Shown one piece after another: positions 1-63,304 of a DNA stretch of 63,304 bases. The stretch comes from Hydrogenobacter sp. GTDB taxonomy: Bacteria; Aquificota; Aquificia; Aquificales; Aquificaceae. Within the stretch, counting starts at the first letter, position 1; each line of letters begins with the position of its first letter. Position numbers and translations under genes: made by a program. Below the pieces are notes generated by a model. It had not been told where the DNA came from. It made no database searches and was given only the letters and a program-made list of their open reading frames with translations. The DNA lies in NCBI GenBank assembly GCA_028276405.1, contig JAPYWJ010000006.1, positions 1 to 63,304 on the forward strand, given 5' to 3'.

Positions 1-573
1 AGAAACCCGGAGGGTGTTTGGTATAACCGCATAATGTCCTACGAGGTGGGAGACTTTCCAGATACGCAGGTTTTCCATCTTCCCAAGTCTTGCCTACATT
101 GTCAGGATGCCCCCTGTGTGCCCGTTTGCCCCACCGGTGCCAGCTACAAGAGAGAACAGGATGGCATAGTGCTTGTCAATTACGACGATTGCATAGGTTG
201 TAAGCTCTGCTCTTGGTCTTGCCCTTATGGTTGTAGAGAGTTTGACGAGGCGGACAAGGTGATGAAAAAATGCACCCTGTGTATTGATAGGATATACGAC
301 GAGTCTTTGCCACCGGAACACAGAAAGCCCGCCTGCGTGCTAACATGCCCTGCAAAGGCAAGGTTCTTTGGAGACATAGAGGATCCAAACAGCGAAGCCT
401 ACAAGATGATAAAGGAACGCAACGGCTTTGTGCTATTCCCAGATATGGGCACAAACCCAGCCAACCATTACCTGCCAAGGACCGAGACCAAAGTCCATGT
501 GGATGAACATCTTTTAGAAGCAGAAAACCCACTTTTCCTTGAAGTGGTTAGAAGACATTACAAAGGAGGTTGA
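1..573 (+). CDS. 4Fe-4S electron-transfer subunit, DmsB/SoeB type (5' partial)
   Basis: The frame is open from the first base of the window, so the ATG at 34 is probably internal and the real start lies upstream. The visible part has Cys clusters CLHCQDAPC, CIGCKLCSWSC and CTLC...CVLTC, which carry several [4Fe-4S] centres, as in the DmsB/PhsB/SoeB family. The stretch ARFFGDIEDPNSEA resembles the iron-sulfur subunit of sulfite-oxidizing SoeABC and related complex iron-sulfur molybdoenzymes. The subunit would pass electrons between a molybdopterin catalytic subunit (presumably encoded upstream, outside the window) and the membrane anchor that follows 3 bp downstream. The substrate (sulfite, polysulfide, tetrathionate or DMSO) cannot be decided here. 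Confidence 0.88.
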   Translation, partial: RNPEGVWYNRIMSYEVGDFPDTQVFHLPKSCLHCQDAPCVPVCPTGASYKREQDGIVLVNYDDCIGCKLCSWSCPYGCREFDEADKVMKKCTLCIDRIYDESLPPEHRKPACVLTCPAKARFFGDIEDPNSEAYKMIKERNGFVLFPDMGTNPANHYLPRTETKVHVDEHLLEAENPLFLEVVRRHYKGG

Positions 574-576
574 AAG

Positions 577-1587
577 ATGCACCCACCACTTTCCTTGATT
601 TGGTTTTTTTTGACTGCGGGGACTTCCATAGGACTTTTCACGCTTACCTACTTGGCGGAGCTTTTGTCTCTCTTTGGCTTTGATACATCTCTTCCCCGGA
701 ACATGGTCTTATTTTCGGTAGTGTTCTCCCTGATCCTTGTAGGTTTAGGAGCTGTAGGTGCAAGCTTTCATCTTGGACACAAAATGAGAGCTTGGAAAGC
801 CATAAAGAGATTTCATACATCTTGGCTTTCCCGTGAAGCGGTCTTTAGCGGAGCTTACGGCTTTACTTTGTTCCTTTATGGCATTTCCTATTATTTTGGC
901 TTTAATGCTTTCTTTGTTCATTTATTTGGGATATTTACCTTTATCCTTGGGTGGCTTTCTGCCTTTTCTACTGCCATGATATACGCTTCCAACAGGTTTG
1001 TGCTTGAATGGAACACATCCTTGACGGTAATTTACTATCTTAACATGTATCTTATGCTGGGATCTTCTGCTTTTCTTGCCACTACTTACCATTACAAGCC
1101 TGAGCTTGTAAAGCCCTTCCTTCTACTTACTCTCTTCTTTGTGCTTCTTGGACTTGCCTTTAGGATAGCCTTTAACATAAGGCAGTTTTTCTTAAAAAGA
1201 CCTACCCTGAATGAGGCTCTAAACTTACCACACAACAGACCCATAAAAGTCCTTGATACAGGTACAACTACCAATAACTACTGTACAGAAGAGTTCTACT
1301 ACGCAAAAGGTAGAGAAATGCTAAACTTTGTAATTCCTATTTTTTATGTGATCACCTTTTTTGTTCCTATCTTTTTGCTTTCTTATTCCCTTATAAAAGG
1401 AAGCACATCTTACAGTTTTTATGCACTCACCTATGCCAGCTTAGTAATAGGTAGTGCCTTAGAAAGGTGGTCTTTCTTTGTGGAAGGCAATCATGTGCAA
1501 AACCTCTTTTACGGACTGTATCCAAAAGAGGGATACACCCTCAGAAAGGGCTATATGGAAAAAAAGAAAACCAAGATAAGTATATAA
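577..1587 (+). CDS. DmsC/SoeC-type membrane anchor subunit
   Basis: This 336-residue, very hydrophobic protein has about eight predicted membrane helices and starts after AAAGGAGG inside the end of the preceding iron-sulfur gene. Length, topology and neighbour match the DmsC-like anchor family, which binds or exchanges electrons with quinones in complex iron-sulfur molybdoenzymes. The C-terminus is a basic tail (MEKKKTKISI). Its TAA stop at 1585-1587 runs into the first base of an inverted repeat, so an element boundary lies exactly at the gene end and may have trimmed the original C-terminus. Family is confident; exact enzyme is inference. Confidence 0.8.
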   Translation: MHPPLSLIWFFLTAGTSIGLFTLTYLAELLSLFGFDTSLPRNMVLFSVVFSLILVGLGAVGASFHLGHKMRAWKAIKRFHTSWLSREAVFSGAYGFTLFLYGISYYFGFNAFFVHLFGIFTFILGWLSAFSTAMIYASNRFVLEWNTSLTVIYYLNMYLMLGSSAFLATTYHYKPELVKPFLLLTLFFVLLGLAFRIAFNIRQFFLKRPTLNEALNLPHNRPIKVLDTGTTTNNYCTEEFYYAKGREMLNFVIPIFYVITFFVPIFLLSYSLIKGSTSYSFYALTYASLVIGSALERWSFFVEGNHVQNLFYGLYPKEGYTLRKGYMEKKKTKISI

Positions 1588-1607
1588 CGCTGAGTGAGAA
1601 ATCAAGC
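1587..1607 (+). repeat. Left-type terminal inverted repeat of mini-element
   Basis: ACGCTGAGTGAGAAATCAAG(C) starts on the last base of the preceding stop codon. It matches the repeat at 2852-2872 and, inverted, those at 2911-2930 and 36266-36285. Read outward on the minus strand it gives TTGATT followed 15 nt later by TATACT, a promoter-like spacing aimed antisense into the anchor gene. Confidence 0.75.
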
Positions 1608-1724
1608 ACATAGCTGAACTTTGATATTTCTGTAGAAACTGTAACCTACTGCATAAGCATACAAGTAAGTGAGCAAGGTGATACCCTTTCTCCATCCGCT
1701 CACGTCAACTTTGGATATAAAGAT

Positions 1725-1780
1725 ACTACAAGCAATAGAAGAGATACTAAACAGAGTTTTTAAGTGGTACAGCTTTCCTG
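1725..1780 (+). repeat. 56-bp repeat, copy 1
   Basis: This stretch matches 36152-36207 at 51 of 56 positions. Both copies can be read as the C-terminus LQAIEEILNRVFK, so they may be remnants of the same lost coding sequence inside a mobile element. The rest of 1608-1849 has no convincing gene; it holds only this repeat and the hairpin at 1801-1827. Confidence 0.8.
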
Positions 1781-1800
1781 CGGCCATTGGGTAAGAGTAG

Positions 1801-1827
1801 CCCGCCCCGCCAGCTATATGGGGCGGG
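1801..1827 (-). terminator. GC-rich hairpin downstream of the repeat lipoprotein
   Basis: A perfect 8-bp stem (CCCGCCCC/GGGGCGGG) with an 11-nt loop lies 23 nt beyond the minus-strand lipoprotein stop. There is no clear U-run, so termination is likely but not certain. Confidence 0.5.
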
Positions 1828-1849
1828 TAGGAGCATGGTTATCTCTGCG

Positions 1850-2812
1850 TCAGGGAGATGTGAGGATGGTGCCGTTTTGCCCCACCGCCACGAAGAGTCC
1901 GTTTCCGTAAGTCACGCCGTAGAGGTCGTTGGTCGTCGGCGAGGTGCGTAAGGTCCAGTTTACCCCATTCGGGGAGGTGAGGATGGTGCCGTTTTGCCCC
2001 ACCGCCACGAAGAGGCCATTCCCGTAGGTCACGCGGTTGAGGCTGTTACCCGTCGGCGAGGTTTGCCGCGTCCAGTTCACCCCGTCCGAAGATGTGAGGA
2101 TGGTGCCGTTTTGCCCCACCGCCACGAAGAGTCCGTTTCCGTAAGTCACGCCGTAGAGGTCGTTGGTCGTCGGCGAGGTGCGTAAGGTCCAGTTTACCCC
2201 ATTCGGGGAGGTGAGGATGGTACCGCTATGCCCCACCGCCACGAAGAGGCCATTCCCGTAGGTCACGCCCCCAAGCCAGCTGCTTATCGGCGAAGTCTGC
2301 TTCGTCCAAGTCACCGCGCCGTCCGAGGAGGTGAGGATGGTGCCGTTTTCCCCCACCGCCACGAAGGTGCGGCTCCCGTCGTAGGTCACGCCGTAGAGGA
2401 TGTTGCTCCCCAAGGCCCACAGTATCCAGGTAGTTCCGTTCGGGGAGGTGAGGATGGTGCCGTTTTCCCCCACCGCCACGAAGGTGCGGCTCCCGTCGTA
2501 GGTCACGCCGTAGAGGATGTTGCTCCCTGAGGTACGCAGCGTCCAGTTCACCCCGTTCGGGGAGGTGAGGATAGTACTGCTATGCCCCACCGCCACGAAG
2601 AGGCCATTCCCGTAGGTCACGCCGTAGAGGTTGTTGCCCGTTCCAGAGGTGCGTAAGGTCCAGGTAGTGCCCGCCCCGCCTCCACTACCTCCACTGCCAC
2701 CATCGCCGCTACCTCCACCTCCACCACCACCGCTACCTCCACCTCCACCACCACCGCATGCGGTTAGGAAAGCACTTAGGACCAGTAAGGCGAGAATAAA
2801 AACTTTTCTCAT
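1850..2812 (-). CDS. Repeat lipoprotein, seven-repeat beta-propeller-like
   Basis: This 320-residue protein begins with a lipoprotein signal (MRKVFILALLVLSAFLTAC, lipobox LTAC), then a Gly/Ser-only linker of about 28 residues. Seven repeats of about 39 residues follow, each reading W-(T)-x-Q/R-T-S ... LYGVTYGNGLFVAVG ... GTILTS. The repeats resemble the BNR/Ycf48-type blades found in extracellular propellers; seven copies would close one propeller. It is predicted to be lipid-anchored in the envelope; ligand and function are unknown. The start is set by AAGGAGG seven nt upstream. The gene is visibly richer in GC than its neighbours, and two repeat units are identical over 132 bp (1856-1987 and 2090-2221), pointing to recent internal duplication or acquisition. 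It lies between halves of a mini-element. Confidence 0.8.
   Translation of the reverse strand: MRKVFILALLVLSAFLTACGGGGGGGSGGGGGGGSGDGGSGGSGGGAGTTWTLRTSGTGNNLYGVTYGNGLFVAVGHSSTILTSPNGVNWTLRTSGSNILYGVTYDGSRTFVAVGENGTILTSPNGTTWILWALGSNILYGVTYDGSRTFVAVGENGTILTSSDGAVTWTKQTSPISSWLGGVTYGNGLFVAVGHSGTILTSPNGVNWTLRTSPTTNDLYGVTYGNGLFVAVGQNGTILTSSDGVNWTRQTSPTGNSLNRVTYGNGLFVAVGQNGTILTSPNGVNWTLRTSPTTNDLYGVTYGNGLFVAVGQNGTILTSP
1856..2221 (-). repeat. Internal tandem repeats, including a 132-bp perfect copy
   Basis: Bases 1856-1987 are identical to 2090-2221, an offset of 234 bp, equal to two 39-codon units. Perfect third positions imply a very recent duplication or gene conversion. Confidence 0.85.
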
Positions 2813-2842
2813 AACCCTTCCTCCTTAACTTTGATATAATAA

Positions 2843-2870
2843 ATTATATACACGCTGAGTGAAAAATCAA
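2843..2870 (-). promoter_or_regulatory. Promoter of the repeat lipoprotein, -35 inside the element end
   Basis: Minus strand TTGATT (2870-2865), a 16-nt spacer and TATAAT (2848-2843). The -35 hexamer belongs to the left inverted repeat of the mini-element at 2852-2930. Confidence 0.65.
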
Positions 2871-2930
2871 GCAAAGAAGGTAGCTATTTACTACCAAACC
2901 TTAGCTTTAAGCTAATTTCTCACCCAGCGT
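2852..2930. mobile_element. 79-bp MITE-like element with terminal inverted repeats
   Basis: The left end 2852-2872 and right end 2911-2930 form an imperfect inverted repeat starting ACGCTG and ending CAGCGT. An internal hairpin (GGTAG...CTACC) sits in between. The last 43 bp (2888-2930) match 36243-36285 at 40 of 43 positions. No transposase is encoded. It separates the divergent lipoprotein and ffh genes. Confidence 0.65.
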
Positions 2931-2934
2931 ATGC

Positions 2935-2940
2935 TATAAT
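2935..2940 (+). promoter_or_regulatory. -10 box of ffh, leaderless spacing
   Basis: TATAAT lies 8 nt before the ffh ATG, so transcription should begin at or next to the start codon. A TAATTT 16 nt upstream, inside the right end of the mini-element, could serve as the -35. Confidence 0.6.
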
Positions 2941-2948
2941 TAAATATT

Positions 2949-4259
2949 ATGTTTGAGCTGCTTATAGAAAAGTTTAACAAAAGCTTGTCTAAGCTCAGTG
3001 GCACAAGAAAGCTTACAGAAAAGCAAGTTAACGATGTCCTAAGGGAAATAAGAACCGCCCTTTTGGAAGCAGATGTGGATTACGATGTTGTAAAAGCTTT
3101 TCTCAAAAGGGTAAGGGAGAGGGTACTTACCGAGGATCTTAAAAAGAACATATCACCCGCTGACAGCATAGTACTTACTGTATACGAAGAGCTAACTAAC
3201 ATACTGGGTGGAGAGAAAGCTGATATAAAGAAGGGGGTCGTGCTTTTTGTGGGTTTGCAAGGTACGGGTAAAACCACCACAATAGGTAAATTGGCAAACT
3301 TCCTAAAAAGCAAGGGTTTTAAGGTAGCAGTTGCTTCAACAGATGTAAGAAGACCTGCGGCCATGCTACAGCTTGAGAGGCTTGCAGAAAAAGTTGGTGT
3401 TCCCTATTACAGCTTTGATGAAAGCTCACCCGTAAGTATAGCTGTCAAGGCAAAGGAAAGGGCTTTAAGGGAGGGAATGGATTATCTGCTTCTTGATACA
3501 GCCGGAAGATTACATGTGGACGAAGAGCTTATGCTAGAACTTAAGCAAATAAAGGAAAAGGTAAACCCTTCTGAGGTGCTCTATGTTGCTGACGCTATGC
3601 AAGGACAGGAAGCCTTGCGTGTTGCAAAAGTCTTCCACGAAAGTGTTTCGCTTACCGGAGTTATCCTTACCAAGATGGATGGAGACGCAAGGGGTGGAGT
3701 GGCTCTCTCTGTAAAGTCCGCTATAGGTGTGCCCATAAAGTTCGTAGGCGTTGGAGAAAAGATAGAAGATTTAGAAGCCTTCTATCCTGACAGGGTAGCT
3801 CAGAGAATATTAGGTCTAGGAGACATTCAGAGCCTTGCAGAAAAGGTTCAGCAAGTTATACCAGAAGATGAAGCTCAGGTGCTTGCTACAAAGATCATGA
3901 GGGGAGAGTTTGACCTTGAAGACATGCTCAAGCAGATAAGGTTTATAAAGAACATGGGACCTTTAGACAAACTTCTTGGTATGTTGCCGGGAATAGGGGC
4001 TCAGCTAAAAAATGTGAAGATAGACGAAAAGAAGTTTAAGAAAACAGAAGCCATAATCCTATCCATGACAAAAGAGGAAAGAAAAAATCCCAAGATCATA
4101 AACATGAGCAGGAAGGTGAGAATAGCTAAAGGTAGCGGTACAACTGTGGGAGATGTGAACAAGGTTTTAAAGGAGTATGAAGAAATGAAGAAGGCTATAA
4201 AGAGTATGAGGGGGCTACTGTCTGGCGGTTCCCTACCCAAATTACCCTTTAAGTTTTAA
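2949..4259 (+). CDS. ffh: Signal recognition particle GTPase Ffh
   Basis: This 436-residue protein is full length. It has the N domain at 1-90, the G1 loop GLQGTGKTT at 102-110, DTAGRLHVDE and TKMDGDARGG in the G domain, and a Met-rich M domain from about 300 (KNMGPLDKLLGMLPG, then a basic RNA-binding helix around RKVRIAKGSG). It binds SRP RNA and signal sequences and delivers ribosomes to FtsY at the membrane. There is no Shine-Dalgarno sequence; the ATG follows TATAAT by 8 nt. It converges on dnaA. Confidence 0.97.
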   Translation: MFELLIEKFNKSLSKLSGTRKLTEKQVNDVLREIRTALLEADVDYDVVKAFLKRVRERVLTEDLKKNISPADSIVLTVYEELTNILGGEKADIKKGVVLFVGLQGTGKTTTIGKLANFLKSKGFKVAVASTDVRRPAAMLQLERLAEKVGVPYYSFDESSPVSIAVKAKERALREGMDYLLLDTAGRLHVDEELMLELKQIKEKVNPSEVLYVADAMQGQEALRVAKVFHESVSLTGVILTKMDGDARGGVALSVKSAIGVPIKFVGVGEKIEDLEAFYPDRVAQRILGLGDIQSLAEKVQQVIPEDEAQVLATKIMRGEFDLEDMLKQIRFIKNMGPLDKLLGMLPGIGAQLKNVKIDEKKFKKTEAIILSMTKEERKNPKIINMSRKVRIAKGSGTTVGDVNKVLKEYEEMKKAIKSMRGLLSGGSLPKLPFKF

Positions 4260-4279
4260 CTAATTGCACCCATGCGCTG

Positions 4280-4299
4280 CCCATCTTTGGGGTGGGTTT
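4280..4299 (+). terminator. Possible terminator between ffh and dnaA
   Basis: CCCATC, a 5-nt loop, then GGTGGG and TTTC in the 39-bp gap between two convergent genes. The stem contains a G-U pair and the T-run is short. Confidence 0.35.
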
Positions 4300-5501
4300 C
4301 ATAGAGCGGTCTCCTTTTTAAGTTGCTTTTCAAGAAAAGTGAGCATATACTTAAATTTTCTGTCTTCTTTCATCTTTTCTTCTACTTTTTTCACCGCATA
4401 AATAGCTGAAGTGTGGTCTTTCTTACCAAAATACCTGCTTATTTCTATATATGAAGCGTTTAAAACCACTTTGCACAGGTACATGGCTATCTGCCTTGCG
4501 TTTATGATCCTCCTTTCTTTGCTCTCCCTTTTGAGATCTTCGGGTTTTAGTTTAAAGTGCTTAGCAGTAAAATCCACCACAAATTTTATGTCTTTAATAT
4601 TTCTTTCCTTTGAGGTATCTTTCATACCAACTACTTTTAAGGTTTTTATGGCACCTTCTATCTCTCTCACATTATAGCCCGTATTTTCAAACACATAGTC
4701 CATTATTTTTTGGTCAAGGGGTAAGCCATAGAGAATCAGTTTCTGCTTTATTATAGAGAGTTTTGTTTCATCATCCATTCCTATCTCTATGACTAAGCCA
4801 CCTTCAAACCTGCTTATAAGCCTGTCTGATATGTCCTTAAGATCCTTAGGATGTCTGTCGCTTACCAACACTAACTGTTTATCTTTGGAGTGCATCGCTT
4901 CAAAAACCCTAAAAAGTTCTATCTGAGTTCTTTCTTTTCCGCTGAGAAACTGCACATCATCAAGAAGAAGTATATCAACATTTGAGTACTTATTCCTAAA
5001 AGCATCTATCTGTCCATTTTTAAGGTAAGCTATCATCTCATCGGAAAAATCACTTACTGGAGAGTATAAGGCTCTATAACCATACTCCTTTGCCTTGTTG
5101 CCTATAGCATGCAGAAGGTGTGTCTTTCCAAGTCCTACGCTACCATATATGAACAGAGGATTATAAGATACACCTGGATACCGTCCTACCTGAAGGCACA
5201 CTTTATAGACAAGCTCGTTAGCTTTTCCTACCACAAAGTTTTCAAAACTATACTTTTCTATCAAACCGCTTTGATATTCATAAGTATTTTCTTCTTTATC
5301 TTCTGCGCCCCTCACTTCGACCTTCTTGGTGTAATTACCAAGCCTGCTTTTAATATACTCTATTGCCCACCTTTTGTAAGCTGGAGTGGGTGCTATAAGT
5401 ATAACGCTGTCTTTTCCCTCTTTTATCTTGAACTGGCGAAATATACCCACCGCAAACTTGTCCGTCTGCTCAATAAAAAATAGGAAGTCCTGCCTCTCCA
5501 T
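4299..5501 (-). CDS. dnaA: Chromosomal replication initiator DnaA
   Basis: AAA+ initiator with Walker A GSVGLGKTH, Walker B LLLDDVQFL, a sensor region (LVLVSDRHPKDL) and the C-terminal DNA-binding signature DHTSAIYAVKKVEEK. The frame is open to an ATG at 5564, but the 21 extra residues are hydrophobic and unlike domain I. The ATG at 5501 gives 400 residues, close to the short Aquifex-type DnaA, so that start is preferred; neither start has a strong ribosome site. Domain II is very short. No cluster of DnaA boxes was found around the gene, so oriC is probably elsewhere. Confidence 0.95.
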   Translation of the reverse strand: MERQDFLFFIEQTDKFAVGIFRQFKIKEGKDSVILIAPTPAYKRWAIEYIKSRLGNYTKKVEVRGAEDKEENTYEYQSGLIEKYSFENFVVGKANELVYKVCLQVGRYPGVSYNPLFIYGSVGLGKTHLLHAIGNKAKEYGYRALYSPVSDFSDEMIAYLKNGQIDAFRNKYSNVDILLLDDVQFLSGKERTQIELFRVFEAMHSKDKQLVLVSDRHPKDLKDISDRLISRFEGGLVIEIGMDDETKLSIIKQKLILYGLPLDQKIMDYVFENTGYNVREIEGAIKTLKVVGMKDTSKERNIKDIKFVVDFTAKHFKLKPEDLKRESKERRIINARQIAMYLCKVVLNASYIEISRYFGKKDHTSAIYAVKKVEEKMKEDRKFKYMLTFLEKQLKKETAL

Positions 5502-5597
5502 GATTTTACTACTTATCTTAAGCCAGATGAGTGGTAAACAGCCTACGAAAAAATGCGTAACCATAGAGTTTTAAGCGCTGTTTTAAAAGTTATCCTT

Positions 5598-6626
5598 TTA
5601 GTGAGAAAATCTTACAAATAGGTTTGTAAACTCATCCAAAGATAGCCTCTTTATATTCAGTATCTGAGCGTTTTCTTTTAGATGTTCTGGTTTGCTCATG
5701 CCTACAAGTGCGGTGCCTACTCCCGGAGTGCTCAGGACAAATTGAAGACTTGCAAGCACATCTGAATTTACTCTAAGCTTTTCTTTAAGGTCTTGCGGAA
5801 CCCTACCTACAACTCTACCTTGGTATATGCTTGCACTTGTGTAAACATACATACCCAATTCCCCGCAAGCTTCCAAAGTAGATAGCTTTTTACCCTTTAG
5901 CTCTTGGTTTTTAAGAGTATAAGCTTCTGGCATTCCAAGACTGTAAGGTAGTTGTATAAACCTAAGGTGGTGGTCTTCCCCAGCTACCTGATGGGCTAAA
6001 TCTACTATCTGTGCAAGATTAAGATACTGCCTACTTGCAGGAGACACCCTAAAACCACTCCATGTAGCAAGTCCGTAATACCTAATCTTACCTTCTTTTA
6101 CCTTACTTTCCAAAAACTCAAAGCATTCTCTGAGCTTTCTTTCAAAAATTTCTCTGCTGAAGAAGTTGAGCTGTTCTTCTGGATTGTGTAGAAAATACAC
6201 ATCCACATAATCCGTTTGCATGTTTTCTAAACTTTTATTTAAACACCACTCTATAAACTTGGCAGATAGGTAGTGTCCCTGTGGTGTCATCTCATCAAGT
6301 TTTATCAAACCCGTATTAACAAAGTTTTCGTAAAAGTAGTCTTTTGGGTCCGTTCCTGAGTCTATGTCGTAAGGTACATACCCACCCTTCGTAGACACGA
6401 TGAACTTTTCCCTTCCTACTTCCTTAAGTACTGCGCCCACATCTCTTTCACTCTTCATGTATCTATAAACTATGGCAGTATCCACCACATTTACCCCATA
6501 ATCAGTATATGCTGACTTTATAGCCTGCCTGTAGCCTTCAGAAGTATGCCGGTCTAGCTCACCAAGATAAGTACCAACCCCCAGCTCTGAAAGTTTAAGG
6601 TCTAAAAAACTCTTCATACGGATCAT
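5598..6626 (-). CDS. Aldo/keto reductase family protein
   Basis: This 342-residue member of the NAD(P)-dependent aldo/keto reductase family has the usual (beta/alpha)8 pattern: SELGVGTYLGE near the start, catalytic Asp/Tyr in VVDTAIVYRYMKSE, Lys in VSTKGG and His in YFLHNPEE. The C-terminal cofactor region reads STPGVGTALVGMSKPEHLKEN. Substrate is unknown. The start could be 6626 or the in-frame ATG at 6617; neither has a clear ribosome site. It is divergent from the glycosyltransferase cluster with a gap of only about 20-36 bp. Confidence 0.85.
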   Translation of the reverse strand: MIRMKSFLDLKLSELGVGTYLGELDRHTSEGYRQAIKSAYTDYGVNVVDTAIVYRYMKSERDVGAVLKEVGREKFIVSTKGGYVPYDIDSGTDPKDYFYENFVNTGLIKLDEMTPQGHYLSAKFIEWCLNKSLENMQTDYVDVYFLHNPEEQLNFFSREIFERKLRECFEFLESKVKEGKIRYYGLATWSGFRVSPASRQYLNLAQIVDLAHQVAGEDHHLRFIQLPYSLGMPEAYTLKNQELKGKKLSTLEACGELGMYVYTSASIYQGRVVGRVPQDLKEKLRVNSDVLASLQFVLSTPGVGTALVGMSKPEHLKENAQILNIKRLSLDEFTNLFVRFSH

Positions 6627-6643
6627 TTTAAGTCCAGTGGTGA

Positions 6644-6649
6644 TATAAT
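6644..6649 (+). promoter_or_regulatory. -10 box for the glycosyltransferase cluster
   Basis: TATAAT overlaps the upstream candidate ATG at 6648. Transcription would start past that codon, which favours the second ATG at 6663. Confidence 0.5.
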
Positions 6650-6662
6650 GAGAATAAAAAGT

Positions 6663-9338
6663 ATGAAAGGTAAGTTAATTTTTGTGCACAAGTTGTTCCC
6701 TGTTGATCCAAAGGGTGTTCTTGGTGGTGCAGAAACAGTAAGCGTGGAGACAGCTGTTGGACTTGCAAATGCTGGTTGGGAAGTTTACTTTTTTGGATAT
6801 CTTCCAAAGGGCAATCAGATCGTAGATGGAGTTAGGTTTATAGATTACGGTGAGAACTATAATCTTTATGAGGTTTTTAAGGAATATAAAGATATAGAGT
6901 TTGATGCGTGTATATGTGTGCATGCTTACCCTGTAAAAACCCTCCTAAGCTTTGAAAATATAAAGAGGTTCTTTTTACTACCTCAGGACATGCACTTTAT
7001 AGAACACAGGGCTGGACCACACTTTATAAACAGGTACTTGGACGGTGTTATATGCCTATCGGATTATCAAAAGGATGCTTATCTGCGTTGGGGTATAAAG
7101 GAAGAAAAGCTTATAAAGATACCATACGGGATAGATACACAGCGCTACAGACCTTTATCTGAGAGAAACATAAACAAGATCATGTTTGCGGGAGCAACTA
7201 TTAAGGAAAAAGGCATAGATTTGCTTTTTGAAGCATTCAAAAAGTTGAACAGCCTTATGCCCCAATTAGAGCTTCATATATACGGAGATGCAAGTTTATG
7301 GGGTAAAGCCCAAGAGGTAAAAAACCACCCAGATGGGTTAAAGGTATTTTTCCACGGCAAAGTGAGCAAGGAAGAACTTATAAAGGCTTACAGTGAGTCT
7401 GTCCTGTGCATTATACCTACAGTACCTGAGCTTTATCAAGAATCCTTACCGAGGTCCTCCTTAGAGGCACAGGCTTGTGGTTGTCCTGTTGTAGGAACAA
7501 AGAGCGGAGGACTACCAGAGACTTTTTTAGACGGTCAGACAGGCTTTTTGGTAGATCCTCTGAGTGTAGATAACCTTGTAAAGACCATAAAAGAAGCTCT
7601 TGAAGATGAAGATAAGTTAAAAGCCATGTCCCAAAAAGCTGTAGAGTTTATAAAGGAAAATTTTTCTTTTGAAAAGCAGGTCAAAAGGCTTGAAGATTAT
7701 ATACTTTCGGTTCCTCCACAAAAAGAAAGGATAAGCGGTATCACTTACAAAGACCTCAAGATACTCTACTATGCAGAAGTACCCCTGATGCCATCAAAAA
7801 CCTCTTCTTGCAATAGGGATTATGAGATACTAAAAATACTTCTTGAAAGAGGAGCAAACATAACTTACACTCACGGGTTTTTCATAAACAGCGTAGAACC
7901 AGAAGTGGAAGATTTGCATAAATCTTATGAAAATTTTCACATATTAATACCCATATACACTCATCTTACCTCTATAAGAGATCACGATCTTCTGTGGATA
8001 ACGGAAGCTTGGGAACTGGAAAGACTTAGAAAAGCTCTGAATTTAGCAAGAAGAGCCAAACTTGTTTATAACATACCAGTGATCTTTGACATCATGGACA
8101 GCATATACAAGCACATGCTAAGATGGAAAGATGCAGGAATAGAGATCACAGAAGATCAGATAAAAGGGGTGTATAGTATAGAAAAAGAGCTTTATTCATT
8201 ATCTGATGTGGTCATTTTCGTATCCGAGGAAGAAAGGGATTTTGCGGTGAAAGAGTTTTCCTTAGATATTAATAAAACTTTTATAATATCAAACATACAC
8301 AGTCCAACAGATGAACCTCCAAACGGGCAGAAAAAGAGCGTGTGCTTCATAGGAGGCATTTTGAACCCCAACAATCTGCTTGCTATAAAGTACTTTTTGA
8401 ACAAGATATACCCCTTGGTGCTTCAAAGAGACTCGGAGATAGAATTCTACGCCATAGGAGACAGAACAAATGAGTTAAAGTTAGACCAAATAGTAGAAGA
8501 CAAGAGTTTATTAAAAATCTACGAAAAGAAAGTTCATTTAGTGGGTTGGGTGAAGAACATAGGAGAGGAGATAAGAAAACACAAGTTATCTGTAGCACCG
8601 TTGATCTCAGGTTCAGGCATTAAGGGCAAAATATTAAACAGTCTTGAATACGGTGTGCCTGTAGTGACAACATCCTTAGGTGCGGAAGGTTTTGTGGATG
8701 TAGAAAACTCAGGGATAGTTGTGGCGGATAAACCAGAAGATATAGCGCAGGCTATCGTGGAGCTCATAAAGGACGAAGAAAAAAGAAAAAAACTTGCCAA
8801 CAAAGGACTATCTTATGTCAGGAAACACTTCTCAAAAAGTAAGGCAGAGGATACACTTGTGCGTATGCTACCTATGATAAGAAAAGCCATAGGGTTAAAT
8901 TTCTCTAAAACAAAGCCTTGTAAGTATAAGGTATTGTCTGATTATCAAGTGATCATTCCAGAAGGTTATAAGCCTGCAGACGATCTTGATGAGGTTTTTT
9001 ATGCAGTCCTGAGCGAATACCAAGATAAATACCATGTAATATCCTTTAATTATCTTGATATTTATAGTATAGAACCCCTCTCAAGACCCTTCTTAGAAGA
9101 CTCTCCGCAGATTTATAAGTGGATGCCCGCCATAATCAAGAAGGATTTGCAAAAGGAACTATTGAAAGAAGGTGTTTTAAGATATTTTCATACAGACACC
9201 GTTCTGTGCTACAGGGAACACAAACACAGAGGGCTGAGGGGTAAGCTTATAGAAATAGGACTAAGAAATAAGATGTTCTTTAAAAAACATCCTTTGATGG
9301 AAAAGTTGGCAAAAAAGATATACAGGTTGATAACATGA
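6663..9338 (+). CDS. Two-domain GT4-type glycosyltransferase
   Basis: A protein of about 891 residues with two GT-B glycosyltransferase units. The first (to about residue 360) opens GGAETVSVETAVGLANAGW and has the GT4 donor-site pattern LPRSSLEAQACGCPVVGTKSGGLPE. The second (about 370-745) shares the C-terminal pattern LNSLEYGVPVVTTSLGAEGF. A further C-terminal region of about 150 residues resembles no domain I know. Probably a cytoplasmic enzyme extending a surface polysaccharide or a glycan decorating proteins. The ATG at 6648 is the alternative start; it overlaps a TATAAT box. The next gene overlaps by 4 bp (ATGA). Confidence 0.85.
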   Translation: MKGKLIFVHKLFPVDPKGVLGGAETVSVETAVGLANAGWEVYFFGYLPKGNQIVDGVRFIDYGENYNLYEVFKEYKDIEFDACICVHAYPVKTLLSFENIKRFFLLPQDMHFIEHRAGPHFINRYLDGVICLSDYQKDAYLRWGIKEEKLIKIPYGIDTQRYRPLSERNINKIMFAGATIKEKGIDLLFEAFKKLNSLMPQLELHIYGDASLWGKAQEVKNHPDGLKVFFHGKVSKEELIKAYSESVLCIIPTVPELYQESLPRSSLEAQACGCPVVGTKSGGLPETFLDGQTGFLVDPLSVDNLVKTIKEALEDEDKLKAMSQKAVEFIKENFSFEKQVKRLEDYILSVPPQKERISGITYKDLKILYYAEVPLMPSKTSSCNRDYEILKILLERGANITYTHGFFINSVEPEVEDLHKSYENFHILIPIYTHLTSIRDHDLLWITEAWELERLRKALNLARRAKLVYNIPVIFDIMDSIYKHMLRWKDAGIEITEDQIKGVYSIEKELYSLSDVVIFVSEEERDFAVKEFSLDINKTFIISNIHSPTDEPPNGQKKSVCFIGGILNPNNLLAIKYFLNKIYPLVLQRDSEIEFYAIGDRTNELKLDQIVEDKSLLKIYEKKVHLVGWVKNIGEEIRKHKLSVAPLISGSGIKGKILNSLEYGVPVVTTSLGAEGFVDVENSGIVVADKPEDIAQAIVELIKDEEKRKKLANKGLSYVRKHFSKSKAEDTLVRMLPMIRKAIGLNFSKTKPCKYKVLSDYQVIIPEGYKPADDLDEVFYAVLSEYQDKYHVISFNYLDIYSIEPLSRPFLEDSPQIYKWMPAIIKKDLQKELLKEGVLRYFHTDTVLCYREHKHRGLRGKLIEIGLRNKMFFKKHPLMEKLAKKIYRLIT

Positions 9339-10381
9339 ATGTGCTTATCGCAGAGAATCATGTACCCTTTATGGAAGGTGGTGCAGAAAGACATGCTGAG
9401 AATTTAAGGAAAGCTCTTATGCAAAGGGGGCACAGTGCGGAGATCCTAAGAATACCTTTTAAATCCTATCCCATAGAGAATCTTATAAAGCAGGCTTTTA
9501 TAGCGAGGATCATGGACCTTGAGGAGGTGACAAGTAGGAAAGTAGACTTACTGATAGCCATGAGATTCCCCAACTATTACATAGAGCATCCCAATAAGGT
9601 TGTGTGGTTAATACACCCTTACAAAGGTGCTTACGAACTTTGGGATAGACCATACATGGACTTGCCAAGGGATCCCGGTGGCTATGCGGTAAAGGAGTTT
9701 ATCCTTGAAATGGACAAGAAGCATCTCAGAAGAGCTAAAAAACTTTTTGTGGTTTCAAGAACTATGAACGAAAGGCTGAAAAAGTACTTAGGACTTGATG
9801 CAGAAGTGCTCTACCATCCACCCCCCAACATGGAAAATCTTCACTGTAAGGGTTACGAGGGTTTTATCTTCTTTCCGAGTAGGATAAGCCCACTCAAAAG
9901 ACACTATTTAGCTGTAGAGGCTATGAAGTATGTAAGAAGCGATATAAAACTCGTGGTGTGTGGAAGACCTGACAGTCCGGGAGTTTTTGAGGACTTTTTA
10001 GAAAAGATTAAAGGCTTGGAGGATAAGGTAGTTTATCTTGGGGAGGTGAGCGATGAGGAAAAGATAGACCTTTATTCTAAATGTTTAGCTGTTCTTTTCC
10101 CTACTGCTGAAGAAGACTATGGTTATGTTGCCCTTGAGTCCATGTTCTCCAAAAAGGCTGTTATAACTTGTACAGACTCAGGTGGACCTACAGAGTTCGT
10201 AGAAGATGGCATCACTGGATTTGTAGTGCAACCCACACCTTTGGCAATAGCACAAGCCATAGACGAGCTTGCGTGTAATGTACCTCTGGCCATTAAGATG
10301 GGGAAGGAAGCTTACGAAAAGGTCAAGTCCATGCACCTATCGTGGAATTATGTGGTGGATAAAATATTAGAGGGACTATGA
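9335..10381 (+). CDS. GT4 family glycosyltransferase
   Basis: This 348-residue single-domain GT-B enzyme has an N-terminal acceptor half with GGAERHAENLRKALMQRGH. Its C-terminal donor half has FFPSRISPLKRHYLAVEAM and the EX7E-like stretch PTAEEDYGYVALESMFSKKAV, followed by SGGPTEFVEDG. It is translationally coupled to its neighbours by ATGA overlaps on both sides, so it belongs to a three-gene operon. Sugar donor and acceptor are not evident. Confidence 0.88.
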   Translation: MNVLIAENHVPFMEGGAERHAENLRKALMQRGHSAEILRIPFKSYPIENLIKQAFIARIMDLEEVTSRKVDLLIAMRFPNYYIEHPNKVVWLIHPYKGAYELWDRPYMDLPRDPGGYAVKEFILEMDKKHLRRAKKLFVVSRTMNERLKKYLGLDAEVLYHPPPNMENLHCKGYEGFIFFPSRISPLKRHYLAVEAMKYVRSDIKLVVCGRPDSPGVFEDFLEKIKGLEDKVVYLGEVSDEEKIDLYSKCLAVLFPTAEEDYGYVALESMFSKKAVITCTDSGGPTEFVEDGITGFVVQPTPLAIAQAIDELACNVPLAIKMGKEAYEKVKSMHLSWNYVVDKILEGL

Positions 10382-11019
10382 AGATAGCTTTTGTATGCGC
10401 GGAAGAAACTCACCAGATAATACCCCTGTTGAAAGGCTTAGGCGAATACTCAGAACTCTCTGTATGGGTGCCAGAAGATGTCCCCATTAAAATCTATAGC
10501 CTCTGTGGATTTTCTACGGTAAGGTTTGCACCTAAGGAGCCTTACACATCATGGTTGTCCTCTTTTGATGCGGTTCTTTACTTTCTTACATTAAACTCTT
10601 ACCACAAAATGGGAGGGTTTATACATGTGCCTGGCATAATGCTACTTAACGATGATATACCGCTACCCACATTTCCGTCTTATGAGGAAGCCCTCTCACA
10701 CTTTATTTTTGAAGAGCATCCCTTAAATAAGGCGCTTTTTATAATGTCTAATAGACCCATACGAGGAAAGACTTTAGCGCCACAGATGATCTTAAACACA
10801 AATGCTACACCAGAAAAGATGTTAAGAGATGTGTTTAAAGGTATAAGATTAGCTCATGCTTTTTTACCTTTTTTTAATTTCATGAATGCGTTAAGACTAA
10901 AATTCTTTACAGAAACGAAAAAAGAGCTATTAGATGAAAAATTTATAAAAGAAATTTTAAAAGAATTAGTATCTTTTTATGAAACTTATAAGCCTTTTGT
11001 AGATTCCTTCTCGCAATGA
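10378..11019 (+). CDS. Unknown protein of the glycosyltransferase operon
   Basis: I do not recognise this 213-residue protein. Its start (MKIAFVCAEETHQIIPLLKGL) looks like the first Rossmann strand of a GT-B enzyme, but no donor-site motif follows, so it could be a degenerate or accessory half-domain. It starts in an ATGA overlap with the glycosyltransferase before it. Its last 54 bp overlap the end of the convergent deacetylase gene. Confidence 0.6.
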   Translation: MKIAFVCAEETHQIIPLLKGLGEYSELSVWVPEDVPIKIYSLCGFSTVRFAPKEPYTSWLSSFDAVLYFLTLNSYHKMGGFIHVPGIMLLNDDIPLPTFPSYEEALSHFIFEEHPLNKALFIMSNRPIRGKTLAPQMILNTNATPEKMLRDVFKGIRLAHAFLPFFNFMNALRLKFFTETKKELLDEKFIKEILKELVSFYETYKPFVDSFSQ

Positions 11020-11919
11020 ACCCGGTGGTATAATTTTAGGTTTTAATGTATGGTAAGCATGATACATCCTGAAAAATACAGAGGTTTTAAGTTTATTAAG
11101 CTCCTCTTCACAAGTTCTTAGTCTTTCCATTTTTTCCTTGTAGTCTGCAACTTCCCTTTCTAAGGCTACCCTTAAAGTATGCTCTTTATCCAATTTTTCT
11201 ATGAGTATTTCTGTAGCTCTTATCTTTTTAAGAAGCTGATTATGTGGGTCTTGACACATAAGGTCGTAGGTAAGATAACTTAACACTTCGTTTGTAGTCA
11301 TGGGTTTATCTGCAACAAAGAAAGTTTCATAAAGTTTATTTTCTGAAGTGTTTATAGTGGGGTATTTCATGAAAGCTTCTGTTCTCTGGATCATAAGCTC
11401 CACACCTGTTAAGCTTAGGCTATAGGAATACTCCAAAAGGGCATTTTTCTTTATGTCATAGACATCTGTTACATCAACCAGCAAATTGTACCTGAAAGTG
11501 TTATAGACTCCATACATGCGTAGTTCAAAAGATGGGTCTTCTTCAAATATAGAGAGCACAGTCAAGGAAGATGTTATATGGTCAGGGTGATGGTCTAAGG
11601 GGTGGGGAGTATACACCTTTTGGAAGCCCTTTATTAGTCCTTCAAGAGCGGACTTTAGCCTTTGCGTGTGGTTTTCTAGCTGGCCATCCGGAAAATCCAG
11701 AAATATAACCTCATTTATACCCAATATTTGAGATACCTTAAGGCATTCCTCTTTCCTTCTGTACCCATCAAGAAATTTTGAACCATCTGTGAGAACGCAA
11801 AGATGTATTCTGTCTCCTTTCTGCGCATGCTTATATATAGTCCCCCCACATCCCAAAACTTCATCGTCAGGATGAGGGGCTATTACGATAATAGAGTTTC
11901 TTTCATCTTTTTTTTCCAT
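10966..11919 (-). CDS. PIG-L (LmbE-like) family deacetylase
   Basis: This 317-residue protein has the PIG-L zinc motif APHPDDEVLGCGG near residue 15 and HPLDHHPDH further on, which provide the metal ligands of N-acetylglucosaminyl de-N-acetylases. It likely removes an acetyl group from an N-acetyl sugar during glycan assembly. A Lys/Glu-rich coiled-coil-like stretch lies near residues 230-280. It is downstream of a GT4 gene with a 37-bp overlap, which supports a glycan role. Confidence 0.82.
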   Translation of the reverse strand: MEKKDERNSIIVIAPHPDDEVLGCGGTIYKHAQKGDRIHLCVLTDGSKFLDGYRRKEECLKVSQILGINEVIFLDFPDGQLENHTQRLKSALEGLIKGFQKVYTPHPLDHHPDHITSSLTVLSIFEEDPSFELRMYGVYNTFRYNLLVDVTDVYDIKKNALLEYSYSLSLTGVELMIQRTEAFMKYPTINTSENKLYETFFVADKPMTTNEVLSYLTYDLMCQDPHNQLLKKIRATEILIEKLDKEHTLRVALEREVADYKEKMERLRTCEEELNKLKTSVFFRMYHAYHTLKPKIIPPGSLREGIYKRLISFIKRY

Positions 11920-12947
11920 AACTCTACAGAAAACCTCCTGCGTATTTCCTCAGACACAACATGCTTATAGTAATCCCTTATAACTTTAAACCTCTTTAGC
12001 ACCATTATTCTATCAAAAAATTCTTTTGGGTCTGGTTGGTTTACTACCAAACCCTGCAAGAGGTCTTCTATTTCTTTCACTATTCCCACCCTTAAGGTTA
12101 TGATGGGTATACCACAGGCAAGAGCTTCTACTATACTAAGCCCAAAGCCTTCATACCTAGAAGGAAACACAAGGAAGTCTGCTAAGCTATATATGATGGG
12201 CATTTCCTCAAAGGGGACCTCTCTGAAAGTAATTATGTCCTTTATTAAAGGCATGGAAGACTCAAGTCCTCCACTTGATATCACTTGAACCCAAAAGACA
12301 TCTCTGTAAGTATAGCTTACAAGCTCTCTGAAAATGTCGTAGCCTTTGGTATAGTCGTTCCTACCCACATAGAGTCCAACAAAGGCATCTTTTGGTATGT
12401 TAAACCTCTCCCTTATTTTTTCCTTGTTCTGCGGTTGAAACACACCATCCACCGGATTTTGGACTACTAAAACCTCCTTTTCCACATGTTTTTTTATGCT
12501 TTCCTTTAGACTTTCGCTTACAGCCACTATGCGATCCGCAGCGTTTAGCACAAAAACTTCCCCAAGGTGTCCGTTCAAGTACTTGTTGACCAAATACTCC
12601 CGATAGCCTATGTTAGCTTTCTGTAGGTCTTGTTCTTTTATAGCCTCTTCAAAAAATTCCAAATATAGTATGTGGAATACGGCTACTGTTTTCTTTGCTT
12701 TTCCGGGAAAAAAGCCCACTCCCACAAAGTTATTGACTACTGCCAACTCCCACTCTTTGTCCATAAGGTGAGCGTGTCTGCCTACCCAGTAAGGAGAAAA
12801 ACCACCCACCTTTTGGCTGTTTTCTTCGTGTATAAGGTCCACATTAAAACCTTCTTCTTCCAAAAGGTCCTTTATGCGTAATGCTATCCTTTCAGCACCA
12901 CCTTTAAACTTAAAAGGATCTTTCATGTTAAGGATTAGAGCTTGCAT
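11883..12947 (-). CDS. GT4 family glycosyltransferase
   Basis: A 354-residue GT-B enzyme with GGAERIALRIKDLLEEEGF at the N-terminus and the donor-site stretch PSRYEGFGLSIVEALACGIP in the C-terminal half. The first gene of a minus-strand pair with the PIG-L deacetylase. It faces the plus-strand glycosyltransferase operon across convergent ends, so the whole 6.6-13 kb block looks like one glycan locus. Confidence 0.88.
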   Translation of the reverse strand: MQALILNMKDPFKFKGGAERIALRIKDLLEEEGFNVDLIHEENSQKVGGFSPYWVGRHAHLMDKEWELAVVNNFVGVGFFPGKAKKTVAVFHILYLEFFEEAIKEQDLQKANIGYREYLVNKYLNGHLGEVFVLNAADRIVAVSESLKESIKKHVEKEVLVVQNPVDGVFQPQNKEKIRERFNIPKDAFVGLYVGRNDYTKGYDIFRELVSYTYRDVFWVQVISSGGLESSMPLIKDIITFREVPFEEMPIIYSLADFLVFPSRYEGFGLSIVEALACGIPIITLRVGIVKEIEDLLQGLVVNQPDPKEFFDRIMVLKRFKVIRDYYKHVVSEEIRRRFSVELWKKKMKETLLS

Positions 12948-12956
12948 TATAAGGTA

Positions 12957-13631
12957 TTATAGCTCAATTGAATAAAAATTCTTTGCAGTTTTGTGTTTGG
13001 AAGTTGCTTCTCCTTCCCTGATTAGTCTTAGGGTTTGCATACCTACACTTTTTGCAGCATCAAGTTCCTCTTCTAGATCAGAAAGGAAAAGGACTTCTTG
13101 GGGTTTTAAGTTTATAGCCTGTGCTATTTTCTTATAAGATTGGAAGTCTTTTTTGCTACCTACTTTTGTGTCAAAATATCCCGAGAAAAGGTAGGTTAAA
13201 TCACCGTAAGGAGTGTGAGAAAATAAAAGCCTCTGAGCCATTACAGACCCAGAAGAAAAAACATATATCCTTATGCCCTTTGCATGCCACTCTTGGAGTT
13301 TTTCATAGGCATCTTGGTATATGTGTCCTTTTAGCTCACCCTTTTGGTAGCCTTCTTCCCATATATACCCTTGAAGTTCTTTAAGCACCGTATCTTTCCT
13401 ATCTTCATCTATCCACCTTATGAGCATCTCAAGTGTCTCTTCAAAGCTTAGGGTTTTTCCCGTCTTGTTGAAAAGCTCTTCAAGGATGGTCCTTATCCTC
13501 TCATCGTTCCAATGGCTTTCTAAAAAACTTCTTAGTTTGTTTTTTGAGTAAGGAAATAGAACTTCCTTCACAAAAGACAGTGAAGAAGTGGTACCTTCTA
13601 TGTCTGTAAGCACCGCTAAGATTTTAGCCAT
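12957..13631 (-). CDS. mtnC: Enolase-phosphatase E1 (methionine salvage)
   Basis: This 224-residue HAD-superfamily protein has the nucleophile motif LTDIEGTTSS at the N-terminus, VFSSGSV as motif II and FLSDLEEELDAAKSVGM as motif III/IV, matching MtnC. It enolizes and dephosphorylates 2,3-diketo-5-methylthiopentyl-1-phosphate to acireductone. It starts inside the last codons of mtnD (16-bp overlap), so two consecutive steps of the pathway are coupled. Confidence 0.93.
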   Translation of the reverse strand: MAKILAVLTDIEGTTSSLSFVKEVLFPYSKNKLRSFLESHWNDERIRTILEELFNKTGKTLSFEETLEMLIRWIDEDRKDTVLKELQGYIWEEGYQKGELKGHIYQDAYEKLQEWHAKGIRIYVFSSGSVMAQRLLFSHTPYGDLTYLFSGYFDTKVGSKKDFQSYKKIAQAINLKPQEVLFLSDLEEELDAAKSVGMQTLRLIREGEATSKHKTAKNFYSIEL

Positions 13632-14167
13632 GAGCTTACTATACTATCGTGATCTGGGATCACTTCTGATATGTTGCTTCCTGTGAAGTTCGCTACCCAG
13701 CCTTCTGGGATGGTGAAAAACCTTATGGCGGTAAAGTGGGGAGCCTTTCCCATATCAAACCAATGGGGAGTGCCAGAAGGGACGCTTATAAGGTCTCCTT
13801 CTTCGCACACCACTGCATAAACCTTGTCCTCCAAGTGAAGGTAAAAAGTACCTCTGCCTCCTACAAAGAAGCGCACTTCAAAATCCGAGTGGGTGTGTTC
13901 TTTTAAAAACATGTTCCTTAGCTCTTCTTTTTTGGGGTGATCTGGTGTAATGCTTGCCACATCTACAGATACAAAATGGAAAGTTTCATTTATCCTTAGG
14001 ATCTCATCTTGGTAAGCTCTGAGTATGTCTTCTTGTCCTTTTACAGGTTTTACCCTCCACCTTTCAAAAAGCACACCAACCTTATCTAAGCTTTGGCTTA
14101 TAGCTTTGTAGTCCTTTTGAGCCAAAAGGGGATATCCTTTCTCATCGTAAATTACAAGCAAGCTCAT
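13616..14167 (-). CDS. mtnD: Acireductone dioxygenase
   Basis: A cupin of 183 residues from the ATG at 14167. The metal ligands are visible in EHTHSDFEVRFFVGG (His-x-His-x5-Glu) and SGTPHWFDMG. It oxidizes acireductone to the methionine precursor 2-keto-4-methylthiobutyrate and formate (iron form). The longer frame to 14302 runs through the divergent tig promoter and is not credible. TATAAT ends 7 nt before this ATG and no Shine-Dalgarno sequence is present. Confidence 0.93.
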   Translation of the reverse strand: MSLLVIYDEKGYPLLAQKDYKAISQSLDKVGVLFERWRVKPVKGQEDILRAYQDEILRINETFHFVSVDVASITPDHPKKEELRNMFLKEHTHSDFEVRFFVGGRGTFYLHLEDKVYAVVCEEGDLISVPSGTPHWFDMGKAPHFTAIRFFTIPEGWVANFTGSNISEVIPDHDSIVSSWLKS

Positions 14168-14174
14168 GGCTTTA

Positions 14175-14182
14175 ATTATAAT
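14175..14182. promoter_or_regulatory. Overlapping divergent -10 boxes, mtnD and tig
   Basis: ATTATAAT contains TATAAT on the minus strand (14180-14175, 7 nt from the mtnD ATG) and on the plus strand (14177-14182, 38 nt from the tig ATG). Polymerase could not occupy both at once. Confidence 0.6.
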
Positions 14183-14219
14183 ACAGTGTGATAAACTATT
14201 TAGAAAAAGGAGGCAATGT

Positions 14220-15509
14220 ATGAAGGTTTCTGTAAAAGAAAGAGAAGGGCTTTTTAAAGAGTTAAGCGTGGAAGTGGAAGGCGACATGGTAAAGTCTGCC
14301 ATGGAGGATGTTTACAGATATTTAAAGGAAAATGTAAGTATAGAAGGCTTTAGAAAAGGTACAGCACCACTGTGGATCATAAAGGCAAGATATAAAGAAC
14401 ACATTGAAGAAGAGGTGGGCAAAAGGGTAGCTAACCAAACCCTCATGTCTGCAATAGAGGAGAGCAAACTAAAACCTGTTGCAGACATATTTTTAGAAGA
14501 GGTAAAGTTAGAGGAAACTGTGCCCAAGCTTACCTACAGGGTGGTTTTTGAAACATCACCAGAGTTTGAGCTAAAAGACCTTGAAGGCATAGAGGTGGAA
14601 GTGAAAAAAGTAGAGTTCAGCGAAGACTTAGTTAAAGATAGGATACAAGAGCTCAGAGAACAGCACGCAGTCTGGCAACCCACAGAAAGGGAGGTGAAGG
14701 AAGGAGACCTCGTATTGGTTGATTATCACATAGAAGAGTTGCAGAGCGGAGAGACCACCCAAGGGGAGACATCAGGGATAGTGGGACAGAAGATGTTTAG
14801 GGAGGAGATAGACAAGGCTCTTGTAGGTAAAAAGGAAGGTGATGAGGTACTCTTGGAAGACCTTCCCCTTTACGATATGGAAGGTAAAGAAGCGGGTAGA
14901 GCAAGGGTAAAGCTTGTTATCAAAAGTGTGAAAGAAAAGGTGCTTCCTGAAATAAACGATGACTTTGCAAAGGAGTTAGGATTAGGAGATACATGGCAAT
15001 CTGCAGAAGAAAAGCTAAGGGAAGAAGTAAAACAAAGTATAGAGCGTTTAAGAAAGGTTATGATTGAAGACGCAGTAGCTAAAAAGCTTGTTGATATGTT
15101 CGATTTTGAACTTCCTCAGACGCTTCTATCCCGTGAGGTATCCCATTTAGTAGAAAGAAGGCTACAGGAGCTTGCTCAGTATGGTATAGATACTAAACAT
15201 CTCAACTATAAAGCCATGGCAGAAGAACTTATGCCTCAGGCTATATTCAACATAAAATTGAGATACATACTTGAAAAGTATGCAGATCAAAAGGGTATAG
15301 ATGCAAGTCAGGAGGATTTGGAGAAAAAGTACCAAGAACTTGCCCATCAATACGGAAAAGGCGTAGAAGAGATAAAAGCCTATTTTCAGCAGGAGAATCT
15401 TGAAAGCGTGCTAATAGAAGACATACGTAGAGAAAAGGCTTTTAGTGATATAATAAACAGAGCGATAATAAAAGAAGTAGAGGAGAAGAAGGATGAAGGA
15501 AATACTTGA
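14220..15509 (+). CDS. tig: Trigger factor
   Basis: A ribosome-bound chaperone and peptidyl-prolyl isomerase of 429 residues. The N-terminal ribosome-binding signature is seen as [16 protein letters not shown] (usual core GFRxGxxP), followed by an FKBP-like domain around 165-240 and a helical C-terminal domain. AAAGGAGG just upstream of ATG 14220 fixes the start; the upstream frame is unlikely. It heads a tig-clpP-clpX operon. Confidence 0.96.
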
Positions 15510-16092
15510 CCAGCTTGTACCCATAGTTATAGAACAAACCCCCAGAGGAGAAAGAGCCTACGACATATACTCAAGACTTCTTCAGGACAGGATAGTGCTT
15601 CTTGGTTATCCCATAGATGACCATGTGGCTAACCTCATAGTAGCCCAACTGCTCTTCTTGGAGGCTCAGGATCCAGAAAAGGACATTTACATGTATATTA
15701 ACTCACCAGGTGGTTCAGTGACAGCAGGTATGGCCATATACGATACTATGCAGTACATAAAGCCTGATGTGATCACCATATGTATAGGGCAGGCTGCATC
15801 TATGGGAGCGGTGCTTTTATCTGCAGGTGCTCCCGGCAAAAGGTACGCACTTCCACACGCTCGCATAATGATACACCAACCCTTGGGAGGTATAACAGGG
15901 CAGGCAACGGATATCATAATCCACGCTGAAGAGATAAAGCGTATAAAACACATGCTCAACGAAATACTCTCAAAACATACGGGACAACCCCTTGAACGCA
16001 TAGAAAGAGATGTGGAAAGGGATTACTTTATGTCTGCAGAAGAGGCAAGAGAGTACGGAATAGTGGATAGAGTTATTGCCAAAAGGCAGTGA
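15493..16092 (+). CDS. clpP: ATP-dependent Clp protease proteolytic subunit
   Basis: This 199-residue serine peptidase has the catalytic Ser in [14 protein letters not shown] and the catalytic His in [11 protein letters not shown]. It forms the barrel that degrades substrates unfolded by ClpX. The start overlaps the end of tig by 17 bp and has AGGAGAAGG upstream. Confidence 0.97.
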
Positions 16093-16116
16093 TGAGCATA
16101 TATTTTGGGGGATAGG

Positions 16117-17355
16117 ATGAAAAGATACACAACTAAAAACCGTTGTTCTTTTTGTGGAAGGTCCAAAGATGAGGTCCTAGTTCTCATAGCAGGTCCTAAT
16201 GACACCTTTATATGTGACAGGTGTGTGGAAGCTTGTAGTTCCGTTATAAAGGAGCAAAAAAAACAGCAAGCTCTTTATGGTCTTAAGAACATACCAAAGC
16301 CGGAGAGAATAAAAGCCTTTCTTGATGAGTATGTGATAGGTCAAGAAAGAGCTAAAAAGATACTTTCGGTAGCTGTGTACAATCATTACAAGAGGATAAA
16401 GGCAAAGGAAGCAGGACTTACCTTTGATGATGTAGAAGTAGAAAAGAGCAATATACTGCTCATAGGACCTACTGGTTCTGGTAAAACCCTGCTTGCCAAA
16501 ACTCTTGCCAAACTTTTAAATGTGCCCTTTGCCATAGCAGACGCTACCAGCCTTACAGAAGCCGGTTATGTAGGCGAAGATGTAGAAAATGTGCTGACAA
16601 GACTCTTACAAAACTGCGGGTATGATGTGAAGCTCGCTCAGATGGGCATAGTTTACATAGATGAAATAGACAAAATAGCCAAAAAGTCTGGAATAAATCC
16701 TTCCATAACAAGAGATGTCTCTGGAGAAGGTGTACAGCAAGCTCTTTTGAAGATCATAGAGGGAACAGTAGCTAATGTACCACCTCAGGGAGGTAGAAAG
16801 CATCCCCATCAGGAGTTCATACAGGTGGATACAACAGACATACTTTTCATATGCGGTGGTGCCTTTGTAGGTCTTGAGGATATAATAAGGCGAAGGCTTG
16901 GTAAGTCAAGTATAGGGTTTGAGTCTCAGGTAGGAGGTTTGGTAAAAGAGGAGAACTTACTTGAGCTCGTAGAGCCCGATGACCTTGTACACTTTGGTCT
17001 TATACCCGAGTTTGTGGGAAGACTTCCTGTGGTTGCAGTTCTGGATGAACTAAAAGAGGAAGACTTGATAAGAATCCTTACAGAACCCAAAAACTCCTTA
17101 GTAAAGCAGTATAAAAAGCTCTTTGAGATGGATAATGTAGAGCTGGAGTTTACCCAAGAGGCTCTAAGAGAAATAGCGAGGGAAAGTATAAAGAGAAAAA
17201 CTGGAGCCAGAGGTCTTAGAGCTATAATGGAAGAAATAATGACTGATGTTATGTTTGAGGTGCCATCCATAAAAGAGGTGAATAAGGTGATAATAGACGA
17301 GGAAGTGGTCAGAAATAGAGTAAAGCCCAAGTATGTTTACAAGAAGGCGGTATAA
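16117..17355 (+). CDS. clpX: Clp protease ATPase ClpX
   Basis: AAA+ unfoldase of 412 residues with an N-terminal four-cysteine zinc domain (CSFCGRS...CDRCVEAC), Walker [13 protein letters not shown], Walker [11 protein letters not shown] and the ClpX pore/sensor regions. The frame opens at a TTG at 16105, but the ATG at 16117 has GGGGG(ATAGG) directly upstream and is preferred. It lies 24 bp after clpP. Confidence 0.97.
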
Positions 17356-17375
17356 TACGAAAACAGGAGGATAGA

Positions 17376-17861
17376 ATGAAAAAGTTTTTCTTGGTAGGCT
17401 TGTTGTGTGGTGGTTTTGCTTTTGCGGAGCAGAAGTTTGTATGCGTAGACCCCAACCGTATCCTCTCCGAATCCAAGTCTGTATCCCAAGCTCAGGAACA
17501 GCTCAGAAAAAAGGTCAAGGATTATCAACAACAGCTTGATGAGAAACAAAAGAAGCTTGACGAACTAAAAAGGCAGATAGAGAGCAAAGGTATTAGCCAA
17601 AAAGCTAAAGAAGAGAAAATAAAAGAGTATCAAAAGGTTGAGGCTGAGGGCATGGAACTTCAACAAAAAGCTCAGAAGGAAATAGTGGAGCTCAAAAGCA
17701 AGCTGGAAGAGGATATACTCAACAAGGTCAAAGCAATAGCGGAAGACATAGCCAAGAAAAACGGCTACACTGGAGTGTTAGACTGTAGTGCCTTTGTTTA
17801 CAAACAGCCAGATATAGACATAACGGATGTGGTTGTAAAGAGCTTAGATCAAGGTAAATGA
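17376..17861 (+). CDS. OmpH/Skp-like periplasmic chaperone
   Basis: A 161-residue secreted protein with a signal peptide (MKKFFLVGLLCGGFAFA). A long charged coiled coil (about 35-115) and a short globular end follow, the architecture of Skp, which holds unfolded outer-membrane proteins. The start has CAGGAGG upstream. It overlaps lpxD by 4 bp (ATGA), the same skp-lpxD order seen in many Gram-negative bacteria. Confidence 0.85.
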   Translation: MKKFFLVGLLCGGFAFAEQKFVCVDPNRILSESKSVSQAQEQLRKKVKDYQQQLDEKQKKLDELKRQIESKGISQKAKEEKIKEYQKVEAEGMELQQKAQKEIVELKSKLEEDILNKVKAIAEDIAKKNGYTGVLDCSAFVYKQPDIDITDVVVKSLDQGK

Positions 17862-18835
17862 AACTGGGTTATGTGGCATGGCTTTTGGAGGGAGAACTTC
17901 AGGGTGATGAAAACTTCCAGATAGACGGTATCTCTTCCGTAGAAGACCCAAAGCCCAGAACTCTCGTCTTTTGCTGGAACAAAAAAGACATAGAAAAGGT
18001 AAGGGGCTTAAAAGATGTGGTCCTTGTGGTAGATACTCCCATTGAGCATCCCAACACACTTTTAGTTAAGGATGTTAAACATGCTATGGCTGTATTTCTA
18101 AAACACATGTATCCCGAAAAGCACCCGTCAGGTGTATCTGCTGAGGCTTATGTGGGGAAAAGTGTGCGTATGGGTAAAGATGTTTACATAGCTCCCTTTG
18201 TTTACATAGGTGATGGTGTTTTTTTAGGAGATAAAGTGAAGATATATCCCTTCACTTACATAGGTGATAACTGCGTTATAGGTGATGAAACCATTATATT
18301 CAGCGGTGTTCACATATACCCTAAGTGTGTTATAGGCAAGAGAGTGAGGATTCACAGCGGAGCGGTGATAGGATCGGATGGCTTTGGTTATCACATCAGT
18401 AAAGAAGGTATAACCAAGCTAAACCACATAGGCATAGTATTAATAGAGGATGATGTAGAAGTTGGTGCAAACACCACCATAGACAGGGCTTTGATAGACA
18501 AGACCATCGTAGGTAGAGGCACAAAGATTGACAATTTAGTTATGATAGGGCATAACTGCAAGATTGGAGAGAACAACATAATGGTATCTCAAGTGGGTCT
18601 TTCTGGAAGTGTAAAAACAGGTAAAAACGTAATATTAGCTGGTCAGGTAGGCGTAGCGGATCACATAAGTATAGGCGACAATGTTAAGGTTACTGCCAAG
18701 TCTGGCGTAGGAAAAGACCTTGAACCTAATAAAACCTATGGCGCCAACCTTCCTGCAATAGAGTGGACTAAGTGGAAGAGGGTCTACATGTACCTTTTGA
18801 GAATTCCTGAACTTTTTAAAAAGGGGGGGCAATAA
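17858..18835 (+). CDS. lpxD: UDP-3-O-acylglucosamine N-acyltransferase
   Basis: This 325-residue enzyme has an N-terminal UDP-GlcNAc-binding region and a long left-handed beta-helix of hexapeptide repeats (about 100-290) with HSGAVIGSDGFGYH, the catalytic-His region of LpxD. It adds the second acyl chain in lipid A synthesis. With lptA and lptC nearby, this supports a lipopolysaccharide-bearing outer membrane. Confidence 0.95.
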   Translation: MKLGYVAWLLEGELQGDENFQIDGISSVEDPKPRTLVFCWNKKDIEKVRGLKDVVLVVDTPIEHPNTLLVKDVKHAMAVFLKHMYPEKHPSGVSAEAYVGKSVRMGKDVYIAPFVYIGDGVFLGDKVKIYPFTYIGDNCVIGDETIIFSGVHIYPKCVIGKRVRIHSGAVIGSDGFGYHISKEGITKLNHIGIVLIEDDVEVGANTTIDRALIDKTIVGRGTKIDNLVMIGHNCKIGENNIMVSQVGLSGSVKTGKNVILAGQVGVADHISIGDNVKVTAKSGVGKDLEPNKTYGANLPAIEWTKWKRVYMYLLRIPELFKKGGQ

Positions 18836-18850
18836 ACACTGAAAAAGTGT
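18834..18850 (+). other. Small hairpin between lpxD and M23 peptidase
   Basis: AACACT, a short A-rich loop and AGTGTT form a 6-bp stem right after the lpxD stop. No U-run follows, so it could be an mRNA processing or stabilizing element rather than a terminator. Confidence 0.35.
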
Positions 18851-18883
18851 TAAACTACTTCAAAACGGGCCGGAGGTGTTGCC

Positions 18884-19498
18884 ATGAAAAAGATACTTTT
18901 AGCCTTTGTGCTTGGGAGTGTTCTTTGCAAGCCTACTGTAGATAGCTCACCCTTGGGTGTGGGTGGTCCTGCAAAGGACACTTTTGAGTTTATTCCGGAA
19001 AAAGAGCTTAAGCAAGAAGAAGATTTTGATACGCAAAGCGTGGATAATATCATAGCGATAGAGTCTTCTGTGGAAAAAGCCATGAAGGAACTTTTGGATG
19101 TTAAAACAGTTGAGACGGTAAAGCCTGACATATGGCCTGTAGTAGGACTCATCACTTCTGACTACGGATGGAGAAGGATGGGTAGGGTAAAGGAATTTCA
19201 TCCGGGAGTTGATATATCAGTGCCTTATGGAACTCCCGTAAGTGTGGCATCTGATGGCAGGGTCATATACGCAGGTTGGCTGAGCGGATACGGAAAGACC
19301 GTCATAGTGTACCACGGATACGGTTTTGTTACTCTATACGGACACCTCTCGGACATATCTGTGAACTACGGAGATAGGGTAGTAAAGGGACAGATCATAG
19401 GCAAAGTGGGTATGACAGGAAGAACAACCGGACCACATCTACATTATGAAGTTATAAAGTATGGCATTAGACAAAATCCTATAGCTTACTTACCTTAA
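18884..19498 (+). CDS. M23 family (LytM-type) peptidase
   Basis: A 204-residue secreted protein with a signal peptide (MKKILLAFVLGSVLCKP) and a C-terminal LytM domain. Zinc ligands are visible in HPGVDIS (HxxxD) and HLHYE (HxH). It either cleaves peptidoglycan cross-links or activates an amidase; both metal-binding motifs are intact, so catalysis is plausible. GGAGGTG upstream supports the start. The segment before the domain (about 20-85) is acidic and low in structure. Confidence 0.9.
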   Translation: MKKILLAFVLGSVLCKPTVDSSPLGVGGPAKDTFEFIPEKELKQEEDFDTQSVDNIIAIESSVEKAMKELLDVKTVETVKPDIWPVVGLITSDYGWRRMGRVKEFHPGVDISVPYGTPVSVASDGRVIYAGWLSGYGKTVIVYHGYGFVTLYGHLSDISVNYGDRVVKGQIIGKVGMTGRTTGPHLHYEVIKYGIRQNPIAYLP

Positions 19499-19504
19499 TA
19501 AATT

Positions 19505-20956
19505 ATGCCTTACAAAGATCTGAGAGAATTTTTAAAGGTTTTGGAAAAAGAAGGCGAGCTTTTGCGCATAAAAGAGCCCCTGTCTCCCATACTTGAGATA
19601 ACTGAACTTACCGACAGAGTTTCCAAACTGCCCAACGGAGGAAAAGCTCTTCTTTTTGAAAAGGTTGAAGGGTATTCGGTGCCTGTGCTTACCAACATGC
19701 TAGGTTCAGAAAAACGAATAAAGCTAGCTTTAGGCTACGAAAACCTTGAAGATATAGGATGGAAACTGTACAAACTTCTAAGACCAGAGATCCCTAACAC
19801 TTTCTTAGAAAAACTAAAGCGTATACCAGAACTCAAAAAGCTCAACGACTCTCTGCCGAGAGTTATGAAAAAAGGACCTGTGAAGGAAAATGTTATAAGA
19901 GATAACATAAATATTCTTGAATTCCCTGTGCTAAAGTGCTGGCCAGAAGATGGTGGAAGGTACATAACTTTTGGACAGGTCATAACAAAGGACCCAGAAA
20001 GTGGCATAAGAAATATAGGACTCTACAGAGTTCAGGTTCTTTCTGAGCGTGAGCTTGCACTTCATTGGCAGATACACAAAGACGGAAACCATCATTACTG
20101 GAAAGCTAAAAAGCTTGGGAAAAAGATGGAGGTAGCTATAGCTATAGGTGGAGATCCAGTGCTCTCTTATGTGGCTTCTGCACCTCTTCCTCCAGAGGTG
20201 GACGAGTATCTCTTTGCCGGTCTCATCAGGGAAGAGGGAGTAGAGCTCCTAAAAGGTGAAACTGTGGACCTTGAGTATCCTGCTCATGCAGAGATAGTAA
20301 TAGAAGGTTATGTAGACCCTCAGGAACCTCTTGTGGATGAAGGACCTTTCGGAGACCATACTGGTTTTTACACCCCAGTGGATAAATATCCCAAGATGCA
20401 CATAACCGCCATAGTGCATAGGGACAACCCCATATACCTTAGTACCATAGTGGGAAGACCTCCTCAGGAAGACAAGTACTTAGGTTGGGCAACAGAGAGA
20501 ATATTTTTACCTCTTATAAAGTTTAACCTTCCAGAAGTGGTTGATTATCATCTGCCTGCAGAAGGATGCTTTCACAACTTCTGTTTTGTTTCCATAAAAA
20601 AGCGCTATCCGGGACACGCCTTTAAAGTGGCTTACGCTCTTTTGGGGCTTGGGCTTATGTCTCTTGAAAAAGTGATAGTAGTTTTTGATGATTGGGTAAA
20701 TGTTCATGACATACAAGAAGTCCTATGGGCTTGGGGCAATAACATGGACCCATCTAGAGATGTTCTTATCCTTAGAGGTCCCATAGATGTGCTTGATCAC
20801 TCTACTAACAGTGTGGGGTTCGGTGGTAAAATGGTTATAGACGCCACAACAAAATGGAAAGAAGAAGGATACACAAGAGAGTGGCCCAAAGTTATAGAGA
20901 TGTCAAAGGAAGTAAAGGATAAGATAGACAGCCTATGGCAGAGGTTAAAATTCTGA
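19505..20956 (+). CDS. UbiD family decarboxylase
   Basis: This 483-residue protein matches the UbiD family, which uses prenylated FMN. Conserved stretches include GLYRVQVLSERELALHWQIH, the DHTGFYTPVDKYP region and DVLDHSTNSVGFGGKM. It may decarboxylate a quinone precursor (ubiquinone/menaquinone type) or another aromatic acid; the substrate is not decided by sequence. It lies 6 bp after the M23 gene and 2 bp before the protoglobin gene. Confidence 0.9.
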   Translation: MPYKDLREFLKVLEKEGELLRIKEPLSPILEITELTDRVSKLPNGGKALLFEKVEGYSVPVLTNMLGSEKRIKLALGYENLEDIGWKLYKLLRPEIPNTFLEKLKRIPELKKLNDSLPRVMKKGPVKENVIRDNINILEFPVLKCWPEDGGRYITFGQVITKDPESGIRNIGLYRVQVLSERELALHWQIHKDGNHHYWKAKKLGKKMEVAIAIGGDPVLSYVASAPLPPEVDEYLFAGLIREEGVELLKGETVDLEYPAHAEIVIEGYVDPQEPLVDEGPFGDHTGFYTPVDKYPKMHITAIVHRDNPIYLSTIVGRPPQEDKYLGWATERIFLPLIKFNLPEVVDYHLPAEGCFHNFCFVSIKKRYPGHAFKVAYALLGLGLMSLEKVIVVFDDWVNVHDIQEVLWAWGNNMDPSRDVLILRGPIDVLDHSTNSVGFGGKMVIDATTKWKEEGYTREWPKVIEMSKEVKDKIDSLWQRLKF

Positions 20957-20957
20957 C

Positions 20958-21857
20958 ATGGAGACAATAGAAGAACTCAAAGTGCATTATAACTGGACTA
21001 GAGAGGATGAAGAGAACCTACCAAAGGCATCTTGGATAGCAGAAAAGTACAAGGAAGAATTCATTGAGGAGTTCTACAGATACTTAGAGAACTTTTCCGA
21101 TACAAGTAAGTATCTTCCTGACGAAGAAACAAGAAGTAGACACAAGGAAAAGATTAAAGGTTGGTTTGTTTCTCTGTTTACCTCAAAGTATGACGCACAG
21201 TATCTGAGAGGGCTCTACAGGATAGGGGAAACCCATGTGAAAATAGGATTGCCACCTCACTATGTACAGGCGTCCATGAACTTTGTAAGAAATTACATAG
21301 CAGATAGGATCACAAGAGAAATGGGATGCAGTCCTGAAGCAAACTCAATACTCTCATCCATCAACAAGGCTTTGGACCTTAACCTTGATGTAATGATAAA
21401 CTCCTTTAGGGAAGAAGAGCTAAATCTTTATCTTTCATCTGGTAAGTACCAGCGCCTACTCATAGAGAATATAAGAAGAGTCTCGTGGTTTTTTGATACC
21501 TTCATAATACTTACCTTAGCTGTAGTTGGAGTGTTCCTTATATTTTGGATAGTTTACGAGATATGGCTTGTCTCTGTGGGAGGTCTCCCTTTAGAAAGGG
21601 GTGGGCTTAGTATTTTGGGTTCTGTGCTTGTCCTTTATGCCATATCAGAGCTTTTAACGGAAGAGATAAAACACATAAGGGGTTCTGCATTAAGTATAAA
21701 AGTCTTTGTGGGTGTTGCTCTTGCCGCAGTGATAAGAAAAGTTCTCATCATATCCCTTTCGCCAGAAAAAGTTCAGGAGCTTATAACCTTGTCCTTAGTT
21801 ACCTTGGCTTTAGGAGTTGTTTTTTGGCTCATTTATAAAGTAGAGTCCAAGACTTGA
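20958..21857 (+). CDS. Protoglobin-PsiE fusion membrane protein
   Basis: A 299-residue protein in two parts. Residues 1-165 look like a protoglobin or globin-coupled-sensor heme domain; the proximal His is probably H93 in YRIGETHVKIGLPPHY. Residues about 180-295 form four membrane helices with the PsiE-family pattern (LYAISELLTEEIKHIRG, then ALAAVIRKVLI). PsiE proteins are of unknown mechanism. The fusion suggests O2, NO or CO sensing, or heme-linked chemistry, coupled to a small membrane module. No kinase, cyclase or methyl-accepting part is present. It lies 2 bp after ubiD. Confidence 0.8.
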   Translation: METIEELKVHYNWTREDEENLPKASWIAEKYKEEFIEEFYRYLENFSDTSKYLPDEETRSRHKEKIKGWFVSLFTSKYDAQYLRGLYRIGETHVKIGLPPHYVQASMNFVRNYIADRITREMGCSPEANSILSSINKALDLNLDVMINSFREEELNLYLSSGKYQRLLIENIRRVSWFFDTFIILTLAVVGVFLIFWIVYEIWLVSVGGLPLERGGLSILGSVLVLYAISELLTEEIKHIRGSALSIKVFVGVALAAVIRKVLIISLSPEKVQELITLSLVTLALGVVFWLIYKVESKT

Positions 21858-21865
21858 GAGTTTTT

Positions 21866-22906
21866 CTAAATTTCTTTCCAGTATTCATCAAAGGCTATCC
21901 AAGTTTTTGGTATGATGTTTTTTAAATTTTCCCAAGTCTTCATGTACTTTTTACGTTTCTGACTGGCCCTTTTGAGAGTAGTTCCAAATACCTCCTGTGC
22001 TTCTTCTTCGTAGTCTTGAATGGATCCAGAAACCAAGAATTTACCTGCCATACTGCCGGAGATCACAGCGTTGGCTATTCCACCCCCAGTTATGGGATGA
22101 CAAAAACCACCAGCATCTCCCACCAAAAGAGTGTTATCTCTTACCAACTTAAGAAGTCCGTCGGCGGGTATCCATCCTCCTGTTCTTGCCAGCACGGTAT
22201 TTTCTACCAGTCCATCCGATAGAACCTCCTTCAAAAATAGCCTGAGGCTTTGTATGACATTTATGGGATACGAAGGGTCTATGCCAACTCCCACATTAGC
22301 GGTATCCCCTTTTGGAAAAACCCAGCCATATCCACCGGGTATGTAGTCCCTGAAGTATATAAGCAGGTCTTTGACCTTACTTTTTAAAGGTACTCTTACC
22401 TGTGCTGTGGTCACAAACTCCTTTGTAGACTCCCCTGTTAGTTTAGCTACCTTTGACCTTGGACCGTCAGCACCCACTAAGACATCTGTAAGTACATAAA
22501 ACCGTTCCCTTGTATCCACTCTCTCAAGCCATACCTTTCTTCCCTCCACACCCAAAAAAACTGTTCGCAGTAAGTAACAAGCACCATGCTCTCTTGCAAG
22601 CTTAGCTATTTGATGATCAAACACCTCCCTGTTAAGGACAAAACCCGGAGAACTCATAGAAACTACCTCTCCCCATGGAGTGAAGTGTATCATGTTTTGG
22701 ACTTCCTGTGATATAGCAGGTTGCGGAAAAAACTGAGGGAATGTGTTGAAAAGTTGTAAAGGTACGAATTCTGCGCACTGAACAGGTGTACCTATCCGTT
22801 TTTTGAAGTCCACAACAAGCACATTAGCACCACTTCTTGCAAGCTCGTAAGCACACGAAGAGCCTGCAGGACCTCCACCTATGATAACTACATCATACTT
22901 TCTCAT
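21866..22906 (-). CDS. Geranylgeranyl reductase family FAD oxidoreductase
   Basis: This 346-residue flavoprotein has the dinucleotide-binding start DVVIIGGGPAGSSCAYELAR, LVGADGPRSKVAK in the middle and VGDAGGFCHPITGGGI toward the end, all typical of the geranylgeranyl reductase family. Members saturate isoprenoid chains or act on quinone or lipid precursors; the substrate here is unknown. It is the last gene of the pyrB-lptC-lptA-HU operon and overlaps the HU gene by 14 bp. Confidence 0.87.
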   Translation of the reverse strand: MRKYDVVIIGGGPAGSSCAYELARSGANVLVVDFKKRIGTPVQCAEFVPLQLFNTFPQFFPQPAISQEVQNMIHFTPWGEVVSMSSPGFVLNREVFDHQIAKLAREHGACYLLRTVFLGVEGRKVWLERVDTRERFYVLTDVLVGADGPRSKVAKLTGESTKEFVTTAQVRVPLKSKVKDLLIYFRDYIPGGYGWVFPKGDTANVGVGIDPSYPINVIQSLRLFLKEVLSDGLVENTVLARTGGWIPADGLLKLVRDNTLLVGDAGGFCHPITGGGIANAVISGSMAGKFLVSGSIQDYEEEAQEVFGTTLKRASQKRKKYMKTWENLKNIIPKTWIAFDEYWKEI

Positions 22907-23174
22907 TGAGCCTGATAAGGAGCTTTTTGGAAGGTTTAAAGCCTATAAGGTATCTCTCCTCTATGTAGGTCTCTATACCCGTTTTGGGATTTTTTATGAA
23001 ACGGCCGCCACGCCTTCTTAGTCTGAACACACCAAAACCTCGTATTTGGACACTTCCCTCTTCTGCAGTCTTTTGAGCTATCCAAAAAAATATTTCTTCT
23101 ACTATTCTTTTGGCTTCCTTTACAGGTATGCTGTACTCTTCAGCTAACCTATTTACTATTTCTGACTTTCTCAC
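22893..23174 (-). CDS. HU/IHF family DNA-binding protein
   Basis: A histone-like protein with the HU/IHF core IRGFGVFRLRRRGGR...NPKTG and the flexible DNA-binding arm. The open frame reaches an ATG at 23189, but that region contains GGAGG placed 6 nt before an in-frame GTG at 23174. The GTG start gives 93 residues beginning (M)RKSEIVNRLAEEY, like other HU proteins, and is preferred. It overlaps lptA by 26 bp. HU bends and compacts DNA; its place among envelope genes is unusual. Confidence 0.88.
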   Translation of the reverse strand: MRKSEIVNRLAEEYSIPVKEAKRIVEEIFFWIAQKTAEEGSVQIRGFGVFRLRRRGGRFIKNPKTGIETYIEERYLIGFKPSKKLLIRLNEKV

Positions 23175-23601
23175 TCTTTTCCTCCACATAGAATGTTCTT
23201 ACTCTTTTGCTTTTGCTTATGGCTATAGCTCTATCCTCCTTTTTATAATAAACTATCTCATCTGCTTCAACGAAGTTTTTGTCATCTTCAACTCTTGCGT
23301 TTCCAAAAAGCTTAAGAACCTCCGTTTGAAAGTCATATTCGGCTCTGTCTGCAAAAGCTCTGCGCACCCCTTCTACATATTTTACATTTCCTTCTGCTTC
23401 TGCTTTTTTGGGTTTCCTCTTGTCATCAAGGTATATTACTACCTTGTTAGCGGTAAGCACTCCGTTGCCTCTTGTCAGCTTCACATTGCCCGTGTATATT
23501 ATCTTGTCTTTTTCGTAAGTAAGGTTATCTGCCTCACCCAATATGGGTTCAGAAATAGCCAACCCAAAGAATAAAAGCCCAGCTAATAACAAAAAGATCA
23601 T
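23149..23601 (-). CDS. lptA: LptA-like lipopolysaccharide transport protein
   Basis: This 150-residue secreted protein has a signal peptide (MIFLLLAGLLFFGLAIS) and one OstA/LptA beta-jellyroll domain with repeated patterns such as YTGNVKLTRGNGVLTANKV and AEGNVKYVEG. It would form the periplasmic bridge that carries lipopolysaccharide to the outer membrane. It overlaps lptC by 4 bp (ATGA), the usual C-A order. Confidence 0.85.
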   Translation of the reverse strand: MIFLLLAGLLFFGLAISEPILGEADNLTYEKDKIIYTGNVKLTRGNGVLTANKVVIYLDDKRKPKKAEAEGNVKYVEGVRRAFADRAEYDFQTEVLKLFGNARVEDDKNFVEADEIVYYKKEDRAIAISKSKRVRTFYVEEKSEKVRNSK

Positions 23602-24098
23602 TCCAATCTCACCTTTGCTTTTTTAATTATAATCTTCAAGGGTCTCAGTTCCAAAGTAAAACTTTCACCGTAAGTTTCTTTACCCTCCTCTTTTAAAAAC
23701 ACATTGGTATTTCCCCACACCTTGCCTTCTTTTAGGTTGATGTTTGCTCTGTCAGTCTTTGCGTAGAAGTTCTCACTTTTAATTTCCACATTTCCCTCTA
23801 CATACCCTTCAAGGGTGTCTCTGTTTATAAAGGCTCTGTCTGCTGTTATTTTCTCCTTTTCTGTCTGCAAAAGAGCGGATATAAGCAAAACATCGTCATT
23901 TTTTGTGTAAAGCTGTTTTCCTCTCAGTGTCCACTCAAGCCCAGCCTTCCCATAAGCTTTTATCATAACATCTTGGGCTGTGCTTTCCTCTTCTTGCTTA
24001 AATGTAGGCATGTGCTTATACGCACTTCTTACATAAGAGTTCAGCATTACAGAAGCGATAGTTAAAAAAAGGCTCATAAGAACTGTTCTAAACATCAC
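23598..24098 (-). CDS. lptC: LptC-like protein
   Basis: A 166-residue protein with one N-terminal membrane helix and a periplasmic jellyroll domain (RDTLEGYVEGNVEIKS, GKVWGNTNVFL) typical of LptC, the inner-membrane partner of LptA and LptBFG. It overlaps pyrB by 11 bp and lptA by 4 bp. Confidence 0.82.
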   Translation of the reverse strand: MMFRTVLMSLFLTIASVMLNSYVRSAYKHMPTFKQEEESTAQDVMIKAYGKAGLEWTLRGKQLYTKNDDVLLISALLQTEKEKITADRAFINRDTLEGYVEGNVEIKSENFYAKTDRANINLKEGKVWGNTNVFLKEEGKETYGESFTLELRPLKIIIKKAKVRLE

Positions 24099-24972
24099 TC
24101 AGGAGCTTGTACAAAACAGCCATACGCGTATAAAGGCCGTTTTCCACCTGTCTGAGGATAAGGGATTTTTCTGCATAGACTACATCTTCGCTTATGTCCA
24201 CATTTAGGTTTACCGGTCCGGGATGCATAAAAAAGCCTTTTAGCCTTTCGTAGCGATCTTTGGTAAGCCCAAACTGTAGAAAATAGCTTTCTTTTGAAGG
24301 TATGAAATTTTCTTTAAACCTCTCTTCCTGTAATCTTAGGCATATTACCAAGTCGGCCCACTCTATAGCTTCTTCCCAGCTGTCAAAAGTGCAACATACA
24401 CCAAAAGGAGAAAGGTCAGACGGGACGAGAGTTTTAGGTCCAAGCACACCTACATTTGCGGAATGCATACTAAAAAGATAAGCACCAGACCTGAAAACTC
24501 TGCTATGGAATATGTCTCCTACATAAAGAACTTTTAATCCTTCCACAGAACCGTACACTTCCATAGCAGTAAATAGGTCTATAAGCCCCTGTGTGGGATG
24601 TTGATGCGTACCATCACCAGCGTTTATGAGGGATATACCTTCGTTAAGATAAGCGCTGTATGGGAAAAGAACAAAAGGTACTCTAAAGACCAACGCCCTA
24701 AAGCCTAAAGAAGAAAGAGTTTTTATGGTATCGTAGAAGGTCTCCCCTTTCTCTAAGGATGTCTCTTTTGCGCCTGCGTAATAAGTATTAAGTCCCAGGT
24801 TTCTACAAGCCTTTTCAAAAGACAATCTGGTTCTTGTTGAGCTTTCCAGAAACAGGAGGGCTACATCTCCTTTAAGCTTTTCTTGTCTTCCCTGCTTAAA
24901 CTGAGTAAAAATACCAAAAAGGTCGCTCACTTGGTCTTTAGTCAGGTCAAAAGCGCTTATGAGATGTTTCAT
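24088..24972 (-). CDS. pyrB: Aspartate carbamoyltransferase catalytic subunit
   Basis: This 294-residue enzyme has the carbamoyl-phosphate loop SSTRTRLSFE, the HPTQ motif (HQHPTQGLIDL) and the C-terminal HPGPVN. It catalyses the first committed step of pyrimidine synthesis. No pyrI follows; an lptC gene overlaps instead, so the operon mixes nucleotide and envelope genes. A TATACT box lies about 12 nt upstream of the ATG. Confidence 0.95.
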   Translation of the reverse strand: MKHLISAFDLTKDQVSDLFGIFTQFKQGRQEKLKGDVALLFLESSTRTRLSFEKACRNLGLNTYYAGAKETSLEKGETFYDTIKTLSSLGFRALVFRVPFVLFPYSAYLNEGISLINAGDGTHQHPTQGLIDLFTAMEVYGSVEGLKVLYVGDIFHSRVFRSGAYLFSMHSANVGVLGPKTLVPSDLSPFGVCCTFDSWEEAIEWADLVICLRLQEERFKENFIPSKESYFLQFGLTKDRYERLKGFFMHPGPVNLNVDISEDVVYAEKSLILRQVENGLYTRMAVLYKLLSDV

Positions 24973-24984
24973 GAACAGTTATAT

Positions 24985-24992
24985 AGTATAAA
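24985..24992. promoter_or_regulatory. Divergent -10 boxes, pyrB and ispF
   Basis: Within 28 bp between the two ATGs lie TATACT on the minus strand (24990-24985) and TATAAA on the plus strand (24987-24992). Their spacings, 12 and 8 nt from the start codons, imply leaders of about 5 and 1 nt. Confidence 0.5.
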
Positions 24993-25000
24993 TTATCTTT

Positions 25001-25474
25001 ATGGCTTTTAGAATAGGTTTGGGTTTTGACTCTCACGAGTTTCAGGAAGGTAAGCCCCTTTATCTGGGTGGTGTTCGCATAGAACACGGTGCAGGCTTTA
25101 AAGGTCATTCGGACGGTGATATCCTCTTGCATGCCATAACAGACGCCTTACTGAGTGCCATAGGTGAACCTGATATAGGTGAGCTTTTTTCTGACCAAGA
25201 GGTAAAATGGAAGGATGTACCTTCTGAGATATTTTTGAGAGAAGCTCTAAAGCGCATGAAGGAAAAGGGATACGGTATAGTAAACCTTGACTGCGTGCTT
25301 GTGATGGATAGTCCAAAGATCTCCCCTATAAAGGATGCTATAATAGAAAACCTATCTAATATCATGCAGATAGGTAAATCCGCTATATCCATAAAAGGTA
25401 AAAGAAGGGAAGGCTTCTGTTCGGAAAAGGGTGCAGTGTGCTACTGTGTTATCTTGCTCAGTCATGAAGGTTAA
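25001..25474 (+). CDS. ispF: 2-C-methyl-D-erythritol 2,4-cyclodiphosphate synthase
   Basis: This 157-residue enzyme of the non-mevalonate isoprenoid pathway shows the zinc ligands in GFDSHEF (Asp/His) and the GHSDGDILLHAITDALLSA motif. The C-terminal CSEKGAVCYCVILL strand is slightly unusual for its cysteines. It starts 8 nt after a TATAAA box without a Shine-Dalgarno sequence and overlaps the patatin gene by 11 bp. Confidence 0.95.
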   Translation: MAFRIGLGFDSHEFQEGKPLYLGGVRIEHGAGFKGHSDGDILLHAITDALLSAIGEPDIGELFSDQEVKWKDVPSEIFLREALKRMKEKGYGIVNLDCVLVMDSPKISPIKDAIIENLSNIMQIGKSAISIKGKRREGFCSEKGAVCYCVILLSHEG

Positions 25475-26216
25475 CCTTGTCCTTTCTGGAGGTGCGGCAA
25501 GAGGAATAGCCCACATTGGGATACTTAGGGCTCTAGAAGATATGGGGTTTGAAGTGCAAGCGGTGAGTGGAGTAAGCGCTGGTGCGCTTGTGGGTGCTTT
25601 TTTTTGTGCAGGCTACTCGCCAGATGAGATGCTCGGGCTTGTAAAAAAAACTGATTGGATAAAGCTTATACGCCCAAAAGTGCCAAGATACGGCTTTTTT
25701 AGTTTGAGCAAAGCGGAAAAGTTTTTGAGAAAATACTTACAAGTAGAACATATAGAGGAACTTAAAAAAGAACTTCACATAGGTGTGCTGGACATAAAGA
25801 GTGGCAAAAGCTTTCACTTCAACAGCGGAGAACTTTACCCTATACTTTTAGGTAGCTGTGCGCTACCGGGTATCTTTGAACCTGTCAAATACAAAGATTA
25901 TGTGTTTGTAGATGGTGGCGTTACCAACAACTTGCCAGTAGAGCCTTTTTTAAAAAAGGAAGGACTGCTAATAGGGGCTGATGTAAATCCCACCAACTCA
26001 GTAGAAAAGGTCAAAAACATAATCCACATAATAGCTCGTAGCTTCCTCCTTGCAGTAAGGTCTAATGTAGAAAAAAGAAGAGAACTATGCCAAGTGCTTA
26101 TAGAACCAGAACTGCAAAACTATTCAGTTATAGACATATGGAAGGCTCAAGAAATACACGCCTTAGGATACAATAAAACATTAGAAGTCATGAAGGCATA
26201 TCTCAAGAAGGTTTAA
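25464..26216 (+). CDS. Patatin-like phospholipase (RssA type)
   Basis: A 250-residue protein with the oxyanion stretch LSGGAARGIAHIG, the nucleophile elbow GVSAGALVG and the catalytic Asp in FVDGGVTNNLP. This is a complete Ser-Asp dyad. It likely hydrolyses acyl lipids at the inner membrane. The start is placed at ATG 25464 because upstream codons lie within ispF. It converges on the aldo/keto reductase with a 14-bp overlap. Confidence 0.88.
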   Translation: MKVNLVLSGGAARGIAHIGILRALEDMGFEVQAVSGVSAGALVGAFFCAGYSPDEMLGLVKKTDWIKLIRPKVPRYGFFSLSKAEKFLRKYLQVEHIEELKKELHIGVLDIKSGKSFHFNSGELYPILLGSCALPGIFEPVKYKDYVFVDGGVTNNLPVEPFLKKEGLLIGADVNPTNSVEKVKNIIHIIARSFLLAVRSNVEKRRELCQVLIEPELQNYSVIDIWKAQEIHALGYNKTLEVMKAYLKKV

Positions 26217-27063
26217 ACCACCTGTAAGGTAATATCAGGTCTTCATCTTGAAGCTCAAAGCTGTCCATATCTTGTTTAAGCTTAACAGGGTTTTTTAAAC
26301 ATCTTAAATTCATTTCAAATTGAGTGAGCCCATCTACACCCACTATAAAACCATCAAGGTCTTCAAAATGTCCAACAAAGGATAGCAACAGGCAAGAGAG
26401 CTCTACATCTAATTTTTTAGCAAGATCTCGCAGAGCCTTTACCTTTTCTTCTGCTTTCTTCAAATGACCTTCAAAATTTTCTAGAAAGAATAGACCCTGT
26501 AGGAACACAGACCTTGCAAAAAGCATAAAACCCATAGATTTCCAGTTTTTAATATGCTTTGTAAACCTTCTGTCAAAAACATTAAGAGGGAATTCTACTA
26601 CTATAGGCTCCTTACAGAGGTGGTAAAAACTTTCAACTTCCCAAGTGTGGTACACAGAAATACCGTAATGCTTTATAAACCCCTCTTCTTTTAAACCTTT
26701 TAAAACATCAACTATATGAGGCATCAGCTCAAAAGTTCTAAAAGAATGTAGAAGAAGACAGTCCAGAAAACTTAAATTCAATCTTTTTAACATATTTTTT
26801 ACTTCTTTTTCTACTTCTTTCTTACCGGCATAATCTCTGTGAGGTAGTTTATCTATTACTCTAAGGACCTTTCCCTTTACGGAAAAAAATTCTCCTAAAA
26901 TATCTTCCGCATGCCCGTAAGCCACTGCTGTATCCACACCCCATATGCCTTCTTCTACAGACCTTTTCAAGATTTTTAGGGCTTCTTTAATATCCACCTT
27001 TTTAGAGGATATGCCATACTCCATACCAAAGTTTGCTGTTCCAAGCACGAATTTCTCAACCAA
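26203..27063 (-). CDS. Aldo/keto reductase at the end of the pseudaminic acid cluster
   Basis: This 286-residue aldo/keto reductase has the catalytic residues in GVDTAVAYGHAE (Asp, Tyr), DKLPH (Lys) and LLLHSF (His). It overlaps pseC by 8 bp, so it is part of the pse operon. Similar reductases occur in sialic-acid-like sugar clusters, where they may alter the precursor. It is unrelated in sequence to PseG or PseF, which are missing here. Confidence 0.78.
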   Translation of the reverse strand: MVEKFVLGTANFGMEYGISSKKVDIKEALKILKRSVEEGIWGVDTAVAYGHAEDILGEFFSVKGKVLRVIDKLPHRDYAGKKEVEKEVKNMLKRLNLSFLDCLLLHSFRTFELMPHIVDVLKGLKEEGFIKHYGISVYHTWEVESFYHLCKEPIVVEFPLNVFDRRFTKHIKNWKSMGFMLFARSVFLQGLFFLENFEGHLKKAEEKVKALRDLAKKLDVELSCLLLSFVGHFEDLDGFIVGVDGLTQFEMNLRCLKNPVKLKQDMDSFELQDEDLILPYRWFKPS

Positions 27064-28156
27064 TTAAAGCCTCCTCCAACTTCTGGATAACAAAATCAAG
27101 GTCCTCTTGCCTCATAGAAGGATATATAGGTAGGCTTAACTCTCTTGAGTAAAAATCTTCAGCTTGTGGGCATAATCCTCTGGAATAATCTAAAAAAGGA
27201 TGCCAATAAACTGGTATGTAGTGTACCTGTACAAAAATGCCAGATTGTCTGAGTTTTCTGAACAATGCTCGGCGCTTTGTAGGGTCCCTAAGCCTTATGG
27301 GGAAGAGATGATAGGAATGGAAAGTGTAGGGTTTTTCTATAGGAAGTTCTATGTGTAAATTGTCTTTTAACCTCTCTAAATAAAACTTTGCGATCTCTCT
27401 TCTTCTTTCTACAAAAAAATTCAGCTTTTTTAATTGAGAAAGCCCAAGCGCGCACTGAAAGTCTGTTATCCTAAAGTTGAAGGAAGGAAATTCCACAGAA
27501 TACTCCCAATCGTCCCCCTTTTTTATACCATGGTTCCTGCATTGAAGTAGCCTTTTATACAAGGTCTCATCGTTAGTCAGCACCGCTCCACCTTCGCCGG
27601 TAGTTATGTGTTTTACAGGATGGAAGCTAAATACCGTCATGTGTGAGTATTGGCACGAACCTGTTTTGTAGTCCTTGTAAGCAGACCCTAAAGCGTGGCA
27701 AGCATCTTCAACCACCCACAGGTTATATTTCTGTGCTATTTCCCATACCTTCTGCATCTCCACGGTATGCCCTGCGTAATGAACTGGTACTATAAGCTTA
27801 GTATTTTCTTTGATGCATGTTTCTAAAAGGTTTACATCCATATTTCCTGTATCTTTTTCCACATCGCAAAAAACAGGTTTTGCACCCAACAAAACTCCAG
27901 CAGAAACTGTAGCGGTGAAAGTTATGGGAGATGTTATAAAAAGATCCCCTTCTTGTAATCCTAAGGTTCTGTAGGCGCAGTATAAAGCGGAAGTACCGGA
28001 ATTGAAAACCACTGCGTACTTGGCACCGCAGTACTCAGCTAAAGCCCTTTCAAACTCATCAACCTTTGGACCCTGAGTGATAAAGTCAGATTTAAGAACT
28101 TCCAAAACAGCTCTTATGTCCTCTTGGTCTATGTACTGCCTTCCATAAGGTATCAT
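27056..28156 (-). CDS. pseC: PseC-type nucleotide-sugar aminotransferase
   Basis: A PLP enzyme of the DegT/DnrJ/EryC1 family, 366 residues, with FNSGTSALYCAYRTLG, the VVEDACHALGS motif and the PLP Lys in FHPVKHITTGEGG. Placed directly after pseB, it most likely makes UDP-4-amino-4,6-dideoxy-N-acetyl-altrosamine, step two of pseudaminic acid synthesis. Confidence 0.9.
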   Translation of the reverse strand: MIPYGRQYIDQEDIRAVLEVLKSDFITQGPKVDEFERALAEYCGAKYAVVFNSGTSALYCAYRTLGLQEGDLFITSPITFTATVSAGVLLGAKPVFCDVEKDTGNMDVNLLETCIKENTKLIVPVHYAGHTVEMQKVWEIAQKYNLWVVEDACHALGSAYKDYKTGSCQYSHMTVFSFHPVKHITTGEGGAVLTNDETLYKRLLQCRNHGIKKGDDWEYSVEFPSFNFRITDFQCALGLSQLKKLNFFVERRREIAKFYLERLKDNLHIELPIEKPYTFHSYHLFPIRLRDPTKRRALFRKLRQSGIFVQVHYIPVYWHPFLDYSRGLCPQAEDFYSRELSLPIYPSMRQEDLDFVIQKLEEALIG

Positions 28157-28162
28157 GACTAC

Positions 28163-29188
28163 TTACAAAACTATATCCTCTTTTGCTCTTTCCAGCAAGC
28201 TTTTTATCTCTTGGTAACTAAGCCACCAATCATTCTTATCGCTTCTGTAAGAGAAACCTTCTGGCATTTTTGGTAAGTTTTTCCATTTCTCTATAGCCTT
28301 ACTCTCAAAGGAGAAGTTTGGAAGTATTACATAGTAAGTCTTTTCTTCATGTTCTGCTATAACTATCTGTCTTGCTTCGTCTTCTGCTATAAGGCTCTCA
28401 TGCAGCTTTTCACCGGGTCTTATACCTATAAACTTGAAAGAACAGTTAGGGCATATAGCTTTTGCTAGGTCCACGACCCTGACGCTTGGAAGTTTTGGAA
28501 CAAATACCTCACCACCAACCGCTTCCTGAAGGGCAAAGAGCACTAATTTCACTCCTTCTTCAAGAGTTATCCAGAAGCGTGTCATCCTCTCATCTGTTAT
28601 AGGAAGCTCTGTGCATCCTTCTTTTACAAGTTTTAAAAAGAGTGGTATCACACTTCCTCTGCTTCCTACGACATTACCATACCGGACTATGCTAAAGGTA
28701 GTTGCTTTAGCTCCTGCATAGGCATTACCTGCTATAAAGAGCTTTTCCATAGTTAACTTAGTAGCTCCATACAGATTAACTGGACTCACCGCCTTGTCTG
28801 TTGATAAAGCTATAACCTTTTTAACTCCCCTTTCAAGAGAGGCTTCTATTATGTTCTGTGCACCTACTATGTTAGTTTTTACTGCTTCAAAAGGGTTATA
28901 TTCAAGGATCGGCACATGCTTTAGAGCAGCAGCATGGATCACATAATCTACACCTTCAAAGGCTAACATCAACCTATCTTTGTCTCTTATATCACCAAGG
29001 AAAAATCTCAGCTGTGGATAGCTATCTTCTGGAAACTCCTTTTGCATTTGCCACTGTTTGAACTCATCTCTGCTGAAGATTATCACTTTTTTAGGGTTTG
29101 CATGTTTGAGCACAAACTTAATAAAGGCTCTACCAAAGGAACCAGTTCCACCTGTTATAAGTATGGTTTTCCCTTCAAGAAACTTCAT
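28163..29188 (-). CDS. pseB: UDP-N-acetylglucosamine 4,6-dehydratase (inverting)
   Basis: This SDR enzyme of 341 residues has the NADP site TGGTGSFG and the catalytic stretch STDKAVSPVNLYGATK typical of inverting dehydratases of the PseB/FlaA1 type. It performs step one of pseudaminic acid synthesis. The frame is open to a GTG at 29203, but GGGAG precedes the ATG at 29188 by 8 nt, and that ATG overlaps the pseI stop (ATGA). Confidence 0.93.
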   Translation of the reverse strand: MKFLEGKTILITGGTGSFGRAFIKFVLKHANPKKVIIFSRDEFKQWQMQKEFPEDSYPQLRFFLGDIRDKDRLMLAFEGVDYVIHAAALKHVPILEYNPFEAVKTNIVGAQNIIEASLERGVKKVIALSTDKAVSPVNLYGATKLTMEKLFIAGNAYAGAKATTFSIVRYGNVVGSRGSVIPLFLKLVKEGCTELPITDERMTRFWITLEEGVKLVLFALQEAVGGEVFVPKLPSVRVVDLAKAICPNCSFKFIGIRPGEKLHESLIAEDEARQIVIAEHEEKTYYVILPNFSFESKAIEKWKNLPKMPEGFSYRSDKNDWWLSYQEIKSLLERAKEDIVL

Positions 29189-30234
29189 TCTATCATCTCC
29201 CACCTTAGTGGTGTGCCTTTGGGTATATCCACCTTTGCCCTCCTACCTATTACTTCCTTGAGGTACAAAGGGTGAAGACCATAACCTGGTCTTATGCTTT
29301 TGACTTTTTGTTCTGTGATCATCTCACCAGCCTTTATATCCTCTACAGCAAAAAGACTTCTTGAAAACTTACGCATCTCTTCTTGTTTTTTTGTTAACTC
29401 GTAGCTGACTTGTCCGAGAGCTTTTTCCACCTCCCTTATTGCTTGAACCATGGCTTTAAACTCCAAAGGTTCCAACGAAAAAGGAGCATCTGGACCGCCA
29501 AGTTTTCTATCAAGAATAAAGTGTTTTTCTACTACAACAGCACCAAGAGCTACAGCAGCTATAGGTACGGATATACCAAGAGTGTGATCTGATAAACCCA
29601 CATGAACACCGAAAGTTTCTTTCATATTGGGTATGGTACGCAGGTTAGCATCTTCAAAGGGTGTTGGGTATTCAGACACACACTTTAAAAGAATTATCTG
29701 GTTATTGCCTACAGATTTGCAGGTTTTGACTGCTAGTTCTATATCCGAAAGGGTTGCTATGCCGGTGGATATAATTACCGGTTTTCCTTTTGAAGCTATA
29801 TACTCTATAAGGGGGATATCTGTTATCTCAAAAGAAGCCACTTTGTAACATGGAGCGTTAAGTTCTTCAAGAAAGTCTACTGCCGTTCTGTCAAAGGGCG
29901 TAGAAAAAACAACAAGCCCCAGCTCTTTTGCAAACTCAAAAAGCTTAGGATGCCACTCCCACGGAGTGTAAGCGGATTTATAGAGATCATACAGGTACAT
30001 ACCATCCCACAAAGTTCCCTGTTTTACCATAAAGTACTCATTTTTAACATTCAGTGTAATAGTATCTGGCGTGTAAGTTTGAAGCTTTACCGCATCAGCA
30101 CCAGCCTCTTTTATGGCTTCCATTGTCTTTAGTGCAAGATCCATGTTCTGAAGATGGTTAGCAGAAAGCTCAGCAACTATAAAGACGGGTGCATTTTCAC
30201 CTATCTCTCTTCCGTCAATGTTTATACTTCTCAT
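29185..30234 (-). CDS. pseI: Pseudaminic acid synthase
   Basis: A NeuB-family synthase of 349 residues: ELSANHLQNMDLALKTMEAI at the start, VGLSDHTLG in the barrel and a C-terminal SAF (antifreeze-like) domain from about 290. It condenses the 6-deoxy-diacetamido hexose with phosphoenolpyruvate. GGAGG lies 9 nt before ATG 30234; the ATG at 30243 touches that ribosome site and is less likely. It overlaps pseH by 20 bp. Confidence 0.9.
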   Translation of the reverse strand: MRSINIDGREIGENAPVFIVAELSANHLQNMDLALKTMEAIKEAGADAVKLQTYTPDTITLNVKNEYFMVKQGTLWDGMYLYDLYKSAYTPWEWHPKLFEFAKELGLVVFSTPFDRTAVDFLEELNAPCYKVASFEITDIPLIEYIASKGKPVIISTGIATLSDIELAVKTCKSVGNNQIILLKCVSEYPTPFEDANLRTIPNMKETFGVHVGLSDHTLGISVPIAAVALGAVVVEKHFILDRKLGGPDAPFSLEPLEFKAMVQAIREVEKALGQVSYELTKKQEEMRKFSRSLFAVEDIKAGEMITEQKVKSIRPGYGLHPLYLKEVIGRRAKVDIPKGTPLRWEMIE

Positions 30235-30787
30235 TAAACTCATCCTCCGTCATACCCATAACTATTACATCAAGCCAGCGCCCATCCTTAAATACAAACT
30301 CCCTTAATCTACCCTCTTCTCTAAACCCCATTCTTTTATAAAAGTTTATAGCTCTTTCGTTGTTTTCAATAACTTCAAGCTTTAAGGTATGAAGATTTGC
30401 TACTTCAAAAGCAAGCTTTAAAGATGTTTTTTCCAATATCATGCCAGCATTTGGGGGTTTTTCAAAAGGATTTGCGTAAATTCCAAAGTATGCGTTGCGG
30501 TTTCTATAATTTAATCTAGTTAAGCTGATAACCCCTATCTTTTTGTGCTCCTTTATTACAAGATAATAAAAATTTTTAGTTTCCTTTACTAGGTTTTCAA
30601 TAAAGTTCATATGTTCTTCCTTACTTATCTCGTGGTCTGTATACATCCACTTTTTTACTTCAGGGTGGTTGCGCCACTGCCTTATCATCTCCAAGTCTTG
30701 CTCTTTAAGATTTATGAAATTTATAACTTCAACACCGTTAATTTGAATATTATTCCTTAGCTTTTCTATTAGCTTGGGCATCAGCAT
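30215..30787 (-). CDS. pseH: PseH-type N-acetyltransferase
   Basis: A GNAT acetyltransferase of 190 residues with the PseH-like start QDLEMIRQWRNHPEVKKWM and acetyl-CoA region FYKRMGFREEGRLRE. In the pathway it N-acetylates the 4-amino group made by PseC. It is the first gene of the minus-strand pse operon. There is no Shine-Dalgarno sequence; TATAAT ends 9 nt before the ATG at 30787 (a second ATG is at 30781). Confidence 0.88.
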   Translation of the reverse strand: MLMPKLIEKLRNNIQINGVEVINFINLKEQDLEMIRQWRNHPEVKKWMYTDHEISKEEHMNFIENLVKETKNFYYLVIKEHKKIGVISLTRLNYRNRNAYFGIYANPFEKPPNAGMILEKTSLKLAFEVANLHTLKLEVIENNERAINFYKRMGFREEGRLREFVFKDGRWLDVIVMGMTEDEFNEKYKH

Positions 30788-30796
30788 TTGTAATAA

Positions 30797-30827
30797 TTAT
30801 ATAATACACAATCAAGCTTTCTATAAT
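30797..30827. promoter_or_regulatory. Divergent -10 boxes, pseH and truA
   Basis: Minus-strand TATAAT at 30802-30797 serves pseH; plus-strand TATAAT at 30822-30827 ends 7 nt before the truA ATG. Both imply leaders of a few nucleotides at most. Confidence 0.6.
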
Positions 30828-30834
30828 AAAATTT

Positions 30835-31557
30835 ATGCCTAACTATGTGCTTTTGCTTTCTTATGTAGGTACTCACTTTCACGGATGGCAGGTACAACCT
30901 AACTTGAGAACTGTTCAAGGTGTTCTCAAAGAAAGCTTACAAAGATTATTTAAAGAGGACATAAAGCTCGTAGGTTGTTGCAGGACTGATACGGGTGTGC
31001 ATGCTGAAGAATTTGTAGCTAACTTTTCCGCTCAAAGGGAGATAAAACCAGAACAACTCCTGAAAGCTCTAAATTCCATACTTCCACAAGATATGGGGAT
31101 AAAAAAAGTGTGGGTACAAGAAGGCTTTAACGCAAGGTATTCGGTGAAAGGCAAAGTATACCTGTATAGAATACTAAATTCCCATTCAAGAGATCCCTTC
31201 TTGGAGCCTTTCGTGTGGAGAATACCTAAACAGCTGGATTTTTCCATCATGCTTGAGACAAGTAAACTGTTTTTAGGTAAAAGGGACTTTTCAGCCTTTG
31301 CCAAGATAGAAGAAGAAAAAAATACACTAATAGAGCTTGAAGATGTTAAACTGTCAAAGTTTGAAGAGTTTATTGAGATAAGGATAAGGGCAAGGAGCTT
31401 TCTTAGGTATATGGTGAGGAGGATAGTAGGAAGCCTTGTACAGCTTGGTTTAGGGAAAATAAGCCAAGAAGACATACAATCTTATCTTCTCAACAAAAAA
31501 ACTTGCCCTTTTACCGCTAAGGCTAAGGGTCTTACTTTAGAAAGAGTGATTCTTTAA
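30835..31557 (+). CDS. truA: tRNA pseudouridine(38-40) synthase
   Basis: This 240-residue enzyme has the catalytic Asp (D52) in CRTDTGVHA and the family stretches GWQVQPNLRTVQG and RSFLRYMVRRIVG. It isomerizes uridines in the anticodon arm of tRNAs. The ATG follows TATAAT by 7 nt with no ribosome site. It converges on the SCP2-like gene with a 4-bp overlap. Confidence 0.95.
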   Translation: MPNYVLLLSYVGTHFHGWQVQPNLRTVQGVLKESLQRLFKEDIKLVGCCRTDTGVHAEEFVANFSAQREIKPEQLLKALNSILPQDMGIKKVWVQEGFNARYSVKGKVYLYRILNSHSRDPFLEPFVWRIPKQLDFSIMLETSKLFLGKRDFSAFAKIEEEKNTLIELEDVKLSKFEEFIEIRIRARSFLRYMVRRIVGSLVQLGLGKISQEDIQSYLLNKKTCPFTAKAKGLTLERVIL

Positions 31558-32039
31558 GGACATTTGCTTGCATCATGCGGAGGATTGTCCACAATGTCTA
31601 AGAAGGCTTCAAAAGGTCCCATGTTTTTCATAGCTACGAACTTAGGACCTTCAAATTTGAGCCTTCCTAACATCATAGCTTTCATGGGTCCATACTCCTT
31701 CCTACCCATCTCTAACCATCTTTTAGTTTCTGCATACATAAGAAAGTCGTTAGGTCCCCTTTTGTCCTTAGCAGGACCACCATAAACGCACATGGCTTTA
31801 CCGTGCTCGTTCCTTATGGTTAACTGTATCTGCTTTGCATCTGTGCAATCTTCTCTGTATATGAAGATCTTCCTTTCTTCAACCGCTGTCCAGCTTTCGC
31901 TCTTGCCAAGATTATCAACGAGCTGAGGTGTCTTGTTCCACTCATTGCAGAGCGCCTTTGCGTACTCCCCGTCCATAAACACGGGCAGTGCAAAAGAACC
32001 TCCAACTATTCCTAAAAAAGCGAGCAAGCTCTTCCTCAT
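31554..32039 (-). CDS. Secreted SCP2-like protein
   Basis: A 161-residue protein from ATG 32039, set by GGGAGG upstream; an in-frame TTG at 32054 contains that site and is rejected. It has a signal peptide (MRKSLLAFLGIVGGSFA). The C-terminal half (YAETKRWLEMGRKEYGPM, then LKFEGPKFVAMKNMGPFEAF) resembles the tail of SCP2 sterol-carrier domains, which bind lipids. Four cysteines (ALCNE, REDCTD, KAMCVY, SKCP) could form disulfides. Periplasmic lipid binding is an inference; the family is otherwise unclear. Confidence 0.6.
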   Translation of the reverse strand: MRKSLLAFLGIVGGSFALPVFMDGEYAKALCNEWNKTPQLVDNLGKSESWTAVEERKIFIYREDCTDAKQIQLTIRNEHGKAMCVYGGPAKDKRGPNDFLMYAETKRWLEMGRKEYGPMKAMMLGRLKFEGPKFVAMKNMGPFEAFLDIVDNPPHDASKCP

Positions 32040-32155
32040 ACTTTTACCTCCCAACTTTTAATAGTAGCTTATAATTTAACTTGACTGCCTCTTTTGGCAA
32101 TAAGACTTTCTTATTTTTGTATAATTTTTATTTTATCCACAAAAATAGAAAAAAC

Positions 32156-33172
32156 CTAAAGCACAAGGAGCCTCTTTACGCGGGAAGATACATTGCACAT
32201 AATCTCGTAAGGGATGGTTCCCGCAAGCTTAGCGAGATCACCAAAACTTTGGTGTTTTCCAACAATCTCTACCCAATCACCCACTTGTGCAGATGTGTTG
32301 TCCAAATCTACAATAGTCATGTCCATGGTTATGTTTCCCAAAATCTTGATAGGTTTATCTTTCCAGTAAAGACATCCCAAATTAGAAAGTGCCTTAGTAA
32401 GTCCATCAGCGTAACCAAAGGCAACAACACCCACTTTTTTCTTTTTATCCGTCGTGTAAGTTCTTGAATAAGATACTGGATGTCCGCTAGGGAGGTATTT
32501 TACGGAGATGATACGAGCTTTTAGCTCTATGGCTCTCTTGAGATTCACAGGATAGTCCCATGCTGGTTTCTCTCCGTACATGGCAAGACCTATCCTAATA
32601 TGGGTAGTAAAAGGCACACGGTATACAACACCTGCAGAGCTTTCCATATGTATATCCACACCTGAGTAAGCCTTCAGTATTTCTTTGAACTCTTCTATCT
32701 GCTTTAGAGAAAAATCCCTGTCTAATGGGCTTGAAAGATGGGTAAGCACACCTCTTATCCTACTATCCCTTATCACTTCTTTAAGAAAACCAAGCCTACC
32801 CATACCCGTATCGTACTTTACATGAAAGCTTACATGGGTACCTTCTATGGCTTTCAGATGCTCTTTGTGGGAAACAACAGGAATAAGGCGATACTCTATC
32901 AGCGCCTTTTCCTCACCCTTTAGTACACCCCCAAGTATTAGTATATCTTTTTCAAAACCAGCCCTTCTAAGTTCTATACCTTCTTCAACACAAGCTACAG
33001 CGTAAGAAGATACTTCATCCATATGTTCCAACACGCTACACACATGGAAAGCAGACATACCATAAGCATCAGCCTTAACTACCGCTATAATCTTTTTACC
33101 AGAAAATTCTTTCAGTGCTTTTATGTTATGTCTTATAGCGTCCGCGCTTATCTCCAAAACAGCTCTTGCCAT
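32156..33172 (-). CDS. alr: Alanine racemase
   Basis: This PLP enzyme of 338 residues has the cofactor Lys in VVKADAYG, the second-base Tyr region in VSYSRTYTTD and the GLAMYGEKP motif. It supplies D-alanine for peptidoglycan. A TATAAT box (33189-33184) ends 11 nt before the ATG and no Shine-Dalgarno sequence is seen. Confidence 0.95.
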   Translation of the reverse strand: MARAVLEISADAIRHNIKALKEFSGKKIIAVVKADAYGMSAFHVCSVLEHMDEVSSYAVACVEEGIELRRAGFEKDILILGGVLKGEEKALIEYRLIPVVSHKEHLKAIEGTHVSFHVKYDTGMGRLGFLKEVIRDSRIRGVLTHLSSPLDRDFSLKQIEEFKEILKAYSGVDIHMESSAGVVYRVPFTTHIRIGLAMYGEKPAWDYPVNLKRAIELKARIISVKYLPSGHPVSYSRTYTTDKKKKVGVVAFGYADGLTKALSNLGCLYWKDKPIKILGNITMDMTIVDLDNTSAQVGDWVEIVGKHQSFGDLAKLAGTIPYEIMCNVSSRVKRLLVL

Positions 33173-33183
33173 AAGAAGCTCAT

Positions 33184-33189
33184 ATTATA
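33184..33189 (-). promoter_or_regulatory. -10 box of alr
   Basis: Minus-strand TATAAT; predicted start point leaves a leader of about 4-5 nt before the ATG at 33172. Confidence 0.5.
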
Positions 33190-33272
33190 ACGCAGGCTGA
33201 CTTGTATCATCTTGCATACTATACGCAGATCCTTTTAAAATTCTAATAAAACTAAGAGAAGGAGGTTTTAAG

Positions 33273-33782
33273 ATGGCTCAGACTGTTAACCTAAAAGGAA
33301 ATCCCGTTACTCTATCAGGTCCTACACTTTCTGTAGGAGACAGAGCACCCGAAGCGGTAGTTGTTACCAAAGACCTTCAGGAAAAGATGGTGGGTGGTGC
33401 AAAAGGTGTAGTGCAGGTGATCATAACAGTACCTTCTTTAGATACACCGGTTTGTGAGACGGAAACTAAGAAGTTCAACGAGATGCTTGCTGGCATAGAA
33501 GGTGTAGATGTAACTGTGGTATCCATGGACTTGCCCTTTGCAGAAAAGAGGTTTTGTGAAAGCTTCAACATAGGTAATGTAACTGTAGCCTCGGATTTCA
33601 GATACAGAGATATGGAAAAGTACGGAGTTCTCATTGCAGAGGGTGCACTCAAAGGTATACTTGCAAGGGCGGTTTTCATAGTTGATAAAGACGGAAAGGT
33701 TGCATACATACAGCTTGTTCCAGAAATCACTCAGGAACCCAATTACGAGGAAGTTGTCAAAAAGGTAAAGGAGCTTCTATAA
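33273..33782 (+). CDS. tpx: Thiol peroxidase
   Basis: A peroxiredoxin of 169 residues of the Tpx type. The peroxidatic Cys is C61 in [14 protein letters not shown] and the resolving Cys C95 in EKRFCESF. It reduces hydroperoxides with thioredoxin. Here a strong GAAGGAGG precedes the ATG, unlike the leaderless genes nearby. Confidence 0.95.
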
Positions 33783-33789
33783 TCCTTCT

Positions 33790-34200
33790 ATGAAGGAAAA
33801 GGTTGTAAGGTTTTGTGTGTCTTTGCCTCAGTATTTGTTGGAAGAGCTTGATAGAAAGATAATAAAAAGGGGTTATTCCTCAAGGTCCGAGCTCATAAGA
33901 GACCTCATAAGGGAACTTATGGTAGAAGATGCGTGGCGGGCGGAGGAGGAGGTTATTGGCGTTTTAACCTTAATATATGATCATCATCAGCGAGAACTTG
34001 CTCAGAAGATGCTTGAAATACAGCACAACGAATATGTGAAAGTGCTTTGCAGTACGCACATACACTTAGACCACCATAACTGTCTCGAAAACATAGTATT
34101 GAAGGGAAGACCTGATGAGATAGAAGGTATATCTATCAGCATAGGCGGATTAAGAGGTGTCAAATTTGCAAGACTAACAAAAGCCTCCAATGTTTTATAA
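33790..34200 (+). CDS. nikR: NikR-type nickel-responsive regulator
   Basis: A 136-residue protein with an N-terminal ribbon-helix-helix DNA-binding domain ([18 protein letters not shown]) and a C-terminal ACT-like metal domain. The nickel ligands of NikR are all present: H79, H90, H92 and C98 in [12 protein letters not shown], with the same spacing as the known H76/H87/H89/C95. It likely represses nickel uptake genes, relevant for hydrogenase or urease supply; no target gene is adjacent. It lies 7 bp after tpx. Confidence 0.92.
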
Positions 34201-34209
34201 AATTTAATT

Positions 34210-34530
34210 ATGATGAAGCTACAGAAAGTTGGTCTACACTTAAAGAAAGTCTCTCTATTAGTTATCACAAATAATAGGACTTCCTCTTTCGGGCGGTTCA
34301 ATAAGCAGTATAAAGGCATTGTGGGAGCCCCAAACATAAAGCGGTTTGTAGAAGATATTAACCAACTAAAGCTTACAAGATGGCAGTATGAAAAGCTTTT
34401 AGCGGAAAACGGGCGGATTGAAGGTTTATTCCGGTATGAAACAGAAAGAGCAAGACTTCTAACGCTTTTTGAAGAAGACAAAGAACCCTTCTTTAGCCCA
34501 AAGCTTTCAAAGGATATCTTCAGTTTGTAG
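34210..34530 (+). CDS. Unknown small protein
   Basis: I do not recognise this 106-residue protein. It is basic at the N-terminus and charged, with no membrane segment or signal peptide. The ATG lies 8 nt after TATAAA (34196-34201), which spans the nikR stop; the same leaderless spacing occurs at several definite genes of the window, and this is the main support. It may be a conserved small protein or a remnant at the edge of the accessory patch. Confidence 0.4.
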   Translation: MMKLQKVGLHLKKVSLLVITNNRTSSFGRFNKQYKGIVGAPNIKRFVEDINQLKLTRWQYEKLLAENGRIEGLFRYETERARLLTLFEEDKEPFFSPKLSKDIFSL

Positions 34531-34571
34531 ATTGTCAGAAAATGCTGAAAAGGCGAGTTATATATAGTGTT

Positions 34572-34673
34572 ATGGTGGTAGTTAGGAGAAGAAACAAAAT
34601 TGTAAGCCTTCCTAACAAGGGAAGACTTCCTCTGAGGGGTCTTTGGACCCCTTATTGCGAGGAGGTGGCCTAA
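34572..34673 (+). CDS. 33-residue leader-type small ORF
   Basis: MVVVRRRNKIVSLPNKGRL... is a 33-codon frame ending in GLWTPYCEEVA. Its stop overlaps the next gene's start as TAATG, and a TATATA box ends 7 nt before its ATG, the spacing used by other leaderless genes here. The last third of the frame runs through a strong hairpin (34635-34652). It could be a real basic small protein or a leader peptide whose translation opens the downstream ribosome site. Product unknown. Confidence 0.4.
   Translation: MVVVRRRNKIVSLPNKGRLPLRGLWTPYCEEVA
34635..34652 (+). promoter_or_regulatory. Hairpin ahead of the AIG2-like gene
   Basis: AGGGGTC, loop TTTG, GACCCCT. It ends 8 nt before GGAGG at 34661 and could control access to the ribosome site. 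Confidence 0.5.
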
Positions 34674-35023
34674 TGGCTTACCTCTTTGTCTATGGCACCC
34701 TTAAAAGGGGTGGTTCAAGGCACAGTCTTTTAAAGGGCTGTCCTTTTTTGGGGCGTGCCTTGGCAAGGGGCTTTGTCCTTTACGACCTGCACGCCTACCC
34801 TGGGGTGGTTCCCGGAGATGGGATAGTGCGTGGAGAGGTCTACGAAATCCCAGAAGGGCTTCTTAGGGAGCTTGACTGGGTAGAAGCCACTCCTTTCCTC
34901 TTCAGGAGGGAGCTTATTGAGGTGGTCCTTGAGGACCACACTCCTTTGCGTGCCTACGCCTATCTGTACAACAGAGAGGTGGAGGGTGCGACTTTGGTGC
35001 CTTCCGGTGAATGGAAGGTATAA
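34673..35023 (+). CDS. AIG2-like gamma-glutamylcyclotransferase family protein
   Basis: A 116-residue protein that opens with the family signature YLFVYGTLKRGGSRHSLL, followed by DLHAYPGVVPG and the acidic region LLRELDWVEATPFLFRRE. The fold is used by gamma-glutamyl(amine) cyclotransferases; the substrate here is unknown. The start is ATG 34673 after GGAGGTGG; a longer TTG start at 34643 is not favoured. It is richer in GC than its neighbours and belongs to an accessory patch with the next gene. Confidence 0.82.
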   Translation: MAYLFVYGTLKRGGSRHSLLKGCPFLGRALARGFVLYDLHAYPGVVPGDGIVRGEVYEIPEGLLRELDWVEATPFLFRRELIEVVLEDHTPLRAYAYLYNREVEGATLVPSGEWKV

Positions 35024-35028
35024 AACGA

Positions 35029-35045
35029 GGTCCCCATGGGGGACC
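35029..35045 (+). promoter_or_regulatory. Hairpin ahead of the NYN-like gene
   Basis: GGTCCCC, 3-nt loop, GGGGACC. It sits between the two genes of the cassette and resembles the hairpin at 34635-34652 in its GGTCC/GGACC core. No U-run long enough for a terminator. Confidence 0.45.
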
Positions 35046-35078
35046 CTTTCTAAAACCAAAGACAAAGGAGGTGGTAAA

Positions 35079-35906
35079 ATGGCTGAAAATGGAAAAAAGT
35101 TAATACTTATTGATGTCCAATGGTATCTTGGTGCCGACCAAAGCCACTTTATGATCTGGCTGAAAAGAAATTTTCCAGAAACACCCATCTACTTTGCTAT
35201 TAATCGTCAATGGGAGTATTGGAGTAAGGTAGGGGACCTGCTTACAAAGATATACAAAAAGAACGGTGTAAAACTATTGGACGCAAAAAAGCTCAAGCTG
35301 AGCATGGTAAAACACTTGGTACATGGTTTGAAAGCGGAAGAATTAATCATAGGAACCAACGATGAAGAGGCACTTAGTGCAGTAGCAAAGGATAAAACGT
35401 TAAAAACAACTTATTTAAGGATTACCTACAAAAAGAATAGGGATCGGTGGAGCACTACCCCCTTGGTTTTCCAAAAGCTTCAGGAACTTGGCTATACGGT
35501 GATTAATGTAAACCTTGCAAGCCGGATAGAAGGTAAGCTTGCAAGGATATTGGGCTTACACTTTGAAGAAGCATTGAAACTTTGGGATGAAAGAGAGAAA
35601 TTTTCAGAGAGTGTCCAAACCATAAAGAAAAAAGTGCTTCCCAAAATAGCAGGAGAGATTACCTTGGAGAACTTTAAGAGCATGTGCGTTAAAGAGGGTA
35701 TAGCCCATCCACTTGAATCCACATACCTTTTGGCGTATTACGGAGATATTAAATTAGTAAGCGTCCGTGGAAATGTACTTCTTCTGAGAAATGCGAATAC
35801 TTTTACAGAAACAGAGACAGAGGATCAAGAATCCTCTGCAGAGGGCATACTTTCCAAAATATTCCAACCTTTTCTTAAGTTTTTCCCTAAATCAGAAAAG
35901 GAGTGA
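35079..35906 (+). CDS. Unknown protein, possible NYN/PIN-like RNase fold
   Basis: A 275-residue protein from ATG 35079, after AAAGGAGGTGG. I do not recognise a family with confidence. The first 130 residues alternate strands and helices with acidic strand ends (LILIDVQWYL, KLLDAKKL, LIIGTNDEEAL), as in NYN/PIN nuclease folds such as LabA. Residues about 195-245 (ITLENFKSMCVKEGIAHP...YYGDIKLVSVRGNVLLLR) could be a winged helix of the kind found after NYN domains. The C-terminus is acidic, then basic. Nuclease activity is only a hypothesis. Confidence 0.6.
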   Translation: MAENGKKLILIDVQWYLGADQSHFMIWLKRNFPETPIYFAINRQWEYWSKVGDLLTKIYKKNGVKLLDAKKLKLSMVKHLVHGLKAEELIIGTNDEEALSAVAKDKTLKTTYLRITYKKNRDRWSTTPLVFQKLQELGYTVINVNLASRIEGKLARILGLHFEEALKLWDEREKFSESVQTIKKKVLPKIAGEITLENFKSMCVKEGIAHPLESTYLLAYYGDIKLVSVRGNVLLLRNANTFTETETEDQESSAEGILSKIFQPFLKFFPKSEKE

Positions 35907-35915
35907 ATATTCCTT

Positions 35916-35938
35916 GCCCCCACTGGGGGCTTTTCTTT
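35916..35938 (+). terminator. Rho-independent terminator of the cassette
   Basis: A 6-bp GCCCCC/GGGGGC stem with loop ACT, followed by TTTTCTTT, 9 nt after the stop of the NYN-like gene. Confidence 0.85.
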
Positions 35939-35940
35939 CA

Positions 35941-36165
35941 ATGTCGTCAATGGATTTTTCTACTCTAAGCTTGCGGGGAATTTTTATAATTTTGCAAGTC
36001 AGCAGGGATGGAAATATAAAGCTGAATGAAAAAGGAGATATTGATGGACCTGGAACTATTGTGGGAGTTGGAAATGTAAATTTTCAGGCAGTGGAAAATT
36101 TGGCTAAAGAGAAGATGCCAACTTTTGGCATCCATGGACTGTACTGGTTATATTACAAGCAATAG
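35941..36165 (+). pseudogene. Possible gene remnant before the second mini-element end
   Basis: An open frame of 74 codons (NIKLNEKGDIDGPGTIVGVG in the middle) starts right after the terminator without a ribosome site. Its end overlaps the 56-bp repeat, where a different frame reads LQAIEEILNRVFK as at 1725-1780. This looks like a broken or rearranged sequence. The remaining part of the 409-bp gap (36208-36315) holds only the mini-element end and a promoter. Confidence 0.3.
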
Positions 36166-36207
36166 AAGAAATACTAAACAGAGTTTTTAAGTGACACAGA
36201 TTTCCTG
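36152..36207 (+). repeat. 56-bp repeat, copy 2
   Basis: Matches 1725-1780 at 51 of 56 positions. It lies 35 bp before the conserved right end of the mini-element. Confidence 0.8.
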
Positions 36208-36242
36208 TAAGCCTCATTATCCTCCCTCCCTCAGCAGGTTTT

Positions 36243-36285
36243 TTATTACCAAACTTTAGCTTTAAACTAATTTCTCACCCAGCGT
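36243..36285 (+). repeat. Mini-element right end, copy 2
   Basis: Matches 2888-2930 at 40 of 43 positions, including the terminal inverted repeat ending CACCCAGCGT. It ends 17 bp before the -10 box of the following gene, just as the copy at 2930 lies next to the ffh promoter. Confidence 0.8.
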
Positions 36286-36302
36286 ATAAAAGAATAAGTA
36301 TA

Positions 36303-36308
36303 TATAAT
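36303..36308 (+). promoter_or_regulatory. -10 box of the SDR gene
   Basis: TATAAT ends 7 nt before the ATG at 36316; no ribosome site is present. Confidence 0.6.
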
Positions 36309-36315
36309 ACAACCT

Positions 36316-37035
36316 ATGAAAAGAGTGCTCATGACGGGTGTAAGAAGGATAGGGTTTAACATCGCCAAGAAACTTATAGACAATGGATACAAAGTAGCCT
36401 TCGTTTACCGTACATACACTCAAGCAGTAGAAGAGCTCTTAAAGGAAAATGCCTTTGGCATTGAAGGGGATCTGTCAGACCCTAATGGCTACCTAAAGGT
36501 AGTAGAGAAGGCTGTGGATTACTTAAATGGAATAGATGCTTTTATACACGGTGCAAGCCCTTATTTCTCTACACCCATAGAGTCTTTAAAAAGAGATGAG
36601 CTGTATGCACACTTTGTTCCAAACACAGAAGCTTTCCTGTTTCTCTGTAAGCTTCTTTACCCGTACATGCTTCAGAATTCTGGTGATCCTAAAGGTAGGA
36701 TAGTAGCCTTTGGAGATTGGGCTGCTGACACAACACCATACAGGTATTACTCTGCATATTTTATCTCAAAAGGAGCTCTTCATACTGCAGTAAGGGTTTT
36801 GGCAAAGGAGTTTGCACCCTATGTGTTAGTTAACGCCATAGCTCTGGGACCCACACTAAAGCCAGACGACTTTCCTGATGAAAAGTGGGAAGAGTATATA
36901 AAAAAAACTCCTCTTAAGAGGTCAGTTTCCTTAAAGGATGTGGTGGAGCTTACCGAGTTCTTACTTAATGCCCAAAGTATAACTGGGGAAGTTATAAACT
37001 TAGATAGTGGGAGGCACATATCCGGTGAGTGCTAG
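36316..37035 (+). CDS. SDR family oxidoreductase (pteridine-reductase-like)
   Basis: A 239-residue short-chain dehydrogenase. The N-terminal cofactor loop is MTGVRRIGFNIAKKLIDNGY; the active site has Tyr and Lys in YRYYSAYFISKGAL. FolM/PTR1-type pteridine reductases have a similar TGxxxRIG loop, so a role in pteridine or folate reduction is possible, but fatty-acid-type reductases are not excluded. Its stop lies inside the start region of the QueC-like gene. Confidence 0.82.
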   Translation: MKRVLMTGVRRIGFNIAKKLIDNGYKVAFVYRTYTQAVEELLKENAFGIEGDLSDPNGYLKVVEKAVDYLNGIDAFIHGASPYFSTPIESLKRDELYAHFVPNTEAFLFLCKLLYPYMLQNSGDPKGRIVAFGDWAADTTPYRYYSAYFISKGALHTAVRVLAKEFAPYVLVNAIALGPTLKPDDFPDEKWEEYIKKTPLKRSVSLKDVVELTEFLLNAQSITGEVINLDSGRHISGEC

Positions 37036-37636
37036 AATAGCAGTCCTCTTCAGTGGTGGTGTAGAAAGCACCACCTTGCTTTACATGTACCTTCAAAAAG
37101 GCTATTTGGTTTATCCAGTTTATGTAAAATCTGGGGAAAAGTGGGAGAAGCTTGAACTTGAAAACGCAATAAACCTATGGAAATACACAAAAATAAGTTA
37201 TCCAAATCTCATGGTACTAAGGGTGCTAAGAGTGCAAGGGCAAGCGGTTCCCAGAAAAACCTTAAAAACTATCCAGGATATTTTCATACCCCTTAGGAAC
37301 ATGACCCTTATAACTGCATGTGCCCTTTACGCTCTTTCTAAGAACATAAACCGATTGGCTATAGGGAGTCTTGGGCTTTATGCCTTTCCAGATAACACAA
37401 GAGAGTATATAAAAGACCTGGAAAGACTCATAGCCAAGGGTTCAGGCAGAGAATTCGTCATAGATACGCCTTTATTTGGTCTTGAGAAGGCTCGCATAAT
37501 AAAAAGTGGTCTTGGTATAGTACCTTATGACCTTACTCTTTCGTGTGCTAGACCCAGAAAGATCAAAGGAGAAATAATTCCATGCGGAAAGTGTATAAAG
37601 TGTAAAGAAAGACAAGAGGCTCTTACTATAGGCTAA
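37025..37636 (+). CDS. QueC-like 7-cyano-7-deazaguanine synthase
   Basis: A PP-loop ATPase of about 203 residues: AVLFSGGVESTTLLYMYLQKG is the SGGxxS ATP site, and LSCARPRK...PCGKCIKCKERQEA is the four-Cys zinc site of QueC. It would convert 7-carboxy-7-deazaguanine to preQ0 for queuosine synthesis. The likely start is GTG 37025, with GGGAGG 10 nt upstream and an 11-bp overlap with the SDR gene; GTG 37007 is the alternative. It is slightly shorter than typical QueC, so a diverged paralogue is possible. Confidence 0.82.
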   Translation: MSARIAVLFSGGVESTTLLYMYLQKGYLVYPVYVKSGEKWEKLELENAINLWKYTKISYPNLMVLRVLRVQGQAVPRKTLKTIQDIFIPLRNMTLITACALYALSKNINRLAIGSLGLYAFPDNTREYIKDLERLIAKGSGREFVIDTPLFGLEKARIIKSGLGIVPYDLTLSCARPRKIKGEIIPCGKCIKCKERQEALTIG

Positions 37637-37706
37637 AGCTCAAAAAGAAAGTATCCACCATAAGGCTAAAGCAGTTTAAGGTCAGCTTTGATACGGTTGG
37701 TATAGA

Positions 37707-38294
37707 TTAAGGAGTGAGGGAGGAGGTCACATAAAGGGGTTCCAGAAAGAAGAGATGGTCGCCTTTGTATCCAGAACTTAGCTTTTCGTAAGCATACATA
37801 CCACCGTAAGTGGAAAAAGGGAAAAACTCAAGAACAATCTTACTACTCTGTATGCCATGCTCTTTTAAGCTTATTGTATGCCCCTCAGAAGGGCATTCTT
37901 TTGAAGTCTTCACCTCTGATATTCTATCTTTTTCCGCTACCCTATAGAATACCGTATGGCTTACTTTCAGACAAGGTATCTTAGGAAAGTCCACAGGTAT
38001 GTATTTTGCCATCATTTCAAGATTCTCATAACCTACCACCGGCTTATTAAAAAGGTAAGCCCAAGTTTTTATAAAAGTTATGCCAATTCTCACTGAGGTG
38101 AGATATCCAGCACCTACGGAAATGGCAAAGGCATCGTAATCTTGAGGTTTTACATTATACTCCAATAGCACTTTAGGTAAGTTTTCAAGCGTTTTCTTTG
38201 AGTTGTCAAGATAGCATAAAAACGCAAGCTTTCCATTATCGATCACCGAGAAGTTTAAAAAAGAAAAAGATGTGTCAAGGGAAAAGATCTTCAT
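37707..38294 (-). CDS. tsaB: TsaB-like tRNA t6A biosynthesis protein
   Basis: A 195-residue ASKHA-fold protein that opens MKIFSLDTSFSFLNFSVID and has the TsaB stretch AISVGAGYLTSVRIGITFIK. With TsaD, TsaE and TsaC it makes N6-threonylcarbamoyladenosine on tRNA. The ATG at 38294 gives the normal N-terminus; a GTG at 38306 is in frame upstream. TATAAT lies on the minus strand at 38313-38308. Confidence 0.85.
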   Translation of the reverse strand: MKIFSLDTSFSFLNFSVIDNGKLAFLCYLDNSKKTLENLPKVLLEYNVKPQDYDAFAISVGAGYLTSVRIGITFIKTWAYLFNKPVVGYENLEMMAKYIPVDFPKIPCLKVSHTVFYRVAEKDRISEVKTSKECPSEGHTISLKEHGIQSSKIVLEFFPFSTYGGMYAYEKLSSGYKGDHLFFLEPLYVTSSLTP

Positions 38295-38333
38295 TACGCT
38301 ACACACTATTATAACTTGTGATAAAATCTGAGT

Positions 38334-38582
38334 ATGCTGTTGGTCAGCTTCCTGTTAGGAATTTTTTATGTGGAGAGCCTTTACATGCTTTCCAGATACA
38401 CAAGATGGCTATACCTTTCAAGTTTGGTAAGGCTTGTATTTATGGGGATATTCTTCTCTTACATTCTTAGGTCTTTTGGTCAGGTAGAGCTTCTTCTGAA
38501 CCTTTTGGTGTTTCATTTGGGTTTTTTTCTTCATCTGATAGTTCGGGGCTGGATATTCAATGGATTGGTTAAAAACTATTGA
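38334..38582 (+). CDS. Small three-helix membrane protein, AtpR/AtpI-like
   Basis: An 82-residue membrane protein with three predicted helices. Arg residues in LVRLVFMG and at the end of HLIVRG resemble the pattern of small ATP-synthase-associated AtpR/AtpI proteins. No ATP synthase genes lie in the window, so this is a weak assignment. It overlaps the next gene by 23 bp. Confidence 0.5.
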   Translation: MLLVSFLLGIFYVESLYMLSRYTRWLYLSSLVRLVFMGIFFSYILRSFGQVELLLNLLVFHLGFFLHLIVRGWIFNGLVKNY

Positions 38583-38919
38583 ACCCCTCTTCAAAGAGCC
38601 TTTGGTTCAGTTCTTTATCTGGCTGGCTTTGATCCAGGTAATGGCTCAGGTGTTTTTAGATAGAAGGATAGCTTTCTGGATATCGTCCATATCAGCAACA
38701 TATTTATGGATAAAAAACTACGAAGTTTTTACACCAATAAAAGCGTGGCTGATTATATTAGGTATTTTCTTCCTTTACCTGCTTCTTAAGTACCTTTTTC
38801 ACTTTAATGTCTTCCTTTATCTTAAGGGTAGGAAAAGGTGTCCAGTGTGCTACAGCGAGGTACATATAAAGGCAACAGTATGTCCTTACTGTCATAATAA
38901 ACTTAAGGATGCTACCTGA
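38560..38919 (+). CDS. Membrane protein with C-terminal zinc ribbon
   Basis: A 119-residue protein with about three membrane helices and a cytoplasmic-looking C-terminal zinc ribbon, CPVCYSEVHIKATVCPYCHNK (two CPxC pairs, 13 residues apart). I do not recognise the family. Coupling to the preceding three-helix gene suggests the two proteins act together. Its end overlaps the convergent reductase gene by 8 bp. Confidence 0.6.
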   Translation: MDWLKTIEPLFKEPLVQFFIWLALIQVMAQVFLDRRIAFWISSISATYLWIKNYEVFTPIKAWLIILGIFFLYLLLKYLFHFNVFLYLKGRKRCPVCYSEVHIKATVCPYCHNKLKDAT

Positions 38920-39566
38920 CCACCTCCCATTCGGTGATGAGGTGGTGCCCCCTTTTGAAGTGTGCCCTTAGTCTAAGATGCATAAGATTTCTGAGCTTTT
39001 TAAAGCCTTCACCACCTACAAGAGTAGGCACATTCTCACCACCTACTATAACTGGCAAATGTATGAGTCTTATTTCGTCTACGAAGCCCCTCTTTATAAA
39101 CTCCCAGTTTATAGAAGCACCACCCTCTACCATAAGACTGCTTATCCCTCTCTCCAATAGCATAGGCATAAGAGCATCAAAGTCTACAAGGTCTTCTCCT
39201 ACAATCCACACTTCTGCTCCTGTTTCTTTTATCTTTTCTAACCTTTCGGCGGGTGCTCTTTTTGTGGTCACTATAAGGGTGGGCGCGTCCTTTGAAAAAA
39301 TATTGGCATCCAAAGGAACATTTGCGGTAGAACATGGGATTACCCTGACAGGATTTTTCCCCCGAACATACCTAACTGTAAGGCTTGGGTTATCCGTCCT
39401 TACTGTTTCGCAACCTACCATGATACCGTCCACCTTGGCTCTTATCTCATGAAGATATCTATAGGCTTCTTGATCCATCAGTGTCATAAGTTCTTTACTG
39501 GATGCTCCTCTGTAAAGAGTTAGCTTTCCATCAACGCTTACCTCGGAAACTATGATCACATATGGC

Positions 39567-39574
<8 letters not shown>
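38912..39574 (-). CDS. RibD C-terminal type pyrimidine reductase
   Basis: A dihydrofolate-reductase-fold protein of 220 residues: VSEVSVDGKLTLYRGASS, GCETVRTDNPSLTVR and LMVEGGASINWEFI match the RibD reductase domain and stand-alone archaeal-type diaminoribosylaminopyrimidinone phosphate reductases of riboflavin synthesis. No deaminase domain is attached. ATG 39574 follows GGGAGGG; a TTG at 39586 is not favoured. It overlaps the CDP-alcohol gene by 8 bp. Confidence 0.85.
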
Positions 39575-41206
<1,632 letters not shown>

Positions 41207-41221
41207 TTAAAAAAGATTATA

Positions 41222-41680
41222 CTACTTTTCCACCCTTAGGAAGATCCTTATACCGTCCCTCTTGAGCTTGTATCTGGTAAGAGTAAGCCTCTCTTTAAAC
41301 TGCTTGGGTATCTTTTCGTAAACTTCTGTCAGCTTAACTGCAGGCCATACATCCATACCAAAAAGCTCACCATCTACCAAGAAAACCTCCTCTTTTGTAA
41401 GTTCTTCTGGCAGGTCTTTTGTAAGAACTTTCATAAGTATGTACCTCCTGCCCGTATTTTTATCATTTTTGACACTATTTGCATTTTCCGAAAGCCTGAT
41501 CTCTTTTTTTCTCTTAAATAGCAGTCCTCTGGTTTCCATATGTATCTTCAAAAGCCCATCATCAAGCTCAAAGTTTAGCTTAGGGTAAGCACTCTTTAAA
41601 AGGTCTTTCTGTAGCTGTATGTCTATCTCTGCATCCATAAGATTTCCAAAGTTTAAAAGGTCCTCAATAAACAAGCCCAT
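41222..41680 (-). CDS. Unknown soluble protein
   Basis: I do not recognise this 152-residue protein. It is soluble, mixed alpha/beta, with a basic C-terminal half (RLTLTRYKLKRDGIRIFLR), and has no signal peptide or obvious motif. It lies upstream of ilvC on the same strand with a gap of 33 bp. Confidence 0.6.
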   Translation of the reverse strand: MGLFIEDLLNFGNLMDAEIDIQLQKDLLKSAYPKLNFELDDGLLKIHMETRGLLFKRKKEIRLSENANSVKNDKNTGRRYILMKVLTKDLPEELTKEEVFLVDGELFGMDVWPAVKLTEVYEKIPKQFKERLTLTRYKLKRDGIRIFLRVEK

Positions 41681-41734
41681 AATTTAAAATATACGAAATG
41701 GATTATCTTTTTGTGTTCCTTTTGGGTGGTGTGT

Positions 41735-42271
41735 CTAGTAGGTTTTGTGATCCTGTAATAAACTAACTATCTCTTCTAACAGCTGATCCCTGTTTTCTTT
41801 TTTTATCTCTATAAGCACCGCTTGTGGATGTTTCCTTATCCATCTTACCAAGGGATGCACATCCCTTATGGGTATGGTGATGAGTAAAGAGCGATTGGCT
41901 GACGAGAATAGCTCAAAAACCATACGGATAAACTTTTCAGAGAAGAGCTCCATCTTTCCCACTTCGTCTATAACTACTATCTTGTCTTTTTCTTCTAAAG
42001 CTTTTTCAAGAACTGGCAACGCTATGCTTTCAAACTTTTCCACATTCACTCCATAAGAACCTACTAAATGTTTGGAAGTGAAGAACTTGCTTGCAAATAT
42101 TGTGGACTTTTTGTCTGTGCTTACTATACTAAATCCTGTTCTTTCTTTTCTGGATTTATCTCTTACCTCCTCAGTCCAAAAGCCTATCACTTTATCTTTG
42201 ATCTGCGCTACTACCTTTTTTACTAAGGTAGTTTTACCTATCCCAGGCGGACCCGTTAAGACTATCTTCAT
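41735..42271 (-). CDS. THEP1-type nucleoside triphosphatase
   Basis: A 178-residue P-loop NTPase: Walker A LTGPPGIGKTTL and Walker B IVVIDEVGKMELFS, both typical of the THEP1 family known from Aquifex and archaea. It hydrolyses nucleoside triphosphates slowly; the biological role is unclear. The start is ATG 42271, in a 4-bp ATGA overlap with carB; the longer frame lies inside carB. Confidence 0.9.
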   Translation of the reverse strand: MKIVLTGPPGIGKTTLVKKVVAQIKDKVIGFWTEEVRDKSRKERTGFSIVSTDKKSTIFASKFFTSKHLVGSYGVNVEKFESIALPVLEKALEEKDKIVVIDEVGKMELFSEKFIRMVFELFSSANRSLLITIPIRDVHPLVRWIRKHPQAVLIEIKKENRDQLLEEIVSLLQDHKTY

Positions 42272-43866
42272 AAGTGTAAGTCCTGTAATGCGTAAACTCT
42301 TAGCTTTCCTTTTTCCTTTATGAAACACTCAATGGCTGACAGTATGGCATAACCCCCTCTGACCGTGGTGGTATAGGGAACATCGTATTGCACCACTGCT
42401 CTTCTTATATGATAGGCGTCACTTCTTTCTTTCTTGCCTGTTGGTGTGTTTATGACCAAGTTTATCTCTCCGTTGGTTATCATATCTACTATGTTGGGTC
42501 TTCCTTCGGACACTTTTAGCACATGGATTGTATCTATTCCATGCTGTTTTAAAAACTTGTGTGTACCAAAAGTAGCACAAACTTCAAAGCCTATATTTTT
42601 GAAACCTTTGGCAAGCTCAATCACTTTTTCCTTGTCCCTGTCTGCAACACTTATGAAGACCCTTCCTTTTGTGGGTAGTCTGTTGCCTGCTGCAAGTTGA
42701 GCTTTGTAATAAGCCATACCAAACTCCTCATCTATAGCCATAACTTCTCCCGTACTTTTCATCTCTGGTCCAAGCAAGGGGTCTACTTCCGGAAACCTTT
42801 TCCAGGGGAAAACCACTTCCTTTACCGCGTATAACCTTTTGTTTACACTCATAAAGTCGCTTGCAATGTGCACATCTTTTTTTTCCATCCTATCAAAAAC
42901 CTCTGGTACCAACTGTCTGAGTTTTTCGCCTATCCCTATCTTAGCTGCAAGCTTTGCAAGAGGATACCCTATAGTTTTGCTTACAAAAGGTACAGTTCGT
43001 GAAGCTCTTGGGTTGACCTCAAGCACAAAAACCTCATGGTTCTTTACCGCAAACTGCAAGTTTATAAGACCTTTTACGGAAAGTGCTTTGGCTATTTTTT
43101 TGGATTGCTCTTTTATTGCATTTATAACTTCCTCTTTTAGTGTATAAGGTGGTATGCAGGCTGCACTATCCCCAGAATGAATTCCTGCCTCCTCTATGTG
43201 TTCCATAATAGCACCGATAAGATAATCATCTCCATCACCTATTGCGTCCACATCTACCTCAACGCTGTCAGACAGGTACTTATCTATGAGTATAGGTCTT
43301 TCATAACTTACACTAACTGCTTCCTCAAGATAACTTATGAGCTCTTCCTCGTCGTAGACTATTCTCATAGCCCTACCACCAAGCACATAAGAAGGTCTTA
43401 CCAAAACGGGGTATCCTATGCTTTTTGCTACTTTTATTGCTTCTTGCTTTGACCTTACCGCAGCGCTCGGTGGCTGCTTTATACCAAGTTTATCCATAAG
43501 CTGTTTAAAAAGTTCCCTATCCTCTGCTATGTCTATACTTTCTGGTTGTGTGCCAAGTATGTTGATACCTGCTTTTTTGAGCTGAAGGGAAAGTTTTAGT
43601 GGCGTTTGTCCTCCAAACTGTAGAAACACACCGTCAGGCTTTTCTCTTCTGATCACTTCAAGCACATTTTCAAGAACAACAGGTTCAAAGTAAAGCTTAT
43701 CCGCTGTGTCATAATCTGTGGATACAGTCTCTGGATTGCAGTTTACCATGATAGTCTCTATACCTTCCTCGCGCAAAGCGTATATAGCATGCACGCATGC
43801 GTAATCAAACTCTATACCCTGACCAATACGATTGGGACCACTACCAAGGATAAGAACTTTTTTCAT
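42268..43866 (-). CDS. carB: Carbamoyl-phosphate synthase large chain, C-terminal half
   Basis: A 532-residue protein equal to the second half of a usual CarB of about 1070 residues. It starts MKKVLILGSGPNRIGQGIEF, carries one ATP-grasp unit (carbamate phosphorylation) and ends with the MGS-like allosteric domain. The N-terminal half must be encoded elsewhere, as in Aquifex, where carB is split. The upstream frame to 43905 enters the TnpB element and is rejected. TATAAT ends 11 nt before the ATG. Confidence 0.93.
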   Translation of the reverse strand: MKKVLILGSGPNRIGQGIEFDYACVHAIYALREEGIETIMVNCNPETVSTDYDTADKLYFEPVVLENVLEVIRREKPDGVFLQFGGQTPLKLSLQLKKAGINILGTQPESIDIAEDRELFKQLMDKLGIKQPPSAAVRSKQEAIKVAKSIGYPVLVRPSYVLGGRAMRIVYDEEELISYLEEAVSVSYERPILIDKYLSDSVEVDVDAIGDGDDYLIGAIMEHIEEAGIHSGDSAACIPPYTLKEEVINAIKEQSKKIAKALSVKGLINLQFAVKNHEVFVLEVNPRASRTVPFVSKTIGYPLAKLAAKIGIGEKLRQLVPEVFDRMEKKDVHIASDFMSVNKRLYAVKEVVFPWKRFPEVDPLLGPEMKSTGEVMAIDEEFGMAYYKAQLAAGNRLPTKGRVFISVADRDKEKVIELAKGFKNIGFEVCATFGTHKFLKQHGIDTIHVLKVSEGRPNIVDMITNGEINLVINTPTGKKERSDAYHIRRAVVQYDVPYTTTVRGGYAILSAIECFIKEKGKLRVYALQDLHL

Positions 43867-43877
43867 TAAAGTCTTTA

Positions 43878-43905
43878 TTATAAACCGCCGACTTACACCT
43901 AACAA
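43878..43905 (-). promoter_or_regulatory. carB promoter overlapping the tnpB stop codon
   Basis: Minus strand TTGTTA (43905-43900), 16-nt spacer, TATAAT (43883-43878). The TAG stop of tnpB lies within the -35 hexamer, so the inserted element provides part of this promoter. Confidence 0.5.
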
Positions 43906-43990
43906 AAGATGACATTAAATGCCAGCCTGTTAGATTGCGGCGCCTCCAGGAATATCCTGGACTTACCCAACCCACTATTCTGTAAACTCT
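43899..43990 (-). ncRNA. Candidate omega-RNA / right end of the TnpB element
   Basis: TnpB guides usually derive from the 3' end of tnpB and the element's right end. Here that stretch contains a perfect 6-bp hairpin (43946-43960, CCAGGA-ATA-TCCTGG) and a GGCGCC palindrome (43939-43944), unlike the surrounding AT-rich coding DNA. The guide would then read past the stop into the carB promoter region. Exact ends are not determined. Confidence 0.35.
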
Positions 43991-45488
43991 TTAAGAGCTT
44001 ACAGAACTCGTAGTCGCTTTTGATTTTAATGGGATTACACAACTTAAAGAGTTTGTCTTTTAGCCACTCAAAACTTTTACCCACTCCCACCTTAATATGA
44101 TTTACCGCTCCATTAACATCCGCATTGAACACTTTGTTTATAACAGTATCCAAGAACAAACCCCTCTTAACACGCTTTCCATTGAAAGCATTAGTCAAGT
44201 CAGGGCTATCCTGGATACTCTTTACATCATCACTTATACAGCTTGCCTTAGATGTATACCTTTCATCTACATAATGCACTCTTATTCCTCGCTCCTGCGC
44301 CTTGTATTCTATGTATTTGAGTAGCTTTATAAACGGTATTTGAATGAAGTTCTGTTTTATAGCTTTGCTTAGTTCACATTGTCTGTTGTTTTTAAGTTCT
44401 GCTAAGTTTTTAGATATAAAGACATCTGACACTCCATGTAGATGTAAATACTCCACTATACGCTTAGCCATTTTATGAAACTGATCCGTGAAAAATTTAT
44501 TTCTCTTAGCAAAGAGAAAGCTTATAAACCTGCCAATATTCTTACCTTTCTCTGTATATTTAGCAGGATATTTTGTTCCTGTCTTGGATACAGCCCACTC
44601 CTCTACCTCATTAGCCCTGCTTTCATTTAGCTTTGCTATAACCCTGTTGAACTTGGTATTGTAATGTTTAAAGGGTTTGCCATCTACTATCAGGGACGAA
44701 GTATGTTCATCGCCTATAAACACTGCCATTAGATTGTTTATACCTATATCTATACTGGCGTATTTACTTTGCTTTGTTTGAATTTTCTTTAGTTCTTTCA
44801 GATAATTAATTTGCAAATACAAGCTTCCATTGTCATACACAAGCCTTGCGGAGTATAGCTTGTCTATGTCCGTTAGCTTCTTGACCTGTTCTTTATCTAC
44901 ATGTATATAAACCATACCGTCAAACAGATTGATACCTACTAAATTTTCCTTTTCCAATCTTGCAAAAGACAAAGAACAGTATTTATCCAATTCTATAGAA
45001 TAGTTTGTTAATTTAGACAGCTTCTTTGGTTTAGGAGGTTTAGGCATTCCATTAAATAAACTTGGATTTTGTTTGTATAACTCTAAGCTGGTAAAATAAG
45101 TTTTAAAGCTTGTTTTTACTCTCTTTATGATATGAAGTAAGTTATGTGGTTTTAACTTCTTGGCTGTTTCTTTCAACGCTTGCCACAGTTGATTGTCTTT
45201 GTATTTGTTTTGGAGATACTCTACCTGTGTTGAGTGTTTAGAGTTGTAATCATACAAAGCATTTCTCATAAGTTGTGGAGAAGTTAGCAAATTAAAGTCG
45301 TTTGTATCTTTACCATCTTTATATAGATTGTAGTTTTGGTTGATAAGTATAAGCAACATATTTTCAAAGTGCTTGTAGGTAAGTAAGATATTCTTTAGTT
45401 TCTTTTCTAATTTATTAGACTTTATTCTGATAGAAAAGGTTCTTAACTCTGTATTTTGTGTTAGAGATTGCTTATTATGCTTTTTCAT
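43899..45488 (-). CDS. tnpB: TnpB-like RNA-guided nuclease, IS605/IS1341 group
   Basis: A 529-residue TnpB with RuvC-like residues D247 (ASIDIGINNL), probably E409 (VHYVDERYTSKAS) and D457 (NADVNGAVNH). The usual RuvC-II Glu position, around VFISKNLAEL, has no clear equivalent of the vEdL motif, so the active site looks like the TnpB group with a relocated Glu. The zinc ribbon between E409 and D457 is missing (only C417 remains). No TnpA is adjacent, so it is a solo element. It is AT-rich and Lys/Asn-rich compared with its neighbours. The C-terminal 30 codons run through hairpin DNA likely to be the element's right end. Confidence 0.9.
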   Translation of the reverse strand: MKKHNKQSLTQNTELRTFSIRIKSNKLEKKLKNILLTYKHFENMLLILINQNYNLYKDGKDTNDFNLLTSPQLMRNALYDYNSKHSTQVEYLQNKYKDNQLWQALKETAKKLKPHNLLHIIKRVKTSFKTYFTSLELYKQNPSLFNGMPKPPKPKKLSKLTNYSIELDKYCSLSFARLEKENLVGINLFDGMVYIHVDKEQVKKLTDIDKLYSARLVYDNGSLYLQINYLKELKKIQTKQSKYASIDIGINNLMAVFIGDEHTSSLIVDGKPFKHYNTKFNRVIAKLNESRANEVEEWAVSKTGTKYPAKYTEKGKNIGRFISFLFAKRNKFFTDQFHKMAKRIVEYLHLHGVSDVFISKNLAELKNNRQCELSKAIKQNFIQIPFIKLLKYIEYKAQERGIRVHYVDERYTSKASCISDDVKSIQDSPDLTNAFNGKRVKRGLFLDTVINKVFNADVNGAVNHIKVGVGKSFEWLKDKLFKLCNPIKIKSDYEFCKLLKSLQNSGLGKSRIFLEAPQSNRLAFNVIFC

Positions 45489-45537
45489 TTAAGAGTTTCT
45501 CTGCTATCAAACTTCCCTATTTTATACATACCTTGAT

Positions 45538-45565
45538 AATGTATCACATGATCTAATCCTGTCAA
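45538..45565 (-). promoter_or_regulatory. Promoter of tnpB
   Basis: Minus strand TTGACA (45565-45560), 16-nt spacer, TACATT (45543-45538), about 50 nt upstream of the tnpB ATG. The -35 is a perfect consensus. Confidence 0.55.
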
Positions 45566-45629
45566 GTAGAAAAAAGTAGGAAAGAGGAGAAAAGTTCTAA
45601 CAGTTAGTATCCTCTAAGTCAGAATAGTT

Positions 45630-45635
45630 TATACT
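45630..45635 (+). promoter_or_regulatory. -10 box of purE
   Basis: TATACT ends 7 nt before the purE ATG; no ribosome site is visible. Confidence 0.5.
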
Positions 45636-45642
45636 AAGCTTC

Positions 45643-46128
45643 ATGAAGGTTGCTATTATAATGGGTAGTATATCCGATTGGGAACATCTTCAAGAAGCTT
45701 ATGGATTACTTAAAGAGTTTGGTGTTGAGTGTGAGGTCAAGGTGGTGTCTGCCCACAGAACTCCAGAGCTTATGTACGAGTTTGCCAAAAGCGCTAAGAG
45801 TAGAGGTATAGAGGTTATCATAGCAGGTGCAGGAGGTGCTGCCCATCTGCCGGGTATGACCGCTTCTTTGACCATTTTACCCGTTATAGGAGTGCCCATA
45901 CCTTCAAAGCATCTTGCAGGTGTGGACTCTCTTTATTCCATAGTACAGATGCCCTCGGGTGTTCCTGTGGCTACTGTGGGTATAGGAAATGCTACAAACG
46001 CAGCTCTCTTAGCTCTAAGGATATTGGCGCTAAAGGATCCCCACATAGCCAAAAAGTTGGAAGATTATATGGAGAGCCTTGAAGAAAAAGTAAAACAGAT
46101 GAACCAGGATCTAAATTTTAAAATATGA
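45643..46128 (+). CDS. purE: 5-(carboxyamino)imidazole ribonucleotide mutase
   Basis: A class I PurE of 161 residues with the active-site stretches [26 protein letters not shown] and [13 protein letters not shown]. It rearranges N5-CAIR to CAIR in purine synthesis, which normally requires PurK elsewhere. It overlaps uvrB by 4 bp (ATGA). Confidence 0.96.
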
Positions 46129-48116
46129 AAGTTCAAGAAGGTTTTTTGCTAAAAACCCACTTAAAGCCTGCGGGAGATCAGCCTAAGGCTATAAGAGAAC
46201 TCCTTGATAACTTAGAAAGTGGCGTAAAGGAGCAAGTGCTTCTGGGAGCTACTGGCACAGGAAAGACCTTCACTTTGGCGTGCGTTATAGCTCAACATAA
46301 CAAACCTACGCTTGTGATATCCCACAACAAAATACTCGCAGCACAGTTATACAGAGAGTTCAAAGAGCTTTTTCCACAGAACGCAGTGGAATACTTTATA
46401 TCTTACTACGACTACTACCAACCTGAGGCGTACATACCAGAAAAAGACCTTTACATAGAAAAAGATGCATCCATCAATCAAGTGCTTGAAAGATACAGAC
46501 ATTCTGCAACCATATCCGTATTAGAAAGAAGAGATGTAATAGTAGTTGCTTCTGTATCTTGCATATACGGACTTGGATCTCCAGAAAACTATTACTCCCT
46601 GAGGATAAAGCTAAGAGTAGGTGATAGGTTCAGCATGAGCAAACTCATAAGAAAGCTTGTGGAGATAGGATACCAAAGAAACGATTATGCTTATACGAGA
46701 GCTACCTTTAGCGTAAAAGGTAGCGCTGTAGAGGTAGTGCCATCTAACACAGAAGACAGAATAGTAAGGATAGAGTTTTGGGATGATGAGATAGAAAGGC
46801 TGATCCTTATGGATGCTCTAAACAGAAGTATTATCAGCGAGCTTAAAGAGTTTTCTCTATTTCCTGCATCTCACTACATAGCAAAAAAAGAGAGCTTGGA
46901 CCATGTGCTTGAGCAGATAAAGAGGGACTTAGACGAAAGAGTAAAGTTCTTTAAGTCTCAGGGCAAAGAAATTGAGGCAAAAAGGCTCTATCAGAGAACC
47001 ATGTACGACATGGAGATGATAAAGGAGATAGGACACTGTAAAGGTATAGAAAACTACTCAAGGTACTTTGACGGAAGGAAACCCGGAGAGCCACCCTTTA
47101 CTCTTCTTGATTACTTCCCAGAAGACTTCCTCATCATCATAGACGAATCGCATGTTACTATACCTCAGATAAGAGCCATGTACAACGGAGACAGATCCAG
47201 AAAAGAAAAACTCGTGGAGTACGGCTGGAGGCTTCCTTCCGCACTTGACAACAGACCTCTAAAGTTTGAGGAATTCCTTGAAAAGATAAATCAGGTGATT
47301 TATGTTTCCGCAACGCCCGGTGATTGGGAAATAGAAAGAAGCAAGGGAGTTATAGTGGAGCAGATAGTAAGACCTACAGGACTTTTAGATCCAGAAGTAG
47401 AGGTAAGACCTAAAAAGGGACAGCTTGAGAGCCTCCTCAGAGAGGTGCAGGAAAGAAAGAAAAGAAATGAGCGTGCCCTTGTGCTTACCACTACCAAAAG
47501 GCTTGCAGAAGAGGTTGCAGACTACCTAACAGAAAGGGGACTGTCTGCCAAGTACATGCACTCAGACCTTGATGCCATAGAGAGGGCAAAAGTGATAAAA
47601 GAACTCAGAGAAGGTAGCGTGGATGTTATAGTAGGCGTGAACCTTCTGAGAGAGGGTCTTGACCTCCCAGAGGTCTCTTTGGTTGCCATCTTAGACGCAG
47701 ACAAGGAAGGTTTTTTAAGAAGTTATACTTCCCTCATACAAACCATAGGTAGAGCTGCAAGAAATGTAAACGGTAAAGCCATACTTTACGCGGATACCAT
47801 CACAGAGTCCATGAGAAAAGCCATAGAAGAAACACAAAGAAGAAGAGAAAAACAAAGACTGTACAACCAACAGAACGGGATAACACCCAAAAGCGTATCC
47901 AAACCCGTAAAAGACCTCCTCTCCATAGAAGAGCTGGACTATGTTAAAATGCCTCCAAATATACCCAAAGGCATAAACAGTGAGGTGGACTTACTGAAAA
48001 AGATAGAGAGGTTAGAAAAGGAGATGTTTGAATGCGCAAAGCGGTGGGAGTTTGAAAAAGCTGCAAAGCTAAGAGATGAGATAAAGAAGTTAAGAGAGTT
48101 ACTAAATCTTATGTGA
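46125..48116 (+). CDS. uvrB: Excinuclease ABC subunit B
   Basis: A full-length UvrB of 663 residues: Walker [12 protein letters not shown], the damage-probing beta-hairpin [15 protein letters not shown], helicase motif [11 protein letters not shown], and a C-terminal UVR motif from about 630. It loads onto lesions with UvrA and recruits UvrC. It overlaps purE; its stop is 11 bp before the methyltransferase start. Confidence 0.97.
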
Positions 48117-48127
48117 GGTGTAAGACC

Positions 48128-48757
48128 ATGGCTCACAAGTTTGATCCATCTAAGCTGGAAAAGCTTGATGACCCTTCAAGGCTTGAGCTATTTGATCCTC
48201 CCAAAGTGCTAAAAGAGTTTGGGCTAAGAAAGGGTATGAAAGTGCTTGATGTGGGTACCGGTGCCGGTTTTTACCTTCCTTACCTATCCCAAGCGGTAGG
48301 GGAAGAAGGAAAGGTTTATGCCATAGACATAGAGGAGTCCGCAGTTGATTATGCCAAACGCAAGGTGGAGAGCTTAGGTTTAAAAAATGTAGAGGTCTTA
48401 AAGTCTGAAGAAAACAGCGTACCCCTTCCTGAAAGTAGCGTTGATTTTATATTTATGGCTTTTGTGTTTCACGAACTGGAAAACCCTGTTGAGTTTATAA
48501 AGGAACTAAGGCGCGTTGCTAAAAGGTTTGCTTACCTTGCTATAATAGACTGGAAGAAAGAGGATAGGGACAAAGGACCACCTGCAGAGGAAGTCTACTC
48601 CGAGTGGGAGATAGGGTTAATCCTCGAAGATGCAGGTGTCAAAGTGGGCAGAGTTATAGAGCTAAGCAAGTACGCTTTTGGGGTTTATGCTATGTTTGTG
48701 CAAGAAGATACTGAAGGCTTCAAAAGTCCTATAAAAGTTCCGCCGGGAATAGCATGA
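48128..48757 (+). CDS. Class I SAM-dependent methyltransferase
   Basis: A 209-residue protein with motif I VLDVGTGAGFYLPYL, acidic loop VYAIDIEE and VDFIFMAFVFHELENP. It matches the UbiE/arsenite-methyltransferase-like class; the substrate is unknown. ATG 48128 follows GAGGTG by 6 nt and is preferred to ATG 48113, which overlaps the uvrB end. The next gene overlaps by 4 bp. Confidence 0.85.
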   Translation: MAHKFDPSKLEKLDDPSRLELFDPPKVLKEFGLRKGMKVLDVGTGAGFYLPYLSQAVGEEGKVYAIDIEESAVDYAKRKVESLGLKNVEVLKSEENSVPLPESSVDFIFMAFVFHELENPVEFIKELRRVAKRFAYLAIIDWKKEDRDKGPPAEEVYSEWEIGLILEDAGVKVGRVIELSKYAFGVYAMFVQEDTEGFKSPIKVPPGIA

Positions 48758-49182
48758 AGGATGCAGATATAATAAAAGAGCTCATAAGAAGAAATAAGAT
48801 TAAAAAAGAAGATGTAGAGGTTTTCCTGAAAGAAAAACATAAGAACGAAAGCATCCTACTTTTTCTGGTAAGAAAAGGTATTCTCTCAGAAGCGGAAGCT
48901 CTTGAGTTATCTCAGGAACTTCTTATGTCTGATGAAGACTCTAAAGACTTACCGCTCGATGAAGGGGTGCTTTTAGAGGACAGATACCTCCTTTACAGAG
49001 CAAAAGACAGCATCTATGCGGTGCCTTACTCCCACATAAGAACTATGGAACTGCGAGGTAAAAGTGTAATACTATACACAGGAGGCATAGAAAGACTTAC
49101 TATACAACTAAAAGACCAAGAGAGTGCGAAAAAGCTCTTTGAGGGGATACTTTTGGGTATAGAAAGGCTTTACTTAAGATAG
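48754..49182 (+). CDS. Unknown protein coupled to the methyltransferase
   Basis: I do not recognise this 142-residue protein. The first 60 residues are helical (IIKELIRRNKIKKEDVEVFL, LVRKGILSEAEAL) and resemble the short N-terminal domain of GspE/MshE-type ATPases. The second half is beta-rich (AVPYSHIRTMELRGKSVILYT). It starts in an ATGA overlap and its end overlaps the convergent carrier gene by 13 bp. Confidence 0.55.
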   Translation: MKDADIIKELIRRNKIKKEDVEVFLKEKHKNESILLFLVRKGILSEAEALELSQELLMSDEDSKDLPLDEGVLLEDRYLLYRAKDSIYAVPYSHIRTMELRGKSVILYTGGIERLTIQLKDQESAKKLFEGILLGIERLYLR

Positions 49183-49454
49183 CCTCCAGCTATAGCTGGC
49201 ACTATGGATAACACATCACCGTCCTTTAGCTCACTGTCTATACCCTTTAGAAATCTTATGTCCTCATCGTTGAGATAAAGGTTTACGAACCTTCTTAGCT
49301 CACCTTTTTCATCAACGAGCCTCTCTTTAAAACCCGGAAACATCTCCTCCAGTTTCTCTATGGCATCTCTTACGGTTTTTGCATCCACCTGCACTTCTCC
49401 TTGCCCGTTTGCTAATCTTCTGAGAGGTGTAGGTATTCTTACTACTACTGCCAT
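49170..49454 (-). CDS. CysO/MoaD-like sulfur carrier with extra C-terminal residues
   Basis: A 94-residue ubiquitin-fold protein. The segment RRFVNLYLNDEDIRFLKG and the end VPAIAGGYLK are close to those of CysO-type carriers, which use a terminal Gly-Gly thiocarboxylate as sulfur donor. Here three residues (YLK) follow the Gly-Gly, so the protein would need trimming, as known for some carriers cut by JAMM peptidases. It is the last gene of a minus-strand group with a ferredoxin. Confidence 0.85.
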   Translation of the reverse strand: MAVVVRIPTPLRRLANGQGEVQVDAKTVRDAIEKLEEMFPGFKERLVDEKGELRRFVNLYLNDEDIRFLKGIDSELKDGDVLSIVPAIAGGYLK

Positions 49455-49457
49455 CTC

Positions 49458-49775
49458 TTACCTCCGTTCCGCGGTGTTTGTAATATTAGTATACTCCAGT
49501 TTAAAGGTGTAAGGGGTTTTCCTCGGGTATTTTTCCGCTTCTTGAAAAAATTCCTTTGCCTGACTTTCCTGACCCAAAGCGGTATTTACAAGCCCTAACA
49601 GAAAATACTTTTCGTAAGAATCTTCCGAGAGCATGAGCCATTTAGTAGACTCAAGATACTTAAACTCAAGTATGTATCTAAGAGCCACACAAAAGGCATC
49701 TCTTTTGTTTGCAAAGTCGCTTTTCCTTAGTTTTGTCCCTTCCTTGTAAATGGCTATTCTGAATTTGACACGCAT
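49458..49775 (-). CDS. Unknown TPR-like small protein
   Basis: A protein of about 105 residues, helical, with a TPR-like pair (YEKYFLLGLVNTALGQESQA, KEFFQEAEKYPR). I recognise no specific family. The ATG at 49775 lies inside the end of the ferredoxin gene (22-bp overlap); an upstream ATG at 49796 is possible. Only 3 bp separate it from the sulfur carrier. Confidence 0.55.
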   Translation of the reverse strand: MRVKFRIAIYKEGTKLRKSDFANKRDAFCVALRYILEFKYLESTKWLMLSEDSYEKYFLLGLVNTALGQESQAKEFFQEAEKYPRKTPYTFKLEYTNITNTAERR

Positions 49776-50305
49776 GTTTGCACTGGCTCTTTCCAATTGA
49801 AGAGTTCTAAAAGAGATTCTGAGTTTATCCTGTTGGTTATGTGGCGCTCCTTAGGTAACTGATCCACTTGGACAAAATAGAGGCAGTTAGTTACGCACTT
49901 AGAAACACAGGAAGGTAGAAGTCCTCTATCTATCCTCTTATAGCAGTAGTCGCACTTTTCTACCTTCATAGTGTTTGGATTGAAAGTTATAGCTCCGTAA
50001 GGACAGGCTATTATGCATGCCTTACAACCTATACAGAGTGTCTCTTGTACATACACTATCCCATCATGTCTTTTTTTCATGGCTGATGTGGGACATGCAA
50101 AAACACAGGGCGCAGGATCACAGTGATAGCAGTTCATCGGAAGGAAAAAGGCGTCTGCGGTTTCCGCAAGCCCTTCTACCCTAAATACCTTCATGGGTCT
50201 TATATTTAGGCTTTCTAAACCTTTCTCATGTTTGCAAGCTACCTCACAAGACAAACAACCTATACACCTGTCTAAATCTATAATCATCACCGGTTTTTTA
50301 CTCAT
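49754..50305 (-). CDS. Four-cluster ferredoxin-type protein (HycB/CooF-like)
   Basis: A 183-residue polyferredoxin with sixteen ligand cysteines in four groups: CIGCLSCEVAC, CYHCDPAPCVFAC, CIGCKACIIAC and CDYC...CVSKC. It is the stand-alone electron-transfer subunit type found with hydrogenases, formate dehydrogenases and aldehyde oxidoreductases. No catalytic subunit is adjacent; it is divergent from polX and followed by a TPR-like protein and a sulfur carrier. Confidence 0.9.
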   Translation of the reverse strand: MSKKPVMIIDLDRCIGCLSCEVACKHEKGLESLNIRPMKVFRVEGLAETADAFFLPMNCYHCDPAPCVFACPTSAMKKRHDGIVYVQETLCIGCKACIIACPYGAITFNPNTMKVEKCDYCYKRIDRGLLPSCVSKCVTNCLYFVQVDQLPKERHITNRINSESLLELFNWKEPVQTCVSNSE

Positions 50306-50350
50306 AACTTAAATAAATTATACGCCCTGCGAAAAAAATGAACTAATTTA

Positions 50351-50356
50351 TATACT
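50351..50356 (+). promoter_or_regulatory. -10 box of polX
   Basis: TATACT ends 6 nt before the polX ATG at 50363 with no ribosome site. Confidence 0.5.
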
Positions 50357-50362
50357 AAAGCT

Positions 50363-52105
50363 ATGAGTAAAAATAAAGAGATAGCGCGGATTTTTGAAAA
50401 GATGGCTGACATTCTTGAATTTCTTGGTGATAATCCCTACAGAATAGCCACATACAGACGGGTTGCTAACATTCTTTCGGAGCTTAATGTAGATGTTGAG
50501 GAGCTTGTAAAAAGCGGAAAGATATACAACATACCTGGCATAGGACAGTCTAGCGTAGAGAAGATACTGGAGTATCTTAAAAAAGGGAAGATATCCAAAT
50601 ACGAAGAGTTAAAGTCTAAAGTACCAGAAGACCTCCTTGAACTTATGGATGTTCCCAGCATAGGACCAAAGACACTGAGGTTAGCTTATGAAAAGCTTGG
50701 GATAAGAAGTAAAGATGACTTTTTAAGAGCGGTGCGTAGCGGCATGTTAGCTACTCTACCTGGTTTTGGTGAGAAAAAGCTTCAGAACATCATGAGAGGC
50801 ATAGAGCTGTGGGAAAAAAGCAAAGAGAGAATGACCTTAATAGAAGCCTTTGAGATAGGTCAGGAGTATCTTGATTACATGAAGCATCTGGAAAACCTTA
50901 TAGAAAAAGTTGAGCTCGCTGGAAGTCTTAGAAGGAGGAAAGAAACGGTAGGAGATATAGACATACTCGTGTCTGCACCACGCCAAAATTGGGTCAAAAT
51001 ACACGAACATTTTGTAAACTTTCATGGTGTTAAGGATGTGCTTTTAAAAGGGGAAACCAAGTCAAGCGTGGTGTTAGAAAATGCAAGGCAAGTGGATCTG
51101 AGAACCGTTGAGCCTCATCAGTGGGGGGCTGCACTCCAGTACTTTACTGGTTCAAAGGAACACAACATAAGGATTAGGGACATAGCCAAAGCAAAAGGTC
51201 TGAAACTCAGCGAGTATGGAGTGTTCAAAGCGGATACAGACCAATGGATAGGAGGAAGTAGCGAAGAGGAAGTTTACGCACTGCTGGGTATGCAAACACC
51301 ACCTCCCGAAATAAGGGAAAACGCAGGGGAGATAGAATTAGCCCTTGAAGGAAAACTGCCTAAACTCGTATCCTTCCAAGATATAAAAGGAGACTTTCAC
51401 ATGCACACTAACTGGAGTGATGGTATAGGCACTTTGGAGGAGATGGTAGAAACTGCTTACCGAATGGGCTACGAGTATGTAGTCGTAGGTGATCACTCCT
51501 TCTCTGCAAGGGTAGCAAAAGGTCTTGATGTGGAAAGATACAAACAGCAGTGGAAAGAAATAGATATGCTACAGAAAGAATACTCTTCTAATGGTTTTTA
51601 CATTCTCAAAGGTTGTGAGGTGGACATACTTCCTGATGGAAGCCTTGACCTTCCTGATAGTGTGCTTGCAGAGTTTGATTTTGTAGTAGCATCTATACAC
51701 ACAAGGTTTTCTCAGGACAATACCTACAGGATATTAAAAGCTATAGAGAATCCCTATGTGAATCTCATAGGGCATCCAACGGGTAAATCCTACGGTTCAA
51801 GACAGGGCTACCCTTTGGACATGGAAAAGATCATAAAGCTTGCAAGAGATACTGGCACAGCGCTGGAGCTAAACACCTTCAGAGCAGACCTCTCACCTGA
51901 ACATGTGCGTATGTGTATGACAGAAGGTGTCTACATAGCCATCGTAACAGATGCACACGCACCTGCTCACCTCAGATACATGCATTTAGGTGTAGGTTTG
52001 GCAAGGAGAGGGTGGGCACTGCCAGAGTTCGTCCTTAACACTAAGGATATAAAAGGTGTTAAGGAATTTGTGCTCAAAAAGAGAAGACTGCTCGCTGTTG
52101 TTTAA
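50363..52105 (+). CDS. polX: DNA polymerase X with PHP domain
   Basis: A 580-residue bacterial PolX. Residues 1-150 are the 8-kDa/fingers region with helix-hairpin-helix motifs (IPGIGQSSVEKI, LPGFGEKKLQNI). The palm has GSLRRRKETVGDIDIL, with catalytic D198 and D200. A PHP metal-dependent nuclease domain starts near 346 (FHMHTNWSDG, VVGDHSF). It fills gaps and trims 3' ends in base excision repair. It lies 5 bp before selA. Confidence 0.95.
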   Translation: MSKNKEIARIFEKMADILEFLGDNPYRIATYRRVANILSELNVDVEELVKSGKIYNIPGIGQSSVEKILEYLKKGKISKYEELKSKVPEDLLELMDVPSIGPKTLRLAYEKLGIRSKDDFLRAVRSGMLATLPGFGEKKLQNIMRGIELWEKSKERMTLIEAFEIGQEYLDYMKHLENLIEKVELAGSLRRRKETVGDIDILVSAPRQNWVKIHEHFVNFHGVKDVLLKGETKSSVVLENARQVDLRTVEPHQWGAALQYFTGSKEHNIRIRDIAKAKGLKLSEYGVFKADTDQWIGGSSEEEVYALLGMQTPPPEIRENAGEIELALEGKLPKLVSFQDIKGDFHMHTNWSDGIGTLEEMVETAYRMGYEYVVVGDHSFSARVAKGLDVERYKQQWKEIDMLQKEYSSNGFYILKGCEVDILPDGSLDLPDSVLAEFDFVVASIHTRFSQDNTYRILKAIENPYVNLIGHPTGKSYGSRQGYPLDMEKIIKLARDTGTALELNTFRADLSPEHVRMCMTEGVYIAIVTDAHAPAHLRYMHLGVGLARRGWALPEFVLNTKDIKGVKEFVLKKRRLLAVV

Positions 52106-52110
52106 AAAAA

Positions 52111-53460
52111 ATGAGAGAAAAACTGCTTCGGTCTTTACCTCAGGTATCAAAACTGATAGAACATTATAAAGATAGATATCCTGAAGTATATGTTAAACAA
52201 GCGGTAAAAGATACTCTTGATCAAATACGCAAGGAAATAAAAGAGGGAAAGAGGGATACGCTGGCAGACCTTTATGAGCTTTTGGAAGAAAGCATACGCA
52301 AAAAAGTTCAGACAAGGCTTAAAAGGGTCATAAATGCCACAGGCGTGGTTATAAATACAAACTTAGGAAGGTCTCCTTTGGCGGAAGAAGTGGCTGAGTT
52401 TGTAAGCTACATAGCAAAAGGTTATTCCAACTTGGAGTATGACCTTGATGAAGGTAAAAGGGGTTCAAGGCATAAACTTGTGGAAGAATATCTGGTACAC
52501 TTAACCGGTTGTGAGTCTGCTTTCGTAGTAAATAACAACGCAAGTGCGGTTTTCTTAGTGCTTAACACCCATGCTAACGGTAAGGAGGTAATAGTTTCAA
52601 GGGGAGAGCTTGTAGAGATAGGTGGAAGTTTCCGTATACCTGACATAATGAGAGCAAGCGGTGCAAAGCTGGTAGAAGTAGGAACCACCAACAAAACGCG
52701 ATTGAAAGACTACGAAGGAGCCATAACTGAAAATACGGCTCTCATCATGAAAGTACACAGAAGCAACTTTTACATGGAAGGTTTTGTAGAAGAGGTTAAA
52801 CCAGAAGACCTTTTGAAATTATCATTACCCGTTTATTACGATACAGGAAGCGGACTTCTATTGGACCTAAGGAAGTTAGGAATAAAAGCTCAAGAGCCAG
52901 ACCTGAGAAGTTGTGTGGAAAAGGGTATCCACCTAATATCCGCAAGTGGGGATAAGCTCTTAGGAGGTCCTCAGGCTGGCATCATTTTGGGAAATAGACA
53001 TCTCGTAGAACCCATAAAAAGAAATCCTCTCAGTAGAATAGTTAGAATAGACAAAATGACTTTGGCAGGACTTGAAATGACCCTAAGGCTATACATAGAA
53101 GAAAGGTGGCAGGAAATTCCCATCTTAAGAATGCTAACTTACAGCACATCTTACTTAAAAAGGCGTGCCAAAAAGCTATACAAATGGATAAAAGAAAAAG
53201 TTCCTGAGCTTGAACTTAGGATCATCAAAGATACATCCCAGTGTGGTGGTGGATCTTTGCCAGATCTCATGTTAGAAACCTACTGCGTTTCCCTAAAACA
53301 CAAAAAACTTTCAGCGGAAGAGCTTTCAAAACGACTTAGAAATCTTGACACCCCTCTCATAGGCAGGATAAAGGAAAACACTTTGCTTCTTGATGTAAGA
53401 ACGATACTGGATGAGGAACTAAGGCTCATACCTGACATTATTAAAAAAGCTCTATTTTAG
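52111..53460 (+). CDS. selA: L-seryl-tRNA(Sec) selenium transferase
   Basis: A 449-residue PLP enzyme with NATGVVINTNLGRSPL and the PLP lysine K282 in SASGDKLLGGPQAG, matching SelA. It turns Ser-tRNA(Sec) into Sec-tRNA(Sec), so this organism should decode UGA as selenocysteine. No selB, selC, selD or Sec-containing gene is seen in the window. Its 3' end overlaps the convergent engB by 20 bp. Confidence 0.96.
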   Translation: MREKLLRSLPQVSKLIEHYKDRYPEVYVKQAVKDTLDQIRKEIKEGKRDTLADLYELLEESIRKKVQTRLKRVINATGVVINTNLGRSPLAEEVAEFVSYIAKGYSNLEYDLDEGKRGSRHKLVEEYLVHLTGCESAFVVNNNASAVFLVLNTHANGKEVIVSRGELVEIGGSFRIPDIMRASGAKLVEVGTTNKTRLKDYEGAITENTALIMKVHRSNFYMEGFVEEVKPEDLLKLSLPVYYDTGSGLLLDLRKLGIKAQEPDLRSCVEKGIHLISASGDKLLGGPQAGIILGNRHLVEPIKRNPLSRIVRIDKMTLAGLEMTLRLYIEERWQEIPILRMLTYSTSYLKRRAKKLYKWIKEKVPELELRIIKDTSQCGGGSLPDLMLETYCVSLKHKKLSAEELSKRLRNLDTPLIGRIKENTLLLDVRTILDEELRLIPDIIKKALF

Positions 53461-54007
53461 GTGATTGGATGGCTTTGAGAAGATCCTTTCTGCCTTTTCC
53501 TTCTTTGGCAGATGTGATTATAGCATTTTTTAGTCCAAGTTTTTGTAGTTCTTTTAGGCTTTTTGAAAGCTCCTTTTGGTCTGCCTTGTCGCTTTTTGTA
53601 AGCACCGCTAAGTGATTTATTCCTTTGTGCCTCAACCACTCTATCATCGATCTGTCAAGCTCGGTAGGTCCCACCTTGCCATCTATGAGCACAAATACAC
53701 ATCTTATGTTATTTTTTCTTTCCGTGAAATACCTTTCCATAAGTTCTTTCCAGTTTTCTCTTTCTTGTTTTGAAACCTTTGCAAAACCATATCCGGGCAC
53801 ATCAACGAGCTTTACACCACCTTCTAACAGGAATACATTTATAGCCCTTGTTCTACCCGGCTCTTTACTTACTTTTGCAATAGGTCTTCCTACTATCATG
53901 TTTATAAGAGATGACTTGCCCACATTGGATCTTCCTACAAACACCACTTCCTGCAAATCATCCTTAGGAAGGTCCTTCGTGTAAGAACCCAAAAACTCGG
54001 CTTTCAT
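53441..54007 (-). CDS. engB: Ribosome biogenesis GTP-binding protein EngB (YsxC)
   Basis: This 188-residue GTPase has G1 GRSNVGKSSLINMI, G3 VDVPGYGFAKVSK and G4 TKSDK. It acts in large-subunit assembly. It overlaps folC by 4 bp (ATGA). Confidence 0.94.
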   Translation of the reverse strand: MKAEFLGSYTKDLPKDDLQEVVFVGRSNVGKSSLINMIVGRPIAKVSKEPGRTRAINVFLLEGGVKLVDVPGYGFAKVSKQERENWKELMERYFTERKNNIRCVFVLIDGKVGPTELDRSMIEWLRHKGINHLAVLTKSDKADQKELSKSLKELQKLGLKNAIITSAKEGKGRKDLLKAIQSPKIELF

Positions 54008-55233
54008 GGTTTTCTTGCCTTCTCTAAAGTGGATTTTACTTCACCTACCAAGTAAAGGGAGCCTATCACAAGAAGGTCCTCCTCTATACAATGCACCTCA
54101 TCAGAGGACAAAAGAGGTATAACTTCTCTAAAACCTAGATTTTTTGCGTGTTTTTCAAGATGTTCTAATTTTTCTCCTCTGTGATGATTAATCTGAACAA
54201 CATATATGCGTTCAGAAAGTTCCCTAAGGAAGTACATACTTTCTTTCCACTCTTTATCCTTTAGACCTGTAAATACTGGCGTCATATTGCCTATATACTT
54301 CTTTACCTCTCTAACAACCTTTTTTATGCTATCTGTATTATGCGCACCGTCAAGAATGAGCAAAGGAGCTTTTCTTACTATCTCCATCCTCCCTTCCCAA
54401 TAAGTCTGTCTTAGAGCTTCTTTTAGTGTGTCAGTGTTTAGTTTTAAAAGACTGCCAGCGGCAGTTATAGCCAAGCTGGCATTTCCTATCTGCCATCTAC
54501 CCCAAAGCCCTAAAACCGCATCTTCCAAGTGTATATCCCGCCAAAGATACTCCTGAATAACTGTTTTCTCCCTGCTCACTTTACCGTAAGAGAAAAAGTC
54601 CAATCCCCCTACCACAAGATCCTTCTCATCGCACATTTCCAAAGCTTTAGTATATAAGGGAAATTTCATGCTTCCAAGGATCAACGGAACACCTTTTCTG
54701 TAAATGCCCAACTTTTCTATGGCTCTGCTTTCCACATCTGCACCGAGCCATTTGGTGTGATCCCGTTCCACATTGGTAATAACGCACACGGAAGGGTTGC
54801 AAACTTTGGTAGCATCCCACCTTCCCCCCATACCTACTTCAAAAACCGCTACATCCACCCTTTCGTCTTTGAAGTATTCAAGAGCTATTAAAGTGCATGC
54901 TTCAAAGTAAGTAAGCTCAAACCTTTCAAAAACGCTTTTTAGTTCTTTTACATAGTACTCCAATTTTGCAGAAGGCATTTTCTGACCGTTTATTCTCCAT
55001 CTTTCCTCTTCTTCTACTAAGTGTGGGGATACAAACCAACCCGTTTTGTATCCATGATACCTGAGTATGCTTTCTAAGAAGGCGCATGTAGAACCCTTAC
55101 CGTTAGTACCACCTACCTGAAAGGATACATAAGGCAACCTTTCAAGACCTATATGCTCTACCGCTTTTTGTATGCGTTCAAGCGTAGGAAATATACGGTA
55201 ATCTCTCCCTCTGTAAAGCTCGTACAGGATCAT
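54004..55233 (-). CDS. folC: Folylpolyglutamate/dihydrofolate synthase
   Basis: A 409-residue Mur-ligase-type enzyme with the ATP loop QVGGTNGKGSTCAFLE, the VFEVGMGGRWDATKV stretch and ILDGAHNTDSI in the C-terminal domain. It adds glutamates to folate and possibly makes dihydrofolate. It starts 14 bp after the csp terminator. Confidence 0.93.
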   Translation of the reverse strand: MILYELYRGRDYRIFPTLERIQKAVEHIGLERLPYVSFQVGGTNGKGSTCAFLESILRYHGYKTGWFVSPHLVEEEERWRINGQKMPSAKLEYYVKELKSVFERFELTYFEACTLIALEYFKDERVDVAVFEVGMGGRWDATKVCNPSVCVITNVERDHTKWLGADVESRAIEKLGIYRKGVPLILGSMKFPLYTKALEMCDEKDLVVGGLDFFSYGKVSREKTVIQEYLWRDIHLEDAVLGLWGRWQIGNASLAITAAGSLLKLNTDTLKEALRQTYWEGRMEIVRKAPLLILDGAHNTDSIKKVVREVKKYIGNMTPVFTGLKDKEWKESMYFLRELSERIYVVQINHHRGEKLEHLEKHAKNLGFREVIPLLSSDEVHCIEEDLLVIGSLYLVGEVKSTLEKARKP

Positions 55234-55246
55234 AAAAGAATAGTAT

Positions 55247-55267
55247 AAAGCCCCCCGAAGGGGCTTT
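55247..55267 (-). terminator. Rho-independent terminator of the cold-shock gene
   Basis: On the minus strand AAAGCCCC-TTCGG-GGGGCTTT, an 8-bp stem with a stable TTCG-type loop, located 3 nt after the csp stop and before folC. Confidence 0.85.
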
Positions 55268-55270
55268 AGA

Positions 55271-55480
55271 TTAGCTCAGGAGTCTTACATTCTTTGCTCG
55301 TGGTCCCTTACTGTCCTCCTCTATTTCAAACTCTACTCTCTGCCCTTGTTCTAAGGTTTTAAAACCCCTCTGCTGTATGGCAGAAAAATGGACAAAAACG
55401 TCCCCTTGGTTATCATCACGGGTTATAAAACCATAACCCTTTTCCTTGCTGAACCACTTTACAGTACCTTTGAGTGCCAT
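55271..55480 (-). CDS. Cold-shock protein (CspA family)
   Basis: A 69-residue single cold-shock domain with RNP1 (KGYGFIT) and RNP2 (VFVHFS), an RNA/DNA-binding chaperone. AAGGAGG precedes the ATG. It is a monocistronic gene with its own promoter about 90 nt upstream and its own terminator. Confidence 0.95.
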
Positions 55481-55566
55481 GGAACTAAAAACCTCCTTAA
55501 AACTAAATTTACGGAGCTTAAAGTAGCGAAGGTAAGGCGCCCTCCCTTCTGCGTACCTAAACTCCT
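55481..55566 (-). promoter_or_regulatory. Long 5' leader of the cold-shock gene
   Basis: The predicted transcript has about 85 nt before the ATG, in contrast to the near-leaderless genes of the window. It contains GGAGG-like purine runs at the 5' end and GGGCGCC in the middle; cold-shock mRNAs often have structured leaders that control translation with temperature. Confidence 0.4.
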
Positions 55567-55572
55567 CCTATA

Positions 55573-55601
55573 ATATTAATCTGTACACTTGTTTTTGTCA
55601 A
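55573..55601 (-). promoter_or_regulatory. Promoter of the cold-shock gene
   Basis: Minus strand TTGACA (55601-55596), 17-nt spacer, TAATAT (55578-55573). Confidence 0.75.
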
Positions 55602-55616
55602 GCCTAAGATTATAAT
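55589..55616 (+). promoter_or_regulatory. Promoter of the tat operon
   Basis: TTGTTT (55589-55594), 16-nt spacer, TATAAT (55611-55616), then TAGGAGG and ATG 55633. It overlaps the divergent cold-shock promoter, so the two may interfere. Confidence 0.6.
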
Positions 55617-55632
55617 AAAAAGGTAGGAGGTA

Positions 55633-55815
55633 ATGGTTATGCATTTCCCTTTGCCGTGGCAACTTATACTTATACTTTTAGTGATCCTTGTAATATTTGG
55701 AGCGAGCAGGCTACCTGAACTTGGAAAAGGTCTTGGAGAAGGCATAAGAAACTTCAAAAAGGCACTTTCTGGAGAAACTGAGGAGCGAAAGGCACATCAG
55801 AAAGAAGGAGGCTGA
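55633..55815 (+). CDS. tatA: Twin-arginine translocase subunit TatA (copy 1)
   Basis: A 60-residue protein with one membrane helix ([20 protein letters not shown]), then the amphipathic helix [17 protein letters not shown], the hallmark of TatA. It forms the pore for folded, cofactor-bearing proteins such as molybdoenzymes. AGGAGG upstream. A second copy follows 2 bp downstream. Confidence 0.93.
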
Positions 55816-55966
55816 ATATGTTTCATACACCTACTTTGCCAGAGCTTTTAGTTATCCTTGCCATAATATTCCTCCTTTTTGGAGCGTCGCGCCTTCCGGA
55901 AGCTGGAAAAGCTCTTGGAGAAGGCATAAGAAACTTCAAAAAGGCACTTTCTGGAGAAACTGAGGA
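55731..55966 (+). repeat. 54-bp identical segments in the tandem tatA genes
   Basis: 55731-55784 and 55913-55966 are identical over 54 bp (182 bp apart), covering [17 protein letters not shown]. The flanking parts of the two genes differ clearly. Confidence 0.85.
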
Positions 55967-56027
55967 AGAGAAGAAAGTTAAAGAGGTAAAAGCTGAAGAA
56001 ATAGAAAAAGAAGAGAAAAAAACCTGA
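55818..56027 (+). CDS. tatA: Twin-arginine translocase subunit TatA (copy 2)
   Basis: A 69-residue TatA with the helix [20 protein letters not shown] and the same amphipathic helix as copy 1. A longer, charged C-terminus ([20 protein letters not shown]) follows. The N-terminal helix differs from copy 1 while the amphipathic part is identical at DNA level, suggesting gene conversion. One copy may act as TatE-like. Confidence 0.92.
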
Positions 56028-56049
56028 GCTTTTGGATTAAACTATAACT

Positions 56050-56340
56050 ATGGACTTTCCTGAAATAGCATTAATACTTCTTGTTGCCTTTATTTTTTTA
56101 GGACCTGAAAAAATGATGGAGCTTGCTACCAAGCTGGGAGACCTTCTCAGAAAGGTAAGGGAAACATGGGATGAATTAAGATACCAAATGTACATGGAGA
56201 GTATTAACCAAAAAGTACTTGAGGAACAAAAAAAAGTAGATGAGTTAGAGGACCAAGAGGTGAAAGAAGATGGAACCGCAGGAACTTCCCAAGATGCCCC
56301 TAACGGAACACCTGAGGGAACTCAGAAGCAGACTGATTAA
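56050..56340 (+). CDS. tatB: TatB-like subunit
   Basis: A 96-residue protein with one N-terminal membrane helix ending FLGPEKMMELA. A long amphipathic/coiled helix (about 28-75) and an unstructured Gly/Thr/Gln tail follow. This is the TatB form, the substrate-receptor partner of TatC. Its last 71 bp overlap tatC in another frame. Confidence 0.85.
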   Translation: MDFPEIALILLVAFIFLGPEKMMELATKLGDLLRKVRETWDELRYQMYMESINQKVLEEQKKVDELEDQEVKEDGTAGTSQDAPNGTPEGTQKQTD

Positions 56341-57028
56341 ATCCATACTGGCGGTGCTTGTGGGTGTGGCTGTATCCTTCTATTTTGCGAGTTATATTTT
56401 TGAGATTCTAAAAGAGCCTGTCAAAAAATCTTACCCAAAAGTACAGCTCATCACACTATCACCTACAGAACCTTTGTTTATACTACTTAAGATATCCTTT
56501 GTGTTTGGTCTCATATTGGCTTCTCCCGTAGTGCTTTATCAGGTATGGAAATTTGTAGAGCCTGCTCTTTATCCTAACGAGAAAAGGCTCATAATCCCCA
56601 TAACGCTCTTTTCTATAATACTCTTCATTTTGGGTGGCAGTTTTGCTTATTTTGCTGTGCTTCCCATAGCTCTAAAGTTTCTCATAGGCATAGGCTTTTC
56701 ACAACTGCAAGCCACACCTTTTCTTTCCGTAGATATGTATGTCTCCTTTCTGCTAAAGATGATATTAGGCTTTGGCATAGCCTTTGAGATGCCTATAATA
56801 CTGTACCTCCTGCAAAGAGCTGGTTTAGTCACACAAGAGCAGTTGAAAAGTTTTAGAAAGTATTTTATAGTAATAGCTTTTACTGCGGGTGCTTTGATAG
56901 CTCCAGATGTTACCACACAGGTACTTATGGCTATTCCCTTGCTTTTGCTGTACGAAATTTCTATATTACTTGGAAAATTAGCTAAAAGAAAGAGCAAGAC
57001 TGCAAATATAGAGGTAGCAAGAGAATGA
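56270..57028 (+). CDS. tatC: Twin-arginine translocase subunit TatC
   Basis: A 252-residue protein with six membrane helices, starting with the TatC signature MPLTEHLRELRSRL at residue 9. GAGGTG 6 nt before ATG 56270 favours this start over ATG 56294. It binds twin-arginine signal peptides. The large overlap with tatB implies coupled translation. Confidence 0.95.
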   Translation: MEPQELPKMPLTEHLRELRSRLIKSILAVLVGVAVSFYFASYIFEILKEPVKKSYPKVQLITLSPTEPLFILLKISFVFGLILASPVVLYQVWKFVEPALYPNEKRLIIPITLFSIILFILGGSFAYFAVLPIALKFLIGIGFSQLQATPFLSVDMYVSFLLKMILGFGIAFEMPIILYLLQRAGLVTQEQLKSFRKYFIVIAFTAGALIAPDVTTQVLMAIPLLLLYEISILLGKLAKRKSKTANIEVARE

Positions 57029-57969
57029 GAGTATTGATAACAGGTAGTACGGGCTTTGTGGGGAGGTACATAGTGGAGCATCTACTAAACGAAGGTTATC
57101 AGGTGGCATCCCCCGTCAGAAACACGGATAAGTTAAAAAGCCTTTATGGAGAAAAAGTAAAAGCTTACAAAGTAAATTTTGAAGATGCATCATCCATAAG
57201 GTATGCCTTTGAAGACTTTAAACCGGACTATCTTATACATCTTATTGGCATCCTTTACCAAGAACCAAGTAAAGGCATCACCTTTTACAAGGTTCATTAT
57301 CTTTACTCAAAAAACCTTTACCAAACCGCCAAGGAGTATGGTGTAAAGAAAGTCCTTCACATGAGTGCTTTAGGTACACATCCAGATGCGCCGTCCTCTT
57401 ATCATAAAACCAAATACATGGCAGAGCAAGAGCTTGTAAATAGTGGCCTTGACTATACCATATTCAGACCTTCCATCATACTGGGGCCAGAACAGAGGCT
57501 CTTTTTTGATATGTGGAAGATAACGCGATACTTGCCGGTTATCGCATTACCTGGAGGAGGTTCTTACCTATTTCAGCCTGTGGATGTAAGAGACTTAGCT
57601 TGCTGTTTTTCTAAAGCTTTAAAAGACGAGCGAACCACTGGAAAAATTTACGAAGTGTGCGGTGATAAAAGGGTTAGCTTTAAAGAACTGTTAGAAGACA
57701 TATTTTCTCACTGGAATAGGAAAGTAATGTTGGTGCCTGTCCCGAAAACTTTGATGTATGTAGGTGGACTTATAGTAGAAAAAATCCTTGAGCCCCCACC
57801 CTTTAGCTCAGACCAAGTGTTGATGATGTGGAGAGATAATATATGTGGACTTGATGCTTATGTAGAAACAAACGCCATAAGAAAGCTATGCGAAAAAGAG
57901 CCTATACCTTACGATAGGTCTCTCATGTGGAGCTTGGAAAGTTTTAGAAAGTTGGTAAGACAGAAATAA
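57025..57969 (+). CDS. NAD(P)-binding epimerase/NDUFA9-like protein
   Basis: A 314-residue extended SDR with the cofactor loop ITGSTGFVGRYIVEHLLNEGY and an atypical YxxxK-like stretch SSYHKTKYMAEQELV. This pattern is found in the complex-I NDUFA9-like and nucleotide-sugar epimerase-like branch. The substrate is unknown. It overlaps tatC by 4 bp. Confidence 0.83.
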   Translation: MRVLITGSTGFVGRYIVEHLLNEGYQVASPVRNTDKLKSLYGEKVKAYKVNFEDASSIRYAFEDFKPDYLIHLIGILYQEPSKGITFYKVHYLYSKNLYQTAKEYGVKKVLHMSALGTHPDAPSSYHKTKYMAEQELVNSGLDYTIFRPSIILGPEQRLFFDMWKITRYLPVIALPGGGSYLFQPVDVRDLACCFSKALKDERTTGKIYEVCGDKRVSFKELLEDIFSHWNRKVMLVPVPKTLMYVGGLIVEKILEPPPFSSDQVLMMWRDNICGLDAYVETNAIRKLCEKEPIPYDRSLMWSLESFRKLVRQK

Positions 57970-57974
57970 CTCTT

Positions 57975-59240
57975 ATGAGAGCAAGACTTTATTTAGCAGA
58001 TGCCCGCAGTATGCAAGAGCTTGAAAAGGAAAGCGTGCAACTGATCATAACTTCACCACCTTACTGGCATATAAAAGATTATGGAGTTAAAGGGCAAATA
58101 GGCTACGGGCAGAGCCTTCACGAGTACCTAAAGGACCTTTACAGGGTTTTTTCCGAGTGCTACAGAGTGCTTGAAAAAGGTTCGCGGTTTTGCATAAATA
58201 TAGGCGATCAATTTGCAAGAAGTGTGGTATATGGAAAGTATAAAGTAATACCCATACACGCAGAAGTAATATCCATGTGCGAAGAGATCGGTTTTGATTA
58301 TATGGGAGCTATAATTTGGCAGAAAAAAACCACTATGAACACCACAGGCGGAGCTGTAATCATGGGAAGCTTTCCCTATCCACCCAACGGCATAATTGAG
58401 ATAGATTACGAGTTTATCCTTATCTTTAAAAAAGAAGGTAAGAGAAAAGTTCCCAAAGATAAAAAAGAGCTATCAATCTTAAGCAAAGAGGAGTGGAAAG
58501 AGTATTTTAGTGGACATTGGAAATTTGGAGGTGCAAAGCAGGTAGAACACGAGGCAGTTTTTCCCGAAGAACTTCCCAAAAGGCTCATAAAGATGTTTTC
58601 TTTTGTCGGTGATAGGGTGCTTGACCCCTTTGCAGGTAGTGGAACTAGTTTAAAATCTGCATTGGAACTGGGTAGAGAAGCAATAGGCTACGAAATAAAC
58701 CCTGAGTTTGTTGAGTTAATTAAAAGAAAAGTTGGAACTTTAAACCTAAAGATCATAGAAAGAAAGGAAAACCCAAAGTTTCCTGAAGTGAATTATCAAC
58801 CCAGCATAAAGGACGCAAAACCCATTATTGAAGAAAAAAAACTAAGGTTTGGAACACAAAAGTTTTACAAAGTGGTAGAGGTAATATCAGAAAAAGAATT
58901 GCTTTTAGACTCTGGGTTGGTAGTCAGATTTTTAGGCTTGTATGTGCCGGAGGATAAAGTAAAAGAAGCTGTGGATTATCTGAATAAATATGTGAAAGGC
59001 AAACAAGTATTTTTGAAGTTTGAAGGAGGAAAAAAGTCTTATTATAATGACTCAGTGGATGCTTATGTTTATCTAAAAAACAAGATTTTTATCAACAAAA
59101 AGATGTTAGAGATGGGCTTGGCAAAAGTGGATACGGAAAAAGATTTTTCTTACAAAAAGAAATTTAGGAAGATCGTTTATAACAAAGAGGTCATTGAAGA
59201 GATAAAACGAGCTTCAACAGACCTTGGAGGGCTTCTCTAA
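57975..59240 (+). CDS. DNA methyltransferase fused to an SNase-like domain
   Basis: Residues 1-255 form a beta-class amino-methyltransferase: catalytic motif IV TSPPYW (26-31) and SAM motif I DPFAGSGT (217-224). SPPY with this order points to N4-cytosine or N6-adenine methylation. Residues about 296-400 align with staphylococcal-nuclease folds (VVRFLGLYVPED, DAYVYLKNKIFINKKMLEMGLAKV). R318 and E326 match nuclease R35 and E43, but positions equal to D21, D40 and R87 are changed, so this domain is probably a nucleic-acid-binding module without activity. No restriction endonuclease gene is adjacent. pyrD follows with no gap. Confidence 0.82.
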   Translation: MRARLYLADARSMQELEKESVQLIITSPPYWHIKDYGVKGQIGYGQSLHEYLKDLYRVFSECYRVLEKGSRFCINIGDQFARSVVYGKYKVIPIHAEVISMCEEIGFDYMGAIIWQKKTTMNTTGGAVIMGSFPYPPNGIIEIDYEFILIFKKEGKRKVPKDKKELSILSKEEWKEYFSGHWKFGGAKQVEHEAVFPEELPKRLIKMFSFVGDRVLDPFAGSGTSLKSALELGREAIGYEINPEFVELIKRKVGTLNLKIIERKENPKFPEVNYQPSIKDAKPIIEEKKLRFGTQKFYKVVEVISEKELLLDSGLVVRFLGLYVPEDKVKEAVDYLNKYVKGKQVFLKFEGGKKSYYNDSVDAYVYLKNKIFINKKMLEMGLAKVDTEKDFSYKKKFRKIVYNKEVIEEIKRASTDLGGLL

Positions 59241-60182
59241 ATGCTAGAGCTTTCCATAAACCTCTTTGGCATAACTTTCAAGAATCCCGTGTGGGTTGCC
59301 AGTGGAACTTTTGGCTATGGTATTGAAGCTATGGAGCTTTATGATGTTTCAAAACTTGGAGCAGTGGTTACAAAGGGCATATCTTTAAAACCCAGAGAAG
59401 GTAATCCTCCAGAGAGGATTTCAGAAACACCTTGCGGAATGCTAAACTCCATAGGACTTCAGAACCCAGGTGTAGAAGGATTTTTGAAAAAGATCTATCC
59501 AAAAATAAAGGATATTGATACACACTTTATAGCCAATGTTTTTGGAGAAACTGAGGAAGAGTATTTAGAGGTGTGTCTTGCCTTAGAATCCGCAGAAAAG
59601 GTGGTCGCTTATGAACTTAATGTTTCCTGTCCCAATGTGAAAAAGGGAGGATTACTTTTTGGCCATGATCTTTTGGTGTTGGAAAGGCTCGTGGGGAAAA
59701 TAAAGGCAAAGGTGAAAAAACCTCTGTTAGTAAAGCTCTCCCCAAATACAGGTAGTATAAAAGAATTTGCTAAAGCTTGTATAGATGCAGGTGCGGATGG
59801 TTTGGTTCTAATAAACACTCTGCTGGGAATGAAGATAGATGTTAGATCTCAAAAGCCTGATCTTTCAACATTTACGGGTGGGCTATCTGGTCCTGCCATA
59901 CTGCCTATTGCGGTAAGAATGGTCTGGGAAGTTTTTTCTGAGTTTGGAAGTGCAGTACCTATAGTAGGTGTAGGCGGTATACACGACACAGATTCTGCAT
60001 TACAACACATCTTGGCAGGTGCTAGTGCTGTACAAGTAGGAACAGCAAACTTTTCAGACCCTATGTGCCCCCTAAAGGTGATAGAAGGTATAAAAAACTA
60101 CATGGAAGAAAGAAAGGAGAGATCCTTTAAAAACTTGATAGGTAAGGCTCACGGACTTAAATTAAACCCTCACTTCTTGTAA
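59241..60182 (+). CDS. pyrD: Dihydroorotate dehydrogenase catalytic subunit
   Basis: A class 1 enzyme of 313 residues: [28 protein letters not shown] with the catalytic Cys, and [20 protein letters not shown] for FMN phosphate binding. It resembles the NAD-type 1B form that works with PyrK, but no pyrK lies next to it. The 3' end overlaps purA by 21 bp. Confidence 0.93.
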
Positions 60183-61460
60183 AAAAGGTTTTATCCACAG
60201 GTACTCGTCTCTTTCTGGTCCTGTTGAAAGCATAATAACTGGCACGCCGGTGTATTTTTCTATGAAGTTTATGTAATCTTTGGCTCTTTCTGGTAATTCT
60301 TCTGGTCGTTTCGCCCCCTTTGTGTCCTTTAACCATCCTTTGAAGGTCTTGTATACTGGTTTCACCTTTTCAAGGACGCTAAGGCTCGCTGGAAAGTGTT
60401 CCATATATCTGCCCTGGTACTCATATCCCACGCAAACTTTTATTTCCTCAAAAGTATCAAGCACATCAAGTTTTGTAAGTATTAAACCATCAAGACTATT
60501 TATATCTACTGCGTGTTTTAAAGCTACAAGATCAAGCCATCCACATCTTCTTGGTCTTCCTGTAGTAGAGCCATACTCATTACCTCTGTTTCTAAGATTT
60601 TCTCCTTCCTCGTTAAACAACTCTGTAGGGAAGGGACCTTCTCCTACTCTTGTGGTGTACGCTTTTGACACACCAAGGAAAAAGGTATCGGTAAAAAATT
60701 TAGGTGAGAGCCCTGTACCGTTTGGCAGACCAAGAGCAGATGCGTTGGAAGATGTCACATAAGGATAAGTACCCATGTCCACATCTAACATGGTACCTTG
60801 TGCACCTTCAAAGAGCATGCCTCTATCTGCGTGCTGCATAAGAAACCTTGACACATCTATTACGCAATCTTTTATAAACTCGTAATAGATAAGCGTTTCT
60901 TCATAAACCTTGTCTATATCAATGGAGTGGTTCTCACAATAAATTTTTTCACATATGTCCTTTACAAACTCCCAGTCTTCTTTTATAAGTTTGTAAAGCC
61001 TGTCCTTGTCTTCAAGGTCGCACATCCTTATACCTTTTCTGCCGTATTTGAACATGTAGGAAGGTCCTATTCCTCTAAGGGTTGTTCCTATTTTACTTTT
61101 TCTTTCTAAAAGGGCGTCAAGAAGCTTGTGATAAGGCATGACTAAGTGTGCCCGATCACTTACAAGCAATCGCTCTCTTACGCTGATCCCTCTGCTTTCT
61201 AAATGCTCTATCTCCCCTTTGAGAAGCTCTAAATCTACCACCATGCCCTGTGCCACTATGCCTGTTGTGTGACGGTGAAGTATTCCGGTGGGTAAAAGAT
61301 GAAGTATAAACTTTTCCTCCCCTATGACTACCGTGTGACCCGCGTTACTACCACCTTGATACCTTATAACTATCTGGTAGTTGCTTGAAAGAAGGTCTAC
61401 CACCTTGCCCTTACCTTCGTCTCCCCACTGGGCACCCAAAAGCAGAAGGTCCTTTTTCAT
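60162..61460 (-). CDS. purA: Adenylosuccinate synthetase
   Basis: A 432-residue enzyme with the GTP-binding start [27 protein letters not shown] and [13 protein letters not shown]. It makes adenylosuccinate from IMP in AMP synthesis. It overlaps hflX by 4 bp; the order hfq-hflX-purA recalls the region around hfq in enterobacteria. Confidence 0.97.
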
Positions 61461-62572
61461 CCTCCTACCTCTATAAGTTCCTCTGCAGTTTGCCTTATAA
61501 CATCCATAAGCTTTCTCAAGCCCCAGCTCTTTTTGACGGATACCACCACACTCTTTTCGCTGAGGAAAGCTGGTTCTGTAAGAAACTCTGTATCTTCCTC
61601 TTTCTCCACCACTTTGTCCGCTTTATTGAAAACATATATAGTTGGCTTTTCATCTACACCAAGTTCTGATAATACCTTTTTGACCACCTTGACTTTTTCC
61701 AACCACTTTCTGTCAGATATGTCCACCACATGAAGTAGTATATCTGACTCTTGAAGTTCTTCTAAGGTGGCTTTAAAAGATTCTATAAGCTCGTGAGGAA
61801 GGTCCCTTATGAAACCCACTGTATCTGTCACGAGAAGCCTTATATCCTGCGAAAGGTTCATACCGGAGGTTTTTGTGTCTAATGTAGCAAAAGGCATGTC
61901 CGCCACGAAAGTTTCTCTTCCAGTGAGTACCTCCATAAGACTGGATTTGCCCACATTGGTGTATCCAACGAGCGCCACCTTTATTAGCTTTTTATCTGCG
62001 TTGAACCTTTCCCTCCTCTTTCTCTGTTCTTTCCTCTGTTTCTTTACCTCTTCCAGCTCCTCTTTTATCTGCTGGATTCTCCTCTTTATCCACCTTTTGC
62101 GTACCTCTGCCTCCTGCTCACCTGGACCCCTCGTTCCCACACCACCTCCAAGCCTTGAAAGCTCTTTACCTTTGCCGTAAAGTCTTGGAAGTTCAAGCTC
62201 TAATCTTGCTAACTCCACTTGAAGTTTGGCAGTCTTACTCCTTACTCTTCTTGAGAATATCTCAAGTACCAGGTCTGCCTTATCAAGAACTTTCACTCTC
62301 AGAACACTTTCAAGATGGTGTATCTGAGATGGACTCAAAAAACCGTTAAAAATCACTGTATCCGCACCTATGCCTTCCAGAACTTCCCGTATCTCTTCCA
62401 CCTTACCAGCTCCTATGTAAAAGCGCACATCGGGAGAAGTTCTTTTCTGCAACACATATCCAAGCACTTTCCCATCTACTGCTTTGACTAATTCTTTTAA
62501 CTCCTCCAAGGATTCCTTCAGGTCTTCTTTTTTCTGATTTGGGAAGGCGAGGCTTACAAGCAGTGCTCTCAT
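61457..62572 (-). CDS. hflX: GTPase HflX
   Basis: A 371-residue GTPase with an N-terminal nucleotide-binding domain, a basic helical linker (RKRWIKRRIQQIKEELEEVK) and the G domain (G1 GYTNVGKSSL, G3 DTVGFIRDLP, G4 NKAD). It rescues or splits stalled ribosomes. Its first base is shared with the last base of the hfq stop. Confidence 0.95.
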   Translation of the reverse strand: MRALLVSLAFPNQKKEDLKESLEELKELVKAVDGKVLGYVLQKRTSPDVRFYIGAGKVEEIREVLEGIGADTVIFNGFLSPSQIHHLESVLRVKVLDKADLVLEIFSRRVRSKTAKLQVELARLELELPRLYGKGKELSRLGGGVGTRGPGEQEAEVRKRWIKRRIQQIKEELEEVKKQRKEQRKRRERFNADKKLIKVALVGYTNVGKSSLMEVLTGRETFVADMPFATLDTKTSGMNLSQDIRLLVTDTVGFIRDLPHELIESFKATLEELQESDILLHVVDISDRKWLEKVKVVKKVLSELGVDEKPTIYVFNKADKVVEKEEDTEFLTEPAFLSEKSVVVSVKKSWGLRKLMDVIRQTAEELIEVGG

Positions 62573-62784
62573 TAAACTCCTTGAATTATAGTGCTTATGG
62601 CATGCTTGTATATGAGGTTAGGTTGACCTTCCACTTCAAGTAGTATTGTGTACTTATCATGGTCTAAGACTCTTCCTGTTATTCTGTTTCCTCTGGTTAG
62701 AAAGATAGTTATTGTGGCACCCTTTCTCTTAAACTCCTCTATCACCTCATCCTGAATGCTGTTGTTTTTCTCCGTTGGGTACAT
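62572..62784 (-). CDS. hfq: RNA chaperone Hfq
   Basis: A 70-residue Sm-like protein with the Sm1 region FLTRGNRITGRVLDHDKYTI and the Sm2 motif YKHAIST. It assists small-RNA pairing, so trans-acting sRNAs are likely in this organism. GGAGGTAAGGT precedes the ATG. Confidence 0.96.
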   Translation of the reverse strand: MYPTEKNNSIQDEVIEEFKRKGATITIFLTRGNRITGRVLDHDKYTILLEVEGQPNLIYKHAISTIIQGV

Positions 62785-62835
62785 ACCTTACCTCCAATAT
62801 TTATTATAGAATAATTTTCTTTGAGTGCAACGGGT

Positions 62836-62841
62836 TATATT
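62836..62841 (+). promoter_or_regulatory. -10 box of hemB
   Basis: TATATT ends 8 nt before the hemB ATG with no ribosome site. Confidence 0.45.
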
Positions 62842-62849
62842 AAATATTT

Positions 62850-63304
62850 ATGGAATTTCCACTGTTGAGAGCCAGAAGGCTTAGGAATAAGGAAGGAATT
62901 AGGCGTTTAGTAAGAGAGACTAAGTTGGACATTAACGACCTTATATGCCCCGTGTTTGTGCATTACGGAGAAGGTATAAGGGAAGAGATACCATCTATGC
63001 CAGGTGTTTTCAGGTATAGCCTTGACAAGCTAATAGATGAGGTAAAAGAGATAAGAGATCTCGGCATCCCTGCTGTTATACTCTTTGGGATTCCTGAACA
63101 CAAGGATCATGTAGGTTCGGACACTTGGAACGACGAAGGTATTATCCAAAGAGCCCTAAGGCTCATAAAGAAGGAAGTTCCCGACATTTATGTGATCACG
63201 GATGTTTGCTTTTGTGAGTATACCACACATGGTCACTGCGGTGTGGTGGTAAACGGTGATGTGGACAACGACCTTACCCTTGAAAATCTCAAAAAACAGG
63301 TGGT
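62850..63304 (+). CDS. hemB: Delta-aminolevulinic acid dehydratase (3' partial)
   Basis: The first 151 codons of HemB, cut by the window end. The start [19 protein letters not shown] and the stretch [10 protein letters not shown] are typical, and [14 protein letters not shown] has the three zinc-ligand cysteines of the zinc-dependent form. It condenses two aminolevulinate molecules into porphobilinogen for heme synthesis. Confidence 0.94.

What the first reader, a model, noticed from the sequence alone, without database searches (positions are those of the whole stretch)
2852..2930. 79-bp mini-element whose ends supply promoter -35 boxes to both neighbours
Near-identical inverted ends (ACGCTG...CAGCGT) face outward. 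Leftward, TTGATT in the element lies 16 nt from the TATAAT of the lipoprotein gene; rightward, TAATTT lies 16 nt from the TATAAT of ffh. A tiny non-coding element may thus act as a bidirectional promoter cassette controlling an essential gene (ffh).
Basis: partly seen in the sequence, partly recalled or inferred. Interest (0 to 1): 0.62.

Follow-up and report, generated by a model that had tools for sequence, protein, structure and literature searches.

The report
Mini-transposon from promoter-inserting IS family
The 79-bp block beside the essential gene ffh is a shrunken, transposase-less copy of a mobile element of hot-spring bacteria (Aquificales); full copies of that element insert at promoters and duplicate 23-38 bp of target, unusually long for their nearest known family, so neighbouring genes usually keep the core of their own promoter.

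Summary
The element is real. 2852-2930 is a MITE made of both ends of an IS982-like insertion sequence: 14 end copies in its own genome, 0 with the reversed control pattern. It is absent from the ffh locus of three of four congeners. In two of them homology stops exactly at its outer edge.

The -35 claim holds on one side only. Leftward, TTGATT-16-TATAAT scores 10/12. Rightward, TAATTT matches TTGACA at 1 of 6 positions; ffh keeps the extended -10 (TGCTATAAT) that congeners have without the element.

The larger finding concerns the family. Full IS copies (959-966 bp, DDE transposase) make target duplications of 23-38 bp (23 elements in register), against 2-10 bp recorded for IS982. The duplicated segments start and end at AT and are enriched for TATAAT. 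An outward exact -10 hexamer lies 7-11 bp from 27 of 125 distinct element flanks (shuffles 4.3 +/- 2.1), placing the conserved terminal TTCTCA (4/6 of TTGACA) where a -35 belongs. In congener G004 similar ends carry a restriction-modification gene pair into ffh's own promoter.

Long-duplication, promoter-centred insertion is a new variant of a known kind. Promoter activity, and whether targeting or selection sets the geometry, are untested.

The parts
2852..2930 (+). 79-bp MITE: left end from the right end of the parent IS, right end from its left end, no ORF
2852..2867 (+). left terminal inverted repeat ACGCTGAGTGAAAAAT
2915..2930 (-). right terminal inverted repeat ACGCTGGGTGAGAAAT (read on the - strand)
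2879..2895 (.). internal hairpin GGTAG-CTATTTA-CTACC
2931..2950 (+). retained target copy ATGCTATAATTAAATATTAT; equals the miaA-ffh intergenic segment of G001 and G002 bar one base
2932..2940 (+). native extended -10 of ffh, TGCTATAAT
   Evidence: sequence; same in G001 and G002
2843..2870 (-). possible hybrid promoter of the lipoprotein gene: TTGATT (element) - 16 - TATAAT (flank)
1850..2812 (-). glycine-rich, beta-propeller-like putative lipoprotein gene; not found in G001-G004
1587..1700 (+). related IS remnant: terminal repeat 1587-1602 and a C-terminal transposase fragment at 1626-1700 on the - strand
36242..36287 (+). solitary right half of a related element, upstream of the gene that starts near 36318

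Best explanation
The 79-bp block is a MITE, an IS internally deleted down to its two ends. Its parent is a DDE-transposase insertion sequence of Aquificales related to the IS982 family. This family inserts at promoters in short AT-rich intergenic stretches. The two strand-transfer points lie 23-38 bp apart and both prefer C^AT on the attacked strand, so the -10 box, and often the sequence up to a start codon, is duplicated on both sides. Neighbouring genes therefore keep the core of their promoter, while the -35 position on the element side is filled by the element's conserved end (TTCTCA, 4/6 of TTGACA, usually 16-18 bp away). At ffh the element entered the roughly 21-bp divergent miaA-ffh intergenic region. 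A later rearrangement separated miaA from ffh and put the lipoprotein gene on the left. ffh is probably still driven by its own extended -10. Shown: repeat family, IS parent, long duplications, position of -10 boxes, homology edges. Inferred: the transposition steps, that the -35 substitution works, and the order of events at ffh.
For: Dispersed end copies. 129-bp and 79-bp elements are stepwise internal deletions of IS ends. IS with transposase between the same ends. In-register duplications of 23-38 bp in 23 elements, while mismatched flank pairs reach that score in only 3 of 3906 cases, all reciprocal swaps. AT begins 92 of 126 flanks. Exact TATAAT 7-11 bp from 27 of 125 flanks against 4.3 +/- 2.1 in shuffles; 37 ends with TTYTCA-16..18-(>=5/6 TATAAT). 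ffh: homology with G001/G002 starts exactly at the element's edge, and miaA elsewhere keeps 17 of the 21 bp. Independent insertion in the ffh promoter of G004.
Against: The window copy has no intact duplicate on its left. The miaA copy of the segment is not bordered by an element end. No intact transposase remains in the host genome. Promoter-centred position could reflect survival of harmless insertions rather than targeting. ffh itself lacks the TTCTCA spacing. No expression data.
Confidence: 0.75

Rival explanations
1. Bidirectional promoter cassette: the element's ends act as -35 boxes driving both neighbours, and ffh expression depends on it.
For: TTGATT-16-TATAAT on the left; family-wide geometry with -10 boxes near the ends; hybrid promoters are known for IS982 members such as ISAba825 and IS1187 (PMC7335449).
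Against: TAATTT matches TTGACA at 1 of 6; ffh has a native extended -10 present without the element in G001/G002; at C50 the insertion removed the native TTGATA -35 of the right-hand gene.
Confidence: 0.12
2. Survivorship instead of targeting: the transposase duplicates long AT-rich targets anywhere, and only insertions that leave promoters intact are kept, so the -10 alignment is a by-product of selection in compact genomes.
For: Sequence alone cannot separate the two. Targets are 84% A+T. ATG edges open a long reading frame in only 8 of 22 cases against 19% of control ATGs.
Against: The -10 boxes cluster 7-11 bp from ends more tightly than survival alone requires; duplication lengths are narrow (23-38 bp).
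Confidence: 0.45
3. An ordinary operator or RNA structure conserved at ffh.
For: Terminal repeats pair into a stable fold (z -4.2).
Against: Not at ffh in G001-G003; dispersed copies elsewhere; IS parent with the same ends.
Confidence: 0.02

Closest known systems
IS982 family (review PMC7335449)
   Same: Ends begin with AC, length near 960 bp, one DDE transposase of about 280 aa, best NCBIfam model IS982; members known to form hybrid promoters.
   Different: Duplications 23-38 bp instead of 2-10; scores 21-48 bits against a cut-off of 130; distinct end sequence.
IS1549 and IS1634 (IS1634 family; PMC2266710)
   Same: Long, variable-length target duplications (8-514 bp reported) with no mechanistic model.
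   Different: Conserved ends begin with C, elements 1500-2000 bp, other transposase family; no reported relation to -10 boxes in the passages read.
Correia elements and other promoter-bearing MITEs (PMC10969869)
   Same: Short non-autonomous elements upstream of genes that can add promoter parts.
   Different: Different sequence; Correia elements carry promoters of their own, whereas here the host -10 is kept and duplicated.

Membership tests
MITE | Short, terminal inverted repeats, no transposase gene | tested here: met
   79 bp, 16-bp repeats 14/16, no ORF listed
MITE | Derived from the ends of an autonomous IS | tested here: met
   129-bp C19 element equals 106 bp of the C23 IS end plus a right end; 79 bp is a further deletion
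MITE | Target duplication around this copy | tested here: inconclusive
   No intact duplicate left and right; a copy of the 21-bp target remains at miaA on C6; other short copies in G063 and G036 do have 24 and 32 bp repeats
IS982 family | Ends with 5'-AC, 845-1282 bp, one transposase | tested here: met
   959-966 bp, AC ends
IS982 family | Curated NCBIfam IS982 score | tested here: not met
   21-48 bits against 130
IS982 family | Direct repeats of 2-10 bp | tested here: not met
   23-38 bp in 23 elements against the table of PMC7335449
IS1634 family | Long variable duplications (two reported members) | tested here: met
IS1634 family | Length 1500-2000 bp, ends beginning with C | tested here: not met
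   959-966 bp, AC ends
Hybrid-promoter-forming IS | Measured transcription from element -35 plus host -10 | not testable with these tools
   Only the geometry was measured

The most novel reading that the evidence does not exclude
A group of insertion sequences that integrates specifically at active promoters, perhaps by recognising the melted or polymerase-bound -10 region. Its two strand transfers are 23-38 bp apart, so the promoter is copied and the host gene keeps working while the element's end takes the -35 position: a built-in way to be harmless, or to tune genes, in very compact genomes.
Probability: 0.35. Interest if true: 0.8.

Novelty: new variant of a known kind. Interest (0 to 1): 0.6.

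Why it matters
IS982-type elements are recorded with 2-10 bp duplications, and no mechanism had been proposed (as of PMC2266710) for the long duplications of IS1549/IS1634. A family with regular 23-38 bp duplications, intact copies in complete genomes and a preferred distance to -10 boxes makes both questions testable: how two strand transfers come to lie roughly three turns of the helix apart, and whether an IS can target promoters. It also suggests how compact genomes tolerate insertions next to essential genes such as ffh, and offers recombination between copies as a likely source of rearrangement.

Tried and rejected
Rfam scan of the window: no match. Operator reading: rejected because the block is not at ffh in relatives. 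Search for an intact duplicate around the window copy: none, so a TSD is not claimed there. Start codons at duplication edges: 22 of 46 edges form ATG, but only 8 of 22 open frames of 50 codons or more against 19% of control ATGs, so start-codon targeting is not claimed beyond the AT^G preference. Remnant of ffh upstream of miaA on C6: weak, probably chance. Sequence search of the transposase against solved structures: no relative. Plasmid and phage collections: no transposase match. The promoter of the lipoprotein gene could not be compared because congeners lack the gene.

Full report
Observation. The inverted ends at 2852-2867 and 2915-2930 are real (14 of 16 complementary). The left 22 bp occurs twice in the window where shuffles give none, and the 21-bp end pattern occurs at 14 places in the host genome with up to three mismatches, against 0 for the reversed pattern. 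A BLAST of the element finds related short elements at C54, C50, C13, C53 and C19 and single ends elsewhere. The end pattern also occurs in all four congeners searched and in several more distant Aquificales.

What it is. A single end at 1587 in the window is joined to a transposase C-terminal fragment (1626-1700), and the end at C23:22751 to an N-terminal fragment. The 129-bp element on C19 is 106 bp identical to the C23 IS end plus a short right end, and the 79-bp element is a further internal deletion of it. The element is therefore a MITE of that IS. The host genome holds only broken transposase pieces. An intact relative in G003 is 959 bp with a 276-aa transposase. The transposase is a DDE enzyme: Pfam DDE_Tnp_1 reaches its cut-off for one relative (24.9 against 23), and invariant acidic residues that fit the triad are present (D109, D210, E235 in the alignment; the assignment is by inspection). 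NCBIfam IS982 is the best model but at 21-48 bits against 130. The family was found in 20 of 112 genomes of the order and, with a stricter E-value, in 16 of 136 of the phylum, all within the order.

The ffh site. In G001 and G002, ffh is divergent from miaA, with C^ATGCTATAATTTAAATATTAT^G between and including parts of the two start codons. In the window the homology begins exactly at that AT, directly outside the element. miaA has moved to contig C6 and still carries 17 of the 21 bp with one 4-bp gap. Both genes thus kept the whole intergenic segment, which is what an insertion with a ~21-bp duplication followed by rearrangement would leave. The C6 copy is not bordered by an element end, so this history is inferred. 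G003 has no element at ffh. In G004 an independent insertion of a 1690-bp cassette with terminal repeats of the same family, carrying a BsaWI-type endonuclease gene and a DNA methylase gene but no transposase, sits in the ffh promoter. ATACTATTAATTATAATT(T)CAGAT lies on both sides, starting at the AT of the ffh start codon.

Long target duplications. Flanks of 63 paired elements were compared. Twenty-three have in-register direct repeats of 23-38 bp, many perfect. Among 3,906 mismatched flank pairs only 3 reach the same score, and these are reciprocal swaps (L137/L138, L202/L209); a fourth swap (L172/L214) appears in inverted orientation. So copies of the element have recombined with one another. 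Non-autonomous elements show the same repeats (209 bp in G063, 174 bp in G036). IS982 members are recorded with 2-10 bp (PMC7335449). IS1549 and IS1634 have 8-514 bp with no mechanism proposed at that time (PMC2266710).

Relation to promoters. Duplicated targets are 84% A+T against 64% in the flanks. Exact TATAAT occurs in 14 of 27 against 6.7 in shuffles (1 of 300 as high), and target centres lie in naive ORFs of 100 codons or more in 11 of 23 cases against 84% of surrounding sequence. Of 126 flanks, 92 begin with AT. Reading outward, exact TATAAT lies 7-11 bp from the end at 27 of 125 distinct flanks (shuffles 4.3 +/- 2.1, maximum 13 in 500), and boxes of 5/6 or better at 56 (23.3 +/- 3.9). 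At this distance the conserved terminal TTTCTCAC puts TTCTCA, 4/6 of TTGACA, 15-19 bp upstream of the -10; 37 ends show TTYTCA-16..18-(at least 5/6 TATAAT). One G003 copy is in the promoter of tRNA-Val. Whether the geometry reflects targeting or survival is not decided by sequence.

Leftward TTGATT-16-TATAAT is a good match. Rightward TAATTT is not a -35, the TTCTCA distance is 12 bp, and ffh has a conserved extended -10. At the C50 copy the left gene has TTCTCA-17-TATAAT where G002 has TTGGCT-18-TATAAT by eye, an equal match, while the arsR-like gene on the right lost TTGATA. Insertion therefore exchanges -35 regions, with an effect that has to be measured.

Rearrangement. In the host genome the C50 element joins two segments that lie apart in G002 and G001, with homology reaching the element edge on both sides; the C53 and 1587 edges are equally sharp on the side that could be compared.

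Noticed in passing
L120 10194-11883 (G004:C1:223194-224883): A restriction endonuclease (BsaWI-type, PF18643) and DNA methylase gene pair between terminal repeats of this family without a transposase, inserted in the ffh promoter: a possible cargo-carrying non-autonomous element.
   Followed up: partly
L137 1894-2818 and L138 1895-2760 (G070); L202/L209 and L172/L214 (G063): Pairs of IS copies with reciprocally exchanged flanks, pointing to recombination between copies (or an assembly join in the MAG; G063 is a single contig).
   Followed up: partly
window 1720-1765 and 36150-36210: A second shared sequence (ACAAGCAATAGAAGARATACTAAACAGAGTTTTTAAGTG) lies beside both solitary ends of this family; possibly a remnant of another transposase.
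   Followed up: no
window 1850-2812: Repeat-rich, glycine-rich beta-propeller-like putative lipoprotein gene, high in G+C against its surroundings and not found in G001-G004; possibly acquired.
   Followed up: partly
L234 938-989 (G023:C81): A 52-bp element that is little more than two facing terminal repeats, in a genome with 22 end matches and no transposase match.
   Followed up: no
L139 near 1480 (G000:C6, between proS and miaA): Sequence beyond the retained target copy resembles the start of ffh of G002 weakly (3.5% of shuffles as good; not with G000 or G001).
   Followed up: yes
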